A stretch of 64,000 bases of DNA, from positions 620,001-684,000 of the forward strand of contig CP073212.1 in NCBI GenBank assembly GCA_020342235.1, written 5' to 3'. Under the pieces are notes generated by a model. The model saw only the letters and a list, made by a program, of their open reading frames with translations, was not told where the DNA came from and ran no database searches. This stretch comes from Saccharomycopsis phalli. Lineage: Eukaryota > Ascomycota > Saccharomycetes > Ascoideales > Saccharomycopsidaceae. The position numbers and the translations under genes are program-made. The first letter of the stretch is position 1; every line of letters starts with the position of its first letter. Shown piece by piece: positions 1-64,000 of the stretch.

Positions 1-1089
1 AAGCTGTTTGTCGACTTGTTTGGCGAGGACTTGCCCAAGCCGGTTTCCCAGGCAGGGCATTCTCAGCCAATGGCTGCCCAGGGAATGGTTTCCCAGCCAA
101 TGCTCACCCAGCTGGCCTCGATTCTGGCTTCTCTGGCCTCGATTCTGGCTTCTCTGGCCTTGATTCTGGCTCCTCTGACCTCTCTGGCTCCTCTGACCTC
201 TCTGATCCTGACCTCTCTGATCCTGACCATGGCCCAAGGAAACCCCCTCTTGGACAAATCCTTGCCCGAAACACCCCTCGAGGAACTCGACTTGGACAAC
301 CCAGACCCCTTCCGGTCCCCTCCAGTGCTCCAGCACCTGTTCACCGCACCAGACACCCTCCCCAAGAAACCAGGCCCGGTGTCGAGCCCAGGCGGCTCCA
401 GCACCCCCTCCCCCCGCAAAGCGTACCCCACCGGCCTGCCCGGGGCCGCGGGTCACGTGCGCAAGGCGGGCGGGTTCATGAAGCTCGACCAGTTGACTAC
501 TTTGGAGGAAGGACAGGTTCTGCAGCCCGTGTCGGCGCCAGCGTCGCGCCTGCAGTCTCCAGGGGTGTCCCGTACCAAGAACTTGAACAACTTGCGCATC
601 GAAATGCCCAAACCCGTGCTTGAGGGACTCGAAGGACTCGGCATGCCGACAGTGCCGTCGCCCAATGGTAAGTCGCCGTTGGTCAACTCGTACACCAAGG
701 CCGACGTCAACTCGTACACCAAGGCCGACGTCAACCAGTTTGGCTTTTCCGGCAACGCGCCCAAGACAATGACGCCGCTCACGGAAAAGTCGCTTGAGTC
801 TGCCATGGCGCCGCTCATGGAAAAGTCATTCGAGTCCGTCATGGCGCCGCTCGACGACGAGGAAAAGCCACCGGCGGTGCCAAAGCCACCAGCCGCGCCG
901 CGCGACGTGCCGCATGAAGACGCCGACAAGCCGCTGGCGGTGCCCGTGGTGCCGACGCTCAACCCAATGGTGTTTTTGGACAGCACGCCCAAGGGGGTGT
1001 TGATTGACGAGTTGGAGAAGATGTTGGTTGGGTTTGCGCAGACGTTGGACATAATCCAGGGGGAGATGGATGTTTTGAATGGGGATTAG
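1..1089 (+). CDS. Unrecognised Ser/Pro-rich protein, C-terminal part (cut by window edge)
   Basis: The reading frame is open from the first base and ends at TAG 1087-1089, so the 5' end lies outside the window. I do not recognise the family. The visible 362 residues are mostly disordered. A low-complexity tract is encoded at 112-228, then come SP-type possible CDK/MAPK sites (SPRK, SPNGK), two tandem copies of NSYTKADV near 690-735 and imperfect PLTEKSLESAMA-like repeats near 775-850. The C-terminal 40 residues (LIDELEKMLVGFAQT...) look helical and could be a short coiled coil. The low-complexity tract holds 13 CTG codons: read as Leu it gives an odd Leu/Ala/Ile run, read as Ser an ordinary Ser/Thr/Ala linker. 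I see this as a real gene because of length and codon use, but no function can be assigned. Confidence 0.7.
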   Translation, partial: KLFVDLFGEDLPKPVSQAGHSQPMAAQGMVSQPMLTQLASILASLASILASLALILAPLTSLAPLTSLILTSLILTMAQGNPLLDKSLPETPLEELDLDNPDPFRSPPVLQHLFTAPDTLPKKPGPVSSPGGSSTPSPRKAYPTGLPGAAGHVRKAGGFMKLDQLTTLEEGQVLQPVSAPASRLQSPGVSRTKNLNNLRIEMPKPVLEGLEGLGMPTVPSPNGKSPLVNSYTKADVNSYTKADVNQFGFSGNAPKTMTPLTEKSLESAMAPLMEKSFESVMAPLDDEEKPPAVPKPPAAPRDVPHEDADKPLAVPVVPTLNPMVFLDSTPKGVLIDELEKMLVGFAQTLDIIQGEMDVLNGD

Positions 1090-2140
1090 GGTAGGAGAGA
1101 TGGAGGAGATGGGATGATGTATATAAATGACATTGTCGACATTTTGGATATGCTTATGATGTGATATGTTGGATATCATGATGTTATGGATATCATGATA
1201 TTATGGATTTTACAGTGATATTATGGACGTGTTTGATATCATGATATGATGGATATAAATGACATGGATATGTTGGATATCATGATATTATGGATGTTAC
1301 AGTGATATTATGGACGTGTTTGATATCATGATATGATGGATATAAATGACATGGATATGTTGGATATAAATGACATTATGGATACGTTGGAGATACAATG
1401 ATATTATGGATATGATGGACATCAATGACATTTGCTAGATATGCTGGACATTAATATTACCATATTAGATATGTTGGATATTTTGTCATTATACTAGATA
1501 TGCTAGATATGTTGGATATCTCGTTAATGATATATTGGATATCTCATCAATGATATATTGGACATCTCATCAATGATATATTGGAAATCTCGTTAATGAT
1601 ATATTGGACATCTCATTAATGTTGTATTGACTATCTCATCAATGTTACATTGGATATATGCCTATAATGTTAGTGACGTCATAATTGGTACACGTTGGCC
1701 ATTGATTTATTATTGATATTACTCATTAATATACGCCATCACATTACACGTTGTATATAACGTTGAATCACATTGTATCACGTTGGATATTATTCATTGG
1801 ATCATTGATTTATACATTGGATCATTGACATCATGCGTCATTGATATCATACATGATTCATTGATTTATACATTGGATCATTCATCTCATACATATCTCG
1901 TTACATCACCTGGATATCATACATGTCGTCCCTCTGATTATCATCTTACCCACCATATTTACAGTACAGTAACCAATATACAGTAGAATAATACCAATGT
2001 AGCCAGAAGCCCATTACCCATAAACATATCCATTACCATTATCCATTACCATTATCCATAAACATATCCATTACCATCATCCATTAATATCATCCATTAT
2101 CCATCACCACTCTCACCACCCTCACCACCCTCAACTATGC
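1090..2140. other. Intergenic, AT-rich with tandem GATATCATGATAT-type repeats
   Basis: No gene is visible. An 87-bp unit is present about twice at roughly 1185-1365, followed by degenerate copies of shorter motifs: TTGGATAT with ATGATA to about 1600, CATTGGATCATTGAT near 1790-1890, and CCATTACCATTAT near 2010-2100. The last 60 bp upstream of the next ATG are C/A-rich. It serves as 3' flank of the first gene and 5' flank of the SLD3-like gene. Confidence 0.7.
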
Positions 2141-3613
2141 ATGCACATTAACAATTTTCTCATGGTCCATACACACCTCAAACAACTCCTCAAACCTCAG
2201 CCCAAAACACACACATGGTACTCCAGCCACTTCCCCCCGTCATGGACTCTCGACAAATGCTACTCCGACAACGAAACCCGCTTCTTGCTCCCCCCAGCAA
2301 AACCAAAAACCAAGCTGCGCAAGGTCGAGCTCCACTCAGAACAAGACCACGAATTGCTCAGCAACCAAGGCGCAACAACGTACTTGGCCAAGCGGTACTT
2401 TGACATGTTGTACTCCATCAACTTGCCCATATATTACTTTGCCAAAACCACGCTTGCCCGCCTAGAGTCCTTGCACAAGACCGACAGGCCCAGATTGGCC
2501 CGGATCTTGCTACACCAGGTCCTGGATTTGCACCTGTTCGACTCTCGCCACGAGACAAGTGCCACCAGCCCCTTGGGGTTGTTGTCCTTCCCATGTGGCG
2601 ACTCGGAAACCGAGTTCCGCCGCCAGTACTCCGACAAGCATCTGGACATTATTAGCGGGGTATCGCGCGCAATACACAGCGAATCGGGCCTCCAAGGAGC
2701 CAGCAAGGACGCATGGGGCAAGTACTGTCTCATGTTCAAGATAAGAGAGGCCCAATTGCAGGTGTTGTTGCTTCTACAGTACCTCTACTTGGACATTACT
2801 GACATACAGAGCTCGAGCGAATTGGTGCAACACACCATTCTCAGGCAGCCCAGCGGCCGGTTGGGGCTTGTGAGGAAGCGGCTGAAGATCCAAAGGGCAA
2901 AATTGGAGTCGCCAGAGCCCCTGGTCGAGAAAACCAGCGTCTACTACCGCAACTTGCTCAACACATACTTGGACAGATTGGCCATCTGGGACATTATTCT
3001 CCAGTCGCAGGACGTGTCGCTGATCGAGGGCTTGAACCACGAGTTGGTGACATGCTCCGAGTTCATCCACAAGGCTGTGATACCGTACTTCTTCAACAAG
3101 AGCCCGCACATTATCAAGTACATCCGGCGGAAAGTGGTGGGCGAGCTCAGAACGGCTCCCAAGAGAACAAAGAGCGTGCAAGTAACCTCGTTACGGTCCA
3201 AGAACATTGCCCAGCAGTTTACAGTGAGCAAGTCGCTCAAAAAGTCGCAGTCCACCAACTCAACCGACTTTCTTAGCAAGCGGGTCGTGGACTTGACAGT
3301 GGTGAAACCGCGCACCAGGAAAATTACAAAGTCAAAGAGTCTTATTGGCGAAAATGTGTTTAAGCGGACCAAGCCCCAGGTGGCTGAGAAGTCAGTTTCC
3401 CAGATTGAAGCTACACCAGTGAAGAGCGCCAGTCAGAAATTTGGGATTTTACCGGGGATCCAGGGGAAGAATCTCAGCCAGCAGTTGTTGCTGGTGCAGG
3501 AGGATTTCATAGAGGGGGATGAAAAAGGGTTTGTGCATGGCGATTTGACAAAGTTGGAGGGGATGCTTGATAAGGATTATGTGATTGAGAGTGATGAAGA
3601 GATGGGTATGTGA
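2141..3613 (+). CDS. SLD3: SLD3-like DNA replication initiation factor
   Basis: This 490-residue protein resembles Sld3 (Treslin/TICRR relative), which recruits Cdc45 to loaded Mcm2-7 and, once phosphorylated by CDK, binds Dpb11 to start DNA replication. The best evidence is the block LAKRYFDMLYSINLPIYYFA followed by a KTTLARLESL segment around residues 80-115; I recall this as the start of the Sld3 Cdc45-binding domain, which would fill roughly residues 75-330. The C-terminal third is basic and disordered, with one full CDK site (TPVK, Thr425). It is shorter than S. cerevisiae Sld3 (668 aa). The first ATG is at 2141; a second in-frame ATG at 2162 could be the real start. The assignment rests on remembered family motifs, not a search. 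Another helical replication or chromatin protein remains possible. Confidence 0.6.
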   Translation: MHINNFLMVHTHLKQLLKPQPKTHTWYSSHFPPSWTLDKCYSDNETRFLLPPAKPKTKLRKVELHSEQDHELLSNQGATTYLAKRYFDMLYSINLPIYYFAKTTLARLESLHKTDRPRLARILLHQVLDLHLFDSRHETSATSPLGLLSFPCGDSETEFRRQYSDKHLDIISGVSRAIHSESGLQGASKDAWGKYCLMFKIREAQLQVLLLLQYLYLDITDIQSSSELVQHTILRQPSGRLGLVRKRLKIQRAKLESPEPLVEKTSVYYRNLLNTYLDRLAIWDIILQSQDVSLIEGLNHELVTCSEFIHKAVIPYFFNKSPHIIKYIRRKVVGELRTAPKRTKSVQVTSLRSKNIAQQFTVSKSLKKSQSTNSTDFLSKRVVDLTVVKPRTRKITKSKSLIGENVFKRTKPQVAEKSVSQIEATPVKSASQKFGILPGIQGKNLSQQLLLVQEDFIEGDEKGFVHGDLTKLEGMLDKDYVIESDEEMGM

Positions 3614-3656
3614 CTGCTGCGGATTGCAGAAAGAGGAGAGGCAAGAGAATACAAAA

Positions 3657-3792
3657 GACGAGAGAGAAGATATGACGAGAGAGAAGATATGACGAGAGAG
3701 AAGATATGACAAGAGAGAAGATATGACGAGAGAGAAGATATGACAAGAGAGAAGATATGACAAGAGAGAAGATATGACAAGAGAGAAGACAT
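3657..3792. repeat. 17-bp minisatellite, 8 copies (GACGAGAGAGAAGATAT)
   Basis: Eight head-to-tail 17-bp units start at 3657 and recur every 17 bp. Copies alternate GACG and GACA at their start. The strand is entirely purine-rich, so it could form triplex or R-loop structures; it lies about 45 bp after the SLD3-like stop codon. Confidence 0.9.
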
Positions 3793-4440
3793 GTCAAGAG
3801 ACAAGAGAAGACATGAGACAAGGAAAAGTTTTGAAAGTGTGGTTTAAGCATGATAACCATGCTGTCTAGACAGAGGGACAATGAATATCTACACAGTCTG
3901 AACGTGAGAAGTTGGATAAAAGAGCATAGCCGAGGTTATTGGATGGCGTATGATTGTCTGGTAAATGTCCGAGGTGCTATAAACGGCAATGCTGACTCGC
4001 AGTATTAATTGTGTTGGGATTGCGTGGGTTGGCAATATGGAGGAGTTGGTGATATGGAGGAGTTGGATACTTGGACATGCTAATTGACATGGAAACCATT
4101 TGGCTGATGAGAATTGGCATCTTTAATGGTCTTGCAATAACATGACCTTTATGATTCTCATGATTGTCTACCGTTTACCATGCAATGAGATGATACGGAA
4201 TGACATGCTGTTTAATAAACAGTGTTTAATGAATATTGTTTAATTATATACTGCTTAATGAATACTGTTTAATAGCATAGTAGGCAATGACTGCTTAATT
4301 ATACACTGCTTAATTATACACTACTTAATTATAGACTACTTAATGAATACTGTATAATGAATACTGTTTGATTATACAGTGTTTAATGGATACTGTTCAA
4401 TAGCATACTGGTCAATGACCGTTTAATTATACACTGTTTA

Positions 4441-4550
4441 ATGTCTGTTCAATGTCTGTTTAATGTCTGTTCAATGTCTGTTCAATGTCTGTTCAATGTC
4501 TGTTCAATGTCTGTTCAATGTCTGTTCAATGTCTGTTCAATGTCTGTTCA
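4441..4550. repeat. 11-bp minisatellite (TGTCTGTTCAA), about 10 copies
   Basis: About ten consecutive copies of an 11-bp unit, nearly perfect apart from one TTTAA variant near the left end. It is non-coding. Confidence 0.9.
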
Positions 4551-4690
4551 ATGACATTTTTAATCAATTACACAGTTTGACATTATCAATACACCTGTAT
4601 TATAACTAGCATACGAGTTGGTAAATGGCCAGAATATTCTCTTGGCATTTCTACTAAACAAAATTCATCCAGTTATATTCTTGGCCCGAC

Positions 4691-4765
4691 CATACATTAT
4701 CACAGGTGGGAGAAAAGTCGAGTAGACAGGATGACCAGCCCATACATTATCACAGGTGGGAGAAA
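4691..4765. repeat. 25-bp direct repeat, 50-bp spacing
   Basis: The sequence CATACATTATCACAGGTGGG plus AGAAA occurs at 4691-4715 and again at 4741-4765, about 150-230 bp before the epsin ATG. The copies are identical, so this may be a recent duplication or a repeated regulator site in the epsin promoter. Confidence 0.85.
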
Positions 4766-4918
4766 GCCAAGTAAATTGACTGCCATTGCTCAAGAGAGTA
4801 GATCGAGTCAAGTAGAACCCATTGTCACCACATTGGCAGCCTGCGGCTATGTCATGCCCCCATCGCTCACAACCACTTAGCCCCTATATCGATTGCACAG
4901 CAATTTCAATCCCATACA

Positions 4919-6433
4919 ATGTCCAGGAGCGTGATCCGGTCGATAAAAAACGTCGCCAACGGCTATACTCATGCGCAGGTTCTTGTGCGGAAAGCCACTG
5001 CGAACGATTCCGACGGCCCCACCATCAGCCAGATGGAGGAGATTGCGCGGCACACCTTCAGCGTGATTGAGTTCAAGGACGTGATGGACATGATTGACAA
5101 GCGGTTGAACGACAAGGGCAAGTACTGGAAGCACGTGGCCAAGTCGCTCACGCTTCTCGACTATCTTGTTCGCTACGGGTCCGAGGACGTGGTCATTTGG
5201 TCCAAGACCAACTTGTACATCATCAAGACGCTACGTGAGTTCCGCTACGTCGACGAGTCGGGTTACGACCAGGGAGGCGTCATCCGTGCCAAGGCCAAGG
5301 AGTTGACCAGCTTGTTGCGTGACGACGAGCGGTTGCAGCAGGAACGGCGCACCAACAACGGCGACTCGCGCCGGCGGAACCGGCGAGACAACAACGGCTA
5401 TGACGACGACTTGCAGCGCGCCTTGGAGGAGAGCCGCCAGTCGGCGTTGGACGACGAGCGCAGAAGAGAGGACGTTGAGGACGACGAGGCGTTGCGCCAG
5501 GCGATTCAGTTGTCCAAAGAGGAGGAGGAGTTGAAGCGGCGCCGTGAGTTGGAGCAGCAGAATCTCTTGGACCTTGACGACGAGCCGGAGGTCCAGCACG
5601 GCACGAGTTATCTGATTGGGTACGTTCCCCAGACCCAGTATGTGCAGTTGGACTTGTATGGCAACCCGGTACAGTACAACCAGGTGAATACCATGAACAC
5701 GGGACTTCTCCAGAATGCATATGCCGACCAGAATGCGTATTTCCAGCAACAGCAATTGCAGCAGCAACAATTGCAGCAACAGCAACTAGCTCAGCAACAA
5801 CTAGCTCAGCAACAACTAGCTCAGCAACAACTAGCTCAGCAGCAGTTTTCCCAGCCTCTGGAGATTCTTCCTCTTCAGACGGGCTCCAACAATCCGTTTG
5901 CCCGGCAAGACAACTTGAAGCAGGAACAAGATCTCCAACGCCAACAGGAACTTCAACGCCAACAGGAACTTCAACGCCAACAGGAACTTCAACGTCAAGA
6001 GCTCCAACGTCAAGAACTCCAACGTCAAGAGCTCCAACGCCAGCAAGAGCTCCAACGCCAACAAGACCTTGCTCAGCAACCTGCGCCAATTGCCCAGACC
6101 CTCACCGGACAACAGAAACTCAACCAAAAACACTCGGAACTCAACTTGTTACTTGCCGAGGGCACCGGAGTCGACACCTTTGGCAACACCGGCGAACAAC
6201 GAATCCCGCACCATTTCACCTCGTCACAGTTTATCAATTCCCATGGGACTGGCGTGAAGCAACAGGGAAGCACCAACCCATTCTTTAACCAGCAGTACAC
6301 TGGTGTGGCTAGTACAAACATTGCCTCGACGCCAACCGGCTATGGGTTTGGAAACAGCAACGGCACCTCCAACGGAACTTCTCATGGTGCGCCCCACGGA
6401 GCGTCCCACGGAGCGTCTTTGATTGATCTTTGA
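4919..6433 (+). CDS. ENT2: Epsin (ENTH-domain endocytic adaptor, Ent1/Ent2 type)
   Basis: Epsins bind PI(4,5)P2, ubiquitinated cargo, clathrin and EH-domain proteins at endocytic sites. The 504-residue protein has the full layout. An ENTH domain spans about residues 5-150 (KGKYWKHVAKSLTLLDYLVRYG and REFRYVDESGYDQG blocks). Two UIM-type ubiquitin-binding helices lie at about 162-177 and 188-203. A clathrin-box-like LLDLDDE lies near 216-222, and two NPF motifs (NNPFARQ, TNPFFNQ) bind EH domains. The chain ends in a terminal clathrin box, SLIDL. The middle is Gln-rich with two coding repeats, LAQQQ near 5775-5845 and ELQRQQ/ELQRQ near 5940-6070. The start ATG at 4919 matches the conserved beginning of fungal epsins. 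I cannot separate Ent1 from Ent2; most CUG-clade yeasts are expected to have one such gene. Confidence 0.93.
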   Translation: MSRSVIRSIKNVANGYTHAQVLVRKATANDSDGPTISQMEEIARHTFSVIEFKDVMDMIDKRLNDKGKYWKHVAKSLTLLDYLVRYGSEDVVIWSKTNLYIIKTLREFRYVDESGYDQGGVIRAKAKELTSLLRDDERLQQERRTNNGDSRRRNRRDNNGYDDDLQRALEESRQSALDDERRREDVEDDEALRQAIQLSKEEEELKRRRELEQQNLLDLDDEPEVQHGTSYLIGYVPQTQYVQLDLYGNPVQYNQVNTMNTGLLQNAYADQNAYFQQQQLQQQQLQQQQLAQQQLAQQQLAQQQLAQQQFSQPLEILPLQTGSNNPFARQDNLKQEQDLQRQQELQRQQELQRQQELQRQELQRQELQRQELQRQQELQRQQDLAQQPAPIAQTLTGQQKLNQKHSELNLLLAEGTGVDTFGNTGEQRIPHHFTSSQFINSHGTGVKQQGSTNPFFNQQYTGVASTNIASTPTGYGFGNSNGTSNGTSHGAPHGASHGASLIDL

Positions 6434-7926
6434 AGATCGGGGACGCTGGGTATTGCATCTGGTTGTAAATTGCCTTTTGGAGTTGGCCTAGCTGTCTTTG
6501 AGATGATATCTGGCTTGCGGATGAATTGACTGAATCAAGACTGACGAATCCAAAGCCTGTCCAAGTCGATACAGTTTCTTAATACACTTGTTTGAATATC
6601 ACCGTAGTGACTGCCTTTATCCTGTTGTACTCATTAAGCCGCCAATCAAAACACAGTACAAAAAGTCGGTACCAGCTGATTGTTTATGATAAACGTACCA
6701 TTTTACATTGTGCCGGTTTTCTATGAATAATATGTATGTTGGTATTTAGCTGTCTCTAGGACCACGGCTATTTGACGATATTTCACTCAGCAGTGCCGAA
6801 GCTGCTATTGAAACCCTTTGTCGGCCCTCTAATACCCATTACTTTTATATATTCACTAGTTCTAGTTGAAAGTTTATCTCTGGAGCCGTATAGCTATAGG
6901 CTTGCATGAATATTATCATGTGAGCAGTTGTATTGGCTGTGTGAGCTATACAGGTTTAACCCAGGATGTACCAATGTTTCATCTCTTGAGTTTTCCTAAA
7001 ATGGTGAGACTTTTGAATTAGCAAATATTCTGGGAATTTCTACACATCTAGTTGATTACAGTTTACGTAATAAAACGAGATTTGTCGACTTGTCTTTATT
7101 TCCTCCAGATCCATGGGTTTGGCACGAGGAATGGACTTGGCTGGACCATTTTCTTTTGCTGAACATTCCATTCTATAAATTGCTCTTTTAGACCATTTTC
7201 TTTCTGCAGCGACATTCTTTCCTGTCAATGTCAATTTCATCGTCTAGAGTGACGTTACAAACTTGTGCTTATATTTACCTAATTATAGATGTGTTTTGTT
7301 CCTTTGTAATTGAATAATCAAAACGACAGTGATGGTTGAATTTTCTTTTCTTTTCAACTATGGAAATATCTCTCTTTATAGGAGACATGTCCTCATAAGT
7401 TCCCATGGCCATGAGTTTCACATACGTTACCACTGCATGTTGTGCCGTTGTGTGAGTACATTCAAACGTGGAATAGCTTCTCCGTTATAGGTGACTTGTT
7501 GTGGTTTTCAACCTCGGTACTTTTTCTTTAGACCTCTTATTTTCAGAACCTCTTGGAAAAGAGTATTCTTTCAAGTATAGTCAGAATTTACTTGAATAGT
7601 CTAGCGAATATATTAAACTATTTTATCCATAGGTAGCTTGACTATTACAGTTGTATGTTGGCGGTATTTCCATCTCTTGATGAGCCATGAAACGATGTTA
7701 GGAATGTAGACGGTTGAAGTGGAAGAATCAATAGACTTTTACTAATGGTTGTTGACAATAGTTTTCAACAATAATGGTTGTCTGACAATACTAGTTGTCT
7801 AATAATAACAGTTTTCTGACAAGCAATAATTGCCTGTTTAGTCAATACGACTCATTCTACATCAACTCAATCTGCGTCAACTCTCCATGCATCAAATTTC
7901 CAACTATCCTCAACTTCCTCATCACA
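6434..7926. other. Intergenic between convergent genes; mostly unique sequence
   Basis: About 1.5 kb between the stop codons of the epsin and LAM genes. Unlike most intergenic DNA here it is largely non-repetitive. I see no convincing gene: a 66-codon ATG-started frame on the minus strand (7040-7240) has no homology I recognise. A motif at about 7569-7613 (TTTCAAGTATA, a 19-nt insertion, then AGCGAATATAT) resembles a motif at 30294-30322. The end (7735-7800) has TTGACAATAGTTTTCAACAA-type short repeats. This is long for a terminator-terminator space, so an undetected ncRNA or an old degraded element is possible. Confidence 0.5.
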
Positions 7927-10623
7927 TTACAACAATCGCCGAATCAACTGCGCCAATTCGCCGCCTCGGTCAAAGTAAACATCATTGATATTCCCATCGA
8001 GCCCCTCGACAGCCTGCTTGATCCGCTCGATATCACGTCGGTTTTCCTCCTGGCTCGCCAAGTCAGCAAACACACGCGACAATTGCAGCTTCAACTCCTT
8101 CATGCGAGCATCGGAGCCAACCTCCAGCGACTCGCCCGCCAACCAGTTCCAGATGCCCCTTTCTGTGTCCTCCTGTAGTCCCAGAAGCTTGCTTTCGTTC
8201 CCAAGGACGCTGAATACCGAGTTCCTGCTCAGCATTCGAGCAATCAACTGGAGCTGCTCTGCCTGGATCCGGTTGGACTCTTGCAACGCGCCAAAGATGC
8301 GGAGCTGGAGAAGCAACACCATGGCGACTGCAGAGAAGAGCAACACCGACAGCCAGTGGTGGCAAAGTACGTCCCACAAGGTCTTTTCAATCTCCTCAAT
8401 CTCCTCGTTGACGGTGGCAAGGTCAAATGTAGCAAGCGAGCTGGCCCGGTTGCGGGCTGCGCTCTTTTGCGGCACAAACACCGCCGGTGAGCCCAAACCA
8501 GTGACGGTTTTCTTGGCGGCGGGTTTCTCTTGCTGAAGTAATCGAAGCAACTCCTTTGCGGCGTCCTCCTGACCTCCCTTGCTGCTCTTTTCGATCATGC
8601 CCTTGATCCAGCTGCTGCCGGTCCAGTGTGTCCAGAAACTATATCGAAGCTTGGCTCTTCCGCCGGCGGCCCAGGCGGCAAGAAACCGTGTCTGGACCGT
8701 GAACGCCTTGCCGCTGGGCACGTTGGGCGTGGTGGAAACCAGGAGAAGATTAAAGCCCTGGTCCGGGTCGTCATCTTCAAGGGTCTCTATGGTGTAAACC
8801 ACAGTGGACAGCGGTCCAACCGCATAGTTCAACGCCTTGGTGTAGCTGTAGAACCGCTGTTTCTTGCCCTGCTGGAAATGTGGCACGTACACTGCGTCCA
8901 ACTCGGCCAGGTCCCACTGTTTGAACGGGGCAATTGGGGTTTCGTTGGACCCGCCGACGGAGCCCAAGAACTTTTTTTTGAACGGCACGCTGCTCACAAG
9001 AAGCTCTTTCAAGCTGCCGAGCGGCATGTCGAGCACTTCTTCCATGATGATTGTCTCTGAGCCGTCTTCCGGTGTAAAAGTGTACTCTGTCTCTGGGTGG
9101 GTCTCTGGGTCGCCCAATGGCTGTGGGGTGTCTGGCAGGCTTGTCACCAGCTCGTTGTCGTCTTCTGGGTCGTCCTCGTCGATGGACAATACCTGGTCCT
9201 CAAACAGCTGGGTGTCTAGGATATCGTTTGTGGGCTCAGTCTGGGGCTTGAGTCCTTTGAAGTAGTCTGGCTTGGGGGGCATTTTGTAGTTGAGCAAGGC
9301 CTCTTTGGGCACTTTAGGCTCGCTTCGCTCGTTTTTGGGCACTTTAGGCTCGCTTCGCTCGTTTTTGGGCACTTTAGGCTCGCTTCGCTCGTTTTTGGGC
9401 TCGCTTTGCTCGTTTTTGGGCTCGCCTGGCTGCAGATTATAATTATACTGTAGCCATATTGCATTGAGAAACTCATATGTGCTGTCGCGGCTGATAAACG
9501 TGGCGAAATTGTGCTTGGCGGTCTCGGTGGAAATCATAATCCCATTGGGAAACAAGCCCGCAGTGGAAGTCTTTTCAAACGAAGTAATCTCGCCAAGCGA
9601 CAACACCAAGTTGGTCACCCAGCCAAGGATGTTGGAGTTGAAGCACACGTACCCCTGCGACACGTAGAGACGGCCCTGGAGCAAGATCTCCCTCGAGAGC
9701 GCACACGAAAAGTCGTCAATGAGCCGGTCGGCCGGCACCACCGACTTGAACAAAAAGTGAAAGTCCTCGTTGCGCGACTCCGAGGCATAGTGGTACTTTG
9801 TGTCGCGCACCACGTCCTCCAGGTACAACTTCTTGTTGTACGACGGCGAGCGGCTCGATTCTGCCTTGGGGCTGTCGGTATCGACGTTGGACGTCTCGGA
9901 TATTTTCCGCGACCGTCGGCGATACGAGATGATCTTCGGCTGCTCATCAGCACCAGACTCCGCCCCAGACTCGTCGGCGGCATCCAGCTCGCCGTTTTTT
10001 TGCACAAGAAGCGTGTTGGCCGAGTTCCACACCGAGGTGAAGAACGACGAGTTGCGGCCCGGCGAGCCGTCCAAATCGGCCTCGATGTCGGCGAGACTCC
10101 GCCGGTTCCGGAGCTGCCGCTCCTTGGCCTGCTCCTTCTTCTCAAGCTCCTTGAGGTTGTCGTTCAACGACGGCGAAGGCGCATGCTTCTTGAAGCTGTT
10201 GCGCCGCAGTGCGGCCATCGGGATTCCGGGGTCGCCGAGCGTGGTCTCGGGGTTTGCCGGCGCCGATTTCAACACTAGCGGGATGCTGCTGGACTTGCCA
10301 TATGACCCGCTGTCTTCGTCATTGCTCTGGGGAATGTCAATTGGGTCGAGGAGGCTGTTGGCCAGATGGGGTTCCGTGGGTATTTGGGATTGCTCTGTGC
10401 GGTTGAAGTGATTATCTTGGGAATTGCCTGGTAAATTGCCTGGTAAATTGTCTGGTAAATTGCCTTTTGGCTTGCCCTCTTGCTTGCCTTTTGGGTTGCC
10501 TTCCAACTTACCATGATTCTCGTCGGATGACCACTCGGGCTCGGAATTATTGGCAGAGCTCCCGCCTGAGCTGTTCTCGTGTGCCTTTTTATCTGTCTCT
10601 GGTTTGCTCTCGGGATCAGACAT
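7927..10623 (-). CDS. LAM-family GRAM-VASt membrane protein (Lam5/Lam6-type sterol transporter)
   Basis: LAM proteins sit in the ER at contact sites and move sterol through their VASt (StARkin) domain. The 898-residue chain has a long disordered Ser/Pro/Lys N-terminus (1-270), then a GRAM/PH-like domain (about 285-390; RLIDDFSCALSREILLQGRLY and NSNILGWVT are typical). A linker with NERSEPKVPK repeats (410-440) follows, then one VASt domain (about 525-695; TPIAPFKQWD, FYSYTKALNY, WTHWTGSSWIKGMIE) and a single membrane segment at 757-778 (LSVLLFSAVAMVLLLQLRIFG). A ~120-residue tail with helical heptads would face the ER lumen in the known topology. One VASt domain and no BAR domain fit Lam5/Lam6 rather than Lam2/Lam4 or Lam1/Lam3; it is longer than S. 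cerevisiae Lam5/6 (~680) because of the N-terminus. The ATG at 10623 is the first in frame. Confidence 0.88.
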   Translation of the reverse strand: MSDPESKPETDKKAHENSSGGSSANNSEPEWSSDENHGKLEGNPKGKQEGKPKGNLPDNLPGNLPGNSQDNHFNRTEQSQIPTEPHLANSLLDPIDIPQSNDEDSGSYGKSSSIPLVLKSAPANPETTLGDPGIPMAALRRNSFKKHAPSPSLNDNLKELEKKEQAKERQLRNRRSLADIEADLDGSPGRNSSFFTSVWNSANTLLVQKNGELDAADESGAESGADEQPKIISYRRRSRKISETSNVDTDSPKAESSRSPSYNKKLYLEDVVRDTKYHYASESRNEDFHFLFKSVVPADRLIDDFSCALSREILLQGRLYVSQGYVCFNSNILGWVTNLVLSLGEITSFEKTSTAGLFPNGIMISTETAKHNFATFISRDSTYEFLNAIWLQYNYNLQPGEPKNEQSEPKNERSEPKVPKNERSEPKVPKNERSEPKVPKEALLNYKMPPKPDYFKGLKPQTEPTNDILDTQLFEDQVLSIDEDDPEDDNELVTSLPDTPQPLGDPETHPETEYTFTPEDGSETIIMEEVLDMPLGSLKELLVSSVPFKKKFLGSVGGSNETPIAPFKQWDLAELDAVYVPHFQQGKKQRFYSYTKALNYAVGPLSTVVYTIETLEDDDPDQGFNLLLVSTTPNVPSGKAFTVQTRFLAAWAAGGRAKLRYSFWTHWTGSSWIKGMIEKSSKGGQEDAAKELLRLLQQEKPAAKKTVTGLGSPAVFVPQKSAARNRASSLATFDLATVNEEIEEIEKTLWDVLCHHWLSVLLFSAVAMVLLLQLRIFGALQESNRIQAEQLQLIARMLSRNSVFSVLGNESKLLGLQEDTERGIWNWLAGESLEVGSDARMKELKLQLSRVFADLASQEENRRDIERIKQAVEGLDGNINDVYFDRGGELAQLIRRLL
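9300..9422. repeat. In-frame 30-bp coding minisatellite inside the LAM gene
   Basis: Three near-identical 30-bp units plus two shorter ones encode (NERSEPKVPK)n between the GRAM and VASt domains. Unit length is a multiple of three, so copy number can change without breaking the frame. Confidence 0.9.
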
Positions 10624-10950
10624 GTGTGCGTGGGATTGGTATGTTAGGCGTAAATTTATGGTATACGACAGAGAATTTACTGCACTAGTATGCAGAATGG
10701 ATCACTGGAGATTTCTGGATAGGTTCTGGTGGGATATATAGATGTTTGGATATATATGTTTGGATATATATGTTTGGATATATATGTTTGGATATATATG
10801 TTTGGATATATAGATATTCGGGTGAGATATACAGATGTGATGGAGTGGTGATGGAGTGATGTAGTTAGAGTAGTCAGAGCCTTGATGTAGTCAGAGTCTT
10901 GATATAGTCTTGATATAGTCTTGATATAGTCTTGATATAGTCTCTGTCTT

Positions 10951-11375
10951 GATTTAATTTTGAAATAATCAGTGTCTTGATTTATCTTGATATAGTTTGA
11001 GTTTCAATTTAATCTCGATACAATCCAAGTCTAATTTAATTTTGAAATAATCAGTGTCTTGATTTATCTTGATATAGTTTGAGTTTCAATTTAATCTCGA
11101 TACAATCCAAGTCTAATTTAATTTTGAAATAATCAGTGTCTTGATTCATCTTGATATAGTTTGAGTTTCAATTTAATCTCGATACAATCCAAGTCTAATT
11201 TAATTTTGAAATAATCAGTGTCTTGATTTATCTTGATATAGTTTGAGTTTCAATTTAATCTCGATACAATCCAAGTCTAATTTAATTTTGAAATAATCAG
11301 TGTCTTGATTCATCTTGATATAGTTTGAGTTTCAATTTAATCTCGATACAATCCAAGTCTAATTTAATCTTGAAG
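10951..11375. repeat. 82-bp satellite, about 5 copies
   Basis: The landmark CAATCCAAGTCTAATTTAAT recurs at 11021, 11103, 11185, 11267 and 11349, exactly 82 bp apart. Copies differ at only one or two bases (TTTATC versus TTCATC), so homogenisation is recent. It is flanked by degenerate copies of the same TCTTGATATAG core, from which the 82-mer probably grew. Confidence 0.93.
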
Positions 11376-12049
11376 TAGTTAGTGTCTTGCTTCATCTTGA
11401 TATAGCTAGAGTCTTGATTCATCTTGATATAGTCAGTGTCTTGATTTAATAATATAATATTTATTCAAAACTATAGATATAGTAGGCTCCCGGAGGAGAT
11501 TTATACATTGCCGTCCAAGACAAAGGACGGTGCTGGTATGTAGTCGTCGAAAGAAAACTCTTTGACAGATACACTTTCAACTAGAGCTAGTGAATATATA
11601 AGTAATCGGCATCGCAAGAGCAGCGAGCTTTTGCTAGGTCATTGGTGACTTGAGCCACCCTCCTAACGTGTTGTAGCAAAAAGGAAACCAGTCCAACACA
11701 GGCAAGTAGAATCCTACAAGTTTAAGCTTCGCCTTATCTGAAAGGAAGCGGGCTTGGCTAGCAGTAGTAATTCATTTGTATCTGTCTTTGGGCTCGAAAG
11801 GCCAAGAGTACTGCCAGGTAAAGTCGTGGAGGTATATGGCCCGGCATCCTCATTTGCTGCATGATGAGCTAGCCTCGGCGTGAATAAAGTCTTTTTATGT
11901 GAAACTAAGCATTGTCCGTTACATAGTTGGCTGATCTTGCTGAGTATTCGCTTAGGTCCAACTAGGCTTCTGAAAGTAATTTTGACTTATCAGTAGTCAC
12001 TTGAATTGAGCCTTGGCGTAGCGTCGTGTAATGAGTCGGGAGCCGGATC

Positions 12050-12298
12050 TCATGGAGTCAATGAGCTCTTGTCATTTCTTGGTACCTTTTTCTGTGTAGC
12101 TTTTAAAACAGAAAATTTTCTTTGTTTCAGCTGGGCCGTTTGTAGTGTGGCAGTATCCAGTTTAGTCTGATTTTGAATTAGTTGTTCCGCCCTCTGATTC
12201 GAGGAAACGTCTTCAAATGATCTTTGGTAGGGAATGCTGATGTTGAGGGCCGCTGGGGTCTTTTTGATGAGGATATGCGTGGAGTTTGTTTGCGACAC
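12050..12298 (-). pseudogene. 82-codon gene-like frame without ATG (possible 3' exon or gene remnant)
   Basis: A minus-strand frame encodes 82 residues of normal, non-repetitive composition (…ISIPYQRSFEDVSSNQRAEQL…KKVPRNDKSSLTP, stop at 12050-12052). It lies in the unique patch between satellites. There is no ATG upstream in frame; the frame opens after a stop at about 12317, and an acceptor-like AATCAG precedes GTGTCGC at 12298. I recognise no family. It may be the last exon of a small spliced gene, a decayed gene or chance. Confidence 0.2.
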
Positions 12299-12514
12299 CT
12301 GATTTAATCGGCGTGTTTATGGTCTTTTGGATGGGTTGGGATTTGTATTAGTGAACCATTGGTGCACTTGTCAATAGCAATCCGAGTCTTGATTTATCTT
12401 GATAGACAGTGTCTTGATTTATCTTGATAGACAGTGTCTTGATTTATCATGATGCTCGAATCAAGTAATTCCAGGTAGCCAAATAAAAGCTGTCAAATGT
12501 TGTCGACAAATTGT

Positions 12515-12577
12515 TGCCTCAGGATGTTCCTGAGTAAGATATTCATCAAATAGCCGTGTTTTCGGAGACGCTATGGA
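12515..12577. ncRNA. Candidate structured element, copy 1 (related to 38639-38697)
   Basis: The hairpin CTCAGGATGTTCCTGAG sits at 12518-12534, and CCGTGTTTTCGGAGAC follows. Flanks differ from the second copy except for a loose GTTG-ACAAA stretch upstream. Orientation of any transcript is unknown. Confidence 0.3.
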
Positions 12578-12814
12578 TGGTACAAATAAATATGACTAGT
12601 CTTGATATTCTTGATAGTCTGATAATCTTGATAGTCAATTATCTTGATAGAGCTTGATATAGTCTACAATTCTCATTAATTTGGTATACACCAACAAGAC
12701 CCATATAATTAAACAATGCACCAGCCCGAGTGAGTGTCACTATCCAAGTAAAGTTTACGACATCAATGGAATTCCAATTAGACTTTGAACCATTTAAACA
12801 AACTTATCAAATGT

Positions 12815-12926
12815 CAAACTTCTTTGATTACCATTCCAAACTTCTTTGATTACCATTCCAAACTTCTTTGATTACCATTCCAAACTTCTTCGATTACCAC
12901 TCCAAACTTCTTCGATTACCATTCCA
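12815..12926. repeat. 22-bp minisatellite, 5 copies
   Basis: The unit CAAACTTCTTTGATTACCAT plus TC recurs every 22 bp from 12815, with TTTGAT changing to TTCGAT in the last two copies. Non-coding. Confidence 0.9.
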
Positions 12927-13277
12927 AACAAGTTCATGTAGGATTCGTCTGGCCTAATATTCATCACCGAGTGCTTTACCACGCCGTCTCACTAACCACT
13001 CTACAGTACAATCCGAGCCGGTGATTAGCAATCTCCATTGACAGTCTCAACTCACCCCTGGCCTACTACAAACTGTAATACACCATACCATTGATATTTC
13101 TGTCTAAATCTAGGCCAGTCCATCGATCCAACTACCACAGGCATACATAGACCATGATCATAGACCTACGACACATAGACCATGATCATAGACCTTTATC
13201 CACTGGGCATCAGAAAGGACCTCTGCCTTAGTTCACTCGCCACAATTACGCACATCACTTATTCAACCGACCTGGCA

Positions 13278-14612
13278 CTAGGCAATCAAGTTGTCAAACA
13301 ACACCGAGATACTCTCTCCATAATGGTCTCGGCGAATACACTCGGCAAACACCGGACTCACGTCCAACACCACGAGCTTGTCGTTATTCTCTATCGCCTC
13401 GCGCGGAATCGGATACGTGTTGGTCACCACCACCCGGTTGATGCACGGCGACTCCTGCAACTTCTCAAGACAGTTGTTGCTAAACACCCCGTGTGTAGCA
13501 ATGACATACACCTCGGTGGCGCCGCAGTTCAAGCGGCAGTGTTCGGCCGCGGCGATAAACGAGTTTGGCTTGTCGACCATGTCGTCCAAGATGATTGCAG
13601 CCTTGCCCTTGACGTCGCCGACAAGGGTGATCAACTTCTCCAGCCGCGTGACCCCGGACTTTTGCACCTCCAGGTCAAACGAGTACTCATAGTCGTCGTC
13701 ATCGTCGTCGGAGTTCAAGCTCAGCGAGTCGGCCTCACGGTTCGGGCTCGACGCCTCCGACACCTCCGACACCACCTCGATCTGCTCGATGTAGTCGTCG
13801 TCCACAATGTGGCCCTTGATGACTCTGGCGGTCTGCAACTCTGTGCTCAAGATCACATTCCCCGGGTCCTCGTCTTCGGCGATTGCGTCGTCGGAGCCGC
13901 CGACGGACGTCTTCCGAAGCATACTGACGTCGGCGGATTTCACGGTCAGGGACTGGCGGCGCTTGAGCAACTTGAGGCGCTTTTCCTGCTGCTGCTTCAA
14001 CGCCATGGCGTCGTGCGACCGGCGCCGGTCGGTGTGGATCATGGCGAAGTTGATCTTCAACTTGTCGGCCAACGCAGTGACCCGCTTCGTTCCCCCCGGG
14101 TTCTTGGACACCACCACCGCCTCCTGGTAGTTTGGCACGTGGTTCACGATCCAGTTCGCCAAGAGCGGCGCGCCGTACAAGTTGTCCACCGGCTTGGAGA
14201 AGAACCCTTGCATCTGCGACGCGTGCAAGTCCATCGACACCACGTGGTCCGCGCCGGCCATGATCAACAAGTTCGCAAGCATGCGGGCGGTGATGGCGCT
14301 CCGGTACTTTTTCATCTTGGACTGTTTTGCGTAGGGAAACTGCGGGATCACCGCGGTGATTTTCGACGCCGAGCCGCTCTTGCACGCAGAGATGAGTATG
14401 AGAAGCTCCATAATGTGGTCGTTGATCGCCGGCGAGCCCGACTGGATCACATAGACGTCCTCGTCCCGCACCGACACACCAATCGACACCGACGACTCAC
14501 CGTTGGCAAATTTCTTAAGAGTCGCCGGCGCAGGCTGCACGCCAAGCCGCTCGCAGACCAAGTTGCCCAACTCCGGGTGCGACGTTCCCACAAATATCTT
14601 GCACTTTCTCAT
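13278..14612 (-). CDS. PRS1: Ribose-phosphate pyrophosphokinase subunit (PRPP synthetase)
   Basis: The enzyme makes PRPP from ribose-5-phosphate and ATP for purine, pyrimidine, His and Trp synthesis. The 444-residue protein starts MRKCKIFVGTSHPELGNLVC, as fungal Prs1 does; in-frame codons upstream lack an ATG and hold no family sequence, so I place the start at 14612. Conserved blocks follow: FANGESSVSIGVSVRDEDVY, MADHVVSMDLHASQMQGFF-type sequence, VVSKNPGGTKRVTALADKL, the PRPP-loop region AAIILDDMVDKP and the C-terminal HYGESISVLFDNL. Between about residues 205 and 300 sits a non-homologous acidic insert (DDDDDDYEYSFD) characteristic of yeast Prs1/Prs5, which links PRPP synthesis to cell-wall-integrity signalling; MKC1 of that pathway also lies in this window. 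A TATA-like box sits at 14639-14646, 26 bp before the ATG. It is divergent from TFC7. Confidence 0.95.
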   Translation of the reverse strand: MRKCKIFVGTSHPELGNLVCERLGVQPAPATLKKFANGESSVSIGVSVRDEDVYVIQSGSPAINDHIMELLILISACKSGSASKITAVIPQFPYAKQSKMKKYRSAITARMLANLLIMAGADHVVSMDLHASQMQGFFSKPVDNLYGAPLLANWIVNHVPNYQEAVVVSKNPGGTKRVTALADKLKINFAMIHTDRRRSHDAMALKQQQEKRLKLLKRRQSLTVKSADVSMLRKTSVGGSDDAIAEDEDPGNVILSTELQTARVIKGHIVDDDYIEQIEVVSEVSEASSPNREADSLSLNSDDDDDDYEYSFDLEVQKSGVTRLEKLITLVGDVKGKAAIILDDMVDKPNSFIAAAEHCRLNCGATEVYVIATHGVFSNNCLEKLQESPCINRVVVTNTYPIPREAIENNDKLVVLDVSPVFAECIRRDHYGESISVLFDNLIA

Positions 14613-14820
14613 TGCTGCCGCCACATGAAATCCAGAGATTTTTATAGGCGCCCGAGCCCTGGCCAAGATCGGGCGGGGCTTCTGTGCAATCCGGGGTTGC
14701 CAAATGGCCCCCTCAAGAAAATGGTTTGCCAAGGGCGATGGACAAGAGCCCTGGTAAACGAGTACCCTGTCAGGGCTCCTATCACAACATCTTGATATTC
14801 CCACCATTAATCTTCACTCC
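14613..14820. promoter_or_regulatory. Divergent PRS1/TFC7 promoter
   Basis: 208 bp separate the two start codons. On the PRS1 side a TATAAAAA box (minus strand, 14639-14646) lies 26 bp from the ATG. The centre is GC-rich (GGGGTTGCC, GGGCGGGG). No clear TATA is seen on the TFC7 side. Confidence 0.6.
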
Positions 14821-16988
14821 ATGGCTGTTACCACAATATACATTGCACGAGTAAGTACCCCATCCTTTTTGCATCAGCCATCTAACACCAGCACGGATAC
14901 CGCGCAAACTGGCTACCTGGAACACCCCCTGATCCAGTAACTGGCATCGACAGTGACCATTGTTTAGCACCTCATGGTGAACAACAGGCCGAGGAATTGG
15001 CGCGTCATATTGCAAAACTCCCAGTGAAACCTGACGCAATCTTCTCCTCGCCATTTTACCGCTGTCTCCAGACCAGTACCCCGATTTCCCGCGAGTTGGG
15101 GCTTGCAATCAACGTGGAAAACGGCATTGGCGAATGGTACAAGCCTACCCGGCCAGTGATCCCGCAACCGGCCAGCATTGAGAAATTAAAGGGGTTCTTT
15201 GACAATTTGGACCCTTCGTGGACTTCCTTGGTCACTGCGAGCAGAAAGGGAGAGTCAGAGACCGAGATTTTGGCCCGGTGCCATGAGTTTTGGCAAGTGT
15301 TTTTGCCAAAACTTGGGGCCAACGTCAAGTCAGTATTGCTCGTGACACATGCGGCCACCAAAATCGCATTGGGCATGTCCTTGTTGGGATTTTCCAGCGT
15401 CCGTGACCCGATTAATGTCGACGGAGAGTCGTTTATTCGCTCGGGATCGTGTTCCTTGGACACATATGAGTACAACGGGGGGTGGAAGTTGACCAAGAAT
15501 GGGGACACGAGTTTCTTGGCCAAGGGCGAAGAGATGAGCTGGAACTTTACCAATGGATTTGAAGCGGGTTCCACTGAGGATATCAAGGCGAGGGAAGCCA
15601 GAGAGAAGGAAGCCAGAGAGAAGGAGAAAGACGAGTTGGAAGAAGAGGTAAGTGTGACCAAGGTTAAATGATCTAGATGTTGTGAATATGAGCATGAATG
15701 TTGAGTGTTGGATATTTGAATATTAATGTTGAGAATGTTGTCGAGTATGTTAATGTCGAGTATAGTATTAATGTCGAGTATAATGTTTATTTCGAGGATT
15801 TATGTTAATATCGAGTATAGTATTAATGTCGAGGATTAATGATTATGTCGAGTATAATGATTATGTCGAGGATTAGTATTAATTTCGAGTATAATATTAA
15901 TTTCGAGTATAATATTAATTTCGAGTATAATATTAATGCCGAATATAAAGTTTATTTCAAACATATCAAGATTCCTCAAGAACCGGAATATGAACATCAG
16001 TCGATATCGAATCCTCATCCACTAATCTTGCAAATTTCTGGCATGGTATTCAACATTCGACACTCTATGATATCCTAACATACCTGATACTCGGTATTCT
16101 CACCCATCACATATTCTCACATTGATCACAATTCATCTTTGCATACCTAACATGTAGGAAGTGTACATCACATTAGAGGTGCCCCAGTTGAATATGCCGT
16201 CAAAAATCGGGAAACCACCAAACAGCAACGTGTCGCACCCTCAACTTGTGCATCAGACGTTCCCTTTGAATACCACTTCTGCCAGTAGACTGTCGTACTT
16301 CAAGAACATCTATAACCAATCCGCCGACGATCCATCAAATAACATTTTGGATGCCTCCAAGACGATGATATCGTCTTTTGAACCCTCTACAAAGTTTCAG
16401 ATAACTGGCTTGGATACGGACACGCCATTGGTGCGGATTGATAACGACATTCTTCAGGGAGAATGGAAGCAGTTGATTGGAACAGAGTTGATCTTGAACG
16501 AGGAAGGTGCAGTGACGGCTGTATCGAAGATGCATTTGCAATTGGTGGAGGGCGAATTGATTTCAAAGGAGGAGCATGACAAGAGAACTGGGCAAAAGCA
16601 AAAGAAGGTAAATGTCTATGAGGAGGCGTTGAGAATTGCTCGGGCAAAGGAAGGAAAGGAAGAAAAGAGTAAAGAGGGGGATTTGAGTGAAAAGGGTGAA
16701 AAGGGTGAGAAGATGGATGAAAAAATGAATGAAAAGACAGGTGAAAAGACGGACGAAAAGACGGACGAAAAGACGGACGAAAAGACGGACGAAAAGACGG
16801 ACGAAAAGACGGACGAAAAGACGGACGAAAAGACTGATGAAATGGATAGTGACAAGGACAAAGCTACTGGTGATGATGAAATGGATCAGGATAGTATTGT
16901 TACGATTCATGAGGAAGACAGCGATAAAGAAATCATTGAAAACGAAAATGGCGAAATTCTTGATGAAGATGTTGAAATGCAGCACTAA
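14821..16988 (+). CDS. TFC7: TFIIIC tau55 subunit, three exons (14821-14850, 14892-15647, 16158-16988)
   Basis: Tau55 is part of TFIIIC, which places TFIIIB on tRNA and 5S genes. Joining three exons in frame gives 538 residues. Exon 1 plus exon 2 give a phosphoglycerate-mutase-like domain (IYIAR|HGYRANW, PDPVTGIDSD, SSPFYRCLQT, NGIGEWYKPTRPVIP, LLVTHAATKIALGMSLLG), collinear with S. cerevisiae Tfc7. Exon 3 gives the tau55 C-terminal domain (EVYITLEVP, GLDTDTPLVRIDNDILQGEW, LIGTELIL). An acidic tail with nine TDEK repeats (16741-16836) follows. Splice sites are canonical: GTAAGT donors at 14851 and 15648, CTAAC branch sites, AG acceptors at 14891 and 16157. Intron 1 splits the catalytic RHG motif between Arg10 and His11. 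Without splicing the region would look like two unrelated genes. Calling one gene follows from the known two-domain order in Tfc7. Confidence 0.9.
14851..14891 (+). other. TFC7 intron 1 (41 nt)
   Basis: Donor GTAAGT at 14851, branch CTAAC at 14882-14886, acceptor CCAG ending 14891. Removal restores RHGYRANWLP and a phase-0 junction. Only five bases separate branch motif and acceptor end. Confidence 0.93.
15648..16157 (+). other. TFC7 intron 2 (510 nt) between the two protein domains
   Basis: Donor GTAAGT follows a Glu-rich stretch at 15647; branch CTAAC (16147-16151) and acceptor TAG end at 16157, phase 0. It is more than ten times longer than the other introns and filled with TTAATGTCGAGTATAAT repeats (about 15740-15945). 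If retained, translation would end at TGA 15669-15671, giving only the mutase-like domain. Confidence 0.85.
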
Positions 16989-17738
16989 AAGTCCGAAAGT
17001 CTCGAGTGGCCCAGACCTTGATGATAACAATGTCAGTCAAATGTTGGATAATGGCAAATTTATATTCATCATGGCTATTCTGTTTAGAATGATACACACC
17101 ATATACTTGGGATTCGGCTCCCGGGTCACTTTAATTTGTGCTTGATTTCGACAAAGACTGGGCCAATTTTAAAGGACTATAGATCAAGACTCTAGGAAGA
17201 ACAATGTGATTATGTTTGTGAAGTTGTAATTGGACTCGGTGAGAATTGAGAATTACCAGTTGGATGGCAGAGTCTAGAATCCAGCAAAGGAGCTGCCATT
17301 TACCAGAATTACAGACTCATGGATCTCGGTCTGAGTAAATTGTAACAGATTTGCAGACTCAAAGTCTGACTCATGTGATTACAAATATGCTATAAATGGA
17401 ATCTGTTGATATGAATATTCATTGACTTTGATTAGAAATCAAGATTGTTGCTCTGGTTATTGACATGACTCATTGACTTGGTTGAGATGCTTACCTTGAG
17501 GGTAGAATTGAATAAACTGGTAATTGATGTCTAGTATTGTCTAGTATTATCTACTATCTACTATTATTTACTATCTAGTACTATCTACTATATACTTTCT
17601 ACTTTCTACTATTATCTACTATTATCTAGTCAAGTGCTTTGACCTGCACAACCTCAGACATGTTTCACAGGGTGTGTGCACCCCCGGTACCCTGCCTCTC
17701 CCTATATATGGCAAAAATTTTTTCATTCATTTCACACC
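16989..17738. other. Intergenic TFC7-eEF1Bgamma; promoter with TATA box
   Basis: Mostly unique, AT-rich. Short CTACTAT/CTAGTACTATCTA repeats fill 17520-17630. A GGGTGTGTGCACCCC stretch (near 17669-17683) contains a CACCC-type motif, and TATATAT at 17703-17709 lies 29 bp before the ATG. These fit a strong translation-factor promoter; the regulators are unknown. Confidence 0.6.
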
Positions 17739-18953
17739 ATGGCTCCACCTACATTATACACCGCTGAGTATATTAGAGCGCAATTCACTGAGGCGCTTGT
17801 CTCCTACTACAAGTTGGACGTTAAGATTGTCTCGAAGGACGATGCCTCGTTTGCCAAGAACTTCCCATTGAAGAAGGTCCCAGCGCTTATTGCTGACAAG
17901 GGGTACAAGTTGCATGAGGTGATTGCTGTGACTTTCTACTTGATCAGCTTGATCAAGGAGAAGAACGACTTGCTTGGCAAGGAGGGCGACTTGCCACAAA
18001 TCTTAAGATGGCTTTCGTTGGCCAACAGCGAGTTGATTCCATCGCTTAGTGGTGCGTTCAAGCCATTGAAGGGTGACGTGCCATACAACAAGAAGGTAGT
18101 TGAGACCAACCTCAAGAACGCTGACGACATTGTCAGTGTTTTCGAGGCTCGTTTGCTCAACCACACTTACTTGGTTGGCGAGAGACTCAGCATTGCTGAC
18201 TACTATGCTGCTGCCTTGTCCATCAGAGGCTTTGACTACCTCTGGGGTAAGGAGTGGAGATCCAAGCACGTGGTGTTTGTCAGATGGTTCAACACTGTGA
18301 TTGCGTCGCCATTGTTCCAATCTTCGAAGTTGGTCAAGGGCTTCAAGTTCATTGAGAAGCCATTGGAGTTTGTTGCTCCAAAGAAGGCCAAGAAGGAGGC
18401 CCCAAAGAAGGAGGCTCCAAAGAAGGAGGCCACCAAGGAGATTGATGAGCCAGTCCAGGAGAAGAAGGCCAAGCACCCATTGGAGGCTTTGGGCAAGAGC
18501 AGCATCCCAATTGACGAGTGGAAGCGGACCTACTCCAACGAGGACACCAGAGAGAAGGCATTGCCATATTTCTGGAACACCTTCTACAACGACAAGGAAT
18601 GGTCTTTGTGGAGAGTCGACTACAAGTACAACGACGAGCTCACCCAGACCTTTATGTCCAACAACTTGATTGGCGGGTTCTTCAGTCGTTTGCAGGGATC
18701 CCTCAAGTACATCTTTGGCTCCATGAGCGTCTACGGTGTCTCTAACGACAGTGTCATTAGCGGTGCCTTTGTCATCCGTGGACAAGACTTTAAGGCTGCG
18801 TTTGACGTTGCCCCAGACTGGGAGTCGTACCAGTTTACCAAGTTGGATGCCACCAAGGACAAGGCATTCATTGAGAGCGCCTGGGCCTGGGACGAGCCAG
18901 TTGTCGTTGATGGTGTGAAGAAGGAGCATGCTGACGGTAAGGTTTGCAAATAG
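17739..18953 (+). CDS. CAM1: Translation elongation factor eEF1B gamma subunit
   Basis: eEF1B-gamma scaffolds the exchange factor complex that reloads eEF1A with GTP. The 404-residue protein has an N-terminal GST-like domain (about 1-215; FPLKKVPALIADKGYKLHE, RWFNTVIASP). A Lys/Ala/Pro/Glu linker follows with three KKEAP(T)-type repeats (about 222-245), then the EF1G domain (about 250-404; HPLEALGKSSIPIDEWKR, YSNEDTREKALPYFW, TFMSNNLIGGFFSRLQ, RGQDFKAAFDVAPDWESY, and a C-terminal DGKVCK). Length and order match S. cerevisiae Cam1/Tef4. The ATG at 17739 follows the TATA box by 29 bp; codon use is strongly biased (TTG for Leu, AAG, GAG), as expected for high expression. About 1.8 kb downstream on the same strand lies a GST-only paralogue. 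S. cerevisiae TEF4 has an intron; none is needed here. Confidence 0.96.
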   Translation: MAPPTLYTAEYIRAQFTEALVSYYKLDVKIVSKDDASFAKNFPLKKVPALIADKGYKLHEVIAVTFYLISLIKEKNDLLGKEGDLPQILRWLSLANSELIPSLSGAFKPLKGDVPYNKKVVETNLKNADDIVSVFEARLLNHTYLVGERLSIADYYAAALSIRGFDYLWGKEWRSKHVVFVRWFNTVIASPLFQSSKLVKGFKFIEKPLEFVAPKKAKKEAPKKEAPKKEATKEIDEPVQEKKAKHPLEALGKSSIPIDEWKRTYSNEDTREKALPYFWNTFYNDKEWSLWRVDYKYNDELTQTFMSNNLIGGFFSRLQGSLKYIFGSMSVYGVSNDSVISGAFVIRGQDFKAAFDVAPDWESYQFTKLDATKDKAFIESAWAWDEPVVVDGVKKEHADGKVCK

Positions 18954-19460
18954 ACTTGGTGCAGTATGTAATTGAGTTAACATGTGGACTGACATGGTTG
19001 TAGATTGAAGGATGTAGATTGAAGGGATGTAGATTTGTGCATTGGCAAGACATTTGTGAGTTGGTGAATTTGAGTGGCAGGATGAAGCTATTGAATATAG
19101 TGAATCGTATCAGCCTTGGATATTGTTTGGGTTTGCCTGGTGACAGTATTGGTGTGAAATGTTACGATTCAGTGGTGTTTAGAGCCGAGAATGACGTGTT
19201 GTATAAAGAGGCCTAATGAAGTATCAGGTAAGGGCCCATGAATTATCTAGTAAGGGCCCAAGAATTATCTAGTAAGGGCCCAAGAATTATCTAGTAACAG
19301 CCTAATGAATTATCTAGTATAAAGTGACATAATGGATTATCTGGTATAAGGTAACTTGCAATAAATAATCTGCTCTATATTTTGGCACCCTGTCTTTCGA
19401 TTGCCAAGCCTTGGCACTTGGCCGGCTTTTATTCAAACTATGCATTATTTTATTCTGGCT

Positions 19461-19535
19461 GTATGGCTTCTATTTGTATGGCTTCTATTTGTATGGCTTC
19501 TATTTGTATGGCTTCTATCTGTATGGCTTCTATTC
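19461..19535. repeat. 15-bp minisatellite (GTATGGCTTCTATTT), 5 copies
   Basis: Five head-to-tail units at exact 15-bp spacing, non-coding. Confidence 0.9.
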
Positions 19536-19844
19536 CGTATGAGTTCTATTCTGTAAATCTTCCATTCCTTCCATTCCGGCCACTTGCCATAGTTACGACA
19601 TGACTAAGATCATAAAGTCTCGTATAAACGATTCTACATGAAACAGTGCGAATTAAAGCAGTGCAATCGACTGTCCATACCAAACAGACCATGTTACTGG
19701 ATTTGGCACATGCAATGACCTGGCTATATTTGGTAACAAGGCATTTGAATCAGCTTCTGATGTTCTCTCCGAGAAATTAAACCATGGAATACAACCATTG
19801 AAACAAATCATACACAGCACAACTCATACTCAACACAACTCATA

Positions 19845-19940
19845 CACAACTCAACTCATACACAACTCAACTCATACACAACTCAACTCATACACAACTC
19901 AACTCATACACAACTCAACTCATACACAACTCAACTCATT
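19845..19940. repeat. 16-bp minisatellite (CACAACTCAACTCATA), 6 copies
   Basis: Six consecutive 16-bp units; less perfect copies extend upstream to about 19810. Confidence 0.9.
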
Positions 19941-20510
19941 ACATTGGAAAACTCCCACTAAATACCCTTTTCATTGATTACAAATTGTCTTCTGGCAAAT
20001 ACGTCCAAGTCCATTGTACATGACACGCGACGTGCAAAGCACTTTCCTATTCTGAACATTTCCCCTTGTGTTTCAACTCAACGCGCGGACAACGGATTTA
20101 CAGTCCGCCCGACTGGCAATTTAAATGTACTGTAAATTGCAATCATCGGCAATCACGTATACAGGTTACGTGCCCGGCACAGCACGGAATCCAAGTACTA
20201 ACCGAAACTCAGTTGCTGTTATTACTAAGCACCAACCACGTAATTTTTCGGCGCACTTACATGTAGGACCAATTACTAAGCAAATTCCACCGGTACTGTT
20301 CCTTGAGCCCTCGGAAAAAGTTGTGCAGATGTGATTATACCTCAGAGTCCACCCTGGTTTACAACAAAGACCGGTTAATTGTGCAGCCGACCGAATCCCC
20401 CGCCTTCGGTCGTATTTCCGCATTTGAAATACGAGCGGCTCTTTTCAGTGGGGCACTTTTTCCCTCAGGGTTCACGGATCTCATCTCATTGTTCTTCCTT
20501 CCGAGACTTA

Positions 20511-20528
20511 CCCGGCCGCGCGGCCGGG
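20511..20528. promoter_or_regulatory. 18-bp perfect GC palindrome with nested CGG/CCG
   Basis: CCCGGCCGCGCGGCCGGG reads the same on both strands and stands out in AT-rich DNA, 250 bp upstream of the GST-like gene. Nested CCG/CGG half-sites suggest a fungal zinc-cluster regulator, but no specific factor can be named. Confidence 0.45.
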
Positions 20529-20776
20529 GGAATTAGCACAGTACGGCTGTACCATTGCCAAAGGGGAATCCCAGGATAATGCTGCCTGGACGGTTGGAAA
20601 AATACCGAAATCTGCGTCGGAAATCCCCTCTTTTGTTTACCCGCCTGCTGGATTGCCCTATTTCATGTGGCCAATCATAGCATACTCGACAGCAGACGCC
20701 TACAGCAGCATTACAGCCCGTTTTACCCTACCCTGGAGATGTACATAAGCAGCGGAGATTCTGGGAATTTCCAACA

Positions 20777-21421
20777 ATGACTGCCATTCTTTATAGCCAT
20801 CCAAGATCGAGAGCGTGGGTTTGCGCGGCTATCATCAAGTACTACAACTTGGATGTGGAAATTGCTTCTCCAGACGCCAACTTTGCCAAGGAGTTCCCAA
20901 TGAAGAAGGTTCCGTCCTTGATCACTGCGAGCGGCGAGAAGTTGCACGAGGTCATGGCGGTTAGTCTTTACCTTGCGGACCTCATTCCAAAGGAAAAGGG
21001 CTCGTTGCTTGGCAACTCCCGGGACGACTTGTACCAGATCATCCAATGGGAGTCGTTTCTCAACAGCGATCTCCTGCCTACTCTCTGGCCGGCAATTAGC
21101 AACGGCGATCCACTGACCAAGTCAGAGGAGGCCAACAAGAAGGCCCAGGCTGCTGTTGCCAATGCCGAGAAGTTTGTGCTGCGTTTTGAGAACCATTTGG
21201 CCAAGAACAAGTTTTTGGTGTCTGGTGTGTTGACGGTGGCGGACTTGTTGGGGGTCTTGATGTTCTCGTACAGTTTCTCGACCATCTTTGGTGATGACTG
21301 GAGAGAGGAGCATCCAGGTATTACTTCGTGGTACCAGCGGGTTTTGGCCAGTGACATTATCAAGGATGACAAGGATATCCATGGTGTCAAGTTTGTCAAG
21401 AAGACTTTGTACAAGTTGTAA
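20777..21421 (+). CDS. Free-standing GST-domain paralogue of eEF1B gamma
   Basis: The 214-residue protein matches the GST-like half of the neighbouring CAM1 from end to end (FAKEFPMKKVPSLITASGEKLHE against FAKNFPLKKVPALIADKGYKLHE; FLVSGVLTVADLL against YLVGERLSIADYY) and stops where CAM1's Lys-rich linker begins, with no EF1G domain. It could be a cytosolic glutathione transferase or peroxidase, or a regulatory partner of eEF1B. A CTG codon (21179-21181, residue 135) falls where CAM1 has Ser (VSVFEARL), supporting Ser decoding. The start at 20777 aligns with CAM1's first strand. It is not a truncated copy by recent mutation: the stop is clean and the sequence well diverged. Confidence 0.9.
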   Translation: MTAILYSHPRSRAWVCAAIIKYYNLDVEIASPDANFAKEFPMKKVPSLITASGEKLHEVMAVSLYLADLIPKEKGSLLGNSRDDLYQIIQWESFLNSDLLPTLWPAISNGDPLTKSEEANKKAQAAVANAEKFVLRFENHLAKNKFLVSGVLTVADLLGVLMFSYSFSTIFGDDWREEHPGITSWYQRVLASDIIKDDKDIHGVKFVKKTLYKL

Positions 21422-23208
21422 TCAATAGATGATATGAGCTATGTAATGTGTAGTGGGGAATTAAGCAGATTGGGTTATTTTTCAGTGGTAGTCTAGGATT
21501 GTAATTAGTGTGGAGTAGCAAGTTGTATGATAATTGGGTGATTGAATGATAATTGGATGATTGGATGATTAAATGATATTGAATCATAATTGGATGGTTA
21601 AATGATAATTGGATGATTAAATGATATTGAATCATAATTGGATGATTAAATGATAATTGGATGATTAAATGATATTGAAGCACAATTGGATGATTGAATC
21701 ACAATTGGATGATTAAATGATATTGAATCACAATTGAATGATTAAATGATAATTGGATGATTAAATGATAATTGGATGATTAAATGATCATTGGATGATT
21801 AAATGATCATTGGATGATTAAATGATATTGAATCACAATTGAATGATTAAATTGATAATGAATCATGATTGGGTCATGATTGAATTCATAAGTTGAATCT
21901 GACATTGCATACTCGTCTGTATTTTCACAATGACACGAGCAATTTGATACATCAAGAGTGAAAAATGATACAATGGCAGCATGGCAATGTATCGAAGAAT
22001 TGAAATGGACGGATGTGTGGCATGAGATGTAGAAAGAAATTATAGCTTTGGAATTGTATGTGGATGGTGGTTATATAATGTGGATATAATGGTGAATGGT
22101 GGTTAATATAATGGTTAATATAATGGTTAATATAATGGTTAATATAATGGTTAATATAATGGTGGTTTGGTGGTTTGGTGGTTTGGTGGTTAGTATAATG
22201 TGGCTAAAATAAATGACTGTATGATAATAGAGTGATTGGATATTGTATAACTGGGTAAATATGTGATTGTATAATTAGGTGACTGGGCGACTTTACATTG
22301 GCAATTGTATGGCACTGTATGGCACTGTACATTGGTAAGTGACATTGACATTAACAATTGCACAATTGTACATTGCCATTGCCATTGTATATTCAACACC
22401 ATTGTATTCAATACAATTTTATTCAATACCATTGTATTCAATACCATTATATTCAATACCATGCTCACCACCATCAAACGCACAACCGAATCAAGTAAAG
22501 CACGTTCCAAAGGGTCAACTAGCCCAACCCATTCTGTGAAGCGTAGTGAAAAATATGAAACATTTAGCCGTGTTTCATTAAGGTTTAGTCTGATAAGGTT
22601 TGCTGCGAAAATGCAGTCTTGACACGCTCAGATTGATGGTGCCTGTTGAATGGTGAAACAGGCAGGTTGATACAGGTGTAAATGTGGTCAATATGATAAT
22701 CTGACGGACCTCGAATAATCTAGATGGAAAATACAGAGTATACGTTGGCACGAGCTCGGAGCGTGGCTCTGAGGATGGGTATAAAGACACGCTCGAGAGC
22801 CAAAGCTGGAGACACGAGATGCAATTCAATTGACAAGCAAAGCCTGCACGATCTATTTGTAAGCGGATTGTAAGGTCCATGTTATGCAGTTGGACTGTGA
22901 GTGGATTATGAGCACTGTAGAGGTGGAATGGAGGAGGGTAGAATGGGGATGATTTTAACAATGATTGTGGTTGTAATGATTGTAATGATTGGAATTGTAA
23001 TGATTGGAATTGTAATGATTGTGATTGTAATGATTGGAATTGTAATGATTGGAATTGCAATTGTAGTCATTGCAATTCCAATCAATTAATCAATTGTACT
23101 ACACTCCCATCATCGTCTCATCTCTTGGACCGGGTAACTGTATAGCCCCGATTGCGAGCCCTTGCGGTGCGAGGCTAATCAGCTAGTTCCACTTGTTTTG
23201 ATTATCCA
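21422..23208. other. Intergenic with several AT-rich repeats; MKC1 promoter
   Basis: No gene is visible. TGGATGATTAAATGATA-type repeats (about 21530-21870) are followed by unique DNA, then GGTTAATATAAT 12-mers (22101-22160), GGTGGTTT 8-mers (22163-22190), ATTGTATTCAATACC repeats (about 22385-22460) and TGATTGGAATTGTAA repeats (about 22965-23075). The 120 bp before MKC1 are unique. Confidence 0.65.
22101..22190. repeat. 12-bp (GGTTAATATAAT) and 8-bp (GGTGGTTT) tandem repeats, adjoining
   Basis: Five 12-bp units at 22101-22160 run straight into about four 8-bp units. Both share the GGTT start, so one probably arose from the other. Confidence 0.85.
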
Positions 23209-24585
23209 ATGTCTGACTTGGAGAACCAGGAGCGGCATCTGTTTAGGTAAGAATCGCGCGGGAGCACCAGCAGCACTAACAGCAGGGTGTTTCGCCAGGA
23301 CTTTGTCATTGACAAGCGTTTCCAGGTGATCAAAGAGCTTGGCCATGGGGCATATGGGCTAGTTGTGTCGGCCAAGTACACGGAATTGCCCAACGGAGGG
23401 TCGGTGGCCATCAAGAAGATCACCAACATCTTCTCCAAGAAGGTCTTGTGCAAACGGGCGCTTCGTGAAATCAAGTTGTTGAAGCACTTCACCGGACACA
23501 AGAACATCACCTCGCTCTACGACTTGGACATTACCGACCCAGCAAGCTTCAACGAGGTGTATCTCTATGAGGAATTGATGGAGTGTGACTTGCACCAGAT
23601 CATCAAATCCCGCCAGCCGTTGACCGACGCGCATTACCAGTCGTTTGTCTACCAGATCTTGTGCGGGCTCAAGTACATCCATTCGGCCAATGTGTTGCAC
23701 CGCGACTTGAAGCCGGGAAACCTCTTGGTGAATGCCGACTGCGAGTTGAAAATCTGCGACTTTGGCCTTGCGCGCGGCTTTTCAGAGGACGTCGAGACCA
23801 ATGCGGGGTACCTCACCGAGTACGTCGCCACCAGATGGTATCGGGCCCCGGAAATCATGCTCTCGTCGCACTCGTACTCCAAGGCCATTGACAATTGGTC
23901 CGTCGGATGCATTTTGGCCGAGTTGTTGGGCGGGAAACCCTTCTTCAAGGGCAAGGACTATGTTGACCAGTTGAACCAGATATTGAAGATCATTGGCACG
24001 CCGAACGAAGAGACTTTGATCCGCATCGGCTCAAAACGGGCCCAGTCGTATGTCCGCTCGCTTCCATACATGCCGAAAATCCCCTTTAACCAGCTTTTCC
24101 CCGACGCAAACCCAGACGGACTCGACTTGTTGGAGAAAATGCTTGCCCTCGACCCAAGCAGGCGCATTGACGTCGACCAGGCGCTCCTCCACCCATACCT
24201 CAAGGTCTGGCACGATCCAAACGAGGAGATCACCTGCAGCGAGAAGTTTGACTTTTCGTTCGAGGTCGTCGACGATTTCGACACCATGAAGACAATGCTT
24301 CTTGATGAGGTCCGCTCGTTTCGCGAAATCGTCCGCCGGCCCCAACACGAGGATTTGTATCAGCACGAAGAAGACGGCCAGGAAGCCCCGCTCGGATCTC
24401 CCCAGCAGATGATTTCTCCGACCCAGTTTTCCAGCGTCGACTTTAACAGCACCTACGACGACCCGCCAAAGCCGCAGGAAAACATCTACTACCAGAGCCA
24501 GTACCAGCCGGGTAGTGACATGTTGACGGGGTTGGAGCAGGACTTGGAGTTTGGCTTAGACCGCCAGGGTTACTATGGGAAGTAG
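23209..24585 (+). CDS. MKC1: Cell-wall-integrity MAP kinase (Slt2/Mpk1/Mkc1), exons 23209-23246 and 23286-24585
   Basis: This MAP kinase ends the PKC1 cell-integrity cascade. The spliced 445-residue protein has the Gly loop GHGAYG (about 32-37), catalytic Lys in VAIKK, HRD (151-153), DFG (171-173) and the activation motif T190-E-Y192 in [15 protein letters not shown]. The docking site and tail end in [17 protein letters not shown], as in S. cerevisiae Slt2 (LEKELEFGLDRKYF). The Gln-rich stretch of Slt2 is nearly absent. Exon 1 gives [10 protein letters not shown]-(CUG)-F, matching ERHTF of Slt2 if CUG is Ser. The donor is GTAAGA at 23247, the branch site ACTAAC at 23275-23280, and the acceptor AG at 23284-23285, leaving a 39-nt intron. 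Two AGs three bases apart make the acceptor ambiguous by one codon. Confidence 0.95.
23247..23285 (+). other. MKC1 intron (39 nt) with tandem acceptor
   Basis: Donor GTAAGA; branch ACTAAC; acceptors AG at 23281-23282 and CAG at 23283-23285. Both keep the frame: the distal one inserts Arg alone between SF and VF (as in Slt2, one residue), the proximal adds Ser-Arg. An in-frame TAA lies at 23248-23250, so splicing is required. Confidence 0.9.
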
Positions 24586-26056
24586 GTCTGGGGCTGCAGT
24601 TTTTGTCTATATCTAATAATTATTAATGTTCATCATGTCTGGTGTAGTGTGGTTGAGTAGTGTGGGGTGGGTGAGGTGGTTGAGTAGTGTGAGGTGGTTG
24701 AGTAGTGTGGGGTGGGTGAGTAGTGTTGGGTGGTTGAGTAGTGTGCTAATGTAGTTGACGTTTGGATGAATGATTAAGTGATTATTAGTGATGGTACGTT
24801 GATAATGGTATGTTATCTATGGTATGTTATCTATGGTATGTTATCTATGGTATGTTATCTATGGTATGCTGTCAATGATATGCTGTCAATGATATGTTCG
24901 ATTAAATTGCCATATTGGTTACTAGCTAATTGCAAAACAGATCTAGTCAATGGCATTAATGTATTCATAAAACCGCTCACAACTGTCAAGAACGCAAGTA
25001 CCAACTACACCATAGAAACATATCTACACTCCAATGCCAATTCAATGACAATTCAATGCCAATTCAATGACAATTCAATGCCAATTCAATGCCAATTCAA
25101 TGACAATTCAATGCCAATTCAATGCCAATTACACTCCATACACTCCAATTACATCCAATTACACTACTATACTCACTCACTACCACACATACTTGGCCAT
25201 TGTTTTCCACCATGACTAGTCCGCAAATTAAACAATATTTACGCCTCTGAGACCCTTTTTCACCCTACTCAATTCATCAGACAATTATACCGGCGATTTC
25301 ACTCTCCTTGTTTTTCATCTAGCTCCACCCAAATAATGCATATAAATTTCAGGGACCTACCATACAATTATTCACTACATAATTATCCACTATATAATTA
25401 TCCACTACATTATCCACCACACAACTATCTACAACACAATTATCTACTACAAAATTATAAACCACATAATTATTTACTACAAAATTATAAACCACATAAT
25501 TATCTACCGCATAATTATCTACCGCATAATTATCTACCACACAATTACTTACCATAAAACTATCCACCCCAATCCGCCAATCCACCAATCCACCAATCTA
25601 CCAATCCACCAATCTACCAATCCACCAATCTACCAATCTACCAATCCACCAATCCACCAATCTACCTCCTACAAATCATCACTATCCACCTCACCAAAAC
25701 CCAAATATCCTTACCTACACCCAACCACAATTCATCCAATTCCTACATCCCCATCCCATCCAATATCTCATGCACTTGCAACTTCATGTGAATACCAATC
25801 CGCCTTACTTCGCATCTAGCAAACTTGTGCCCCAAAAATCACCCAAATGACACAACCACGAAAAAAAGACAATGCCAATCGGCCCTACCCACATTCTACT
25901 CAAATATACCACAGTGCCCAAGTAACCCCACATCTACTGCTAAGCGCAGCCTCGGCTCCCATAAGCAACTCTACAATACCACATTGAGGCGAAATATCTT
26001 GTCATTAACTATTTGCTTCCTCCGTCAGTTGTCCTTCCCCGACACATTTCTCATAT
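24586..26056. other. Intergenic, repeat-rich, between convergent MKC1 and COX6
   Basis: GTTGAGTAGTGTGGGGTG repeats (24640-24745), 14-bp GGTATGTTATCTAT repeats (24807-24876), CAATGCCAATTCAATGACAATT repeats (25030-25130), ATAATTATCTACC/ACAAAATTATAAACC repeats (25370-25560) and CCACCAATCTACCAAT repeats (25570-25670). The rest is unique C/A-rich DNA with no gene I recognise. Confidence 0.65.
25360..25675. repeat. Two adjoining minisatellites (ATAATTATCTACC-type, CCAATCTACCAAT-type)
   Basis: About 190 bp of 15-bp-period AT-rich units pass into about 110 bp of CCAATC(T/C)ACCA units of 8 and 16 bp. Both are strand-asymmetric (C/A/T on plus, almost no G). Confidence 0.85.
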
Positions 26057-26494
26057 TCATGCCGACTCTGGAAACAACTCCTCCTTCAAGTCAATCCCCA
26101 ACTCCTTTCTAACATCCTTCAACTCGTTCAAGTATGCCTCGTACTGCTCATTGTTCTCAACCTTCACCTTCAATGCCTCGAAAACTCTTACTGCAGTTGG
26201 ATAGTCATTGACTCTTCGGCAAGCCAACAAGGCCTTCTCAACAACAGATGGAGAAGGAACCAAGTCGTACGAAAAGGCATTGTTCAAGACTCTTTGCACC
26301 TCAAACAAATCGTACGCCTCCTCAAACTCCTTCTCGAATCTGGTGGTAAACTCTTCAAAGGTCTCTTCGTGATGGTCACTGTAATTTCTAATCAACCGTG
26401 GGCTTACGGTCGCAATCTTAAGCCCTGATCTGGCAGCTGTTGGCACAACAAGGCTTTGTCTAATGATAGGAGCTCGGAAGATGGATCTGAACAT
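26057..26494 (-). CDS. COX6: Cytochrome c oxidase subunit VI
   Basis: Nuclear subunit of mitochondrial complex IV (mammalian Cox5a), 145 residues, the same size as in other yeasts. A basic presequence (about 1-38, MFRSIFRAPIIRQ…PRLIRNY) precedes the mature start SDHHEETFEEF. The rest is nearly identical to the family: YEKEF/FEKEFEEAYDLFEVQRVLNN, FSYDLVPSPSVVEKAL, RRVNDYPTAVRVFEALK and KEELFPESA. The start ATG at 26494 gives the presequence expected. Two CCAAT boxes (minus strand) lie 45-65 bp upstream, matching HAP-complex control of respiratory genes. It is divergent from the gene at 27041. Confidence 0.97.
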   Translation of the reverse strand: MFRSIFRAPIIRQSLVVPTAARSGLKIATVSPRLIRNYSDHHEETFEEFTTRFEKEFEEAYDLFEVQRVLNNAFSYDLVPSPSVVEKALLACRRVNDYPTAVRVFEALKVKVENNEQYEAYLNELKDVRKELGIDLKEELFPESA

Positions 26495-27040
26495 TGTCTC
26501 TTGTCAACAAAAGGTTTAGATTTTTTTTACAAATGTGCTATTGGAGAAAAACAATTGGCTGATTTTTCCACTCCGCCGGTTACCCGGGTGTGCAGAATCA
26601 CCAGATTTATATACAAAATCAGACATGCATATTTAAATATCTTGAAAAATATCGGCACACTTGGGTATAGCTGCTATATTTGGCCTTGTAATAATCTCCC
26701 AGGCTTGCTATTCACAAAACAGCGTGCCCAAGTACTTTGCTTCTGCAATTTTAAACTGCCAGCTCCGCTACTCGGTTTCTATCAACCCAATCGTAAATCA
26801 GTCTTCTCGGCTACTTTAACGAAATTACAAATTGCCCGTGTTTCCCACCACCGTGAATTGACCATTCTCTATAAACTTGGATCGTACAATAAATGTGCCT
26901 CGTTGACATAATTGTCAGCACCTCGCACATAATTATCAGCACCTCGCGCACATCACGTTTGGGTTGCGAGCACTGTGTATGGAAAAGTTTTGGGTCCTTT
27001 GCAAATTACAGACTCTCCACTGATACAAGATGATTCGGCA
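26495..27040. promoter_or_regulatory. Divergent COX6 / 27041-gene promoter with CCAAT boxes
   Basis: ATTGG on plus (CCAAT toward COX6) at 26540-26544 and 26554-26558, and a TATATA near 26611-26616. CCAAT boxes are bound by the Hap2/3/5 complex in yeasts, fitting COX6. Near 26915-26955 a direct repeat of CAGCACCTCGC…CATAATT lies about 90 bp before the opposite gene. A 151-codon open frame crosses this region but has no ATG. Confidence 0.6.
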
Positions 27041-29572
27041 ATGTATATGAAAAACATATCATTAAAATTTTCCAGATCCATTACGAGAGCACGTGTTATA
27101 GATCCGGTATTTGGCTACATGAGTCGGATAATAAATGAAGGCCAACAGAATATAAGGACGGACAATAACATTGACGGCAGATTCAGACACAAAGTGAGGA
27201 AATTGCCATGGGAGCTAAGAAAAAGTCTTTCTCAGACTTCAGATTATCATAAAAAGATCCGACTCATCGCCCAGTATCCTGAGGTTACTCATATTGACCC
27301 GTTTTGGGTACTAGAAATGTACAATTCCCGTGGGAGAATGCACCTTTCAGCCAATGTCATGACCCTCATTATAAGAATGCTAATAATCCATCGAAAGTAT
27401 ATCCATGCTGCTCGATTGTTGGTTCATTCAGTCCAGCATACACGTGACCAGATGTTTGAAGTGAGGAGTGTGAGTTTTATGGAGCTTGAGGAGACTGTAA
27501 CCAGAGTGCATTTGCTGTTGTGCAGCTGGTATAATAGCCAAGGTAATCCTGAGAATGTCACTTTTGTGTGGATGGTGTTCTGCCAGAGCTTGTTTGAGCA
27601 GCTTCAAAAGCAGGATCTCGACAAGGGTCCAATCAACCAATTGTTGCAAATTGGGAGCCTTGGGAAGTTTAATGTGGGTGTATCTGACTTGGAAATGAAT
27701 TATTTTCTTAGTTCCTCGGGGGAAGTTCCTCCTGGGTTTGATCAGCTGCGGGCAGCCTCCAATTATTATGAGTTGATTCTGGTATTTTTAGCCAGGCTGA
27801 CAAAGATTGGATCCTTGGATGCGAAGAAAGAGTGCAAGAAAGTTCTGAAGTATCAGGGGTTTATTGATTTGTTTTTGCGTTGTTCGGATGAGAGCCGAGT
27901 GCTGTTTTTCAACAAAATTATTATTCTAAGGACGATGGTTTGTTTGAAGATGGATGATTTGGTTATTGAGATTTTACAGCAGGTTGGAAAACGGCTTAAT
28001 GAGAGAAATGAGCGTGAGAGGTATGAATGTGGGAAGTATAAAGGTGAAAAGTATAAAAGTGAGAATGAAAGTGAAAAGTATAAAATTGAAACGTACAGCG
28101 AAAAGTATAAAAGCAAAACATACAGTGAAAACTACAATGAAAAAATCTCCAAGGACTACTTTGGCGGTCTTTTTCAATACATATCAGGTAAAGATTTCAC
28201 CTTTGCCTTGAAAATGTACCGGCTCCTTGGTCAAATATACAAGAAATCAGTTGGGGGAAACCGCGAAACAAACTTGTCTCCATTTTACAATACTTTTCGA
28301 GTAAATGAAAACGACGAAATCCACCTAGTTCGCCTTGCTAGCCGATTTGACGAGTTTTGCAAACTAGTTTCATTTTACATTAAACGGAAATCATTAACAA
28401 CCGGATCACAAGAAAGTTCGCATGGTAAGCTTAGTCCCAGTCGATATGGCGTATTGGTAGAACAAATGGTATCTATTTATGACGAGGTTGCAGCTGATTT
28501 TAATGAGAAACGATTCAACAAGTTTCTTGGATATTGCCGGATTGTGATTGACAACTTTTGCACAGACTATCCTGAACTGGCCTTTCATCACGTGACCGCA
28601 GAGGTGAGCGAGTTGATGATGAAAGACCGATTTGCACACAAGCTTGTGAAGGATCCTTGGAGTAAAGCAGGGCTGAGGCTTATGCGAGGTGGACTCAAGC
28701 AAATAATGTACAGAGGTAGGAGTCCAGAGCTTGTGAATCGGTGGTTTAGTATGATGGGGGACGGGCCTTTTAGTAATGAGTATTTGCAGGTGATGTATTA
28801 TTTTGGGTATTTTGAAAAATCAGTGGCGTTCCGAGGGTGGGACGATGCCACTGGTGTTATGAGATATCTTGGAAAGTGTGATTTTGGCATGGAAGATGTG
28901 CTGCAGATATATGAAATTGTGAAGCATGACGAACGTGCAATGAGGCTTTTTGCCAACGAACTTGTCAAGAGACGTCTATTTGATAAAGTGGAATTTGCAA
29001 ATGAGTCATTTCAGCAGCATATTGCCCGGGAACTAGTCATTGCGAAGCAGATGCGATATGTCGATAAGCAGTTTGTTTGCGGAACAAAGACGTATGAGGG
29101 AGGACTTGAGTTGGCAGGATACTGGATTCAGAACTTGGCGCGTGAGGATTTACGTAAAAGTGAGGAATTTCTCGAGCAATATTGCCGGGACTATCCGCTG
29201 GAGATGGTTCGGGTCAAGATGTATCAGGGCATTTTGTTCGGCATGTTACGTGATTTCCGGGGGATTGATCCCAAGAAGCTTCGGCTAGCAAAGATCTTCA
29301 TGCGGCGGTTGACTGAAAAATACAAGTATAAAATCAATATTCATGTTGTTTGTGTGGTGATGAAGAACTACTTGAGGCATGTGAAGGAAAAGCAGCGTGG
29401 GTCATTTGCATTGTTTAAGTTTTTTTCGAGGCAGTTGAAGATCAGCTGTCGGGATGCGAAGGAGTATGACAAGGTTTATAATGAGTTGGTGGACGATTTG
29501 GTCGATATGAAACGGAACCAAGAGGGGTTGTGGAGCAGTTTGAACATGAGCAAGTATGACAAGGTGATTTGA
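27041..29572 (+). CDS. Unrecognised 843-residue helical protein, probably mitochondrial
   Basis: I do not recognise the family. The first in-frame ATG is 27041 (the open frame before it lacks ATG), giving MYMKNISLKFSRSITRARVI: basic, Ser/Arg-rich and acid-free, like a mitochondrial presequence. The rest is helical with a density of paired helices reminiscent of PPR or other RNA-binding repeat proteins of yeast mitochondria. A Lys/Glu/Tyr/Ser low-complexity insert (KYKGEKYKSENESEKYK, about residues 325-365) is a degenerate coding repeat (28010-28140). The C-terminal half is rich in Arg/Lys and aromatic residues (MRYLGKCDFGMEDVLQIYEI, CRDYPLEMVRVKMYQGILFG). Sharing a promoter with COX6 would suit a role in mitochondrial gene expression, but that is inference. 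S. cerevisiae Ccm1 is of similar length, but I see no alignment to it. Confidence 0.8.
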   Translation: MYMKNISLKFSRSITRARVIDPVFGYMSRIINEGQQNIRTDNNIDGRFRHKVRKLPWELRKSLSQTSDYHKKIRLIAQYPEVTHIDPFWVLEMYNSRGRMHLSANVMTLIIRMLIIHRKYIHAARLLVHSVQHTRDQMFEVRSVSFMELEETVTRVHLLLCSWYNSQGNPENVTFVWMVFCQSLFEQLQKQDLDKGPINQLLQIGSLGKFNVGVSDLEMNYFLSSSGEVPPGFDQLRAASNYYELILVFLARLTKIGSLDAKKECKKVLKYQGFIDLFLRCSDESRVLFFNKIIILRTMVCLKMDDLVIEILQQVGKRLNERNERERYECGKYKGEKYKSENESEKYKIETYSEKYKSKTYSENYNEKISKDYFGGLFQYISGKDFTFALKMYRLLGQIYKKSVGGNRETNLSPFYNTFRVNENDEIHLVRLASRFDEFCKLVSFYIKRKSLTTGSQESSHGKLSPSRYGVLVEQMVSIYDEVAADFNEKRFNKFLGYCRIVIDNFCTDYPELAFHHVTAEVSELMMKDRFAHKLVKDPWSKAGLRLMRGGLKQIMYRGRSPELVNRWFSMMGDGPFSNEYLQVMYYFGYFEKSVAFRGWDDATGVMRYLGKCDFGMEDVLQIYEIVKHDERAMRLFANELVKRRLFDKVEFANESFQQHIARELVIAKQMRYVDKQFVCGTKTYEGGLELAGYWIQNLAREDLRKSEEFLEQYCRDYPLEMVRVKMYQGILFGMLRDFRGIDPKKLRLAKIFMRRLTEKYKYKINIHVVCVVMKNYLRHVKEKQRGSFALFKFFSRQLKISCRDAKEYDKVYNELVDDLVDMKRNQEGLWSSLNMSKYDKVI

Positions 29573-31256
29573 TGGAAAGAAGGTGTGGTGATAGAAGGAC
29601 GAAGGTTGCATGTTTGTATTTTACAAGTTTAATAAAGTGCATATTTTAATGACACCGTAGTGAGTGGATATATCCTTGGTTTTTGTTTATAGATTGGCTG
29701 TTGGTGGGTATTATTTTGATGGTTACTTTTGCAATCCCTGGGGTTTTTAATACGGAATTTGATGTTGGATTTGGGCTTTGGTGGTGTGCTCTGGTTATTT
29801 TGAATTCAGTTGTGTATTGGGTTTTGATATAGATGCCAAGACTCTGCACCGTCATGTTTTACGATTTCACATGTTCTGATAATCAGTAAATGTGGATTCC
29901 TTCTCTTTGCTATACCTGGACGGAGGTCTTTAATGGTCACCAAATGTCTAGACGAAAGCACAATGCTTTGTAAGCCATATTTGAACTGACACTAGCCGGA
30001 AGTTTATCTTTACCTAGCCTTTTGGAAATTACATGGCGGTGCTGTCTTTTGTCGTAGACGTAAGGAATCAATCTTGTTGGAACCTAGAAAGGATAAAGCC
30101 TTGGGTAGATATTATTATATAGTTTGAGTAATGGAGTATTCTTGGATTTCGCAGCTACAAATTGCAGAAGTGTATAAATTGATGAAATGCACACTGTACT
30201 AGAGATTTTACTTCATGGCACCATTATGGCTGGTTCAAACTGTCAAAAAGGAAAGATCTAGTAAGTCCATTTTGTACAAAGAGAAAGGGTTTGCTTTTCA
30301 AGTATATTCAAGCGAATATATCTTGGCTGATACCAACACATGTTCTAGTTACTATATTACCTATGGTTAAACAGAAATTAGCTATGGAATTTAGCTTTTG
30401 AAATCAACTATGAAAATCAAAGAAGTGTAATACAATAAATAGGATACAAGTTGATAAGATGACTAAAATTCGCTTGATTATACTTGAAAATAAGACTCAT
30501 TTTCTGTCGAAAAGCCTCATGGTCTCTCAGGTGAACAGTTTCGAGTAGCCGCATGGTAAAATGATCAGAGTTTTGATTAGACGTCGTGAATGATTCAATT
30601 ATAAAATACCATATATTTTATTCATTTGGATGGGAATCTATGCAACTACAAAAGTCGACGTAAATCATGATAATACTCTATACTGTCAATGCCCAGCATA
30701 AACTTACCCTGCCATGTAGCAGGGCAACAAGAAGTGAAATGACCAAAAATATTTGCCGCTAGACAAGACATGTTTTGAATCAGAAGTAATTGATTTCAAT
30801 CAAGGATCCAGAGAATATGTGCAATGACCGCATGAGCGGACCAACAAAAGTACTCACTCAAAAGTACTCACCACGAAGTGGCGTCTCACAATGAGGTACA
30901 ATGACATAACACCTCAAAATGATACCACTTAAACAAGACAAGACCACTTGGACAATGATATTAACCAATACCTCAAGGCACCAATTAATAATGCCAGCCA
31001 ATAAGGCAACATTAGGCAGTGCTAACCAATAATTAAACAATAATCACAACCAACCACACCAATGATAAGACTAACCAATAATACCAACCATACCTCAAAC
31101 AATAACCTAAACCAATACCTAATAACACCATCAATGATATGAATCAATAATACCATCAATAATATGAATCAATGATATCATCAATAATACCATCAATAAT
31201 ATGAATCAATGATACCATCAATGATATCATCAACAACACAATCAATACCACAAAAA
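29573..31256. other. Intergenic between convergent genes; unique part with dispersed motifs
   Basis: 29573-30620 is mostly unique; no gene is seen. It holds GGAAGTTTATCTTTACCTAG (29998-30017, continuing CCTTTT), which recurs near 38841, and an inverted repeat pair 30294-30316/30468-30490. From 30880 to 31256 the DNA is short repeats of ACCAATAATACC and ATGAATCAATAATACCATCA, running into the HAC1 3' end. Confidence 0.55.
30294..30490. repeat. 197-bp segment bounded by 23-bp inverted repeats (MITE-like)
   Basis: Left arm TTTTCAAGTATATTCAAGCG plus AAT and right arm ATTCGCTTGATTATACTTGA plus AAA are reverse complements with one mismatch. No target-site duplication is obvious. The left arm motif also recurs, interrupted, at 7569-7613. 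It may be a miniature inverted-repeat element or a structured transcript. Confidence 0.45.
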
Positions 31257-31856
31257 TCACCCAGCTTTGCCATTTTTCAACGACATCATAATCATCACCG
31301 CATCCTCTTCGTCATCATCCTTCCGCTCATGCACGTCATCACTGTCATAATTCTGCTGCGCCCGAGGACTCATGAGCACAGTCACTTCGCTAAGCTTCTT
31401 CAAAGGCTCGTCTCGGCCAAACTGAGGTGCGGATGTGCTGGTGGGTGTCGTTGGGTTGCTGCCGCTGACACTAAAGTTGCGGTTCTGGCTGATCTTGTCC
31501 ACAATGTCGTGGAACTCCTTTTCATCGACCTTCTGCTTCCAAAGCGCAGTGATCAACTCGAGCTTCTGCTGACTATCGAGGTTCTGCTTCTCAAGAATGC
31601 TCCTGTGCTCGGAGTCCGCGGTCCGCAACCCCAGGATCATGTCTGTGAGCGAGCTCTCGAGGAACTCAATGTACTTTTTCTTCTTTTCCCTCAGAAGATG
31701 TGCTGCTCTTCGGTTACGAAGGATCCGTTCGATGCGCCGCTGCTCCTTCTCCTCCTTTGTCCGGGCCCGTTTCCGTGGCGGAAGCGTGCTGCCGATCACC
31801 CCCGCGTCGTTTGCCACCTGTGCGTTGATTTCGAGGCCACTTGGACTTTTCAGCAT
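31257..31856 (-). CDS. HAC1: bZIP transcription factor of the unfolded protein response
   Basis: Hac1 activates ER-stress genes; in many fungi its mRNA is spliced by Ire1. The near-identical family block LPPRKRARTKEEKEQRRIERILRNRRAAH is followed by a leucine-zipper-like helix. In the basic region CTG (complement of 31692-31694) occupies the invariant Ser of AAxxSR, so it must be Ser. The C-terminus is Ser/Thr/Pro-rich then acidic (DDDEEDAVMIMM). I take the third in-frame ATG (31856, 199 aa, MSKSPSGLE… with CUG as Ser) as start because upstream codons from 31937 and 31928 encode Arg/His-rich sequence unlike Hac1; the longer 226-aa form is possible. No regulated intron can be fixed: a CAGCAGA heptamer of the Ire1 type lies near the C-terminal end but without a clear stem. 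Unspliced form shown. Confidence 0.9.
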   Translation of the reverse strand: MLKSPSGLEINAQVANDAGVIGSTLPPRKRARTKEEKEQRRIERILRNRRAAHLLREKKKKYIEFLESSLTDMILGLRTADSEHRSILEKQNLDSQQKLELITALWKQKVDEKEFHDIVDKISQNRNFSVSGSNPTTPTSTSAPQFGRDEPLKKLSEVTVLMSPRAQQNYDSDDVHERKDDDEEDAVMIMMSLKNGKAG

Positions 31857-32519
31857 GGTGTTTGATGGAAGGAAAATTCGATGGCCAGCGTGGCGAATGC
31901 TCCTGTGGACGCATGCAGGATGACGCATGCGATGCATGGGTCTAGAAGCGAGGCACCGCTAAATTCCAGGGCGCTCGTTCTTTGGTTGGCGATTGTGGTG
32001 GTTTGTGTGAGTGTGTGAGTGTGTAGTTGTGCTGCTTGATTTTTGCTCGTCTTTTGTGCGGATCTCGTTACTTGGTGTATTATGTCAGCAGTAGTACCCA
32101 TGACGCAATGGTTAGAAGCATGCATCGTTGAAACTCTAGAATAATTGTTAGCAATAAACTAGAAGCTATAATGAACTAAAGTAACTGTAATGAACTAAAG
32201 TAACTGTAATGAACTTGAATAGCTCTAACATAGAATAGTCCTGGTTTGAATTAAGGCATTATGAATTCCTTTTCTATCTCTACGACTTGCCAAGTAGTCC
32301 AATGTTACTTACATTTCCATTTATAACGCACAATTCAGACGGAAACATTTCTGTACCGTCTAGCATAAATATAGCACCACTTCATTGACATTTCATTGAG
32401 TAAATTAACATTTCATGAGTAAATTAACATTTCATTGAGTAAATCAACATTTCATTGAGTAAATCATCAACACGCTTCATAGCAATGCCATTCCTACAGT
32501 TTAAACATATCATTATACA
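31857..32519. other. HAC1/POT1 spacer with overlapping upstream frame and 20-bp repeats
   Basis: Upstream of HAC1 a 91-codon ATG-started frame (minus, 31850-32125) overlaps the HAC1 start in another frame. It could be a long uORF limiting translation, or lie outside the mRNA. Near 32160-32215 there are GTAATGAACTAAAGTAACT copies, and at 32385-32465 about four copies of AACATTTCATTGAGTAAAT, just after the POT1 stop. Confidence 0.55.
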
Positions 32520-33737
32520 TTACTCCTTGATAAACAACGCAGCAGCACCCATACCACTGCCAATACACATACTGGTAACACCAAGCTGCCCCGGCTTCAA
32601 CTCATTGAGAATCGTAGCCACCTGTCTAGCTCCAGTGGCTCCCAATGGATGACCCAAGGCAATCGCGCCTCCCTTTGGATTAACCTTCTCGTATGGGATG
32701 CCAATGGTGTCAATGGAAAAGAGACACTGCGACGCAAACGCCTCGTTGATCTCGTACACATCGACGTCGTCCTTGGTGATGTTGACGTGGTTCAACAACT
32801 TTGGAATCGCATACGCTGGCCCGACACCCATAATCTCTGGAGGAACGCCCACGACCTGGGTCTCGACATACTTGCCGACAATCGGCAAACCCAATTGCTC
32901 GGCGACAGACCGCTTTGCCAACAACACGAGCCCTGCGCCGTCAGAAACCTGCGACGAGTTTCCTGCGTGAGCAGTACCGTCCTTCTTGAAAGAGGCACGC
33001 AACTTCGACAAGGACTCGTAGTTTGTGCCCTTTCTGACTCCTTCGTCCTGAGAAATGATCTTGTCGCCGACTGGGATCGGGAGGATCTCGTTGACAAACT
33101 CGCCGCCTTCAATTGCCTTTTCTGCCTTGGCATACGACTCGGCGGCAAACTCGTCCTGAATCTTCCGGGTGATGTTGTACTTCTCGGCGACGTTTTCGCT
33201 GGTGATGCCCATTGGAATCAAGCACTTCTCGGCCTCCGGTGACTCGTCGAGCAAGAAGTCCGAGATCTGAGGAGCCGCGGCCGGGCCAAACGCCGAGGTC
33301 ATCGACTCGACGCCACCAGCCAACCCAATGTTGATCTGCCCGGTCTTGATCTCATTGGCAATGTGGTTCACGGCAATCAACCCCGACGAGCACTGGCGGT
33401 TGATTGCAAGGAACGGCGTGGTGTAAGGAATACCAGCCGCCAAGGCAGCAGCACGGTGCTCGTTTGCCCCCGCGCCACGGCTCAAGACGTTGCCAACGGC
33501 AAAGTCCTCGATCTTGTTGAAGTCGATGATGTTCTTCTTCTTGAACTCGCTGATCAAGAGATAGAGAATGTCCTCGGCCTTCAAGTCCTTGAAGCCGCCC
33601 TTTTTGCCCTTGGTGATTGGCGTCCGGTACGCCGCGACAATCACCACATCGTCCGGGTTCTTGTGGCGGAGCGCGTCCACCGAGGTACTGCGGCTGCCGC
33701 TGAGATGCGACGAGACTTGGTTCAATCGTTGTGACAT
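32520..33737 (-). CDS. POT1: Peroxisomal 3-ketoacyl-CoA thiolase
   Basis: Last step of peroxisomal beta-oxidation: thiolysis of 3-ketoacyl-CoA to acetyl-CoA. The 405-residue protein begins MSQRLNQVSSHL, a perfect PTS2 peroxisomal signal (R-L-x5-H-L). Catalytic residues are visible: Cys116 in NRQCSSGL, His363 in GGAIALGHPLGATGARQ and Cys391 in SMCIGSGMG. NEAFA is also present. Length is close to S. cerevisiae Pot1 (417). The ATG at 33737 is required for the PTS2. A TATA-like ATATAAAA (minus, 33784-33791) lies 46 bp upstream. It is probably induced by fatty acids and repressed by glucose (family knowledge). PCK1, needed to turn the resulting acetyl-CoA into sugar, is the next gene along, divergent, 3 kb away. 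Confidence 0.97.
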   Translation of the reverse strand: MSQRLNQVSSHLSGSRSTSVDALRHKNPDDVVIVAAYRTPITKGKKGGFKDLKAEDILYLLISEFKKKNIIDFNKIEDFAVGNVLSRGAGANEHRAAALAAGIPYTTPFLAINRQCSSGLIAVNHIANEIKTGQINIGLAGGVESMTSAFGPAAAPQISDFLLDESPEAEKCLIPMGITSENVAEKYNITRKIQDEFAAESYAKAEKAIEGGEFVNEILPIPVGDKIISQDEGVRKGTNYESLSKLRASFKKDGTAHAGNSSQVSDGAGLVLLAKRSVAEQLGLPIVGKYVETQVVGVPPEIMGVGPAYAIPKLLNHVNITKDDVDVYEINEAFASQCLFSIDTIGIPYEKVNPKGGAIALGHPLGATGARQVATILNELKPGQLGVTSMCIGSGMGAAALFIKE

Positions 33738-34304
33738 GTTTGTAAAGAAGACAATGATGAAGCAAACAAGAGTGGACTCGCGCTTTTATATCTGCATTGG
33801 GGACATGTCTGTCACGGTGCATGTGCAACTGCACACCGGTCAGCGCTCGCAACTAATGGCCAGATGCGCGCAAAATGGCGCCCTGAGCCGGTCTCCAAAA
33901 GGGGATATCAAGCCGAACTAGGTTGGGTTGGCGATTTTAGGTGGTGTTTTCTTGGACTGTGGGCTTCGGCTTTAATCACCAGACTGGTGAATTGCAACTG
34001 GTGAATGCAACTGGTGAATGCAACTGGTGAATTGTAATTGGTGAACCGGCTTCAAGCCCCGACTTTGTAGGCGTGCGTTTACTCCACATTACGATAATGA
34101 CAGTTGACACCGTCAATTGGCTCTCCACAGCTTTGGAAATACAGAATGTTTTCAGCTGAATTATACGGGTCGGAAGAGACGTGGGCCGGTGTGCTCAAGG
34201 TTATAGTTTGTGGCTGTGGTTGCCAAGAAATTAGCAAGCAATACTCCACATTTCAAATGGTAATTCTAGCATGGGAGAATATATGTAGAATATGTAGAAT
34301 ATAA

Positions 34305-34550
34305 TCCAATATACATATCCAATATCAATATCCATATCCAATATCAATATCAATATCCAATATCAATATCAATATCAATATCAATATCAATATCAATATC
34401 AATATCCATATCAATATCAATATCAATATCAATATCAATATCAATATCCAATATCAATATCCATATCCAATATCAATATCCATATCCAATATCAATACCC
34501 ATATCCAATATCAATACCCATATCCAATATCAATACCCATATCCAATTAC
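34305..34550. repeat. CAATATC-based microsatellite, ~245 bp
   Basis: Runs of ATCAATATCAAT interspersed with CCATATCCAATATC higher-order units. It is strand-asymmetric with almost no G, and non-coding. Confidence 0.9.
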
Positions 34551-36743
34551 ACGTCATGGTAATTCAAGGGAAATACATCACCTTTGATTCGGTGACGTGC
34601 TTTAAATAAAAAGAATGACAAATATCCACAAAGTGCATCAATAGAAATTCATTACAATAATCACTTGACAATCCAACATACCGTTAATCCATCCATTCCA
34701 CATGAATTGTCTGAATATATAAAAAAGTCACCAAATTTCCAATTCCAGTGCTTCACTCCAGTGGTTATAGCGTTATTATCCAACTGTCAACATTTCTCTT
34801 TTGATATTTACAACTCCGTCGGCACCTGCTTACCAATTGCCAACAAGTTACATCTTTCACCTCATACAAGACTCTTGGTTATGCAACGGTGCTCAATCTC
34901 TGATCTTTCCAAAGAGTGTTGGCAACTTACCAGCTATAGACTCATTCCAAGCAACAACTTTCCAACTAATCTTAATATTATATGATAAATTCAGGAGCCT
35001 CGCCTGGATACTGAGTTCTCGTTTCTGTCAAAATAATCTCCCATTTGCTCGTACTGGCTTGGACCAACACTTTGCATATTGATTTATGCGGTGGTACCAT
35101 TGGTTGTGCAATTTGCAAGAGCTATGCAATGTTGGAAGCCACTATATAAAGTGAGCGAATCAAAAGAACGCTGGATAAAAATAAAGCAATTCAGAGTCAC
35201 AAAACCTTGCCGGAGTTGACAGTATTCCATGTGAAGACGTGTCTCAGATAATACATGTACTCCGGCTTACAGAAATGAGTTTTCAACCGATGCCCGGGGT
35301 TTATTGATCTCCATACTTGATGCGTGAATTATCCAAGCCTGGTTGGGTTGGTGAGGGCAGGTTACTTTGGTACAATTACGTAACACGAGTTTATCTTGCA
35401 ATTAGCCCAGACGAAATTAAACTGGCAAATGCTCTAGTATAGTTTAAGTTAGAGCAACATCATTTCGCTAGAGGCCAGCAGCCCATGGAGTGAATCAAAA
35501 TGAAAATTCATGTGTACATACATAAAAATTCCCGCATCATCTACGCTTGAAATTGGCGTACAATGAGCTGAGAATGGTTAGAAGGCATGTATGAGAATGG
35601 TTAGAAGGCATGTATGAGAATGGTTATAGCCAATGTACCAGAAGGCTATAGTCAATGTATTACAAGGTCATAGCCAATATCAGAAGGCCATAGCCAATAT
35701 ATCAGAAGATCACATAAGCCAACGTCATTGGTAAACTAATCAACGGCACAGCCTGTGGTCTAGAACAGGAGTGCGTGAAACCAACTGCCTCGTATTAAAC
35801 ACTGAAGGATACTCCACATTTCATTGCATTTTCTACATTAGTACAGACACTCCTTCACCACTGAGGTTTGGTGAAATGGCCAATGTAATGATTTATATAA
35901 TGTAATTATTCAATTGAACATTCAAAATCAAAATCAATAGATCATCAACATTCCATCAACATTTCATCAACATAGCTCCAACATATCACTCTTCCTTCAT
36001 GTACTGCACAAATTTTCTCCCGTGACATTCCAGTTGACGCCTCGGAAAAATTTAGCACACTGCCCCACGATCTGCAAAACCCAACGGTGGCACCCCAGAA
36101 ACCCTCATTTGCACACCTTAACCCTCTTGCAAACCACCACACACAACTAATCCGAGCAATCCCGATTAATCCCCAACTCAAAATAAAGCCTCCATTGACC
36201 CTGGTCCTACCTCGGGACTACGCCATCATCTGCACCCCGACGCGGGCTGTCATTGGCCCCTCAATACATCACGTGACTTCCGGGATTCCCGGGCTTGTAA
36301 CCTGGAGGAGGGAAGCGGCCCTCCTGTGTGGAAGGCAAGGAACAGTAGAGGTGGGCTGGAAATGCACGTAGAAGCTACCCATGGTTTGAGGAGAAGTCAC
36401 TGTGCAGTTTTTTTTTAGCAACGCCTTGGACTATTTTTTTTTTCTCGTGAAACTGTGGGTACCCGACCTTCTCCGTAGAACCGCAGATGAAATGCAAGTG
36501 GCGGCAGGCTGCTCCGAGGTGGAATAGAAGGAAGAGGGAGTCATGGGAGGAAAAAGGGCAGGGATATTTTTTTTTTTCATGAGAGGCAAGGAGAGATGTT
36601 CTGGAAGCAAGTTTGTGGGGGAATTTTGTGGGTAGAGGCACGGTAGTTGAGTGGAGAGTAGGTTGAGTAAATGGTGTTGCATGAGTACCCGGCCTACCCC
36701 AGGTTTCGGGTGCATGAGGCGTGTCCCCGGAGCTTTGGCAAAG

Positions 36744-36753
36744 TATATAAATA
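36744..36753 (+). promoter_or_regulatory. TATA box of PCK1
   Basis: TATATAAATA ends 37 bp before the ATG at 36791, in an AT-rich core with a GGGAATTTCCAGAGCAA leader. Confidence 0.7.
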
Positions 36754-36790
36754 GCGGGAATTTCCAGAGCAAAAAGTATCATTGCACAGG

Positions 36791-38395
36791 ATGTCGTTTA
36801 ACGAACAAGAATTCAAGCAGAAGCTCGGGCTTAATGCCGATGCGATTGTCAGACACAACGCTGCGGTTCCTACGCTATATGAGGACGGGCTCAAGGAAAA
36901 AGGCACGATTATTTCGTCTTCAGGAGCGCTCACGGCGTATTCTGGCGAGAAGACCGGACGGTCGCCAAAGGACAAGCGGATTGTCGATGAGGAGACGTCG
37001 ACACACAACATCTGGTGGGGACCAGTGAACCGTAAGGTGAACGAGCAGGTGTGGAGAATCAGCCGTGAGCGGGCCAAGGACTATCTCCGGACCCGGGAAA
37101 AGTTGTTTGTGGTTGATGCCTTTGCCGGGTGGGACCCAAAGTACCGGATCAAGGTGCGAATTGTGTGTGCACGGGCATACCATGCGTTGTTCATGCGGAA
37201 CATGTTGATCCGGCCGACAGAGGAGGAGCTCCGGGAGTTTGGGGAGCCTGATTTCACGGTGTACAACGCCGGACAGTTCCCAGCGAACCGGTACACCGAT
37301 GGTATGACGTCGTCGACGTCAGTTGAGATCAACTTCAAGGAAATGGAGATGGTGATTCTTGGCACCGAATACGCCGGCGAAATGAAAAAGGGCATCTTTA
37401 CCGTGATGTTCTACCTCATGCCAATCAACCACAACGTCTTGACGTTGCATTCGTCGGCTAACCAGGCAATTGACACCGGTGACGTCACGCTTTTCTTTGG
37501 CCTCTCTGGAACCGGAAAGACCACGCTTTCCGCAGACCCACACCGGTTGTTGATTGGAGACGACGAGCACTGCTGGTCGGATCACGGAGTGTTCAACATT
37601 GAGGGTGGATGCTACGCCAAATGTGTTGGGCTCAGCCAGGAAAAGGAGCCGGACATTTTCAACTCTATCAAGTTCGGTTCGATCTTGGAAAACATCATCT
37701 ACAACCCCGTGACCCGGGTCGTCGACTACAACGACACCTCCATCACGGAAAACACCCGGTGCGCGTACCCAATTGAGTACATCCACAACGCAAAGGTGCC
37801 CTGCTACGCTGACGAGCATCCGTCCAACATCGTGTTGCTCACCTGTGATGCTCGCGGAGTGCTTCCAGCAGTGTCCAAGTTGACCCCAGAGCAGGTCATG
37901 TACCACTTTATCTCAGGTTACACCTCCAAAATGGCTGGCACCGAGCAGGGGGTCACCGAGCCTCAGGCTACCTTTTCGTCATGTTTCGGCCAGCCTTTCT
38001 TGGCGTTGCACCCTATGAAGTACGCCTCGATGTTGGCTGACAAGATGAAGCACCACAAGACCAACGCCTGGTTGTTGAACACCGGCTGGATCGGCGAGTC
38101 CGTCAGCAATGGTGGTAGCAGATGTCCACTCAAGTACACCAGAGAGATCTTGGACAATATCCACAACGGCTCCTTGAGCAATGCCGAGTTTGAGACTTAT
38201 CCGGTGTTTAACTTGCCAGTGCCAAAGGCCTGTGGCTCCGTGCCCCCAGAGATTTTGAACCCTCACAAGGCCAACGCTGATCAGAAGGCGTTTAATGGTA
38301 GAATCGAGGGCTTGGCCAAGTTGTTTACCGAGAATTTCGAAATCTACGCCGATGGGTGTACCAAGGAAGTCATTGCTGCTGGTCCTACTGTATAG
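36791..38395 (+). CDS. PCK1: Phosphoenolpyruvate carboxykinase (ATP)
   Basis: Key gluconeogenic enzyme: oxaloacetate + ATP to PEP + CO2 + ADP, in the cytosol. The 534-residue protein has the ATP-PEPCK signatures: substrate-binding GRSPKDK (57-62), the P-loop GLSGTGKT (237-244), the metal-binding GDDEHCW (256-262), YPIEYIHNAKVPCYADEHP and LTCDARGVLPAVSKL. Length is close to S. cerevisiae Pck1 (549). An ATG at 36791 follows a TATA box by 37 bp; three in-frame codons before it have no ATG. Expected to be glucose-repressed. It faces POT1 across 3 kb. Confidence 0.98.
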   Translation: MSFNEQEFKQKLGLNADAIVRHNAAVPTLYEDGLKEKGTIISSSGALTAYSGEKTGRSPKDKRIVDEETSTHNIWWGPVNRKVNEQVWRISRERAKDYLRTREKLFVVDAFAGWDPKYRIKVRIVCARAYHALFMRNMLIRPTEEELREFGEPDFTVYNAGQFPANRYTDGMTSSTSVEINFKEMEMVILGTEYAGEMKKGIFTVMFYLMPINHNVLTLHSSANQAIDTGDVTLFFGLSGTGKTTLSADPHRLLIGDDEHCWSDHGVFNIEGGCYAKCVGLSQEKEPDIFNSIKFGSILENIIYNPVTRVVDYNDTSITENTRCAYPIEYIHNAKVPCYADEHPSNIVLLTCDARGVLPAVSKLTPEQVMYHFISGYTSKMAGTEQGVTEPQATFSSCFGQPFLALHPMKYASMLADKMKHHKTNAWLLNTGWIGESVSNGGSRCPLKYTREILDNIHNGSLSNAEFETYPVFNLPVPKACGSVPPEILNPHKANADQKAFNGRIEGLAKLFTENFEIYADGCTKEVIAAGPTV

Positions 38396-38638
38396 CTTGC
38401 TAATACTATGATTATGTGAATGTTGTATTATGTAGAGTGTAAATGGTGAGGTAATTGAAGTTGAAATTGGCATGAAATTGAAGTTGAAATTGGCATGAAA
38501 TTGATATTGAAATTGCCATTGAAATTGATATTGAAATTGTCAAAGTTTATATAAGTAGGGGTAATTAATGACTACTGAAGTTTTTAATCCCAAGCAACCA
38601 AATGAGGGTTGACAAAGGGTTTTCTTCAACAGCAATGC

Positions 38639-38697
38639 TGCCTCAGGATGTTCCTGAGTGAAAATATATCTGTCGAATCACCGTATTGCCGGAGACA
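38639..38697. ncRNA. Candidate structured element, copy 2 (related to 12515-12577)
   Basis: It shares GCCTCAGGATGTTCCTGAGT and, 25 bp further, CCGT-TT-CGGAGAC with the sequence at 12515-12577. The core CTCAGGA-TGT-TCCTGAG is a 7-bp hairpin (38642-38658), and a CCG/CGG stem follows. The function is unknown; a small RNA family or a decayed short mobile element are both possible. Confidence 0.3.
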
Positions 38698-38889
38698 ATA
38701 TATAGCTAAATACAAAAATAAATATTATTATTATAATTAATGACTATGAAGCACTAATATAAACTCTATATATTTTGTTGTTCCTTTAAGATTGAATGAT
38801 TGAATCTAAACCAAAGGTCCTTAAAACGATCGATCTCCTCGGTAGTTTTCTACCTAGCCTTTTATAGTCGTTTCAGTGATCAGCGTATG

Positions 38890-38919
38890 CTGTACAGAGA
38901 GTATTTACTCTCTGTACAG
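38890..38919. repeat. 30-bp near-perfect palindrome
   Basis: CTGTACAGAGAGTA and its exact reverse complement TACTCTCTGTACAG are separated by TT, making a 14-bp stem with a 2-nt centre. This could be a dimeric regulator site, hairpin RNA or the centre of an inverted element. Confidence 0.85.
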
Positions 38920-40113
38920 ACATAACGAATCCCTTGTATTTGATCTACCAGTGTACACAACTTATGTACTACTTTGTGATCAGCTAGTGATCAGCTGGTA
39001 ATCACGACATGAAATTGCCATTGAAATTGACATTGAAGTTGGAAAATTATACAAGTCCTGTATAACATTTCCAAGTATGGCCATGTCAAACCTCGGCTGA
39101 CGTGACAACTTTCAATTACCTTGCCGGGATTAAATCCCAAAACTATATACAGTGGATTATTGCATCCTTGTCTTGCTCGTAGATGGTAAAGTCTCTATCT
39201 TCTAGGACCATGCATGATGACGATGCGTTGCAAGGCACAGGACTGATTATTCTTCACCATATATTCTTCACCATATATTCTTCACCATATATTCTTCATC
39301 ATACATTCTTCACCATGTATTCTTCACCATGTTTTGCTTTACTTCTCGATTCCATCTTGACTGACCCAAGCTGTCACAAAGGTACTGGCCTAGCCAACTT
39401 CATTTCCTCTGTAACTTCATTCTCCCTATAACTTCATTTCCTCTACAAATTCTTCATTCCTTTGGAACCACTATTTCTTCTAACCACTCCTTTCCAACAC
39501 AATCTTCCACTACAAAGGTATTCGCCTAACAATTTCCCAACACGTATCCTAGTTGCTATATCTTCACTCAGGAACATAAAGCACCATTGCTGTTAAAGAA
39601 ATCCCTGCTAGTCCTCATCCGGTTGTTTGGGGTTAAAAACTTCAATATGAGTGGTCGTATCTTTGATGCTTAGTACTTGTGTAAAAATCTCGGTCCCTTT
39701 GTTGCCTATTCCATGTGTGGATTCTAGTATTTCGTCAAACAATCAAACCAAGCTCGTTCATCAGAGGTGCCCAATACAATCCTTTGCTCATTTTCTCAAT
39801 CACCCAGTGGTGCTGACAATGCTTTCAGATTCGCTCAGAAACATAAATTTCCCGAAAATTCCACTGTACACTACCATGGGCTGAACCATAGCACTAGGTT
39901 ATACCTCGGCAAATCGCATACAGTAAAAATGTTCTACAAGCAGAGTAGCCAGTATCAGTACAGTTAAAAAATCTATAATCATGACATTTTGTCTATATGC
40001 CGTTCTATGTCTCTATAAGTATAGGCCTATTTCTGTCCAGCAGAATTAGACCCGTGTGTATCATGCCAACTGTCATCAACAAATTTAATATTTTCAAGTA
40101 GCGTCAATGGTCA

Positions 40114-41676
40114 CTAGAGGACGTTTTGAGTGATAATCGGTGTTGTATCGGCGACGGAATCATCAGCTTGCTGTGATGCCTGGGGTCCGGCAATAGTGGT
40201 CAAACGAGTCACTGGTTTGGCAGTGACGATTGATATTGTATTATAACCATCTGATTCTGTGACAGAAGCACCATATGCCTGTGTAGAGGCGCTAGGAGCG
40301 TAAGCAGGATTGCTAGCAGCACTAGGAGCTGGGTAATAATCAGTAGCAGCTGGAGCACTAGGGGCTGAATCATAAGCAGTCGCAGCAGAAGCTCTAGAAG
40401 CAGAAGATCTAGAAGCTCTGAGACCAGATACAACCGCACTGGAATGAATAGCATAAGAACTAGTAACAGAAGCAACATAACCAGAGCTGCTAGGAGCAGG
40501 AGTAGAACTATAGCCATACGCAGTAGACGCAGAATCAGAGTCATATGCACTAGAATCATAAGTGCTAGAGCCATAAGCAGCGACATCAGACGAATAAGCA
40601 GAACTAGAACCGTAAGCAGAACTAGAACCGTAAGCAGAACTAGAACCGTAAGCAGAACTAGAACCGAAAGCACTAGAACCATAAGCAGAACCATAGGTAG
40701 AACCACTCGTACCAGATGGGGCAAGCGTCTGAGTAACTCTGCCATTTCCTCCAGTAGATTGAGAATTACCCAAGATCGACTTCAAGCCACTCAAGTACGA
40801 AGCTCCATTGGCAATATTCTTCGTACCTGTGACAGCATCCCAGACCATGAAACCACCAAAGTTGCCATGGCTCATGGCAGCCGAGGAAGCCTTTTTCACC
40901 ACATTCAAGTCAACATATCCTGAGCCAGCAGCACTGCTGGATCCTGGAAGCCCAATGTATAATTTCATGTTCTTATTGGAGAAGGAGTTCACCGAAGAGG
41001 CCCAGGTATCCCAGTTGAATTCCTTGTCCAAACTACAAGGGTTGTTGTAGAACTGGATAAAGGCAATGTCGATTTCAGAACCAGTGAGCGCATCACCAAG
41101 GTATGCGTCTGGGTAAACGCATTGAGGAGCCGACGAGACCAAGAATTTAGAACCAAACTTGCTCTTGATGGCAGACACAAAGGCCCCGTACCCAGACTTT
41201 TCGCCAGATTCAATGTCCAAGTCGATCCCGTCAACTTGGGCGATTTTCCCCGAAGACGACTTGAGAATGGTTCCAGAAGGTCCAAACAAGCCGTAGAGCT
41301 TATCAACAGAACCACTTACGTCGGAGGTGGACATGCCGTAGTTACCATCTGCCCCACCCATTGAAACGAGCACCTTGACACCAATGGATTGGCACTTGAT
41401 GATATCATCAGCCAATGAGGCACATCCATTACCTCCATCACCGCAACTCTGGGTGTTGGTTCCAAAGGTATAACTGATGCTGCTTCCATGGAACTGACTG
41501 ATGAACGAAACAATGACAATATCAGTGCTGGTGGCTTGACAATAAGTCCCCAAGTCCTCTTCGCCAGAACCCTGGCCCCAGTATACTGCGACGTTGTGGC
41601 CGTTGTTGTTGTACAGAGCAGAGCAGAGCTGCAAGCTAGTAAAAAGCACAAGGAAACAAGCTTTCAAAAACAACAT
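40114..41676 (-). CDS. Secreted GH18 chitinase
   Basis: Hydrolyses cell-wall chitin, probably at cell separation. The 520-residue protein has a signal peptide (1-20, MLFLKACFLVLFTSLQLCSA) and a GH18 domain (about 22-310) with SMGGADGNYG and the catalytic DGIDLDIE (149-156; Glu156 the proton donor). A Ser/Ala/Tyr-rich tail (about 315-480) holds SSAYG repeats encoded at 40590-40690. The tail is likely O-mannosylated. I see neither a six-Cys chitin-binding domain (as in S. cerevisiae Cts1) nor a hydrophobic GPI-attachment end; the chain ends ITQNVL, so it should be released or bound through the tail. It resembles the Candida CHT1-CHT3 family, but which member is unclear. A TATATATTT box (minus, 41712-41720) lies 35 bp before the ATG. 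Confidence 0.95.
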   Translation of the reverse strand: MLFLKACFLVLFTSLQLCSALYNNNGHNVAVYWGQGSGEEDLGTYCQATSTDIVIVSFISQFHGSSISYTFGTNTQSCGDGGNGCASLADDIIKCQSIGVKVLVSMGGADGNYGMSTSDVSGSVDKLYGLFGPSGTILKSSSGKIAQVDGIDLDIESGEKSGYGAFVSAIKSKFGSKFLVSSAPQCVYPDAYLGDALTGSEIDIAFIQFYNNPCSLDKEFNWDTWASSVNSFSNKNMKLYIGLPGSSSAAGSGYVDLNVVKKASSAAMSHGNFGGFMVWDAVTGTKNIANGASYLSGLKSILGNSQSTGGNGRVTQTLAPSGTSGSTYGSAYGSSAFGSSSAYGSSSAYGSSSAYGSSSAYSSDVAAYGSSTYDSSAYDSDSASTAYGYSSTPAPSSSGYVASVTSSYAIHSSAVVSGLRASRSSASRASAATAYDSAPSAPAATDYYPAPSAASNPAYAPSASTQAYGASVTESDGYNTISIVTAKPVTRLTTIAGPQASQQADDSVADTTPIITQNVL

Positions 41677-43045
41677 GCTATAATATGATGTTTTCTACAG
41701 AACAGGGTCTCAAATATATACGACATGATATTGGTGAGCTACCAAGGATCCAGACTAATATGCATACATGCTGCACCGACCGCAGGACAGCGTGATCACG
41801 TGTGTACTATAGTAGGGGTACATTTGTAACATGTAACGAGGTAAGCGAAACATAATGAGTCGCTTAGTCAATTGATTTGAATCAGCTGATGAATTTTTAA
41901 TTACAATGTGTAGATTTCAATGATATGAGTTTTATTTGGCCTTGACTTGCCTTTACTTGGGCTGGCGTTTGTTCTTGACTTGGGCTGACTTTGTCCTTGA
42001 CCTAGCTGACGTTTGTCCTTGACCTAGCTGACGTTTGTCCTTGACTCAGACAGACGTTTGACCATGACGTTTGTCAACCAATTTTTAAATCATCCTGATA
42101 CATTTTATTCCACAGAGTATTCAATGGAAACTTCTCTTGCAGGAAAAATACACTCTGAAAAACAGTCGACACCGTTAGACTCACACATGTGCGCGCTTAC
42201 ATAATACTAAAATAAGCGACGTTGTAAGTCTACAATGCAGAGATTGGCACTGCAACAGCAAAGTTCAACTGTCAGATTTAAACGAGTCTAGGACCAAAGG
42301 TAAAATTCGAAACGAGTAATCTGAAATCACGCTAGTATACTTTGAGGAAGAAACGGGATACGTAACTTCTTGTACTTTTGGTTCCCAATTGCCAGTCATT
42401 TGGCAACTTTTGGTTGATACAAGTTCCAGGAAACCTTTTGATGGAACACAAGTCTCTGGAAACCATTGGTCGGTACATAAGTTCCAGGAAACCATTGGTT
42501 GGTACACAAGTTCCAGACTATATTAATTGGCCACAAGCCTCTATTACCAGCAGAGAGTAGTTAATTGTTGAGATTCAACATGTTCCAGAAGTGAGACATG
42601 CATACGGAAAGAGCCTGGGCTCATCATTCATGTTTTACAATTACGAATTACAAACAACCATAGGCAATTACCACAAGTCACTAAATAATTTTAACTGTTG
42701 CTAATTTAATTTCAAAACTACAATAGAACTTGATACATTCAATTGACTCGATCAACTTGTGATGGGCTACCTTACCAAGGAATAGCATAGTCCAATGTTC
42801 CAAGTACATTTGCATGGTCTTAGTTGCCATTTACAATGAAAGGTTATGAAGGTTATAAAGGTTATGAAGGTTATAAAGGTTATAAAGGTTATAAAGGTTA
42901 TAAAGGTTATAAAGGCTATATGAATAGCAGTGACAACTACTGGTATAGTAATCACAGTTGTAAACACGTGACCATGTCATGGTTGTCAATAAAATCAACA
43001 ACATCCCATTGCCAAACTACAAAAGTATACGTTGTATATTCTCAA
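41677..43045. other. Intergenic between chitinase promoter and KGD2 3' end
   Basis: Chitinase TATA at 41712-41720. TTGACCTAGCTGACGTTTGTCC repeats (about 41985-42060), CAAGTTCCAGGAAACCATTGG repeats on plus (42415-42520), and a 9-bp GGTTATAAA repeat (42842-42922). The rest is unique and shows no gene. Confidence 0.65.
42842..42922. repeat. 9-bp minisatellite (GGTTATAAA/GGTTATGAA), 9 copies
   Basis: Nine head-to-tail 9-bp units about 125 bp past the KGD2 stop. Translated it would give GYKGYKGYK, but no gene spans it. Confidence 0.9.
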
Positions 43046-44314
43046 TTAGGCCAACAACATCTTTCCAGGGTCCTCAATCAACTCCTTCACAATCCGGAGG
43101 AAAGTCACTGCCTCTCTTCCGTCCAATATTCTGTGGTCATAAGTCAAGGCCAAGTACATCATAGGTCTGATGACAACCTGTCCATTAACAGCCACTGGTC
43201 TGTCCTTGACTCCGTGCAAACCCAAAACAGCGCATTGAGGCATGTTGATGATTGGGGTACCGTACAAGGAGCCAAAGACACCTCCGTTGGAAATGGTAAA
43301 GGTTCCACCGGACATGTCTTCCAAGGACAACTTGCCGTCTCTGGCCTTCTTACCCAAGGAAGAAATCTCGTTCTCAATGTCCAACACAGACAAGGACTCG
43401 GCGTTTCTCACCACTGGAGTCACCAATCCCTTTGGAGTAGCCACCGCGACAGAAATGTCGACATAGTCGCGGAAAAGCATGTCACCGCCGTCAATGGCAG
43501 CGTTGGCGGATGGAATCTCCTTCATGGCCAAGGTCACGGCCTTGGAGAAGAATCCCATGAACCCAAACTTGATGCCCTTGTTCTTGATGATCTCGTCCTT
43601 GTACTTCTTCCGCAAGTTGAGCACCGCGCTCATATCCACCTCGTTGAACGTGGTCAACGACGCAGCGGTGTTTTGCGACTCTTTTAACCGCTCTGCGATT
43701 CTCAATCTCATCCGGTTGAGCTTCACTGGGTGCTCGGCACGGCTGAAGCCAGTGAAGGTCGACGACTCCTTGGTCTCCTTTGGAGCTTCCTTTGGAGTTT
43801 CCTTTGGAGCTTGCTTCACCTCCTTTGGCGCCTGTTTCACCTCCTTGGCCTCTTCTTTTGGCGCTTCCTTTGGCGCTTCCTTTGGCGCCTCCTTTGGCTC
43901 CTCCTTTGGCGCCTCCTTCGAAGCCTTGGCGCCTTCTGGAGCAGCACCAGCCTCAATCTTCAACAAATCATCGCCAACCTTCACAGTGTCCTCGACATTG
44001 AACAACAACTCAGTGATGGTTCCAGAAACTGGCGCATTCACCTCCACATCGATCTTATCGGTCTCAATGGTGGCAACAGTCTCGTCCTGCTCCACATAGT
44101 CGCCAATAGCCTTGCTGAACTCCGTTAAAGTACCCTCAGTGATGGACTCTGCCATGTCAGGCACCTTCACCACGGTGGCATTGAATCTTTTTTGGAGGAA
44201 AAAAGCGCTTCTGCCAAGAACAGTGGCCTTGGAGGGAGTAAAATAGCGGACATTGGCACCTTTTGCTGCTGCCAAAACCGCCTTTCTGGAAATCAACCCA
44301 CTTCGTGATAACAT
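43046..44314 (-). CDS. KGD2: 2-oxoglutarate dehydrogenase E2 (dihydrolipoamide succinyltransferase)
   Basis: E2 core of the mitochondrial 2-oxoglutarate dehydrogenase complex in the TCA cycle. The 422-residue protein has a mitochondrial presequence ([19 protein letters not shown]), a lipoyl domain with ETDKIDVEV (lipoyl Lys87), an Ala/Pro/Lys/Glu linker of KEAPKEAPK repeats (encoded about 43780-43920) and a catalytic domain with the active His394/Asp398 in [12 protein letters not shown]. The start is taken at ATG 44314, which opens the presequence; the frame extends six codons more without ATG. Two CCAAT boxes (minus; 44391-44395 and 44457-44461) upstream fit HAP control of a respiratory gene. 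Confidence 0.97.
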
Positions 44315-44495
44315 TAAAAACTTCTTAATCAAGTCCAGACCGCCAACTACAAAGTAGTGGCGTTACCCGCATCTGACTGGGCGCGCGGTGATTGGCCACT
44401 TTCCGCGGTCCCGGATCGGCGATTCCGGTGAATAGGAGCGGCCCGGAACTCCGTCCATTGGCCGGCCCGGAGTTCCTGAGCCTGGGCGGATATCC
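44315..44495. promoter_or_regulatory. KGD2 promoter: GC-rich, CCAAT boxes, inverted repeat
   Basis: GC content rises sharply. CCAAT (minus) at 44391-44395 and 44457-44461. The second lies inside an inverted repeat GGAACTCCG (44445-44453)/CGGAGTTCC (44468-44476). CGG/CCG triplets suggest zinc-cluster factor sites. No TATA box is seen. Confidence 0.6.
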
Positions 44496-44576
44496 TCATT
44501 TCTCGGCAGCAATTTTGTTGGCCCTGTAAAACGCACCGAAGATCAAAAATGTGGAGAATGCAAGCGTCGCCGTTTT
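44496..44576 (-). CDS. Possible last exon of a small spliced membrane-protein gene
   Basis: Minus-strand frame of 26 codons plus TGA: KTATLAFSTFLIFGAFYRAN followed by KIAAEK. It has gene-like GC-rich codons and a hydrophobic helix, and ends 181 bp before the KGD2 ATG. The codon immediately upstream is TAG, preceded by a T-rich tract (TTCTTATTAG), so it would have to be a 3' exon with that AG as acceptor. I could not find its first exon with confidence; a GTATGT donor (minus) near 44851-44856 is one candidate. It resembles small mitochondrial inner-membrane subunits in style only. Confidence 0.3.
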   Translation of the reverse strand, partial: KTATLAFSTFLIFGAFYRANKIAAEK

Positions 44577-45900
44577 CTAATAAGAACTGTTTAGACTCCC
44601 AACAAGTTGGTTTGGGTGTTTCATTTGAGGAATGTGATTGAAGTGGTAATAGTGTGGTATTGTGGTGGTTAGTTTAATGATAGTACTCAAAATGGCAATA
44701 CTCAATGGTTAGTAATATAGTAATACAGTAATACAGTAATATTCAATAATGCTCAATAATACTCAATAATACATCATCAGCATACCATTATTCATCTCTT
44801 ACAGCTTTAAATTGACTCAATGTTTACCTAGTTGTTTCAATTATCATTGGAACATACACACAGACTAAACATATCGCCACACATTAATGCATTATTAAAG
44901 GAGAAAATCCAACTTTCTTTAATCTAGTAATATAAATCACTCAAATACCCATTGCTCATTAATTTACCTTATAAACCATGCAATCTGGATTCATTAACAT
45001 CTCACCACCGGTTCTAGGCTACACCAGATTCTACAAGCCATACTACTAACCATTTGAGTCTGAATCTTGGCCTGAAACATCCAATTGACTTTGCTATTAA
45101 CTAATCTTGTTTAGCATGGCTCAGTACATAATTATTTAGACTAGTTTCTATATTTTTGTACTAGCCATTGTGTACCGATACTACAATTTGAAAATATTGA
45201 AATTTTTAAAAAATATTATTGAAAATTTTAATTAGAAAATATTACTGAAATTTCCAATTAGAAAATCTTATTGAAATTTCCAATTAGTAAATATTATTGA
45301 CATTTCCAATTAGAAAAGATCATTTCCATTCCAATTAGTAAATATTATTTACATTTCCAATTAGAAAAGATCATTTCCATTCCAATTAGCAAATACCATT
45401 TCCATTCCATTTTTCAATATCATTTCCATTCCATTTTTCAATATCATTTCCATTCAATTTGACAATATCATTTCCATCAGTCTACGCCGCTGAATAAAGC
45501 AAGAGAAATCCATGGGGATAAAACTTACCACTTAATCTGTAAAAAGGTTCAAGAGTGTTGATTGAGAAGGGTCATGGGTCTCACTAGGACTACCTACCCA
45601 GCTCTTTTGCTAAAAGAAGAAAATCCACTCATCCAGCAATGTGTAGAATCATACAAGTGAGTAAACTTCTTTTGCATCTGTAAATAGGCCTACTTGTGCT
45701 CTAATCATTAGGTCAATCCTCTTGACACACATCAGAATCATTATAAATGTCTTGGTCTTTTATTAAAACCCTCGAGCCCAAGCTTCACACACATCATAAA
45801 CAGCTTCCAAGAAACCTGAGCGTTGAGCAAATTGATCCAAAATGTAGCTATGGTGACAAACATTTCCCATTTTTCTCCATCACCAAGTCTTGGTTGCTCT
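44577..45900. other. Intergenic, strongly AT-rich, TTCCAATTAG repeats
   Basis: TAATACAGTAAT and CAATAATGCTCAATAATAC repeats (44700-44775). 45190-45475 holds imperfect 25-28-bp units of TATTATTGAAATTTCCAATTAG decaying into TCATTTCCATTCCA. A 23-codon frame MQSGFINISPPVLGYTRFYK plus PYY lies at 44978-45049 on plus. No other gene is seen. Confidence 0.55.
44978..45049 (+). CDS. Possible 23-codon micro-ORF
   Basis: ATG at 44978 after TTATAAACC; the frame MQSGFINISPPVLGYTRFYK-PYY ends at TAA 45047-45049, inside TACTACTAACCATTTGAG, which itself looks like a branch site plus acceptor. It could be a tiny gene, a uORF or the end of an intron. No homologue is recognised. Confidence 0.15.
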   Translation: MQSGFINISPPVLGYTRFYKPYY

Positions 45901-46881
45901 TCATTCCTTGAAATATATACTAGATATAGAGTCCCTCACTTTATACTTGATGTTACCAACTTCCACATTCAACTCCACAGCTTCCTCTTTATTCTCTTGA
46001 CTCGCTTCCTCTTGCTTCTTTTTCTCCTTCTCCAGCTTCAACAACTGGCTCAATTGCTCAATATACAATACCGCATAGCTACTATCACTAAACCCCGTAT
46101 CTACTCCAGCTATAGAAGTATGCAAATGGCTTACAATACCCAGACTTGACAACCCCGCATTGTTTTTCAAGATCCTAGATATACAGTTGGCACTGTTATT
46201 GTCCTTCAATTCCAAGCAGAGGAACACCATAGAGAAAAAATTATTCGGCATCAATGACATGGTCCCAAACTCAGCAGGAAACGCTTTGATGCCGCTCAAC
46301 AGAATATCGTTTCTAAACTCATCCAACGCTTTGAGTGGCACAGTCTCATATGTTCTTTCTGAGCCAGTATATGAGATGTGAAGCGGCTCAACATGGCCGA
46401 AATTGTTCACATAGGTGTTTTTCAAGCCACGCAACTTCCCGACTTGAGAATTGAAGTGTGAAATATCTTTGCTACTAAAATTCAGTAGTTTGCGATTAAT
46501 CTTGTCAAAATATTCCGGTTTCTGGTAGTTCCCGGCCTGTTGTAAATCCGTAAACCACGGCAAATTGTTCACCAACAGATCCAATTTCTCTGGGGTCAAT
46601 TTGAAATCGTGTGACTTTATCCGTTGGCTGAGTCGGTCCAATTTGGCATCCAAAACCAGTTTCTGGGCATTGGTGATTTTGAACTCGCTATAAAAGTAAC
46701 ACGACAATCGAGAGGTCCTTCTTCTGTTCATTGAATAGAACTGATCGTGCTTGATCAATGTGGACGGATAGTCAAATATAAATCCAGGGGGTTCGGGAAG
46801 CGCTTGTGACGTCGCGATTTTTTGTTTTTTCACGGGATTTTCTTCCTCTTCTTCACTAGAGTATCCAGAGACTAATGACAT
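45901..46881 (-). CDS. USB1: U6 snRNA 3'-5' phosphodiesterase, Usb1-like
   Basis: Usb1 trims the oligo-U tail of U6 snRNA in the nucleus. The 326-residue protein belongs to the 2H phosphoesterase fold by its two H-x-S/T motifs: HIS at 168-170 (EPLHISYTGSERTYE) and HTS at 254-256 (SHLHTSIAG). They are 86 residues apart, like the spacing in human USB1 (120/208). An N-terminal acidic patch and KKQK follow SGYSSEEEEE, typical of Usb1 (SxYxSSEDE). The C-terminal Lys/Glu helix (KLEKEKKKQEEASQENKEE) is low complexity. The frame continues 15 codons upstream without ATG, so I use ATG 46881; a TATAAA (minus, 46931-46936) lies 49 bp upstream. Confidence 0.8.
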   Translation of the reverse strand: MSLVSGYSSEEEEENPVKKQKIATSQALPEPPGFIFDYPSTLIKHDQFYSMNRRRTSRLSCYFYSEFKITNAQKLVLDAKLDRLSQRIKSHDFKLTPEKLDLLVNNLPWFTDLQQAGNYQKPEYFDKINRKLLNFSSKDISHFNSQVGKLRGLKNTYVNNFGHVEPLHISYTGSERTYETVPLKALDEFRNDILLSGIKAFPAEFGTMSLMPNNFFSMVFLCLELKDNNSANCISRILKNNAGLSSLGIVSHLHTSIAGVDTGFSDSSYAVLYIEQLSQLLKLEKEKKKQEEASQENKEEAVELNVEVGNIKYKVRDSISSIYFKE

Positions 46882-47286
46882 GGAGAAAAACTGGTCTGCA
46901 AAAAGGGGGTGCGTTGCATTAGCCAAGGGGTTTATAACTAGATTCAGTTGAGAATATGGATATGGATATGAATTAGTGAATTGATGAATTGGATATAAAT
47001 AAAAATCGGAAATGAATGTTGGTAAAAATTGAAAAATCTGGCAAGATTGGAATATCAGGTAATTATATTTTTCGCCTAGAATTTAAATGCATGTGGATCA
47101 GATTTTCATGCAGTACCTGTTTGACCTTAACTTTGGAGATGTTCATTCCATTCCTTGTCGTCAGATGGATTGTCATTCCCCACCGTCAGATGGATTGTCA
47201 TTCCCCACCGTCAGATGGATTGTCATTCCCTGCTTACTCAATGGTAAAGTGCTTACAAATATACTCAAGCTAAAGAAATTGCCATT
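46882..47286. other. Short intergenic with 25-bp triplet repeat
   Basis: AT-rich promoter of USB1, then three exact 25-bp units (CGTCAGATGGATTGTCATTC plus CCCAC) at 47159-47233. A plus-strand frame runs through it, but the repeat unit is not a multiple of three, so I do not treat it as a gene. Confidence 0.7.
47159..47233. repeat. 25-bp minisatellite, 3 copies
   Basis: Units at 47159, 47184 and 47209, identical except for the tail of the last. Confidence 0.9.
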
Positions 47287-47553
47287 TCAGACGTATTTCA
47301 TAATCGGTGGGATCAACTCCCCTATAGACATGTCAGACTCTCCAAACAATCCACAGTCGCCTGGAAGTTCAAGTGCGCCGTCTTCCAACGATTCGGATAT
47401 TTCCTGGCGAGGCTTTTCGTGACTGTGAACTGGGGTAGGGAATCCCTTGGAAGTTGGATTTGCAAGGGTGTTGAGTCGTCTCAATTGTGTAGAGTGGCCA
47501 AGACCATTTGGCGATACTTGAGCAATGGCGATGTATTTTCCTAGACGTTTCAT
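47287..47553 (-). CDS. Small 88-residue protein of unknown function
   Basis: ATG-started frame MKRLGKYIAIAQVSPNGLGH…RRLNTLANPTSKGFPTPVHS…GALELPGDCGLFGESDMSIGELIPPIMKYV. Basic N-terminus, acidic middle and a Pro/hydrophobic end; no membrane segment. I recognise no family. Support is the ATG, a TATATAAA box (minus strand, 47580-47587) 26 bp upstream in the position seen for other genes here, and non-repetitive composition in a repeat-rich neighbourhood. A plus-strand frame overlaps its 3' part (ending MSDSPNNPQSP…), so orientation is not certain. Confidence 0.45.
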   Translation of the reverse strand: MKRLGKYIAIAQVSPNGLGHSTQLRRLNTLANPTSKGFPTPVHSHEKPRQEISESLEDGALELPGDCGLFGESDMSIGELIPPIMKYV

Positions 47554-48123
47554 TTGGCAGAAGTGGAGGATTTGCTGGGTTTATATAGTAAATAAGTTTC
47601 CAAAAAGTAATGCACAAGGTGCATGGTTAAGGTGATCCTGAATAGTATCGGGACGTATATTAAAAGTTGGGCAATTTAAAAATTGGTTGGATTAACAGTA
47701 AATGGTTGGATTAACAGTAAATGGTGGGATTAACAGTAAATGGTTGGATTAACAGTAAATGGTGGGAATTTAATAGTGAAAATTGGTGGAATTCTACACT
47801 GAAAATTGGTGGAATTTAATACTGAAAATTGATGGAAATTGTACACTAAAGATTAATGGGATCATGTCTGGTTTGCATTGACATGGATTGTTGGTTTTTT
47901 TAATAGATTTACATGATTTTTTGTAATTACCAAATGAATAATTGTATTTTTAATGTTTCAAGTGAATAATAATCTTTCATGAATCATCCTTCATGAATCA
48001 TCTTACGTGAATCACCTCCCAAATCATCTTCCGTGAATCACCTCTCAAATCATCTTCCATGCACCTTTAATTCACCATCTACATCCTACTCAACACTTAA
48101 ATCACCATTTGACTATACACTCA
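47554..48123. other. Intergenic with AATGGTTGGATTAACAGTA repeats
   Basis: Four 19-bp ATTAACAGTAAATGGTTGG units (about 47685-47765), GGAATTTAATACTGAAAATTGG units (47765-47850), and CATGAATCATCTTACGTGAATCACC units (47975-48065). No gene is seen. Confidence 0.7.
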
Positions 48124-49500
48124 TCAATACTCCAAACTCTTTGGAATAGCCTCTTGCACATCAGCCTTTTGCGTCTCGGTATACAACTTCTTGCCCTCAG
48201 CAGAAGCCCACCAACTGCCATGTGGAAACTCATACTTTGCAATCGAGTCCTCGTGAAACTCAACCGAGTAACCTGGGTCGGTTGGCGTTTGGTAGTACCC
48301 CTTTTTAATCACCGCAGGGTACTTGATGTGCTCGTGGAGATGGTCGACAAACTCGAGAATCGACTTTTCCCCAGAGATGCTCAAGTAGTTGAGTGTCGCC
48401 AAGTGCAGAGTATACTCTGGCAACCCCACGCCTCCAGAGTGAGGAACAACTTGCACACCAAACTTCTTGGCCATGAGCAAAATCGCCAATACCTCGCTGA
48501 CTCCCCCGACTCGACAGGCGTCGATCTGGGCATAGTCAATGGCTCCGCACTGGAACATTTGCTTGAATATGATCCGGTTCTGCGACATTTCGCCAGTCGC
48601 TACTCCGATTCCCGTACCTTTTAATGCGTCTCTGACGGCCTTGTGGCCAAGCACGTCGTCTGGAGAAGTAGGCTCCTCAATGAACCACGGCTTGTACTTT
48701 TTGAGCTCCAACATCCAGTCGACTGCCTGAGGCACGCTCCACGCCTGATTGGCATCCACCATCAAGGTATTACCCTTGTCGTAGCCAAGCACTCGTCGTG
48801 CAAGCTCAAGCCGTCTCTTGTCCTGGGCAAGATCGCTTCCGACCTTAAACTTGAAGAACGTGTATCCCTCCTCCAAGGTCTGATGAAGAAGCCGCTCGGC
48901 CTTCTCGTCAGAGTACCCTAGCCACCCAGCTGTGGTGGTATAAGCCGGAACTGCGGCATTGTCTAACACGGTCTTGAGACGCTGCTCCTTGCCCGGCTGG
49001 GCGTTTTTCAAGATCTCAATTGCCTCCTCGGGGGTCAAGGCGTCGGTGATGTATCTGAAATCAATCAAATTGACCACCTCCTCTGGAGTGAAGTCGGCAA
49101 TCATCTTCCACACTGGCTTGCCCAACTTCCGGGCCCACAAGTCAAACAAGCCGTTGACAACTGACCCCAAGGCCATCTGGGTGACTCCCCGCTCAGGCCC
49201 GAGCCATCTGAACTGCCTATCCGCAATCAAATGCCGGTAGGTCGCGCCAAAGTTGGCAAACACCTCGTCGAGCGTGCGTCCGACAAGCCGCTCACCAAAC
49301 ACGGAAATTGCCAGGCAAATAAGATCATTACCCTTGCCGTTGGTGAAGGTCATGCCGTAGCCAGTGAGCTTCGGGTCGCTGGTGTGGATAACGACGTATC
49401 CTGCCGAGTAGTCGCCGGTGTTCAATGCGTCACTGCCAGTTTTGTCGAGGGAGGTTGGAAACCGGATGTCGTGGGTGGTTATTTTGGTGATTGTGGTCAT
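48124..49500 (-). CDS. L-fuconate dehydratase-like enolase-superfamily enzyme (ENOSF1/FucD type)
   Basis: Enolase-superfamily dehydratases of this group convert L-fuconate (and sometimes other sugar acids) to 2-keto-3-deoxy acids. The 458-residue protein aligns end to end with human ENOSF1 from memory: VRFPTSL, GYGMTFTNGKG, RWLGPERGV, IDFRYITD, AYTTTAGWLGYSD, and DHLHEHIKYP near the end. The catalytic set is present: K217-F-K219, metal ligands Asp249 (MVDAN) and Glu275/276 (IEEPTSPDD), Glu304 (ATGEM) and His354 (VVPHSGG). The start is ATG 49500; the frame runs 35 codons upstream without ATG. A TATATA lies 31 bp upstream. No other fucose or rhamnose pathway gene is visible nearby. S. cerevisiae lacks this enzyme as far as I know. 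Confidence 0.9.
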   Translation of the reverse strand: MTTITKITTHDIRFPTSLDKTGSDALNTGDYSAGYVVIHTSDPKLTGYGMTFTNGKGNDLICLAISVFGERLVGRTLDEVFANFGATYRHLIADRQFRWLGPERGVTQMALGSVVNGLFDLWARKLGKPVWKMIADFTPEEVVNLIDFRYITDALTPEEAIEILKNAQPGKEQRLKTVLDNAAVPAYTTTAGWLGYSDEKAERLLHQTLEEGYTFFKFKVGSDLAQDKRRLELARRVLGYDKGNTLMVDANQAWSVPQAVDWMLELKKYKPWFIEEPTSPDDVLGHKAVRDALKGTGIGVATGEMSQNRIIFKQMFQCGAIDYAQIDACRVGGVSEVLAILLMAKKFGVQVVPHSGGVGLPEYTLHLATLNYLSISGEKSILEFVDHLHEHIKYPAVIKKGYYQTPTDPGYSVEFHEDSIAKYEFPHGSWWASAEGKKLYTETQKADVQEAIPKSLEY

Positions 49501-50911
49501 TTTCTGAAGCTCTCCTCGAGGAGCACTGGGCTTATATATCATTACCCCGGACTGGCGTAGGCTATTTGCTGCATGTACTAATGGCAGCGTACGGAACCTG
49601 GACAAGATCGTGGTGAGGGAATGGGCAATTTCACACTAAAGTCCGCCCAAGTGCCACGGAAATTTAACGAAAATGTCTGCGAGCCAGCGGCTAATTCGCT
49701 TTCACCACCCTGTTTCCAGGACAATTGCCCATGGGGTGTACCAAATCCCCGTAGGCACGTATCCGCAAGTGACGTTTTTCTGAATACAGTGGGTTGGCAG
49801 ACTGGACCCTTGTTTCAGAGTCAGGGAATTGGTCTGTGATGTTGTCTGGAGGATTGCCAGTTGCATGTAATTGAGTTGAATCTACAATGGCCTAAAATGG
49901 AAATGCAAAATTAACTCCATGCGGAGGTGTATTGTCATTTGAATAGTGCCATGTGCATGAGTGTAACTGTCCAAAACCAGGTGAAAAACATGTGGCATGA
50001 GGATGGTAGAGGTGTATCTGGACTATTTAGAGGTGTATCTTAACTGTCAAAGATGTGTCTTAACTATCAGAGGTATATCATAACTGTGGAAGGTATATCT
50101 TGAATTTGCAAGGAATGTGGCTTTTCTAGAGGCCAGTTATCACAAGGTAATCTTCACTTGGCTCATCACTACCACAAACTATGTGAATATGATGTTAATT
50201 GAGTCAAGAAATGATCTGGATTAATCGGAATATAGAGGCTTCTGGCCGATGTTATTGCAGGTTTTGATGGTATACCATTGCCAACAATGACCTGGTGGAG
50301 GTGCATTAGATCCAGCCACCAAAGACTGATTTCGGAGCTAGAAGTTAGTATGGAAATGCAATACTTTGGCTAGATGATATTTTAGCTAGATGATATTTTA
50401 GCTAGATGATATTTTAGCTAGATGATATTTTAGCTAGATGATATTTTAGCTAGATGATATTTTAGCTAGATGATATTTTAGCTAAATGATATTTTAGCTA
50501 GATAATACTTTAACCAGACAACACTCTTAACTAGATGATATTTTAACTAGATAATACTTTAACTAGATAATACTTTAACCAGACAACACTCTTAACTAGA
50601 CAACACTTATCCAGACCACTCTTAACCAGACAATACTCATAACCAACAATACACCACCTCAACCGCTACCAAATCACCACTACAATTTGACATTCCTTTA
50701 TTTAGAATACTATTACTCAGCCAATGACTTTGCATCCTGACTCAATGCTTGGTATCGAAATCAATTCCCATGTTCTATTTCATTCCATTAATATGCCAAT
50801 TGGCCAGCCTAGTATACTCCCAATTTCTAGCTAGTGACTCAATTCCACCACTCCCAATCCTCCCAGTATCTCAATTTCTCACACAATACCTGCTACCCAT
50901 ACTAGACAACT
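49501..50911. other. Intergenic with 17-bp satellite
   Basis: FucD-like promoter (TATA about 49533-49538), unique GC-richer DNA to 49850, TGTATCTTAACTGTCAAAGA repeats (50010-50110), then the 17-bp repeat 50367-50510 decaying into ACTAGATAATACTTTAACCAGACAACACTC units to 50640. The last 200 bp (to the NUP145 stop) are unique C/T/A-rich DNA. Confidence 0.65.
50367..50510. repeat. 17-bp satellite (TAGCTAGATGATATTTT), ~8 copies
   Basis: About eight nearly perfect head-to-tail units with a single AAATGATA variant near the right end. Non-coding. Confidence 0.9.
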
Positions 50912-53900
50912 CTACACCCCCAATTCAGCACAGTAATATCCCTCGCCAAGCGGCAACTCACTCACCTTCAAATCATCATAAACCACCGCCTGCCCCGCAA
51001 CATACTTTGCCATGACCTTCACAGCAACACCAATCTCCTCATTGAGCTTCACCACCAACGGAAGATGGATCACCAAGTTCTTCACCAACGACCGCACAAT
51101 ATCCACATCAAGGTTGCCACGCACCAACATGGCATAGTGCTTATACACCCCCAAGTTCTTGGACCAGTCTGGCAAGCGTTCCAGCTGCTCAATCTGCCCG
51201 GGAAATCGGCCCAAGAGCCGGAGAAGCTTGTCGAGCATTGCCCCGCCTCGGATAACCGAGATTGGTGCGACTTTGCTCACCATAACTGAATATGCCTTGC
51301 TCCAGTCTTGCGCCTTGAAAAGCGCATCGGCCTCGTTAACATAGTCTCCAAGATAGTGGTACCGCAATGCCACTGCCGACGCCATCAACGTTTCTGGAAC
51401 CTTGAGTCTTTCGACAAGGAATCGGTACTTTTCCGGCACAATAAGCCCATCGATCCGGGTCTTGACAAGCCGCGAAACATGGCACAAGGCCACCGAGTCG
51501 TTTGCAACGTGCATGTGGACAAATAGCGCCTCTTCCCAAAGTCCACAACACGCCAATTGCTCGGCAAATTGCAACGTGAGAGTGTCACCAAGAGTCGACG
51601 AAAAACGTTGTCCAGAACGCACAAGAACCTCGCAAACGTACCAGGCAATCCGAACATCCACACCACGAGCCAATCGCATCAAACAGCCATCAATCAAAGC
51701 CCCACTGCTCTCACTACTCACCACTTGAACAAGTGCCAACTCAGGGCATAACGTCACGTGACAAGGCACCACGTGATATTGGAAGAAGGCAGCGACGATT
51801 TGTGGTAACGACGTCTGGTCACCAAAGCAAAGGAGCATGTATAGTACTGTTTGCCAATTGAGCCCGTCGACAACGTCTGTGCCAAGAAATTTCCCTGAAA
51901 GTAGCCTGTAGATTTTAAGAATCGGCGACGGCACGTGACCTTCCCAGGCGGCGATCTGCCGTTGGGCGCCAAATTTGACATTGGCGTCGTTTGAGCCAAG
52001 AAGTGATATGAGAATCGCTAGGTGGTGGTTATTGGAGCGTTTTGCTGCGTCGCTAGCCGCACTAATCTGATTTGTCGCCGCAAGAGCAAACACCTCATCC
52101 AAGGGCTCGTAACCCGGGGGTGCGGTCACGTGAGGCATTAACCATGACTGGAGAAGTTGGTTTCTTGCGAGTTGGATCAAGTGGGTTTTGTAGACTCCTT
52201 CGTTGACGGACGCAATCTCGGAGTATTCTGGCGATTCGAGTATTGTATTGTCGTCAAACAAGATCGATGCCAACTGCCAGAGCAGTTGTTCGCACGTACC
52301 TTGGAACTCGTGCGCAAGCAATTCAAAGCGGAAATCAGGGTTTGGCTGGGCAAACGGGATGCCATTGGGCCGCGACAGTACCTGGGATCGGCCAATGTGG
52401 CTTCGGAACACTGCCTTGATTCGAGGCAAGTTGTCTTTTGTCATGCCAAACAACGTGTCCACATGTCCTTTGGTAAGCGACAGCAGGTTCACACGGTTGG
52501 TAAGCAACAACTGGCCCAGCACACGGTCCCATTTTCCCGCAAACCCCTGCTCGGCACGTCGTTCTGCACGGGCACTTTCCTCACGAGCAATTGTCGCATT
52601 GAGGTCGCCGAAAATTTCCTCGTCCAACGACACGGGCTTCACAGACTCAGCATAGGGGTATTTGGGGATCCGCAGCGACACCTGGGCCTGGATTTGCGGG
52701 TTAAACACCGACGACATACGGTCGGCAGCATCAAACGCAGCTTCCCACGAGACATCTGGCTCGTCCAGGATCGCCGAATGGGCCTCGAGGATCTGGAAAT
52801 CGCGCTCGGTGACGTTTTCAGGCTCGCAGGCCTTTTCAATGAGGCCTGGCTGGTCAATGTCGTCAATCAGATCGAGGTACATGCTCTCTGAGACGTCACT
52901 AGTTTTGGAGGAGTCGGATGCGGGAATGAGGGCCTGGATGTTTTCCTCTGGTTCTAGATCAAATTCCTGGGCGTTGGATGGTTGTTCCTTTTCCACGGTG
53001 AACAATTGGTCCTTTTCCACGGTGAACGATTGGTCCTTGTCGACAATCAACAATTGGTCATTTTCATCGTCGTCAACCATCGAGTCTTGATCAATATCCA
53101 CAAAGTTCCATCCTCCAGGGATTCCCCATTGGGATTTCACAACCTTGTCGTTCCGCTGTGATTTCGGTTCACTCAGAGTGTCTTTTGCTTTTCGTTTTTC
53201 TCTGCTCTTGGCCCCCTCTTTTCTCTGTTTCTCTTGAGCCACTTTATTCTCTCGAGCCACTTTATTCTCTTGAGCCACTGTATTCTCTTGAGCCACTGTA
53301 TTCTCTTGAGCCACTGTATTCTCTCGCTTCTCTTTTTCTTGTTTAATCACGCTATTCTCTTGCTTCTCTTTCACTTGCTTCTCGTCACCCTTTTTCACAT
53401 CATTCCCATCCATATTAACATCCTCTTCCTCACTCTCCTCATCAAGCAATCCCCAAATACTAAAATGCGTCACCTTGAAACTCCAAATCCCGCCATCGGC
53501 AATGTACGACACAAACTCCGTGTCCTTTTGCCGCTTCAACAATCCCATATACTTGCTAATCACATCCACCGCCAATCCGTCGCTGTTCTCTTGTCCTTTT
53601 GGATACATCCCTTCCAAAGTGATTATCGCATCCACATTCACTCCTTGACCAACTGGCGGCTTCTGCGACTCATCAGGATACACCAGGACAATCGCCCGAC
53701 GGAATGAAATCATTTCCTCGTTCAAAAGACTGTTGCTGAGATTCAATTTCACCGACTGCTGCCCATTGACCCGGCTAAATGGAACAAGGTCCACAGCCTC
53801 CAAAAACGCAATCTGCCCATATCCTTTCCGCCCAACAATAAAGTCCCGCACGCTACTCAACTCAGACACCGAGTACTCACTCAATTTATCAATCGATGGC

Positions 53901-54727
53901 GAACACCAGTACCCTTCTGTAGTCACGTGATCAGGACTCCACTGCTCAATTGTCGGCACCTCAAATACAGACGGCTCGAGTTTCCGTTTCGGGCCGTCGC
54001 TCACCACTCCAGGTTCTTCCTTCTTGTGCACCTGGATAATACCCTTTTCCAATCGGCGCCGCTTTGCCGCAGAAACAACCGGGTCAATCACCAACTGCTT
54101 GATCTCGTTCCCGTCACGTGACTCGGGCATGAGCGACTGCGACGTCTCGGAAAAAAACAGGGTAAACTGGAAGTTGTTCTGATACCCTTCAAGAGCAAAC
54201 GACGAGCTCGAGTACTGTGTGCTGAGTGCGGCTGAGAATTCGGTTTCCTTTGGGTTTTCTGGCGTCAATTTCATTTGCAAACTGTCGCTTGCCAGCGAAA
54301 ACAACCCGCGGCCTTTTGTCCCAAGAGTCTGCCTCCAGGACGATCTCCTGCTGATGGCCGAGTTGCGAATAGCATTGAGGATATTGCTCAGGTACTTGTG
54401 GTCCTTTGCCGCGTCAATGTGAACAATGCTGGACTTTTTTCGGAGCAGTCGCTTGGCTTTGGGAGAGTTTGTTTCCGCAAGAAGAGGCTCGGTGCTCGTG
54501 ATGGAATTCGGCATCTCTTTCACGGTTTCAAAACTGAGATTGATGCCAAATGGCGAGTCGTCCAAAGTGGCGGCCTTTCCCGTATCGGTGAGGTTGCTAT
54601 TTTTTTGGAAAAACAGCCCGGTGTTTCCGGCAAAGAGCTTGCTCTTTTCTGCTGCGCCGTCAAGCTTGTTTCCAAATAGAGAAAACCCGCTTGCTCCCAG
54701 GTTCGCTCCAGAATTTCCGCTGAACAT
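50912..54727 (-). CDS. NUP145: Nucleoporin Nup145 precursor (Nup98-Nup96 type)
   Basis: Nup145 self-cleaves into Nup145N and Nup145C (the Y-complex scaffold). The 1271-residue precursor has the autoproteolytic domain (about 270-425; EGYWCSPSIDKLSEYSV, DFIVGRKGYGQIAFLEAVDL, YPDESQKPPVGQGVNVDAIITLEGMYP) ending in H421-F422|S423-IWG. Cleavage would give 422 and 849 residues. The Nup96 part is helical and begins after an acidic/Lys linker with ENTVAQ/ENKVAQ repeats (encoded 53235-53335). Oddly, the N-terminal FG domain is almost missing: only SLFGN (about 17-20) and SPFGI (59-62), against more than ten GLFG repeats in S. cerevisiae. No room for them exists upstream, since TUM1 starts 196 bp away. 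ATG 54727 begins MFSGNSG as in other Nup145; upstream in-frame codons lack FG motifs. Confidence 0.95.
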   Translation of the reverse strand: MFSGNSGANLGASGFSLFGNKLDGAAEKSKLFAGNTGLFFQKNSNLTDTGKAATLDDSPFGINLSFETVKEMPNSITSTEPLLAETNSPKAKRLLRKKSSIVHIDAAKDHKYLSNILNAIRNSAISRRSSWRQTLGTKGRGLFSLASDSLQMKLTPENPKETEFSAALSTQYSSSSFALEGYQNNFQFTLFFSETSQSLMPESRDGNEIKQLVIDPVVSAAKRRRLEKGIIQVHKKEEPGVVSDGPKRKLEPSVFEVPTIEQWSPDHVTTEGYWCSPSIDKLSEYSVSELSSVRDFIVGRKGYGQIAFLEAVDLVPFSRVNGQQSVKLNLSNSLLNEEMISFRRAIVLVYPDESQKPPVGQGVNVDAIITLEGMYPKGQENSDGLAVDVISKYMGLLKRQKDTEFVSYIADGGIWSFKVTHFSIWGLLDEESEEEDVNMDGNDVKKGDEKQVKEKQENSVIKQEKEKRENTVAQENTVAQENTVAQENKVARENKVAQEKQRKEGAKSREKRKAKDTLSEPKSQRNDKVVKSQWGIPGGWNFVDIDQDSMVDDDENDQLLIVDKDQSFTVEKDQLFTVEKEQPSNAQEFDLEPEENIQALIPASDSSKTSDVSESMYLDLIDDIDQPGLIEKACEPENVTERDFQILEAHSAILDEPDVSWEAAFDAADRMSSVFNPQIQAQVSLRIPKYPYAESVKPVSLDEEIFGDLNATIAREESARAERRAEQGFAGKWDRVLGQLLLTNRVNLLSLTKGHVDTLFGMTKDNLPRIKAVFRSHIGRSQVLSRPNGIPFAQPNPDFRFELLAHEFQGTCEQLLWQLASILFDDNTILESPEYSEIASVNEGVYKTHLIQLARNQLLQSWLMPHVTAPPGYEPLDEVFALAATNQISAASDAAKRSNNHHLAILISLLGSNDANVKFGAQRQIAAWEGHVPSPILKIYRLLSGKFLGTDVVDGLNWQTVLYMLLCFGDQTSLPQIVAAFFQYHVVPCHVTLCPELALVQVVSSESSGALIDGCLMRLARGVDVRIAWYVCEVLVRSGQRFSSTLGDTLTLQFAEQLACCGLWEEALFVHMHVANDSVALCHVSRLVKTRIDGLIVPEKYRFLVERLKVPETLMASAVALRYHYLGDYVNEADALFKAQDWSKAYSVMVSKVAPISVIRGGAMLDKLLRLLGRFPGQIEQLERLPDWSKNLGVYKHYAMLVRGNLDVDIVRSLVKNLVIHLPLVVKLNEEIGVAVKVMAKYVAGQAVVYDDLKVSELPLGEGYYCAELGV

Positions 54728-54922
54728 GTTGTTGATTGACACTGAAAAACAATGAAAACCGGGGCAATGGTATGGGTAGGGTAAGCAAAAAGGGAGAGAT
54801 GACCGGGTAAGTATAATATATCCATATGGTATGTATGGCCGGGTAAGTGTCACCATTTACACTATTACCCGGCCAACTAATCTGTCAACATGGGAGGGGC
54901 AAGTGCATAACTAATCTACATC
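54728..54922. promoter_or_regulatory. Divergent NUP145/TUM1 promoter
   Basis: 195 bp containing two direct copies of GACCGGGTAAGTATAA/GGCCGGGTAAGTGTCA (about 54800-54855) and a third CCCGGCC nearby (54867-54873). The repeated CCGGGTAA may be a shared regulator site. Confidence 0.55.
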
Positions 54923-55810
54923 ATGATCAAGAACATAAATGCTCTAGGGTTCCAACAGTTGCTCAAGGCCGAGGGAAAGCGGGTTTTGCCGGTAGACGCC
55001 ACGTGGTTTCTCCCCAATGCCGGCAAGATCGGGTTGCTGGTTTTCCAGAAGCTGCGGATCCCCAACTCGATTTTCCTTGACATTGACAAGGTCAAGGACG
55101 CCAATTCCAAATATCCGCACATGTTACCGAGCAGAACAGAGTTTGCAGCCCATATGAGCCTGTTGGGCATTTCCAACGACCACTGGCTTGTGTTTTACGA
55201 CCAGATTGGCAACTTTTCCGCCCCACGTGCTGCCTGGATGTTGGACATTTTCCGTCACGAAAAGGTGTTTCTCCTCGACAATTTTGTAAAATACGTCGCT
55301 GAGGACGGCAGAATCGACTCTCTGCCTGTTGATTACGCCCTGTACTTACCTCAGTCCCACTATACACTTCCCAAGGACGCTCCTTCTGACCAGGTTGTGT
55401 CGTTTGACGACTTTTACAAAATCGTCCGCGACCCGCTGGAAGCGCAAAAGTATCACATTCTCGACGCCCGTCCTGCTGGTAGGTTTTCTGGAAGAGATCC
55501 GGAGCCTCGTGCGGGACTTTCTTCCGGACACGCACCACATGCAGTTAGTACACCAGCCAGCGATGTCATTGACGCCGACAAGGCTTTTTTGGCGCCAGAG
55601 CGATTGAGAGAATACTTTGGTTCGCGGAATGTTGATGATTCGAAGCCGTTTCTTGTCATGTGCGGTACCGGAGTCACTGCTTGTATTGTGAAGTCGGCTT
55701 TGGAGCAGAGTGGTCTTGGGACCAGGGGAATAAAGGTGTATGATGGGTCGTGGACGGAGTATGCACAACGGGCGAGGGAGCTGGATATTATAAGGGATTG
55801 TGTGGAGTGA
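54923..55810 (+). CDS. TUM1: Thiosulfate/3-mercaptopyruvate sulfurtransferase (rhodanese), Tum1-type
   Basis: Tum1 passes persulfide sulfur to Uba4/Urm1 for thiolation of the tRNA wobble uridine. The 295-residue protein has two rhodanese domains: an inactive N-terminal one (about 10-150; DATWFLPNAGK, NSIFLDIDKV, FYDQIGNFSAPRAAWMLDIF) and a C-terminal one (about 170-290; ILDARPAGRFSGRDPEPR, VMCGTGVTACIV) with active Cys247. Size and motifs match S. cerevisiae Tum1. The first ATG in frame, 54923, is used. Confidence 0.94.
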   Translation: MIKNINALGFQQLLKAEGKRVLPVDATWFLPNAGKIGLLVFQKLRIPNSIFLDIDKVKDANSKYPHMLPSRTEFAAHMSLLGISNDHWLVFYDQIGNFSAPRAAWMLDIFRHEKVFLLDNFVKYVAEDGRIDSLPVDYALYLPQSHYTLPKDAPSDQVVSFDDFYKIVRDPLEAQKYHILDARPAGRFSGRDPEPRAGLSSGHAPHAVSTPASDVIDADKAFLAPERLREYFGSRNVDDSKPFLVMCGTGVTACIVKSALEQSGLGTRGIKVYDGSWTEYAQRARELDIIRDCVE

Positions 55811-55839
55811 TTGGTAGTGGGAGGTTAAATAGGTGAATT

Positions 55840-56145
55840 AGAATGAATAGTGTAATGGATGATTAGAATGAATAGTGTAATGGATGATTAGAATGAATAG
55901 TGTAATGGATGATTAGAATGAATAGTGTAATGGATGATTAGAATCAATAATGATTGGATGATTAGAATGAATAGTGTAATGGATGATTAGAATCAATAAT
56001 GATTGGATGATTAGAATGAATAATGATTGGATGATTAGAATCAATAATGATTGGATGATTAGAATCAATAATGATTGGATGATTAGAATCAATAGTGTAA
56101 TTTGATGGTTAGAATCAATAGTGTAATTGGATGGTTAGAATCAAT
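55840..56145. repeat. 25-bp satellite (GATGATTAGAATGAATAGTG-TAATG), ~11 copies
   Basis: Copies fall in two types, GAATGAATAGTGTAATG and GAATCAATAATGATTGG, which alternate, suggesting a higher-order unit by unequal exchange. Confidence 0.9.
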
Positions 56146-57426
56146 AGCGGTGTAGGCTGATTGGAGGTACGGCTAATTGGATGAATGACTAAACCGTAGA
56201 TATGCCAATTAGATAGACATAGACTGATTAATAGGTAAATTGGAATGAGTAGATAGGTAGCTGATCAAATAGATGTAGTGGACTGAATTGTGGTATAGCT
56301 GATTAGATAACTTTGAATAATTAGATGTGTATATTGGACTGATTTAGTGACTTAAACTGACTAGAAACATACAACTGGTGAAATAGATATTGCAATAAAA
56401 TGAGACTTTACTATTCAATTCCACTCCAATCGACCCAAATCTGTCAAAGGCAACGATCTAACCAAGCCCATTTCCTTTTACAGAGAACGAGTCTCCTTTC
56501 CCAAATATAGCCATACTTTGAATTGCCAAGCAAATATTTCATCAATTTTACCAACGTGTATCCTGGTTCTAGATTACATGTATAAACTGATAACAATCGT
56601 TTGGAGGGATGCCGTGTTAGTACTCTGGAGAGTGGCTCAAGTCACCTACAACCTAGGAAAAGCCCACTGTCCCTCCAATGCCCATTACTTTACCTATTCA
56701 TAAGCACCAGTTGAATTTTCCTCTCTGCTACAGAGTTTTCTTTCAACTACATAGCCGACATTGGTCTTTGACGGCAAAGTATCAATCTCCCCTGGGGGTC
56801 TAGTATAGCTATAAATGATAATTATTATTATGATAAGATATGCGTACTAGGCTGATTAACGGTATGGCTGATTAGTTGTACAAACTAATCACCATGAATT
56901 TCCACGTCTCACAATTTCCACGTCTCACAATTTCCAGTACCATGATTATCCCATTAATCAATACTAAACCCAAATTCTAGCGCACCGTCAATTGTACCTT
57001 TTTAAAAATTTAATCATGTCGTAATCAACTTAGACGTATAGCCAAATACAACAAATTGAAATTCCCAAGCCAATGGCCAATTGATTGTAAATACATTATT
57101 TATATACAAACAACGCAGCAGATTGACAGGCGACTTTATGCTATTTACTGGTGATTTATATTGATATCACCGTCACCAGTCAATTTGCAGTTAGGCTGCG
57201 AGCTAGATTTGAAAATGATCTTAGTAAAGGCAATGGCGTTTTAAATTGTTGTATTTAGCAAAGTTGTGTATATTCTTGGATTTGTGGGAATTCCATGGAT
57301 AGTTTAGGAAGTTTTCAGTCTAGGCATTTATTATGTTGAGTATATATACAGTCCATATTACATTGTACTATTATACCATATTTTCTTATATTTCCTCTTC
57401 TTTTCTCTACCTTATTTTTTCTCTAC

Positions 57427-57551
57427 CTTCTTTTCTCCCTTCTCCCTTCTCCCTTCTCCCTTCTCCCTTCTCCCTCTCCCTCTCCCTCTCCCTCTCCCTC
57501 TCTCTCCCTCTCCCTCTCCCTCTCCCTCTCCCTCTCCCTCTCCCTCCCTCC
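57427..57551. repeat. Polypyrimidine microsatellite (CTCCCTT then CCCTCT)n at the NOC3 stop
   Basis: About 125 bp with no purines on the plus strand except rare A. It abuts the NOC3 TAG (57552-57554), so the NOC3 mRNA 3' end must be purine-rich (GGGAGAGGGAGAG). Such tracts can form triplex or quadruplex-like structures. Confidence 0.9.
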
Positions 57552-59537
57552 CTACAGCTTCTTGGCCAACTTCAACACATTCTTGGCCGACTTCAGAATA
57601 GAAGGACAATAATGATTCACCAACAACGCATTTTCCCAAATCGTCGCCGCCTCCGGATTACTGCGATTCGGATGGTCGGCATCCATCACAAACCGGCCGT
57701 TTTCCACTCGGTCATCCACGTCAAATAGCCCCTTAATCTCCGGAGCCTTGTCGAGAAACTTCCGCATGAAATTCACAAGCGTAAGCGTCGGCTTTTCCGT
57801 GGTGTTGAGCATGAGCATGTACAATCGCTTGGTAAAAGCCAAGTTGCGGGCCCGGACTGTGCCCTTGGACTTGAGGAAAATTGTCTCCAAAGTACGCACA
57901 AGAAGCTTCATGGACTTGGTGATCTCGTCATCGGACGAAATGTCCAACATGATCGAGTACAATACATCAATGAACTTACTCATGTCCACTGCGACCTTGT
58001 ACGACGATACGAGTGTGAACGAGGTAATGATGCAAAAGAGAATCTGCTTCACCCGATGGTCGGTCAACTGTGGCTCGTCCGAAATGTCGGCCATCAACTC
58101 CTTCAATACCGCAAGAAAGTCGCCAATCAACTCAACATTCGCCATGAAGCCGTACTTTGCCAATCCCTCAAGCACTGTCGCCATCAAATGGTCGTTGCGC
58201 GTCTTCAAAATGTGCAAATAGTTTGCCAACACAATCTTGAGTATCTCCGCTTGGTTCTGGTCCCGCTCCTTTTGCGAAACCTGGAGCTCTGCCACCCGCA
58301 TCTCCTCTTCAATGACTTTCCGCTCTTTGATCGCCTTCCGTTCCTTCTTTGACCGGTGAACCCGGTCTTTTTTCTTGATCTTCACGGTCTCCGGCTTCTC
58401 GCCTTGCGGATCATAGTCCTCCAAGATACTCAACGAAAGATACAAGCCCACCACGTCCTTATTCACCATGTACTTCCGCTGCTTCAACACACGTGACACA
58501 CTCCGGCACACGTCCAACGACACTTTTCCGTACGTTGTATCCTGCTCAAGAACCTCTCCAAGAATCCCCACCGTCGTCTGGAAAAGTTCCACCTGCGCCT
58601 GGTTCTCAGGATTCCGTGGGATTGCACCTTTGTACTTGCAAACAAACCGCACTGCAACTCCCAACAAGTCCTCCACAAAATTAAAATGCCCAGCAAACTT
58701 GATGAGCTGCCCAACGGCTGTGATCGAAGCCCGTGCCATTACTCCATCGCTCTTGGAGTACTTTACCAAAATGTTCACGTACGCCTTGTAGTTGGCAAGC
58801 AATCCCTGTTCAAATGCTCGTAATCGGGAAATGTCCTTGGTGACCTTTTCCTTCTTCTCTATCTCGGTCAATGGCCGGATCCGGTACCCAGGAATGATGC
58901 TTTTCAACACATGCACAATCGCCAATAACGAGTATCGGGCTGTGACTAGATTCTTGCTCTCTGACATCTTGCGCAATCGAGAGAGCGACAGCATGTTTTC
59001 CTCTGGCTGCTCGATGATTTTCTCCACCATCTCGGCAATGTCTTCTTGCAATTTGACGAGTTTCTGTGACTCGGTGAGGTTTTCTGGAGAAGCGTACACT
59101 TCGTCTTCCAGCTCTTCTACCTCTTGCTCCGGCTCTTTTTCGGGTTCCACCTCTGGCTCTTCCTCAGACTCTTCCTCGTCGCTTTTCTCTTCAATGATTC
59201 TCCTCTGCAATCTACCTTCTTGGGTTTTGATGGGTAAACCTTCCAGAACTTTTTTATGTGTCAAGCTTCTAGGCCGATTTTCATAATCCTGTTCTTGATT
59301 TTCCCAGTCAGATTCGTCTTCGTCTTCTTCTTCTTCTTCTTCTTCTTCTTCTTCTTCCTCCTCTTCTTCTTCTTCTTCCTCCTCTTCCTCTTCCTCTTCT
59401 TCATTTACAGCCTCTTCTTCCTCTCCCTCTCCCTCTTCCAAAACATTTGAAAAACCCCCAGATAAAAGCTTATCCTCCTCCAATCTCTGCTTCTTTATCT
59501 TCAAAGCTCCCTTACTCTCACTCTTTCGCTTCCCCAT
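57552..59537 (-). CDS. NOC3: Ribosome biogenesis / replication factor Noc3
   Basis: Noc3 with Noc2 accompanies pre-60S particles from nucleolus to nucleoplasm; in S. cerevisiae it also affects replication licensing. The 661-residue protein is almost the length of yeast Noc3 (663). It has a basic start (MGKRKSESKG), a poly-Glu run of about 35 residues (near 40-75, encoded by GAA/GAG repeats at 59320-59410), another acidic stretch and then the helical Noc3/CBF domains (ARYSLLAIVHVLKSIIPGYRIRPLTEIEKKEKVTKD is the Noc3 N-terminal signature; GLAKYGFMANVELIGDFLAVL and RRTFIKRL-like FTKRLYMLMLN later). ATG 59537 is used. Confidence 0.95.
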   Translation of the reverse strand: MGKRKSESKGALKIKKQRLEEDKLLSGGFSNVLEEGEGEEEEAVNEEEEEEEEEEEEEEEEEEEEEEEEEEDEDESDWENQEQDYENRPRSLTHKKVLEGLPIKTQEGRLQRRIIEEKSDEEESEEEPEVEPEKEPEQEVEELEDEVYASPENLTESQKLVKLQEDIAEMVEKIIEQPEENMLSLSRLRKMSESKNLVTARYSLLAIVHVLKSIIPGYRIRPLTEIEKKEKVTKDISRLRAFEQGLLANYKAYVNILVKYSKSDGVMARASITAVGQLIKFAGHFNFVEDLLGVAVRFVCKYKGAIPRNPENQAQVELFQTTVGILGEVLEQDTTYGKVSLDVCRSVSRVLKQRKYMVNKDVVGLYLSLSILEDYDPQGEKPETVKIKKKDRVHRSKKERKAIKERKVIEEEMRVAELQVSQKERDQNQAEILKIVLANYLHILKTRNDHLMATVLEGLAKYGFMANVELIGDFLAVLKELMADISDEPQLTDHRVKQILFCIITSFTLVSSYKVAVDMSKFIDVLYSIMLDISSDDEITKSMKLLVRTLETIFLKSKGTVRARNLAFTKRLYMLMLNTTEKPTLTLVNFMRKFLDKAPEIKGLFDVDDRVENGRFVMDADHPNRSNPEAATIWENALLVNHYCPSILKSAKNVLKLAKKL

Positions 59538-59666
59538 TGTCAATTGAGTGTTGTAAAAATGTTTTTCCGCTCATCTCGAGTCACGTGGAAATTTTCACGC
59601 CGGGTGACGGCCGGGTAGAATGAAACATGTACAGTCCAAACCCGCGTCAAATCCATCACCCATTTA
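59538..59666. promoter_or_regulatory. Compact divergent NOC3/COG1 promoter
   Basis: Only 129 bp between the two ATGs. It contains GTCACGTGG (59580-59588), a CACGTG E-box-type site (Cbf1/Tye7 class in yeasts), and GCCGGGTGACGGCCGGGTAG, a doubled GCCGGGT near 59600-59618. No TATA box. Confidence 0.6.
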
Positions 59667-62336
59667 ATGAACGATATCGATACAAAAGCCGAACAGTTGT
59701 TCAGGTCCATGACCTTGCCCCAGATCAGGGAGATCAACGACGGCTTGAAAGTACAGGTCAATGATAAAACCACCCAGCTACGCACGCTTGTCGCGAACAA
59801 GTACCGGTCGCTTTTATCAACAGCCGATAATATAATCGCAATGAATGAAATCAGCCAGGAACAGGACCGAGAATTATCGTACTTGTGTGACTTGAATGAC
59901 GGCCAGGAAACAATTTCTCGCAAACTTACAGTCAATTACCGAAAATTCAACGACTTTGTATCCACTGAAAAGACCGATCGGGCAGTCACCACCCGTATCA
60001 TGCTTATCGTGCTCCAACTGTCTGTCGAGAACCTAAATCGTGAGAACCTAGACCCAGAAATCATCAATGTCGCCAAACAAATTGTCGTCTTGAAACTAGC
60101 CTGCTCTGGTATGTCACGTGCCATACAGGTGCGGCATGGTCAGGTGACTGAAGAGTACTGCAAGTATCTCAGACGGCATATCGTGAGGAGCAATTTGCAG
60201 GGTGGCTATTATTTGAGCTTGAAGCAATTCTGCCAGATTATAGCCGGGTTGGTTATTGCTCAGAATCGCGATTTGGAACATGTCTTGTGCGAAGTCTTGG
60301 AACTTCGAGCGGCAGTAGCGCGAAAGTTGATGGCCAATCGCAAATTTCTCGAGCCTAGAAACCTTGAAATTGCAATGAACTATATTCTACTCAGTTTTCA
60401 GTACTCGAGAGCTGCTTCTTCGAGCGTTGCGTCTCTTTTGTTGCGCAGTTGTGACTTTGGCACGACTTTCCAGAACCAGTTTCGCGAGAAGTTTTACCTT
60501 ATTCAGGATAGAATCGATATCCTAACAAAGGCATTTGGTCTTTGTTCTTCCAAGTCAGCTGAGATGCGTAAAAGTGCCGTTGGCGGCCGGCTAGCTGAGA
60601 TTGTTGGCCTGTTCCAAACAACACTTTGCCGTGACTTTGTGGCGAATTTCAAGGACAGAATTGCCCAATTGCCATTGGAAGCTCTGTGTGATGTTCTTGT
60701 GACATTGTTAGCGCAACTAGTCGGTGGATTTAAGCGGTTTCACAATCTTGGCCTTTTGACAACAGAACACGGTGACGTGGTGAAACTAGTGGTGGAGACA
60801 TGGCGTGAGAGGGTAAGCGACATTTTGTCAAAGCAAGTTGGCCTGTTGGATCAACTTTTGAAACTGGCTGATTTTAAGAAATCAGGTAACGACTTGTGGC
60901 AGTTGAGCAACAACGACAAGCAGTTGGAAAATGCCAACGAGTATTTGGTGAAGATCAGCAGCATTTCCAGCACGGAATTAGATCTTCTGACGGGTGCTAA
61001 TGGACTCAAAGCTGTAGTTCTGCAGTTGATTGAGTATTTTGCAAAGTTGAAGCGAGTTGTAGTGGTGTTTAAGCAGAATAATTTTCTGGACTTTGCCAGC
61101 AACGAGGTTTCATATTTTGAGTTGGAAGATGATGACGAGTACGACATCTATTCTGAATCCTTGGAAGTGTTTACTGAAGCCTACCAGGAATATTTGGGAG
61201 ACGTCTGGCGAGATATATGGAGAGACCATTTCGATGTACAGCTCGTTGGTGTTTTTAAGGGCTTTTTATCGGAGTTGTCCCGTCTTGAATTGTCTGAATT
61301 CAAATCTAATTGTGGGTTGTTGCGGCTCTTGATTCTTTTTGAAAAGTCCATTTCTACCAAGAATTTTCACCAGATATTGGGGACAAATGTTGCTGAAGTT
61401 CGGGAAATAATTGGCGGGTTGTTGGATGAAACATTCAACCGGGTTTCGGGCGAATTGAAGCAGGGATTATACAATAACTTGGAGTCGATGGTGTTTCTGC
61501 GGTTTGTCAACGAAGACGGAAGTTGGAATAGCAAGGTTCCAGTAGAAGTGTCCATCTGGGAAAACGGTTTGCCGCAAACTGGTTCTGTGCAATTGTCGCT
61601 TTTACTTTCGAGTTTTTGCCAGCAGTTGGGAGGAAGTAATTTGGATGTATTTAGACATGTGAGGTTCCAAACCTGTCGGGTGGAGATTATACGTGGGTTG
61701 GTGGAGAGATATAATGTGGGGTTGAATAGAGTTGGTGATGTGATGGAGAAAGGGAATGAAAAAGGGAATGAAAAAGGGAATGAAAAAGGGAATGAGAAAA
61801 AGATTGACAAAGGGAATGGAAAAAGAAATGGCAAGAAAAATGGCAAGAAAGCTGAGAAAAAGCATGGCAAGAATGAAAAAAAGAATGGAAAAAGTCTAGA
61901 AGACAAGGCCAATGACAAGGCCAATGACAAGGCCGAAGACAAGACCAATGATAAGGCTGAAGACAAGGAGAATGAAAAGGAGAATGAAAAGGAGAATGAA
62001 AAAGTGAGTGAAAAGGAGAATGAGGAGAATGAAAAGGAGAATGAAAAGGTAGAGGAAAATATAAAAGATAAAATAAAAGACAATGGAAATACATTGGAAA
62101 AGAACAAATTAATCATACAAGAAAACAGGGAGGTATTTGAACAGAAATTACTACTTTGCTATGGCGACTTGCAATATTTGCAGCAGTTTCACCCAACAGA
62201 AAATCAAATTGGCACCTGTTTGGATAAATTAAATGGAAAGTCTTTGGTGAGTGAGATTGACGGTAACTTTATCCACCAAGGCGTAATTGAATATTACAAT
62301 CTGAATAGATTGATGTTCTTGCCGTTGGCTAAATAA
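59667..62336 (+). CDS. COG1: Conserved oligomeric Golgi complex subunit 1
   Basis: COG tethers retrograde vesicles at the Golgi; Cog1 links its two lobes. The start MNDIDTKAEQLFRSMTLPQI followed by KTTQLRTLVANKYRSLLSTADNII is the Vps51/Cog1 N-terminal helix hairpin, matching human COG1 (…KKEELRQMVGERYRDLIEAADTI). The remainder of the 889 residues is helical as expected. A Lys/Glu/Asn/Asp insert at about residues 692-811 (EKGNEKGN…DKANDKAEDK…KENEKENEK) is pure low complexity built from 12-30-bp coding repeats (61745-62090). It splits the conserved C-terminal region from a last 75-residue helix pair (CYGDLQYLQQF…). This makes it longer than most fungal Cog1. Confidence 0.85.
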   Translation: MNDIDTKAEQLFRSMTLPQIREINDGLKVQVNDKTTQLRTLVANKYRSLLSTADNIIAMNEISQEQDRELSYLCDLNDGQETISRKLTVNYRKFNDFVSTEKTDRAVTTRIMLIVLQLSVENLNRENLDPEIINVAKQIVVLKLACSGMSRAIQVRHGQVTEEYCKYLRRHIVRSNLQGGYYLSLKQFCQIIAGLVIAQNRDLEHVLCEVLELRAAVARKLMANRKFLEPRNLEIAMNYILLSFQYSRAASSSVASLLLRSCDFGTTFQNQFREKFYLIQDRIDILTKAFGLCSSKSAEMRKSAVGGRLAEIVGLFQTTLCRDFVANFKDRIAQLPLEALCDVLVTLLAQLVGGFKRFHNLGLLTTEHGDVVKLVVETWRERVSDILSKQVGLLDQLLKLADFKKSGNDLWQLSNNDKQLENANEYLVKISSISSTELDLLTGANGLKAVVLQLIEYFAKLKRVVVVFKQNNFLDFASNEVSYFELEDDDEYDIYSESLEVFTEAYQEYLGDVWRDIWRDHFDVQLVGVFKGFLSELSRLELSEFKSNCGLLRLLILFEKSISTKNFHQILGTNVAEVREIIGGLLDETFNRVSGELKQGLYNNLESMVFLRFVNEDGSWNSKVPVEVSIWENGLPQTGSVQLSLLLSSFCQQLGGSNLDVFRHVRFQTCRVEIIRGLVERYNVGLNRVGDVMEKGNEKGNEKGNEKGNEKKIDKGNGKRNGKKNGKKAEKKHGKNEKKNGKSLEDKANDKANDKAEDKTNDKAEDKENEKENEKENEKVSEKENEENEKENEKVEENIKDKIKDNGNTLEKNKLIIQENREVFEQKLLLCYGDLQYLQQFHPTENQIGTCLDKLNGKSLVSEIDGNFIHQGVIEYYNLNRLMFLPLAK
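61745..62090. repeat. In-frame coding repeats in COG1 (GGGAATGAAAAA and relatives)
   Basis: Four GGGAATGAAAAA units, then AATGGCAAGAAA, AATGACAAGGCC and GAGAATGAAAAG units, all multiples of three. Composition is almost free of pyrimidines on the coding strand. Confidence 0.85.
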
Positions 62337-63258
62337 AAGACACCAATGCTTGATTAGACGTTGCCAGGAATCTTTCCAAGGTTTGACAAGACCTCGGAAT
62401 GGAGTTAATGTAGAATGATTGGTCCAAATGAATAGAACGATTGGTCCAAATGAATAAAATAATTGGTCCAAATGAATATAATGATAGGCCCAAATGGTAA
62501 GTAGTACATTAATAATCATATGCACGGTTTTCTACAGTGGTTGAATCTTGCAGTTCCGTTAAAGTGCGGTTATAGATGCTCTTGTACCATTTTAAATAGA
62601 CCAAGTGGTACAAGTTTCATTTATTTCTAGACAATACATGGCAACTGCCATTCCAAACAACAGAAGTATATTCTACTTCCAAACTACAGAATATTCTACT
62701 CCCAACAGAATATTCTACTCCAAATAATCCAACAATGCAGACACTTTGAAAGGAACTAGCATTTATTGGGACGACAATCATCGCAAATCACCATGCTACT
62801 GGACAAAAAACCATCATCTGACTGGACGTCCAGTTAACTGGCGTACCTCACTTTGCATTGTAAGAGAAATGGAACAAACGGCAAAAATACGGCAACCAAC
62901 TCTCCATTTTGGCTACTAAATGAGCACATGTACACTATATTTAAACTGACGAGAAATATTGGCCAAAAAAACTACTGAAAATTTGGCTTGAATAGCATGG
63001 ACTCATTTTACTAATGACACTTTGCTAGGGCCATGCATGGGTGCCTGACACGTGACCAGAACTTGGGAAAGGAGAGACTATTGGCAAATGAATAAATAAA
63101 TTGCAAAAAGTTGATGATAAATGTAAAAAATATTTGTAGAGACCTGGGGTTGAGGACCGGCTTGTGCATTGTTTGGTTCCCGCGTCAACATCCGTACACC
63201 ATAGTGCAGGATAATTAGTGAAATTAACTCGTGTTCAGAATAATACTTTTTGTACAAA
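62337..63258. other. Intergenic COG1-CMD1; calmodulin promoter
   Basis: GATTGGTCCAAATGAATAGA units of about 23 bp (62420-62490) and CAACAGAATATTCTACTCC units (62660-62730). From 62760 on the DNA is unique. A GACACGTGAC E-box-type site is at about 63048. No TATA box close to CMD1. No gene is seen. Confidence 0.6.
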
Positions 63259-63755
63259 ATGGTGAGTAGAAACGGGAGAAAGCGGGAGGAGTACTAACGC
63301 CAAAGGCTGACAAATTATCAGAGGACCAAATCAGCGAGTTCAAGGAGGCGTTTTCGTTATTTGACAAGAACAATGACGGGAAGATCACCACCAAGGAATT
63401 GGGTACGGTGATGAGATCGCTTGGCCAGAATCCTAGTGAGTCTGAATTGAATGATATGATCAATGAGGTGGACATCAACTCTGACGGGTCGATTGACTTT
63501 CCTGAGTTTTTGACCATGATGGCTCGGAAATTGAAGGACAATGACTCTGAGTTGGAGATCATTGAGGCATTTAAGGTGTTTGACCGTAATGGCGATGGAA
63601 AGATTTCTGCGGCGGAGTTGCGACACGTATTGACGTCTATTGGGGAGAAGTTGAGTGACGCGGAAATTGACCAGATGATTAAGGAGGCTGACTCGAACAA
63701 CGATGGGGAGATTGACATTAATGAGTTTGCCCAGTTGTTGAGACCAAGCAATTAG
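63259..63755 (+). CDS. CMD1: Calmodulin, exons 63259-63261 and 63306-63755
   Basis: Ca2+ sensor that activates calcineurin, CaM kinases, Myo2 and spindle-pole components. Exon 1 is just the ATG; the donor GTGAGT follows at once, the branch TACTAAC is at 63292-63298 and the acceptor AG ends at 63305. The spliced 150-residue protein ([20 protein letters not shown]) has four canonical EF-hand loops: 21-32 ([12 protein letters not shown]), 57-68, 94-105 and 130-141 ([12 protein letters not shown]). All four end in Glu at position 12, so all should bind Ca2+, unlike S. cerevisiae Cmd1 whose fourth loop is dead. Without splicing no good start exists. Confidence 0.97.
63262..63305 (+). other. CMD1 intron (44 nt) directly after the start codon
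   Basis: GTGAGT donor, consensus TACTAAC branch, acceptor AAAG; branch motif end to acceptor is 7 nt. Phase 0, between Met1 and Ala2. Confidence 0.95.
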
Positions 63756-64000
63756 AGATGTAGCTAGGGTAGGTCAATAACTATGATTTAGTATTTTGTA
63801 CAATCAATTGGTGGGGTGATGTATTGATGGGGTGGGTATTGAGCATTGAGTATTGATGAGTATTATGTATCGAGTATCGAGTATTGACGGAGTATTAGTA
63901 TTGATGGGTATTGATTTATTGGCGTACTGATTTATTAAAGTATTGATGGAGTATTGATCTATTAGTCATTGAGTCTTGATCATTTGTCTGGATCATTGAT
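63756..64000. other. CMD1 3' flank with GAGTATTGATG repeats
   Basis: Imperfect 10-12-bp units (GAGTATTGATG/GGTATTGA) run from about 63815 to the window end. No gene is seen. Confidence 0.7.

Follow-up and report, generated by a model that had tools for sequence, protein, structure and literature searches.

A CTG codon very probably read as serine in the basic region of a HAC1-like bZIP gene of Saccharomycopsis phalluae

The CTG codon and the gene that holds it

In a stretch of 64,000 nucleotides of Saccharomycopsis phalluae DNA, hereafter the window, a CTG codon stands in the basic region of a bZIP gene at the place where the DNA-contacting motif NxxAAxxSR has its Ser. We asked whether this codon is read as Leu or, as the original prediction proposed, as Ser. 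Two features are concerned.

31692..31694, minus strand: CTG codon at the bZIP basic-region Ser site, here read as Ser (sequence and computed position)
31257..31856, minus strand: HAC1-like bZIP gene, 199 aa counted from the ATG at 31856

The predicted position of the codon was exact: positions 31694-31692, read on the minus strand, are CTG and lie inside the bZIP basic region. The enclosing ORF covers 31257..31937 (minus strand), another in-frame ATG being present upstream, at 31937. Around the codon it reads KEEKEQRRIERILRNRRAAHL[CTG]REKKKKYIEFLESS, and the basic region is RNRRAAHL[CTG]REKKKK. The gene contains three CTG codons, namely codon 2, codon 55 (the bZIP site) and a third within the zipper (DMI[CTG]GLR); the first and the last are uninformative on the choice between Leu and Ser. 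Its product scores above the Pfam cut-off for bZIP_2 (22.6 bits versus 22.3) and below that for bZIP_1 (20.2 bits versus 27.6). Among the five alignments with PDB chains that were listed, the residue facing the CTG is Ser in four and Cys in the fifth, a CREB chain. Imperfect TATTGATGG-type direct repeats are found immediately 3' of the ORF, at 31121-31247 of the window.

The Ser of this signature had been described as invariant among bZIP factors, and a Leu in its place as unprecedented. A bZIP_1 profile search of the genome gave 11 matches including the window gene, and the signature could be read in nine of the ten others, where the residue is Phe in five, Cys in two and Ser in two; this tally omits L103 (genome C2:1402600-1402950), a bZIP_1 match in which the signature search gave no NxxAAxxSR-type motif. 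The position is thus not invariant. As for Leu, it occurs in none of the nine readable bZIPs, although Phe and Cys are found there besides Ser.

The gene had moreover been taken for HAC1 itself. However, a second gene of the genome, on contig C6 and one of the two with Ser in the above tally, also possesses the Hac1 block, and its equivalent Ser codon is TCT.

L106 1431-2345 (genome C6:979800-983600), minus strand: C6 HAC1 gene, in which an Ire1-type intron of 77 nt is predicted; 315 aa when spliced, ending NPAAPATIFDIDDFVLFE
31650..31790, minus strand: STLPPRKRA..AAHLSREKK..EFLESS block common to the C6 HAC1, 47 codons

The two genes have the same codon at 18 of these 47 positions, a synonymous one at 22 and a codon for another residue at 7, among which the CTG/TCT pair is counted. 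At the level of sequence comparison, 22 synonymous versus 7 residue differences suggest that the block is under purifying selection. The residue beside the CTG site is Leu (CTT) in the window gene and Ala in the C6 paralogue.

A first scan for Ire1-type sites, using stems of 4 pairs and a looser loop, returned none in either gene. The second used a tighter loop, CNG^CNGN, and 3-pair stems, the stem having been lowered after inspection of the C6 sequence by eye. With these settings the C6 gene shows exactly two loops, located at the end of the ORF and 77 nt apart, for 0.33 sites expected from shuffling, and splicing at both predicted sites would produce the new in-frame tail given above. The window gene has no CNG^CNGN site with a stem of at least 3 pairs (0.145 expected from shuffling). 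For comparison, the Ire1-spliced HAC1 introns reported from CTG-Ser1 yeasts measure from 19 to almost 850 nt (PMC6222058). Because a pair of such loops around an intron is the arrangement of an Ire1-spliced HAC1, the C6 gene is most likely the canonical HAC1. The window gene has in common with HAC1/XBP1-type bZIP regulators the Hac1-type basic-region block (STLPPRKRA..EEKEQRRIERILRNRRAAH.SREKK); it differs from them by the Ire1-type splice-site pair, which is predicted in the C6 gene and was not found here. Rather than HAC1, it is probably a HAC1-like paralogue devoid of the splicing switch.

Transfer RNAs for the codon CUG

The original prediction had singled out tRNA-Ser(CAG) as the gene to be sought in the genome, and the search returned three: L046 (contig C3), L051 (C5) and L055 (C7), all with a Ser body, a long variable arm and G73. 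Their anticodon region reads CCGCC-CACAGA-GAAATTTGTT-A-GGCGC. Nuclear tRNA introns lie between positions 37 and 38, and the CAG anticodon depends on an inferred 10-nt intron being placed there; with these boundaries, the mature loop would be C32 A33 C34 A35 G36 A37 A38. C32 then has a possible pairing partner in the third-last base of this putative intron, as is expected of tRNA introns. Two oddities of the anticodon region are A33, at a position where tRNAs usually have U33, and a C27-C43 mismatch. The acceptor stem of L046 has CTGTATC for CTGTGTC in the others, a change that turns a wobble into a Watson-Crick pair. ARAGORN, by locating the intron elsewhere, called the three genes Thr(TGT); this call was rejected because the body is of Ser type and intronless Thr(TGT) genes exist in the genome.

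The mature tRNA-Ser(CAG) was compared with the tRNAs of the same genome. Its identity is 68/82 to Ser(GCU), 62/81 to Ser(CGA) and 53/82 to Ser(UGA), and 49/82 to Leu(AAG) and 48/84 to Leu(UAA). tRNA-Ser(GCU) would thus be the closest candidate for its origin, as has been reported for the tRNA(CAG) of the Ser2 clade, described with A37 (Krassowski et al. 2018, PMC5951914). For S. schoenii and S. fermentans, a Ser-type tRNA(CAG) with G37 and without G33 is reported (PMC6508603); S. phalluae likewise lacks G33 and differs from them by its A37. Searching the genome with 17 bases from the anticodon arm of the C. albicans tRNA-Ser(CAG) was uninformative, with 23 matches, all with 3 mismatches, versus 38 for a control pattern.

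Is there also a tRNA that could insert Leu at CUG? The 20 matches to a Leu-type A box were all read, and their anticodons are AAG (5), UAA (3) and CAA (12). A pattern leading from the D-arm to a CAG anticodon matched, over the whole genome, the three Ser-type genes only. These pattern searches thus found no tRNA-Leu(CAG); tRNA-Leu(UAG) was met once. A Ser-type A-box pattern (up to 3 mismatches) had 53 matches, of which 30 were scanned for the anticodon, and 63 of 806 candidates received a score in the Rfam tRNA search. A 2024 study by O Cinneide is said to describe a tRNA-Leu(CAG) as retained by most Saccharomycopsis, and S. phalluae would differ in this from most, although not all, species of the Ser2 clade, which keep a Leu-type second tRNA(CAG).

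It is in this light that an ambiguous decoding of CUG, as Ser with some Leu, should be weighed. The Ser2 clade has been described as late in the code transition, and the retention of tRNA-Leu(CAG) attributed to most of the genus would fit such a state. In proteomic data of S. schoenii, CTG was found as Ser in peptides of 450 proteins and was mapped to Leu in 13 (PMC6508603). In addition, the tRNA-Leu(UAG) seen here might wobble. However, every Leu-type A-box match has another anticodon than CAG, the CAG pattern leads to Ser-type genes only, and the number of tRNA(CAG) genes, two in S. schoenii and two in S. fermentans, is reported to be one in S. fodiens (PMC6508603). From these pattern searches, we consider ambiguous decoding very improbable in S. 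phalluae.

CTG sites in protein alignments and codon usage

The bZIP codon had been presented as the strongest single-codon evidence of the window. A single site is weak when taken alone, and the case is carried by the tRNAs, by the species and by an alignment of several sites. For the latter, the window homologues of NOC3, NUP145, PRS and LAM/YSP2 were translated with CTG as X and aligned to solved structures, and the HAC1 paralogue pair was added. Four sites that face Ser in at least one structure are listed here.

57594..57596, minus strand: NOC3-like CTG, facing Thr (6elz), Ser (8esq) and Arg (8i9v)
51182..51184, minus strand: NUP145-like CTG, facing Ser in the Nup145 of 8tie
8809..8811, minus strand: LAM/YSP2-like CTG in the VASt domain, facing Ser (YSP2, 5yqi) and Gly (LAM4, 5yqj)
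8740..8742, minus strand: LAM/YSP2-like CTG in the VASt domain, facing Ser (YSP2, 5yqi) and Gln (LAM4, 5yqj)

Ten CTG sites were counted. Their partners are V, E, A and T in NOC3, E, N and S in NUP145, S and S in LAM/YSP2 and S at the bZIP site, that is to say Ser at 4 of the 10 (one of them being the intragenomic paralogue pair itself) and Leu at none, with one Val among them. At the other Leu codons of the same alignments (n=126), the partner is Leu in 73 and one of L, I, V, M or F in 101; at the Ser codons (n=96), it is Ser in 38. A hydrophobic partner is less frequent at CTG than at the other Leu codons (Fisher p = 1.3e-5), and no difference between CTG and the Ser codons was seen (p = 1). 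When BLOSUM62 scores are summed over the counted sites, Leu is 17th of the 20 residues and Ser the first, a rank that Ser keeps if the bZIP site is removed.

Not entered in the count were a weak first Nup145 stretch (i-Evalue 0.64, six CTG codons), two Nup145 blocks and two blocks of the LAM homologue that contain no CTG, NOC3 against 8esq and 8i9v, the LAM homologue against LAM4, and near-identical repeat alignments. The partners in these uncounted alignments are Y, S, H, S and D, V, G, R for NOC3 and G, Q for LAM4, and those in the weak Nup145 stretch N, A, P, N, P and one gap; no Leu occurs in either set. PRS gave no site because its four CTG codons all fall outside the aligned stretches. 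In this ribose-phosphate pyrophosphokinase homologue (13278-14807, minus strand), they are all held by a long insertion between the two aligned parts.

The usage of CTG was less informative as to its meaning. In a test based on the neighbouring context, CTG has a mean log ratio of -0.02, between Leu (-0.195) and Ser (+0.139), and neither neighbour hydropathy nor neighbour composition separated Leu from Ser for this codon. The window has 115 CTG among 1100 Leu-box codons. In uL3, COR1 and QCR2, which had been chosen for taxonomy before their codons were looked at, there is no CTG beside 97 other Leu codons, for about 10 expected at the window rate; as these genes are conserved and probably highly expressed, this shows that CTG is avoided, not what it means. 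Five window genes have 0 CTG out of 175, a figure without evidential weight because they were picked for having none. Two ORFs without Pfam match are worth a mention: one at 70-1089 (plus strand) has 18 CTG codons and may not be a real gene, and a Ser-rich one of 520 residues at 40114-41676 (minus strand) has 100 Ser codons (43 of them TCT) besides a single CTG, an adhesin-like composition.

One could nevertheless suppose that CUG is still Leu and that the bZIP site is a true Leu in a diverged HAC1-like paralogue. Such a paralogue could drift, and the adjoining residue also departs from that of the C6 gene. Furthermore, since Phe occupies the position in 5 of the 9 readable bZIPs of the genome, a bulky hydrophobic side chain could stand there as far as structure alone is concerned. 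Against this stand the three tRNA-Ser(CAG) genes and the failure of the pattern searches to find a tRNA-Leu(CAG), the absence of Leu among the partners of the ten counted sites, the purifying selection suggested by the paralogue comparison, and the reading of CTG as Ser in the congener S. schoenii (PMC6508603). A true Leu is in our opinion even less probable than an ambiguous decoding.

Species, genetic code and outlook

The published assembly of S. phalluae has 14,148,124 bp in 8 contigs (largest 2,335,166, N50 1,822,654, N90 1,540,684, GC 43.55%), and the species, described with a disease of a cultivated mushroom, is placed next to S. fodiens on a distinct branch (PMC8468998). S. phalluae is a Saccharomycopsis, hence within the Ascoideales and the CUG-Ser2 yeasts, a clade described as sister of the S. 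cerevisiae clade (PMC5951914).

Protein comparisons were made with chains that we take to be from S. cerevisiae (6giq, 3j6x) and C. albicans (7rja, 7pzy). COR1 scores 396 bits versus 6giq and 374 versus 7rja, and QCR2 291 versus 249 bits with the same two entries. For uL3 the scores are 723.7 with 3j6x and 723.8 with 7pzy, the top scores being those of two K. lactis chains. No match to the ATP-sulfurylase family was found in the genome, and 5 of 14 control genomes have one; this absence agrees with a genus in which species are reported to be without sulfate assimilation.

Altogether, we estimate at about 0.97 the probability that the window is nuclear DNA of S. phalluae, a CUG-Ser2 yeast, in which CUG is read by a Ser-charged tRNA-Ser(CAG) derived from tRNA-Ser(GCU), with Ser in the bZIP basic region as a result. 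The proposal that CUG means Ser is supported by the three tRNA-Ser(CAG) genes, by the pattern searches that found no tRNA-Leu(CAG), by the TCT of the paralogue and by congener proteomics, CUG-Ser peptides having been published for S. schoenii, S. capsularis and A. rubescens (PMC5951914, PMC6508603). The decoder would be this GCU-derived tRNA-Ser(CAG), whose Ser-type body, with a long variable arm and G73, would let it be charged with Ser. With CUG-Ser2 decoding, the CTG at 31694-31692 would therefore put into the HAC1-like basic region the Ser that completes the NxxAAxxSR DNA-contact motif, spelled TCT in the C6 HAC1. In this scheme we infer the Ser charging, the mature tRNA sequence with its intron boundaries and the use of the codon in the living cell.

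Comparison with the known codes leads to the same clade. With CUG-Ser2 of the Ascoideales, S. phalluae shares, as far as that code is described in PMC5951914 and PMC6508603, the Ser meaning of CUG, a GCU-like tRNA-Ser(CAG), the A37 of Krassowski et al. and relatives on the S. cerevisiae side. With CUG-Ser1 of the Candida clade it shares the reassignment, a G73 Ser tRNA with a CAG anticodon and an unusual position 33; the Ser1 tRNA, in what is described of it, differs by its UCN-type parent, a nearly universal G33 and a mostly present G37, whereas the tRNA here is GCU-like with A33 and A37. Ser decoding and a GC content near 44% fit several Ser1 yeasts, and a Candida-clade placement suggested by GC near 45% was considered, but it was dropped on the COR1 and QCR2 scores, higher to S. 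cerevisiae, with uL3 no higher to C. albicans, and on the GCU-like tRNA without G33 or G37, which leave a Ser1 genome the least probable of all the readings. The CUG-Ala code of Pachysolen and its relatives differs in that the three CAG tRNAs found here are of Ser type with G73, not of tRNA-Ala type.

The CUG-Ser2 code is already known for the Ascoideales, and in this respect our finding is correct but ordinary. The bZIP CTG site, the paralogue and the tRNA details of S. phalluae were not found in the literature by searches that were not aimed at Saccharomycopsis HAC1.

A more speculative idea, which we regard as doubtful, has two parts. The switchless HAC1-like paralogue of S. phalluae may act outside the Ire1 switch with a DNA-binding residue spelled by a reassigned codon, so that its motif would be present only in a CUG-Ser cell. 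In addition, the purine 33 of tRNA-Ser(CAG), which recalls the G33 of the independently evolved Ser1 tRNA, might hint that both reassignments were accompanied by a distorted anticodon loop.

What the Ser2 clade gains here is a further CUG where a Ser is functional, together with a species in which no tRNA-Leu(CAG) was found, although the clade mostly retains it. There is also a practical consequence. The main text of the genome paper, in its available part, contains none of the words "codon", "CUG", "CTG" or "genetic code" (PMC8468998), and for this reason the public protein models of S. phalluae may carry Leu at CUG sites, as in the standard code. Translation table 12, with CUG as Ser, is the one to use for the genes of this assembly.
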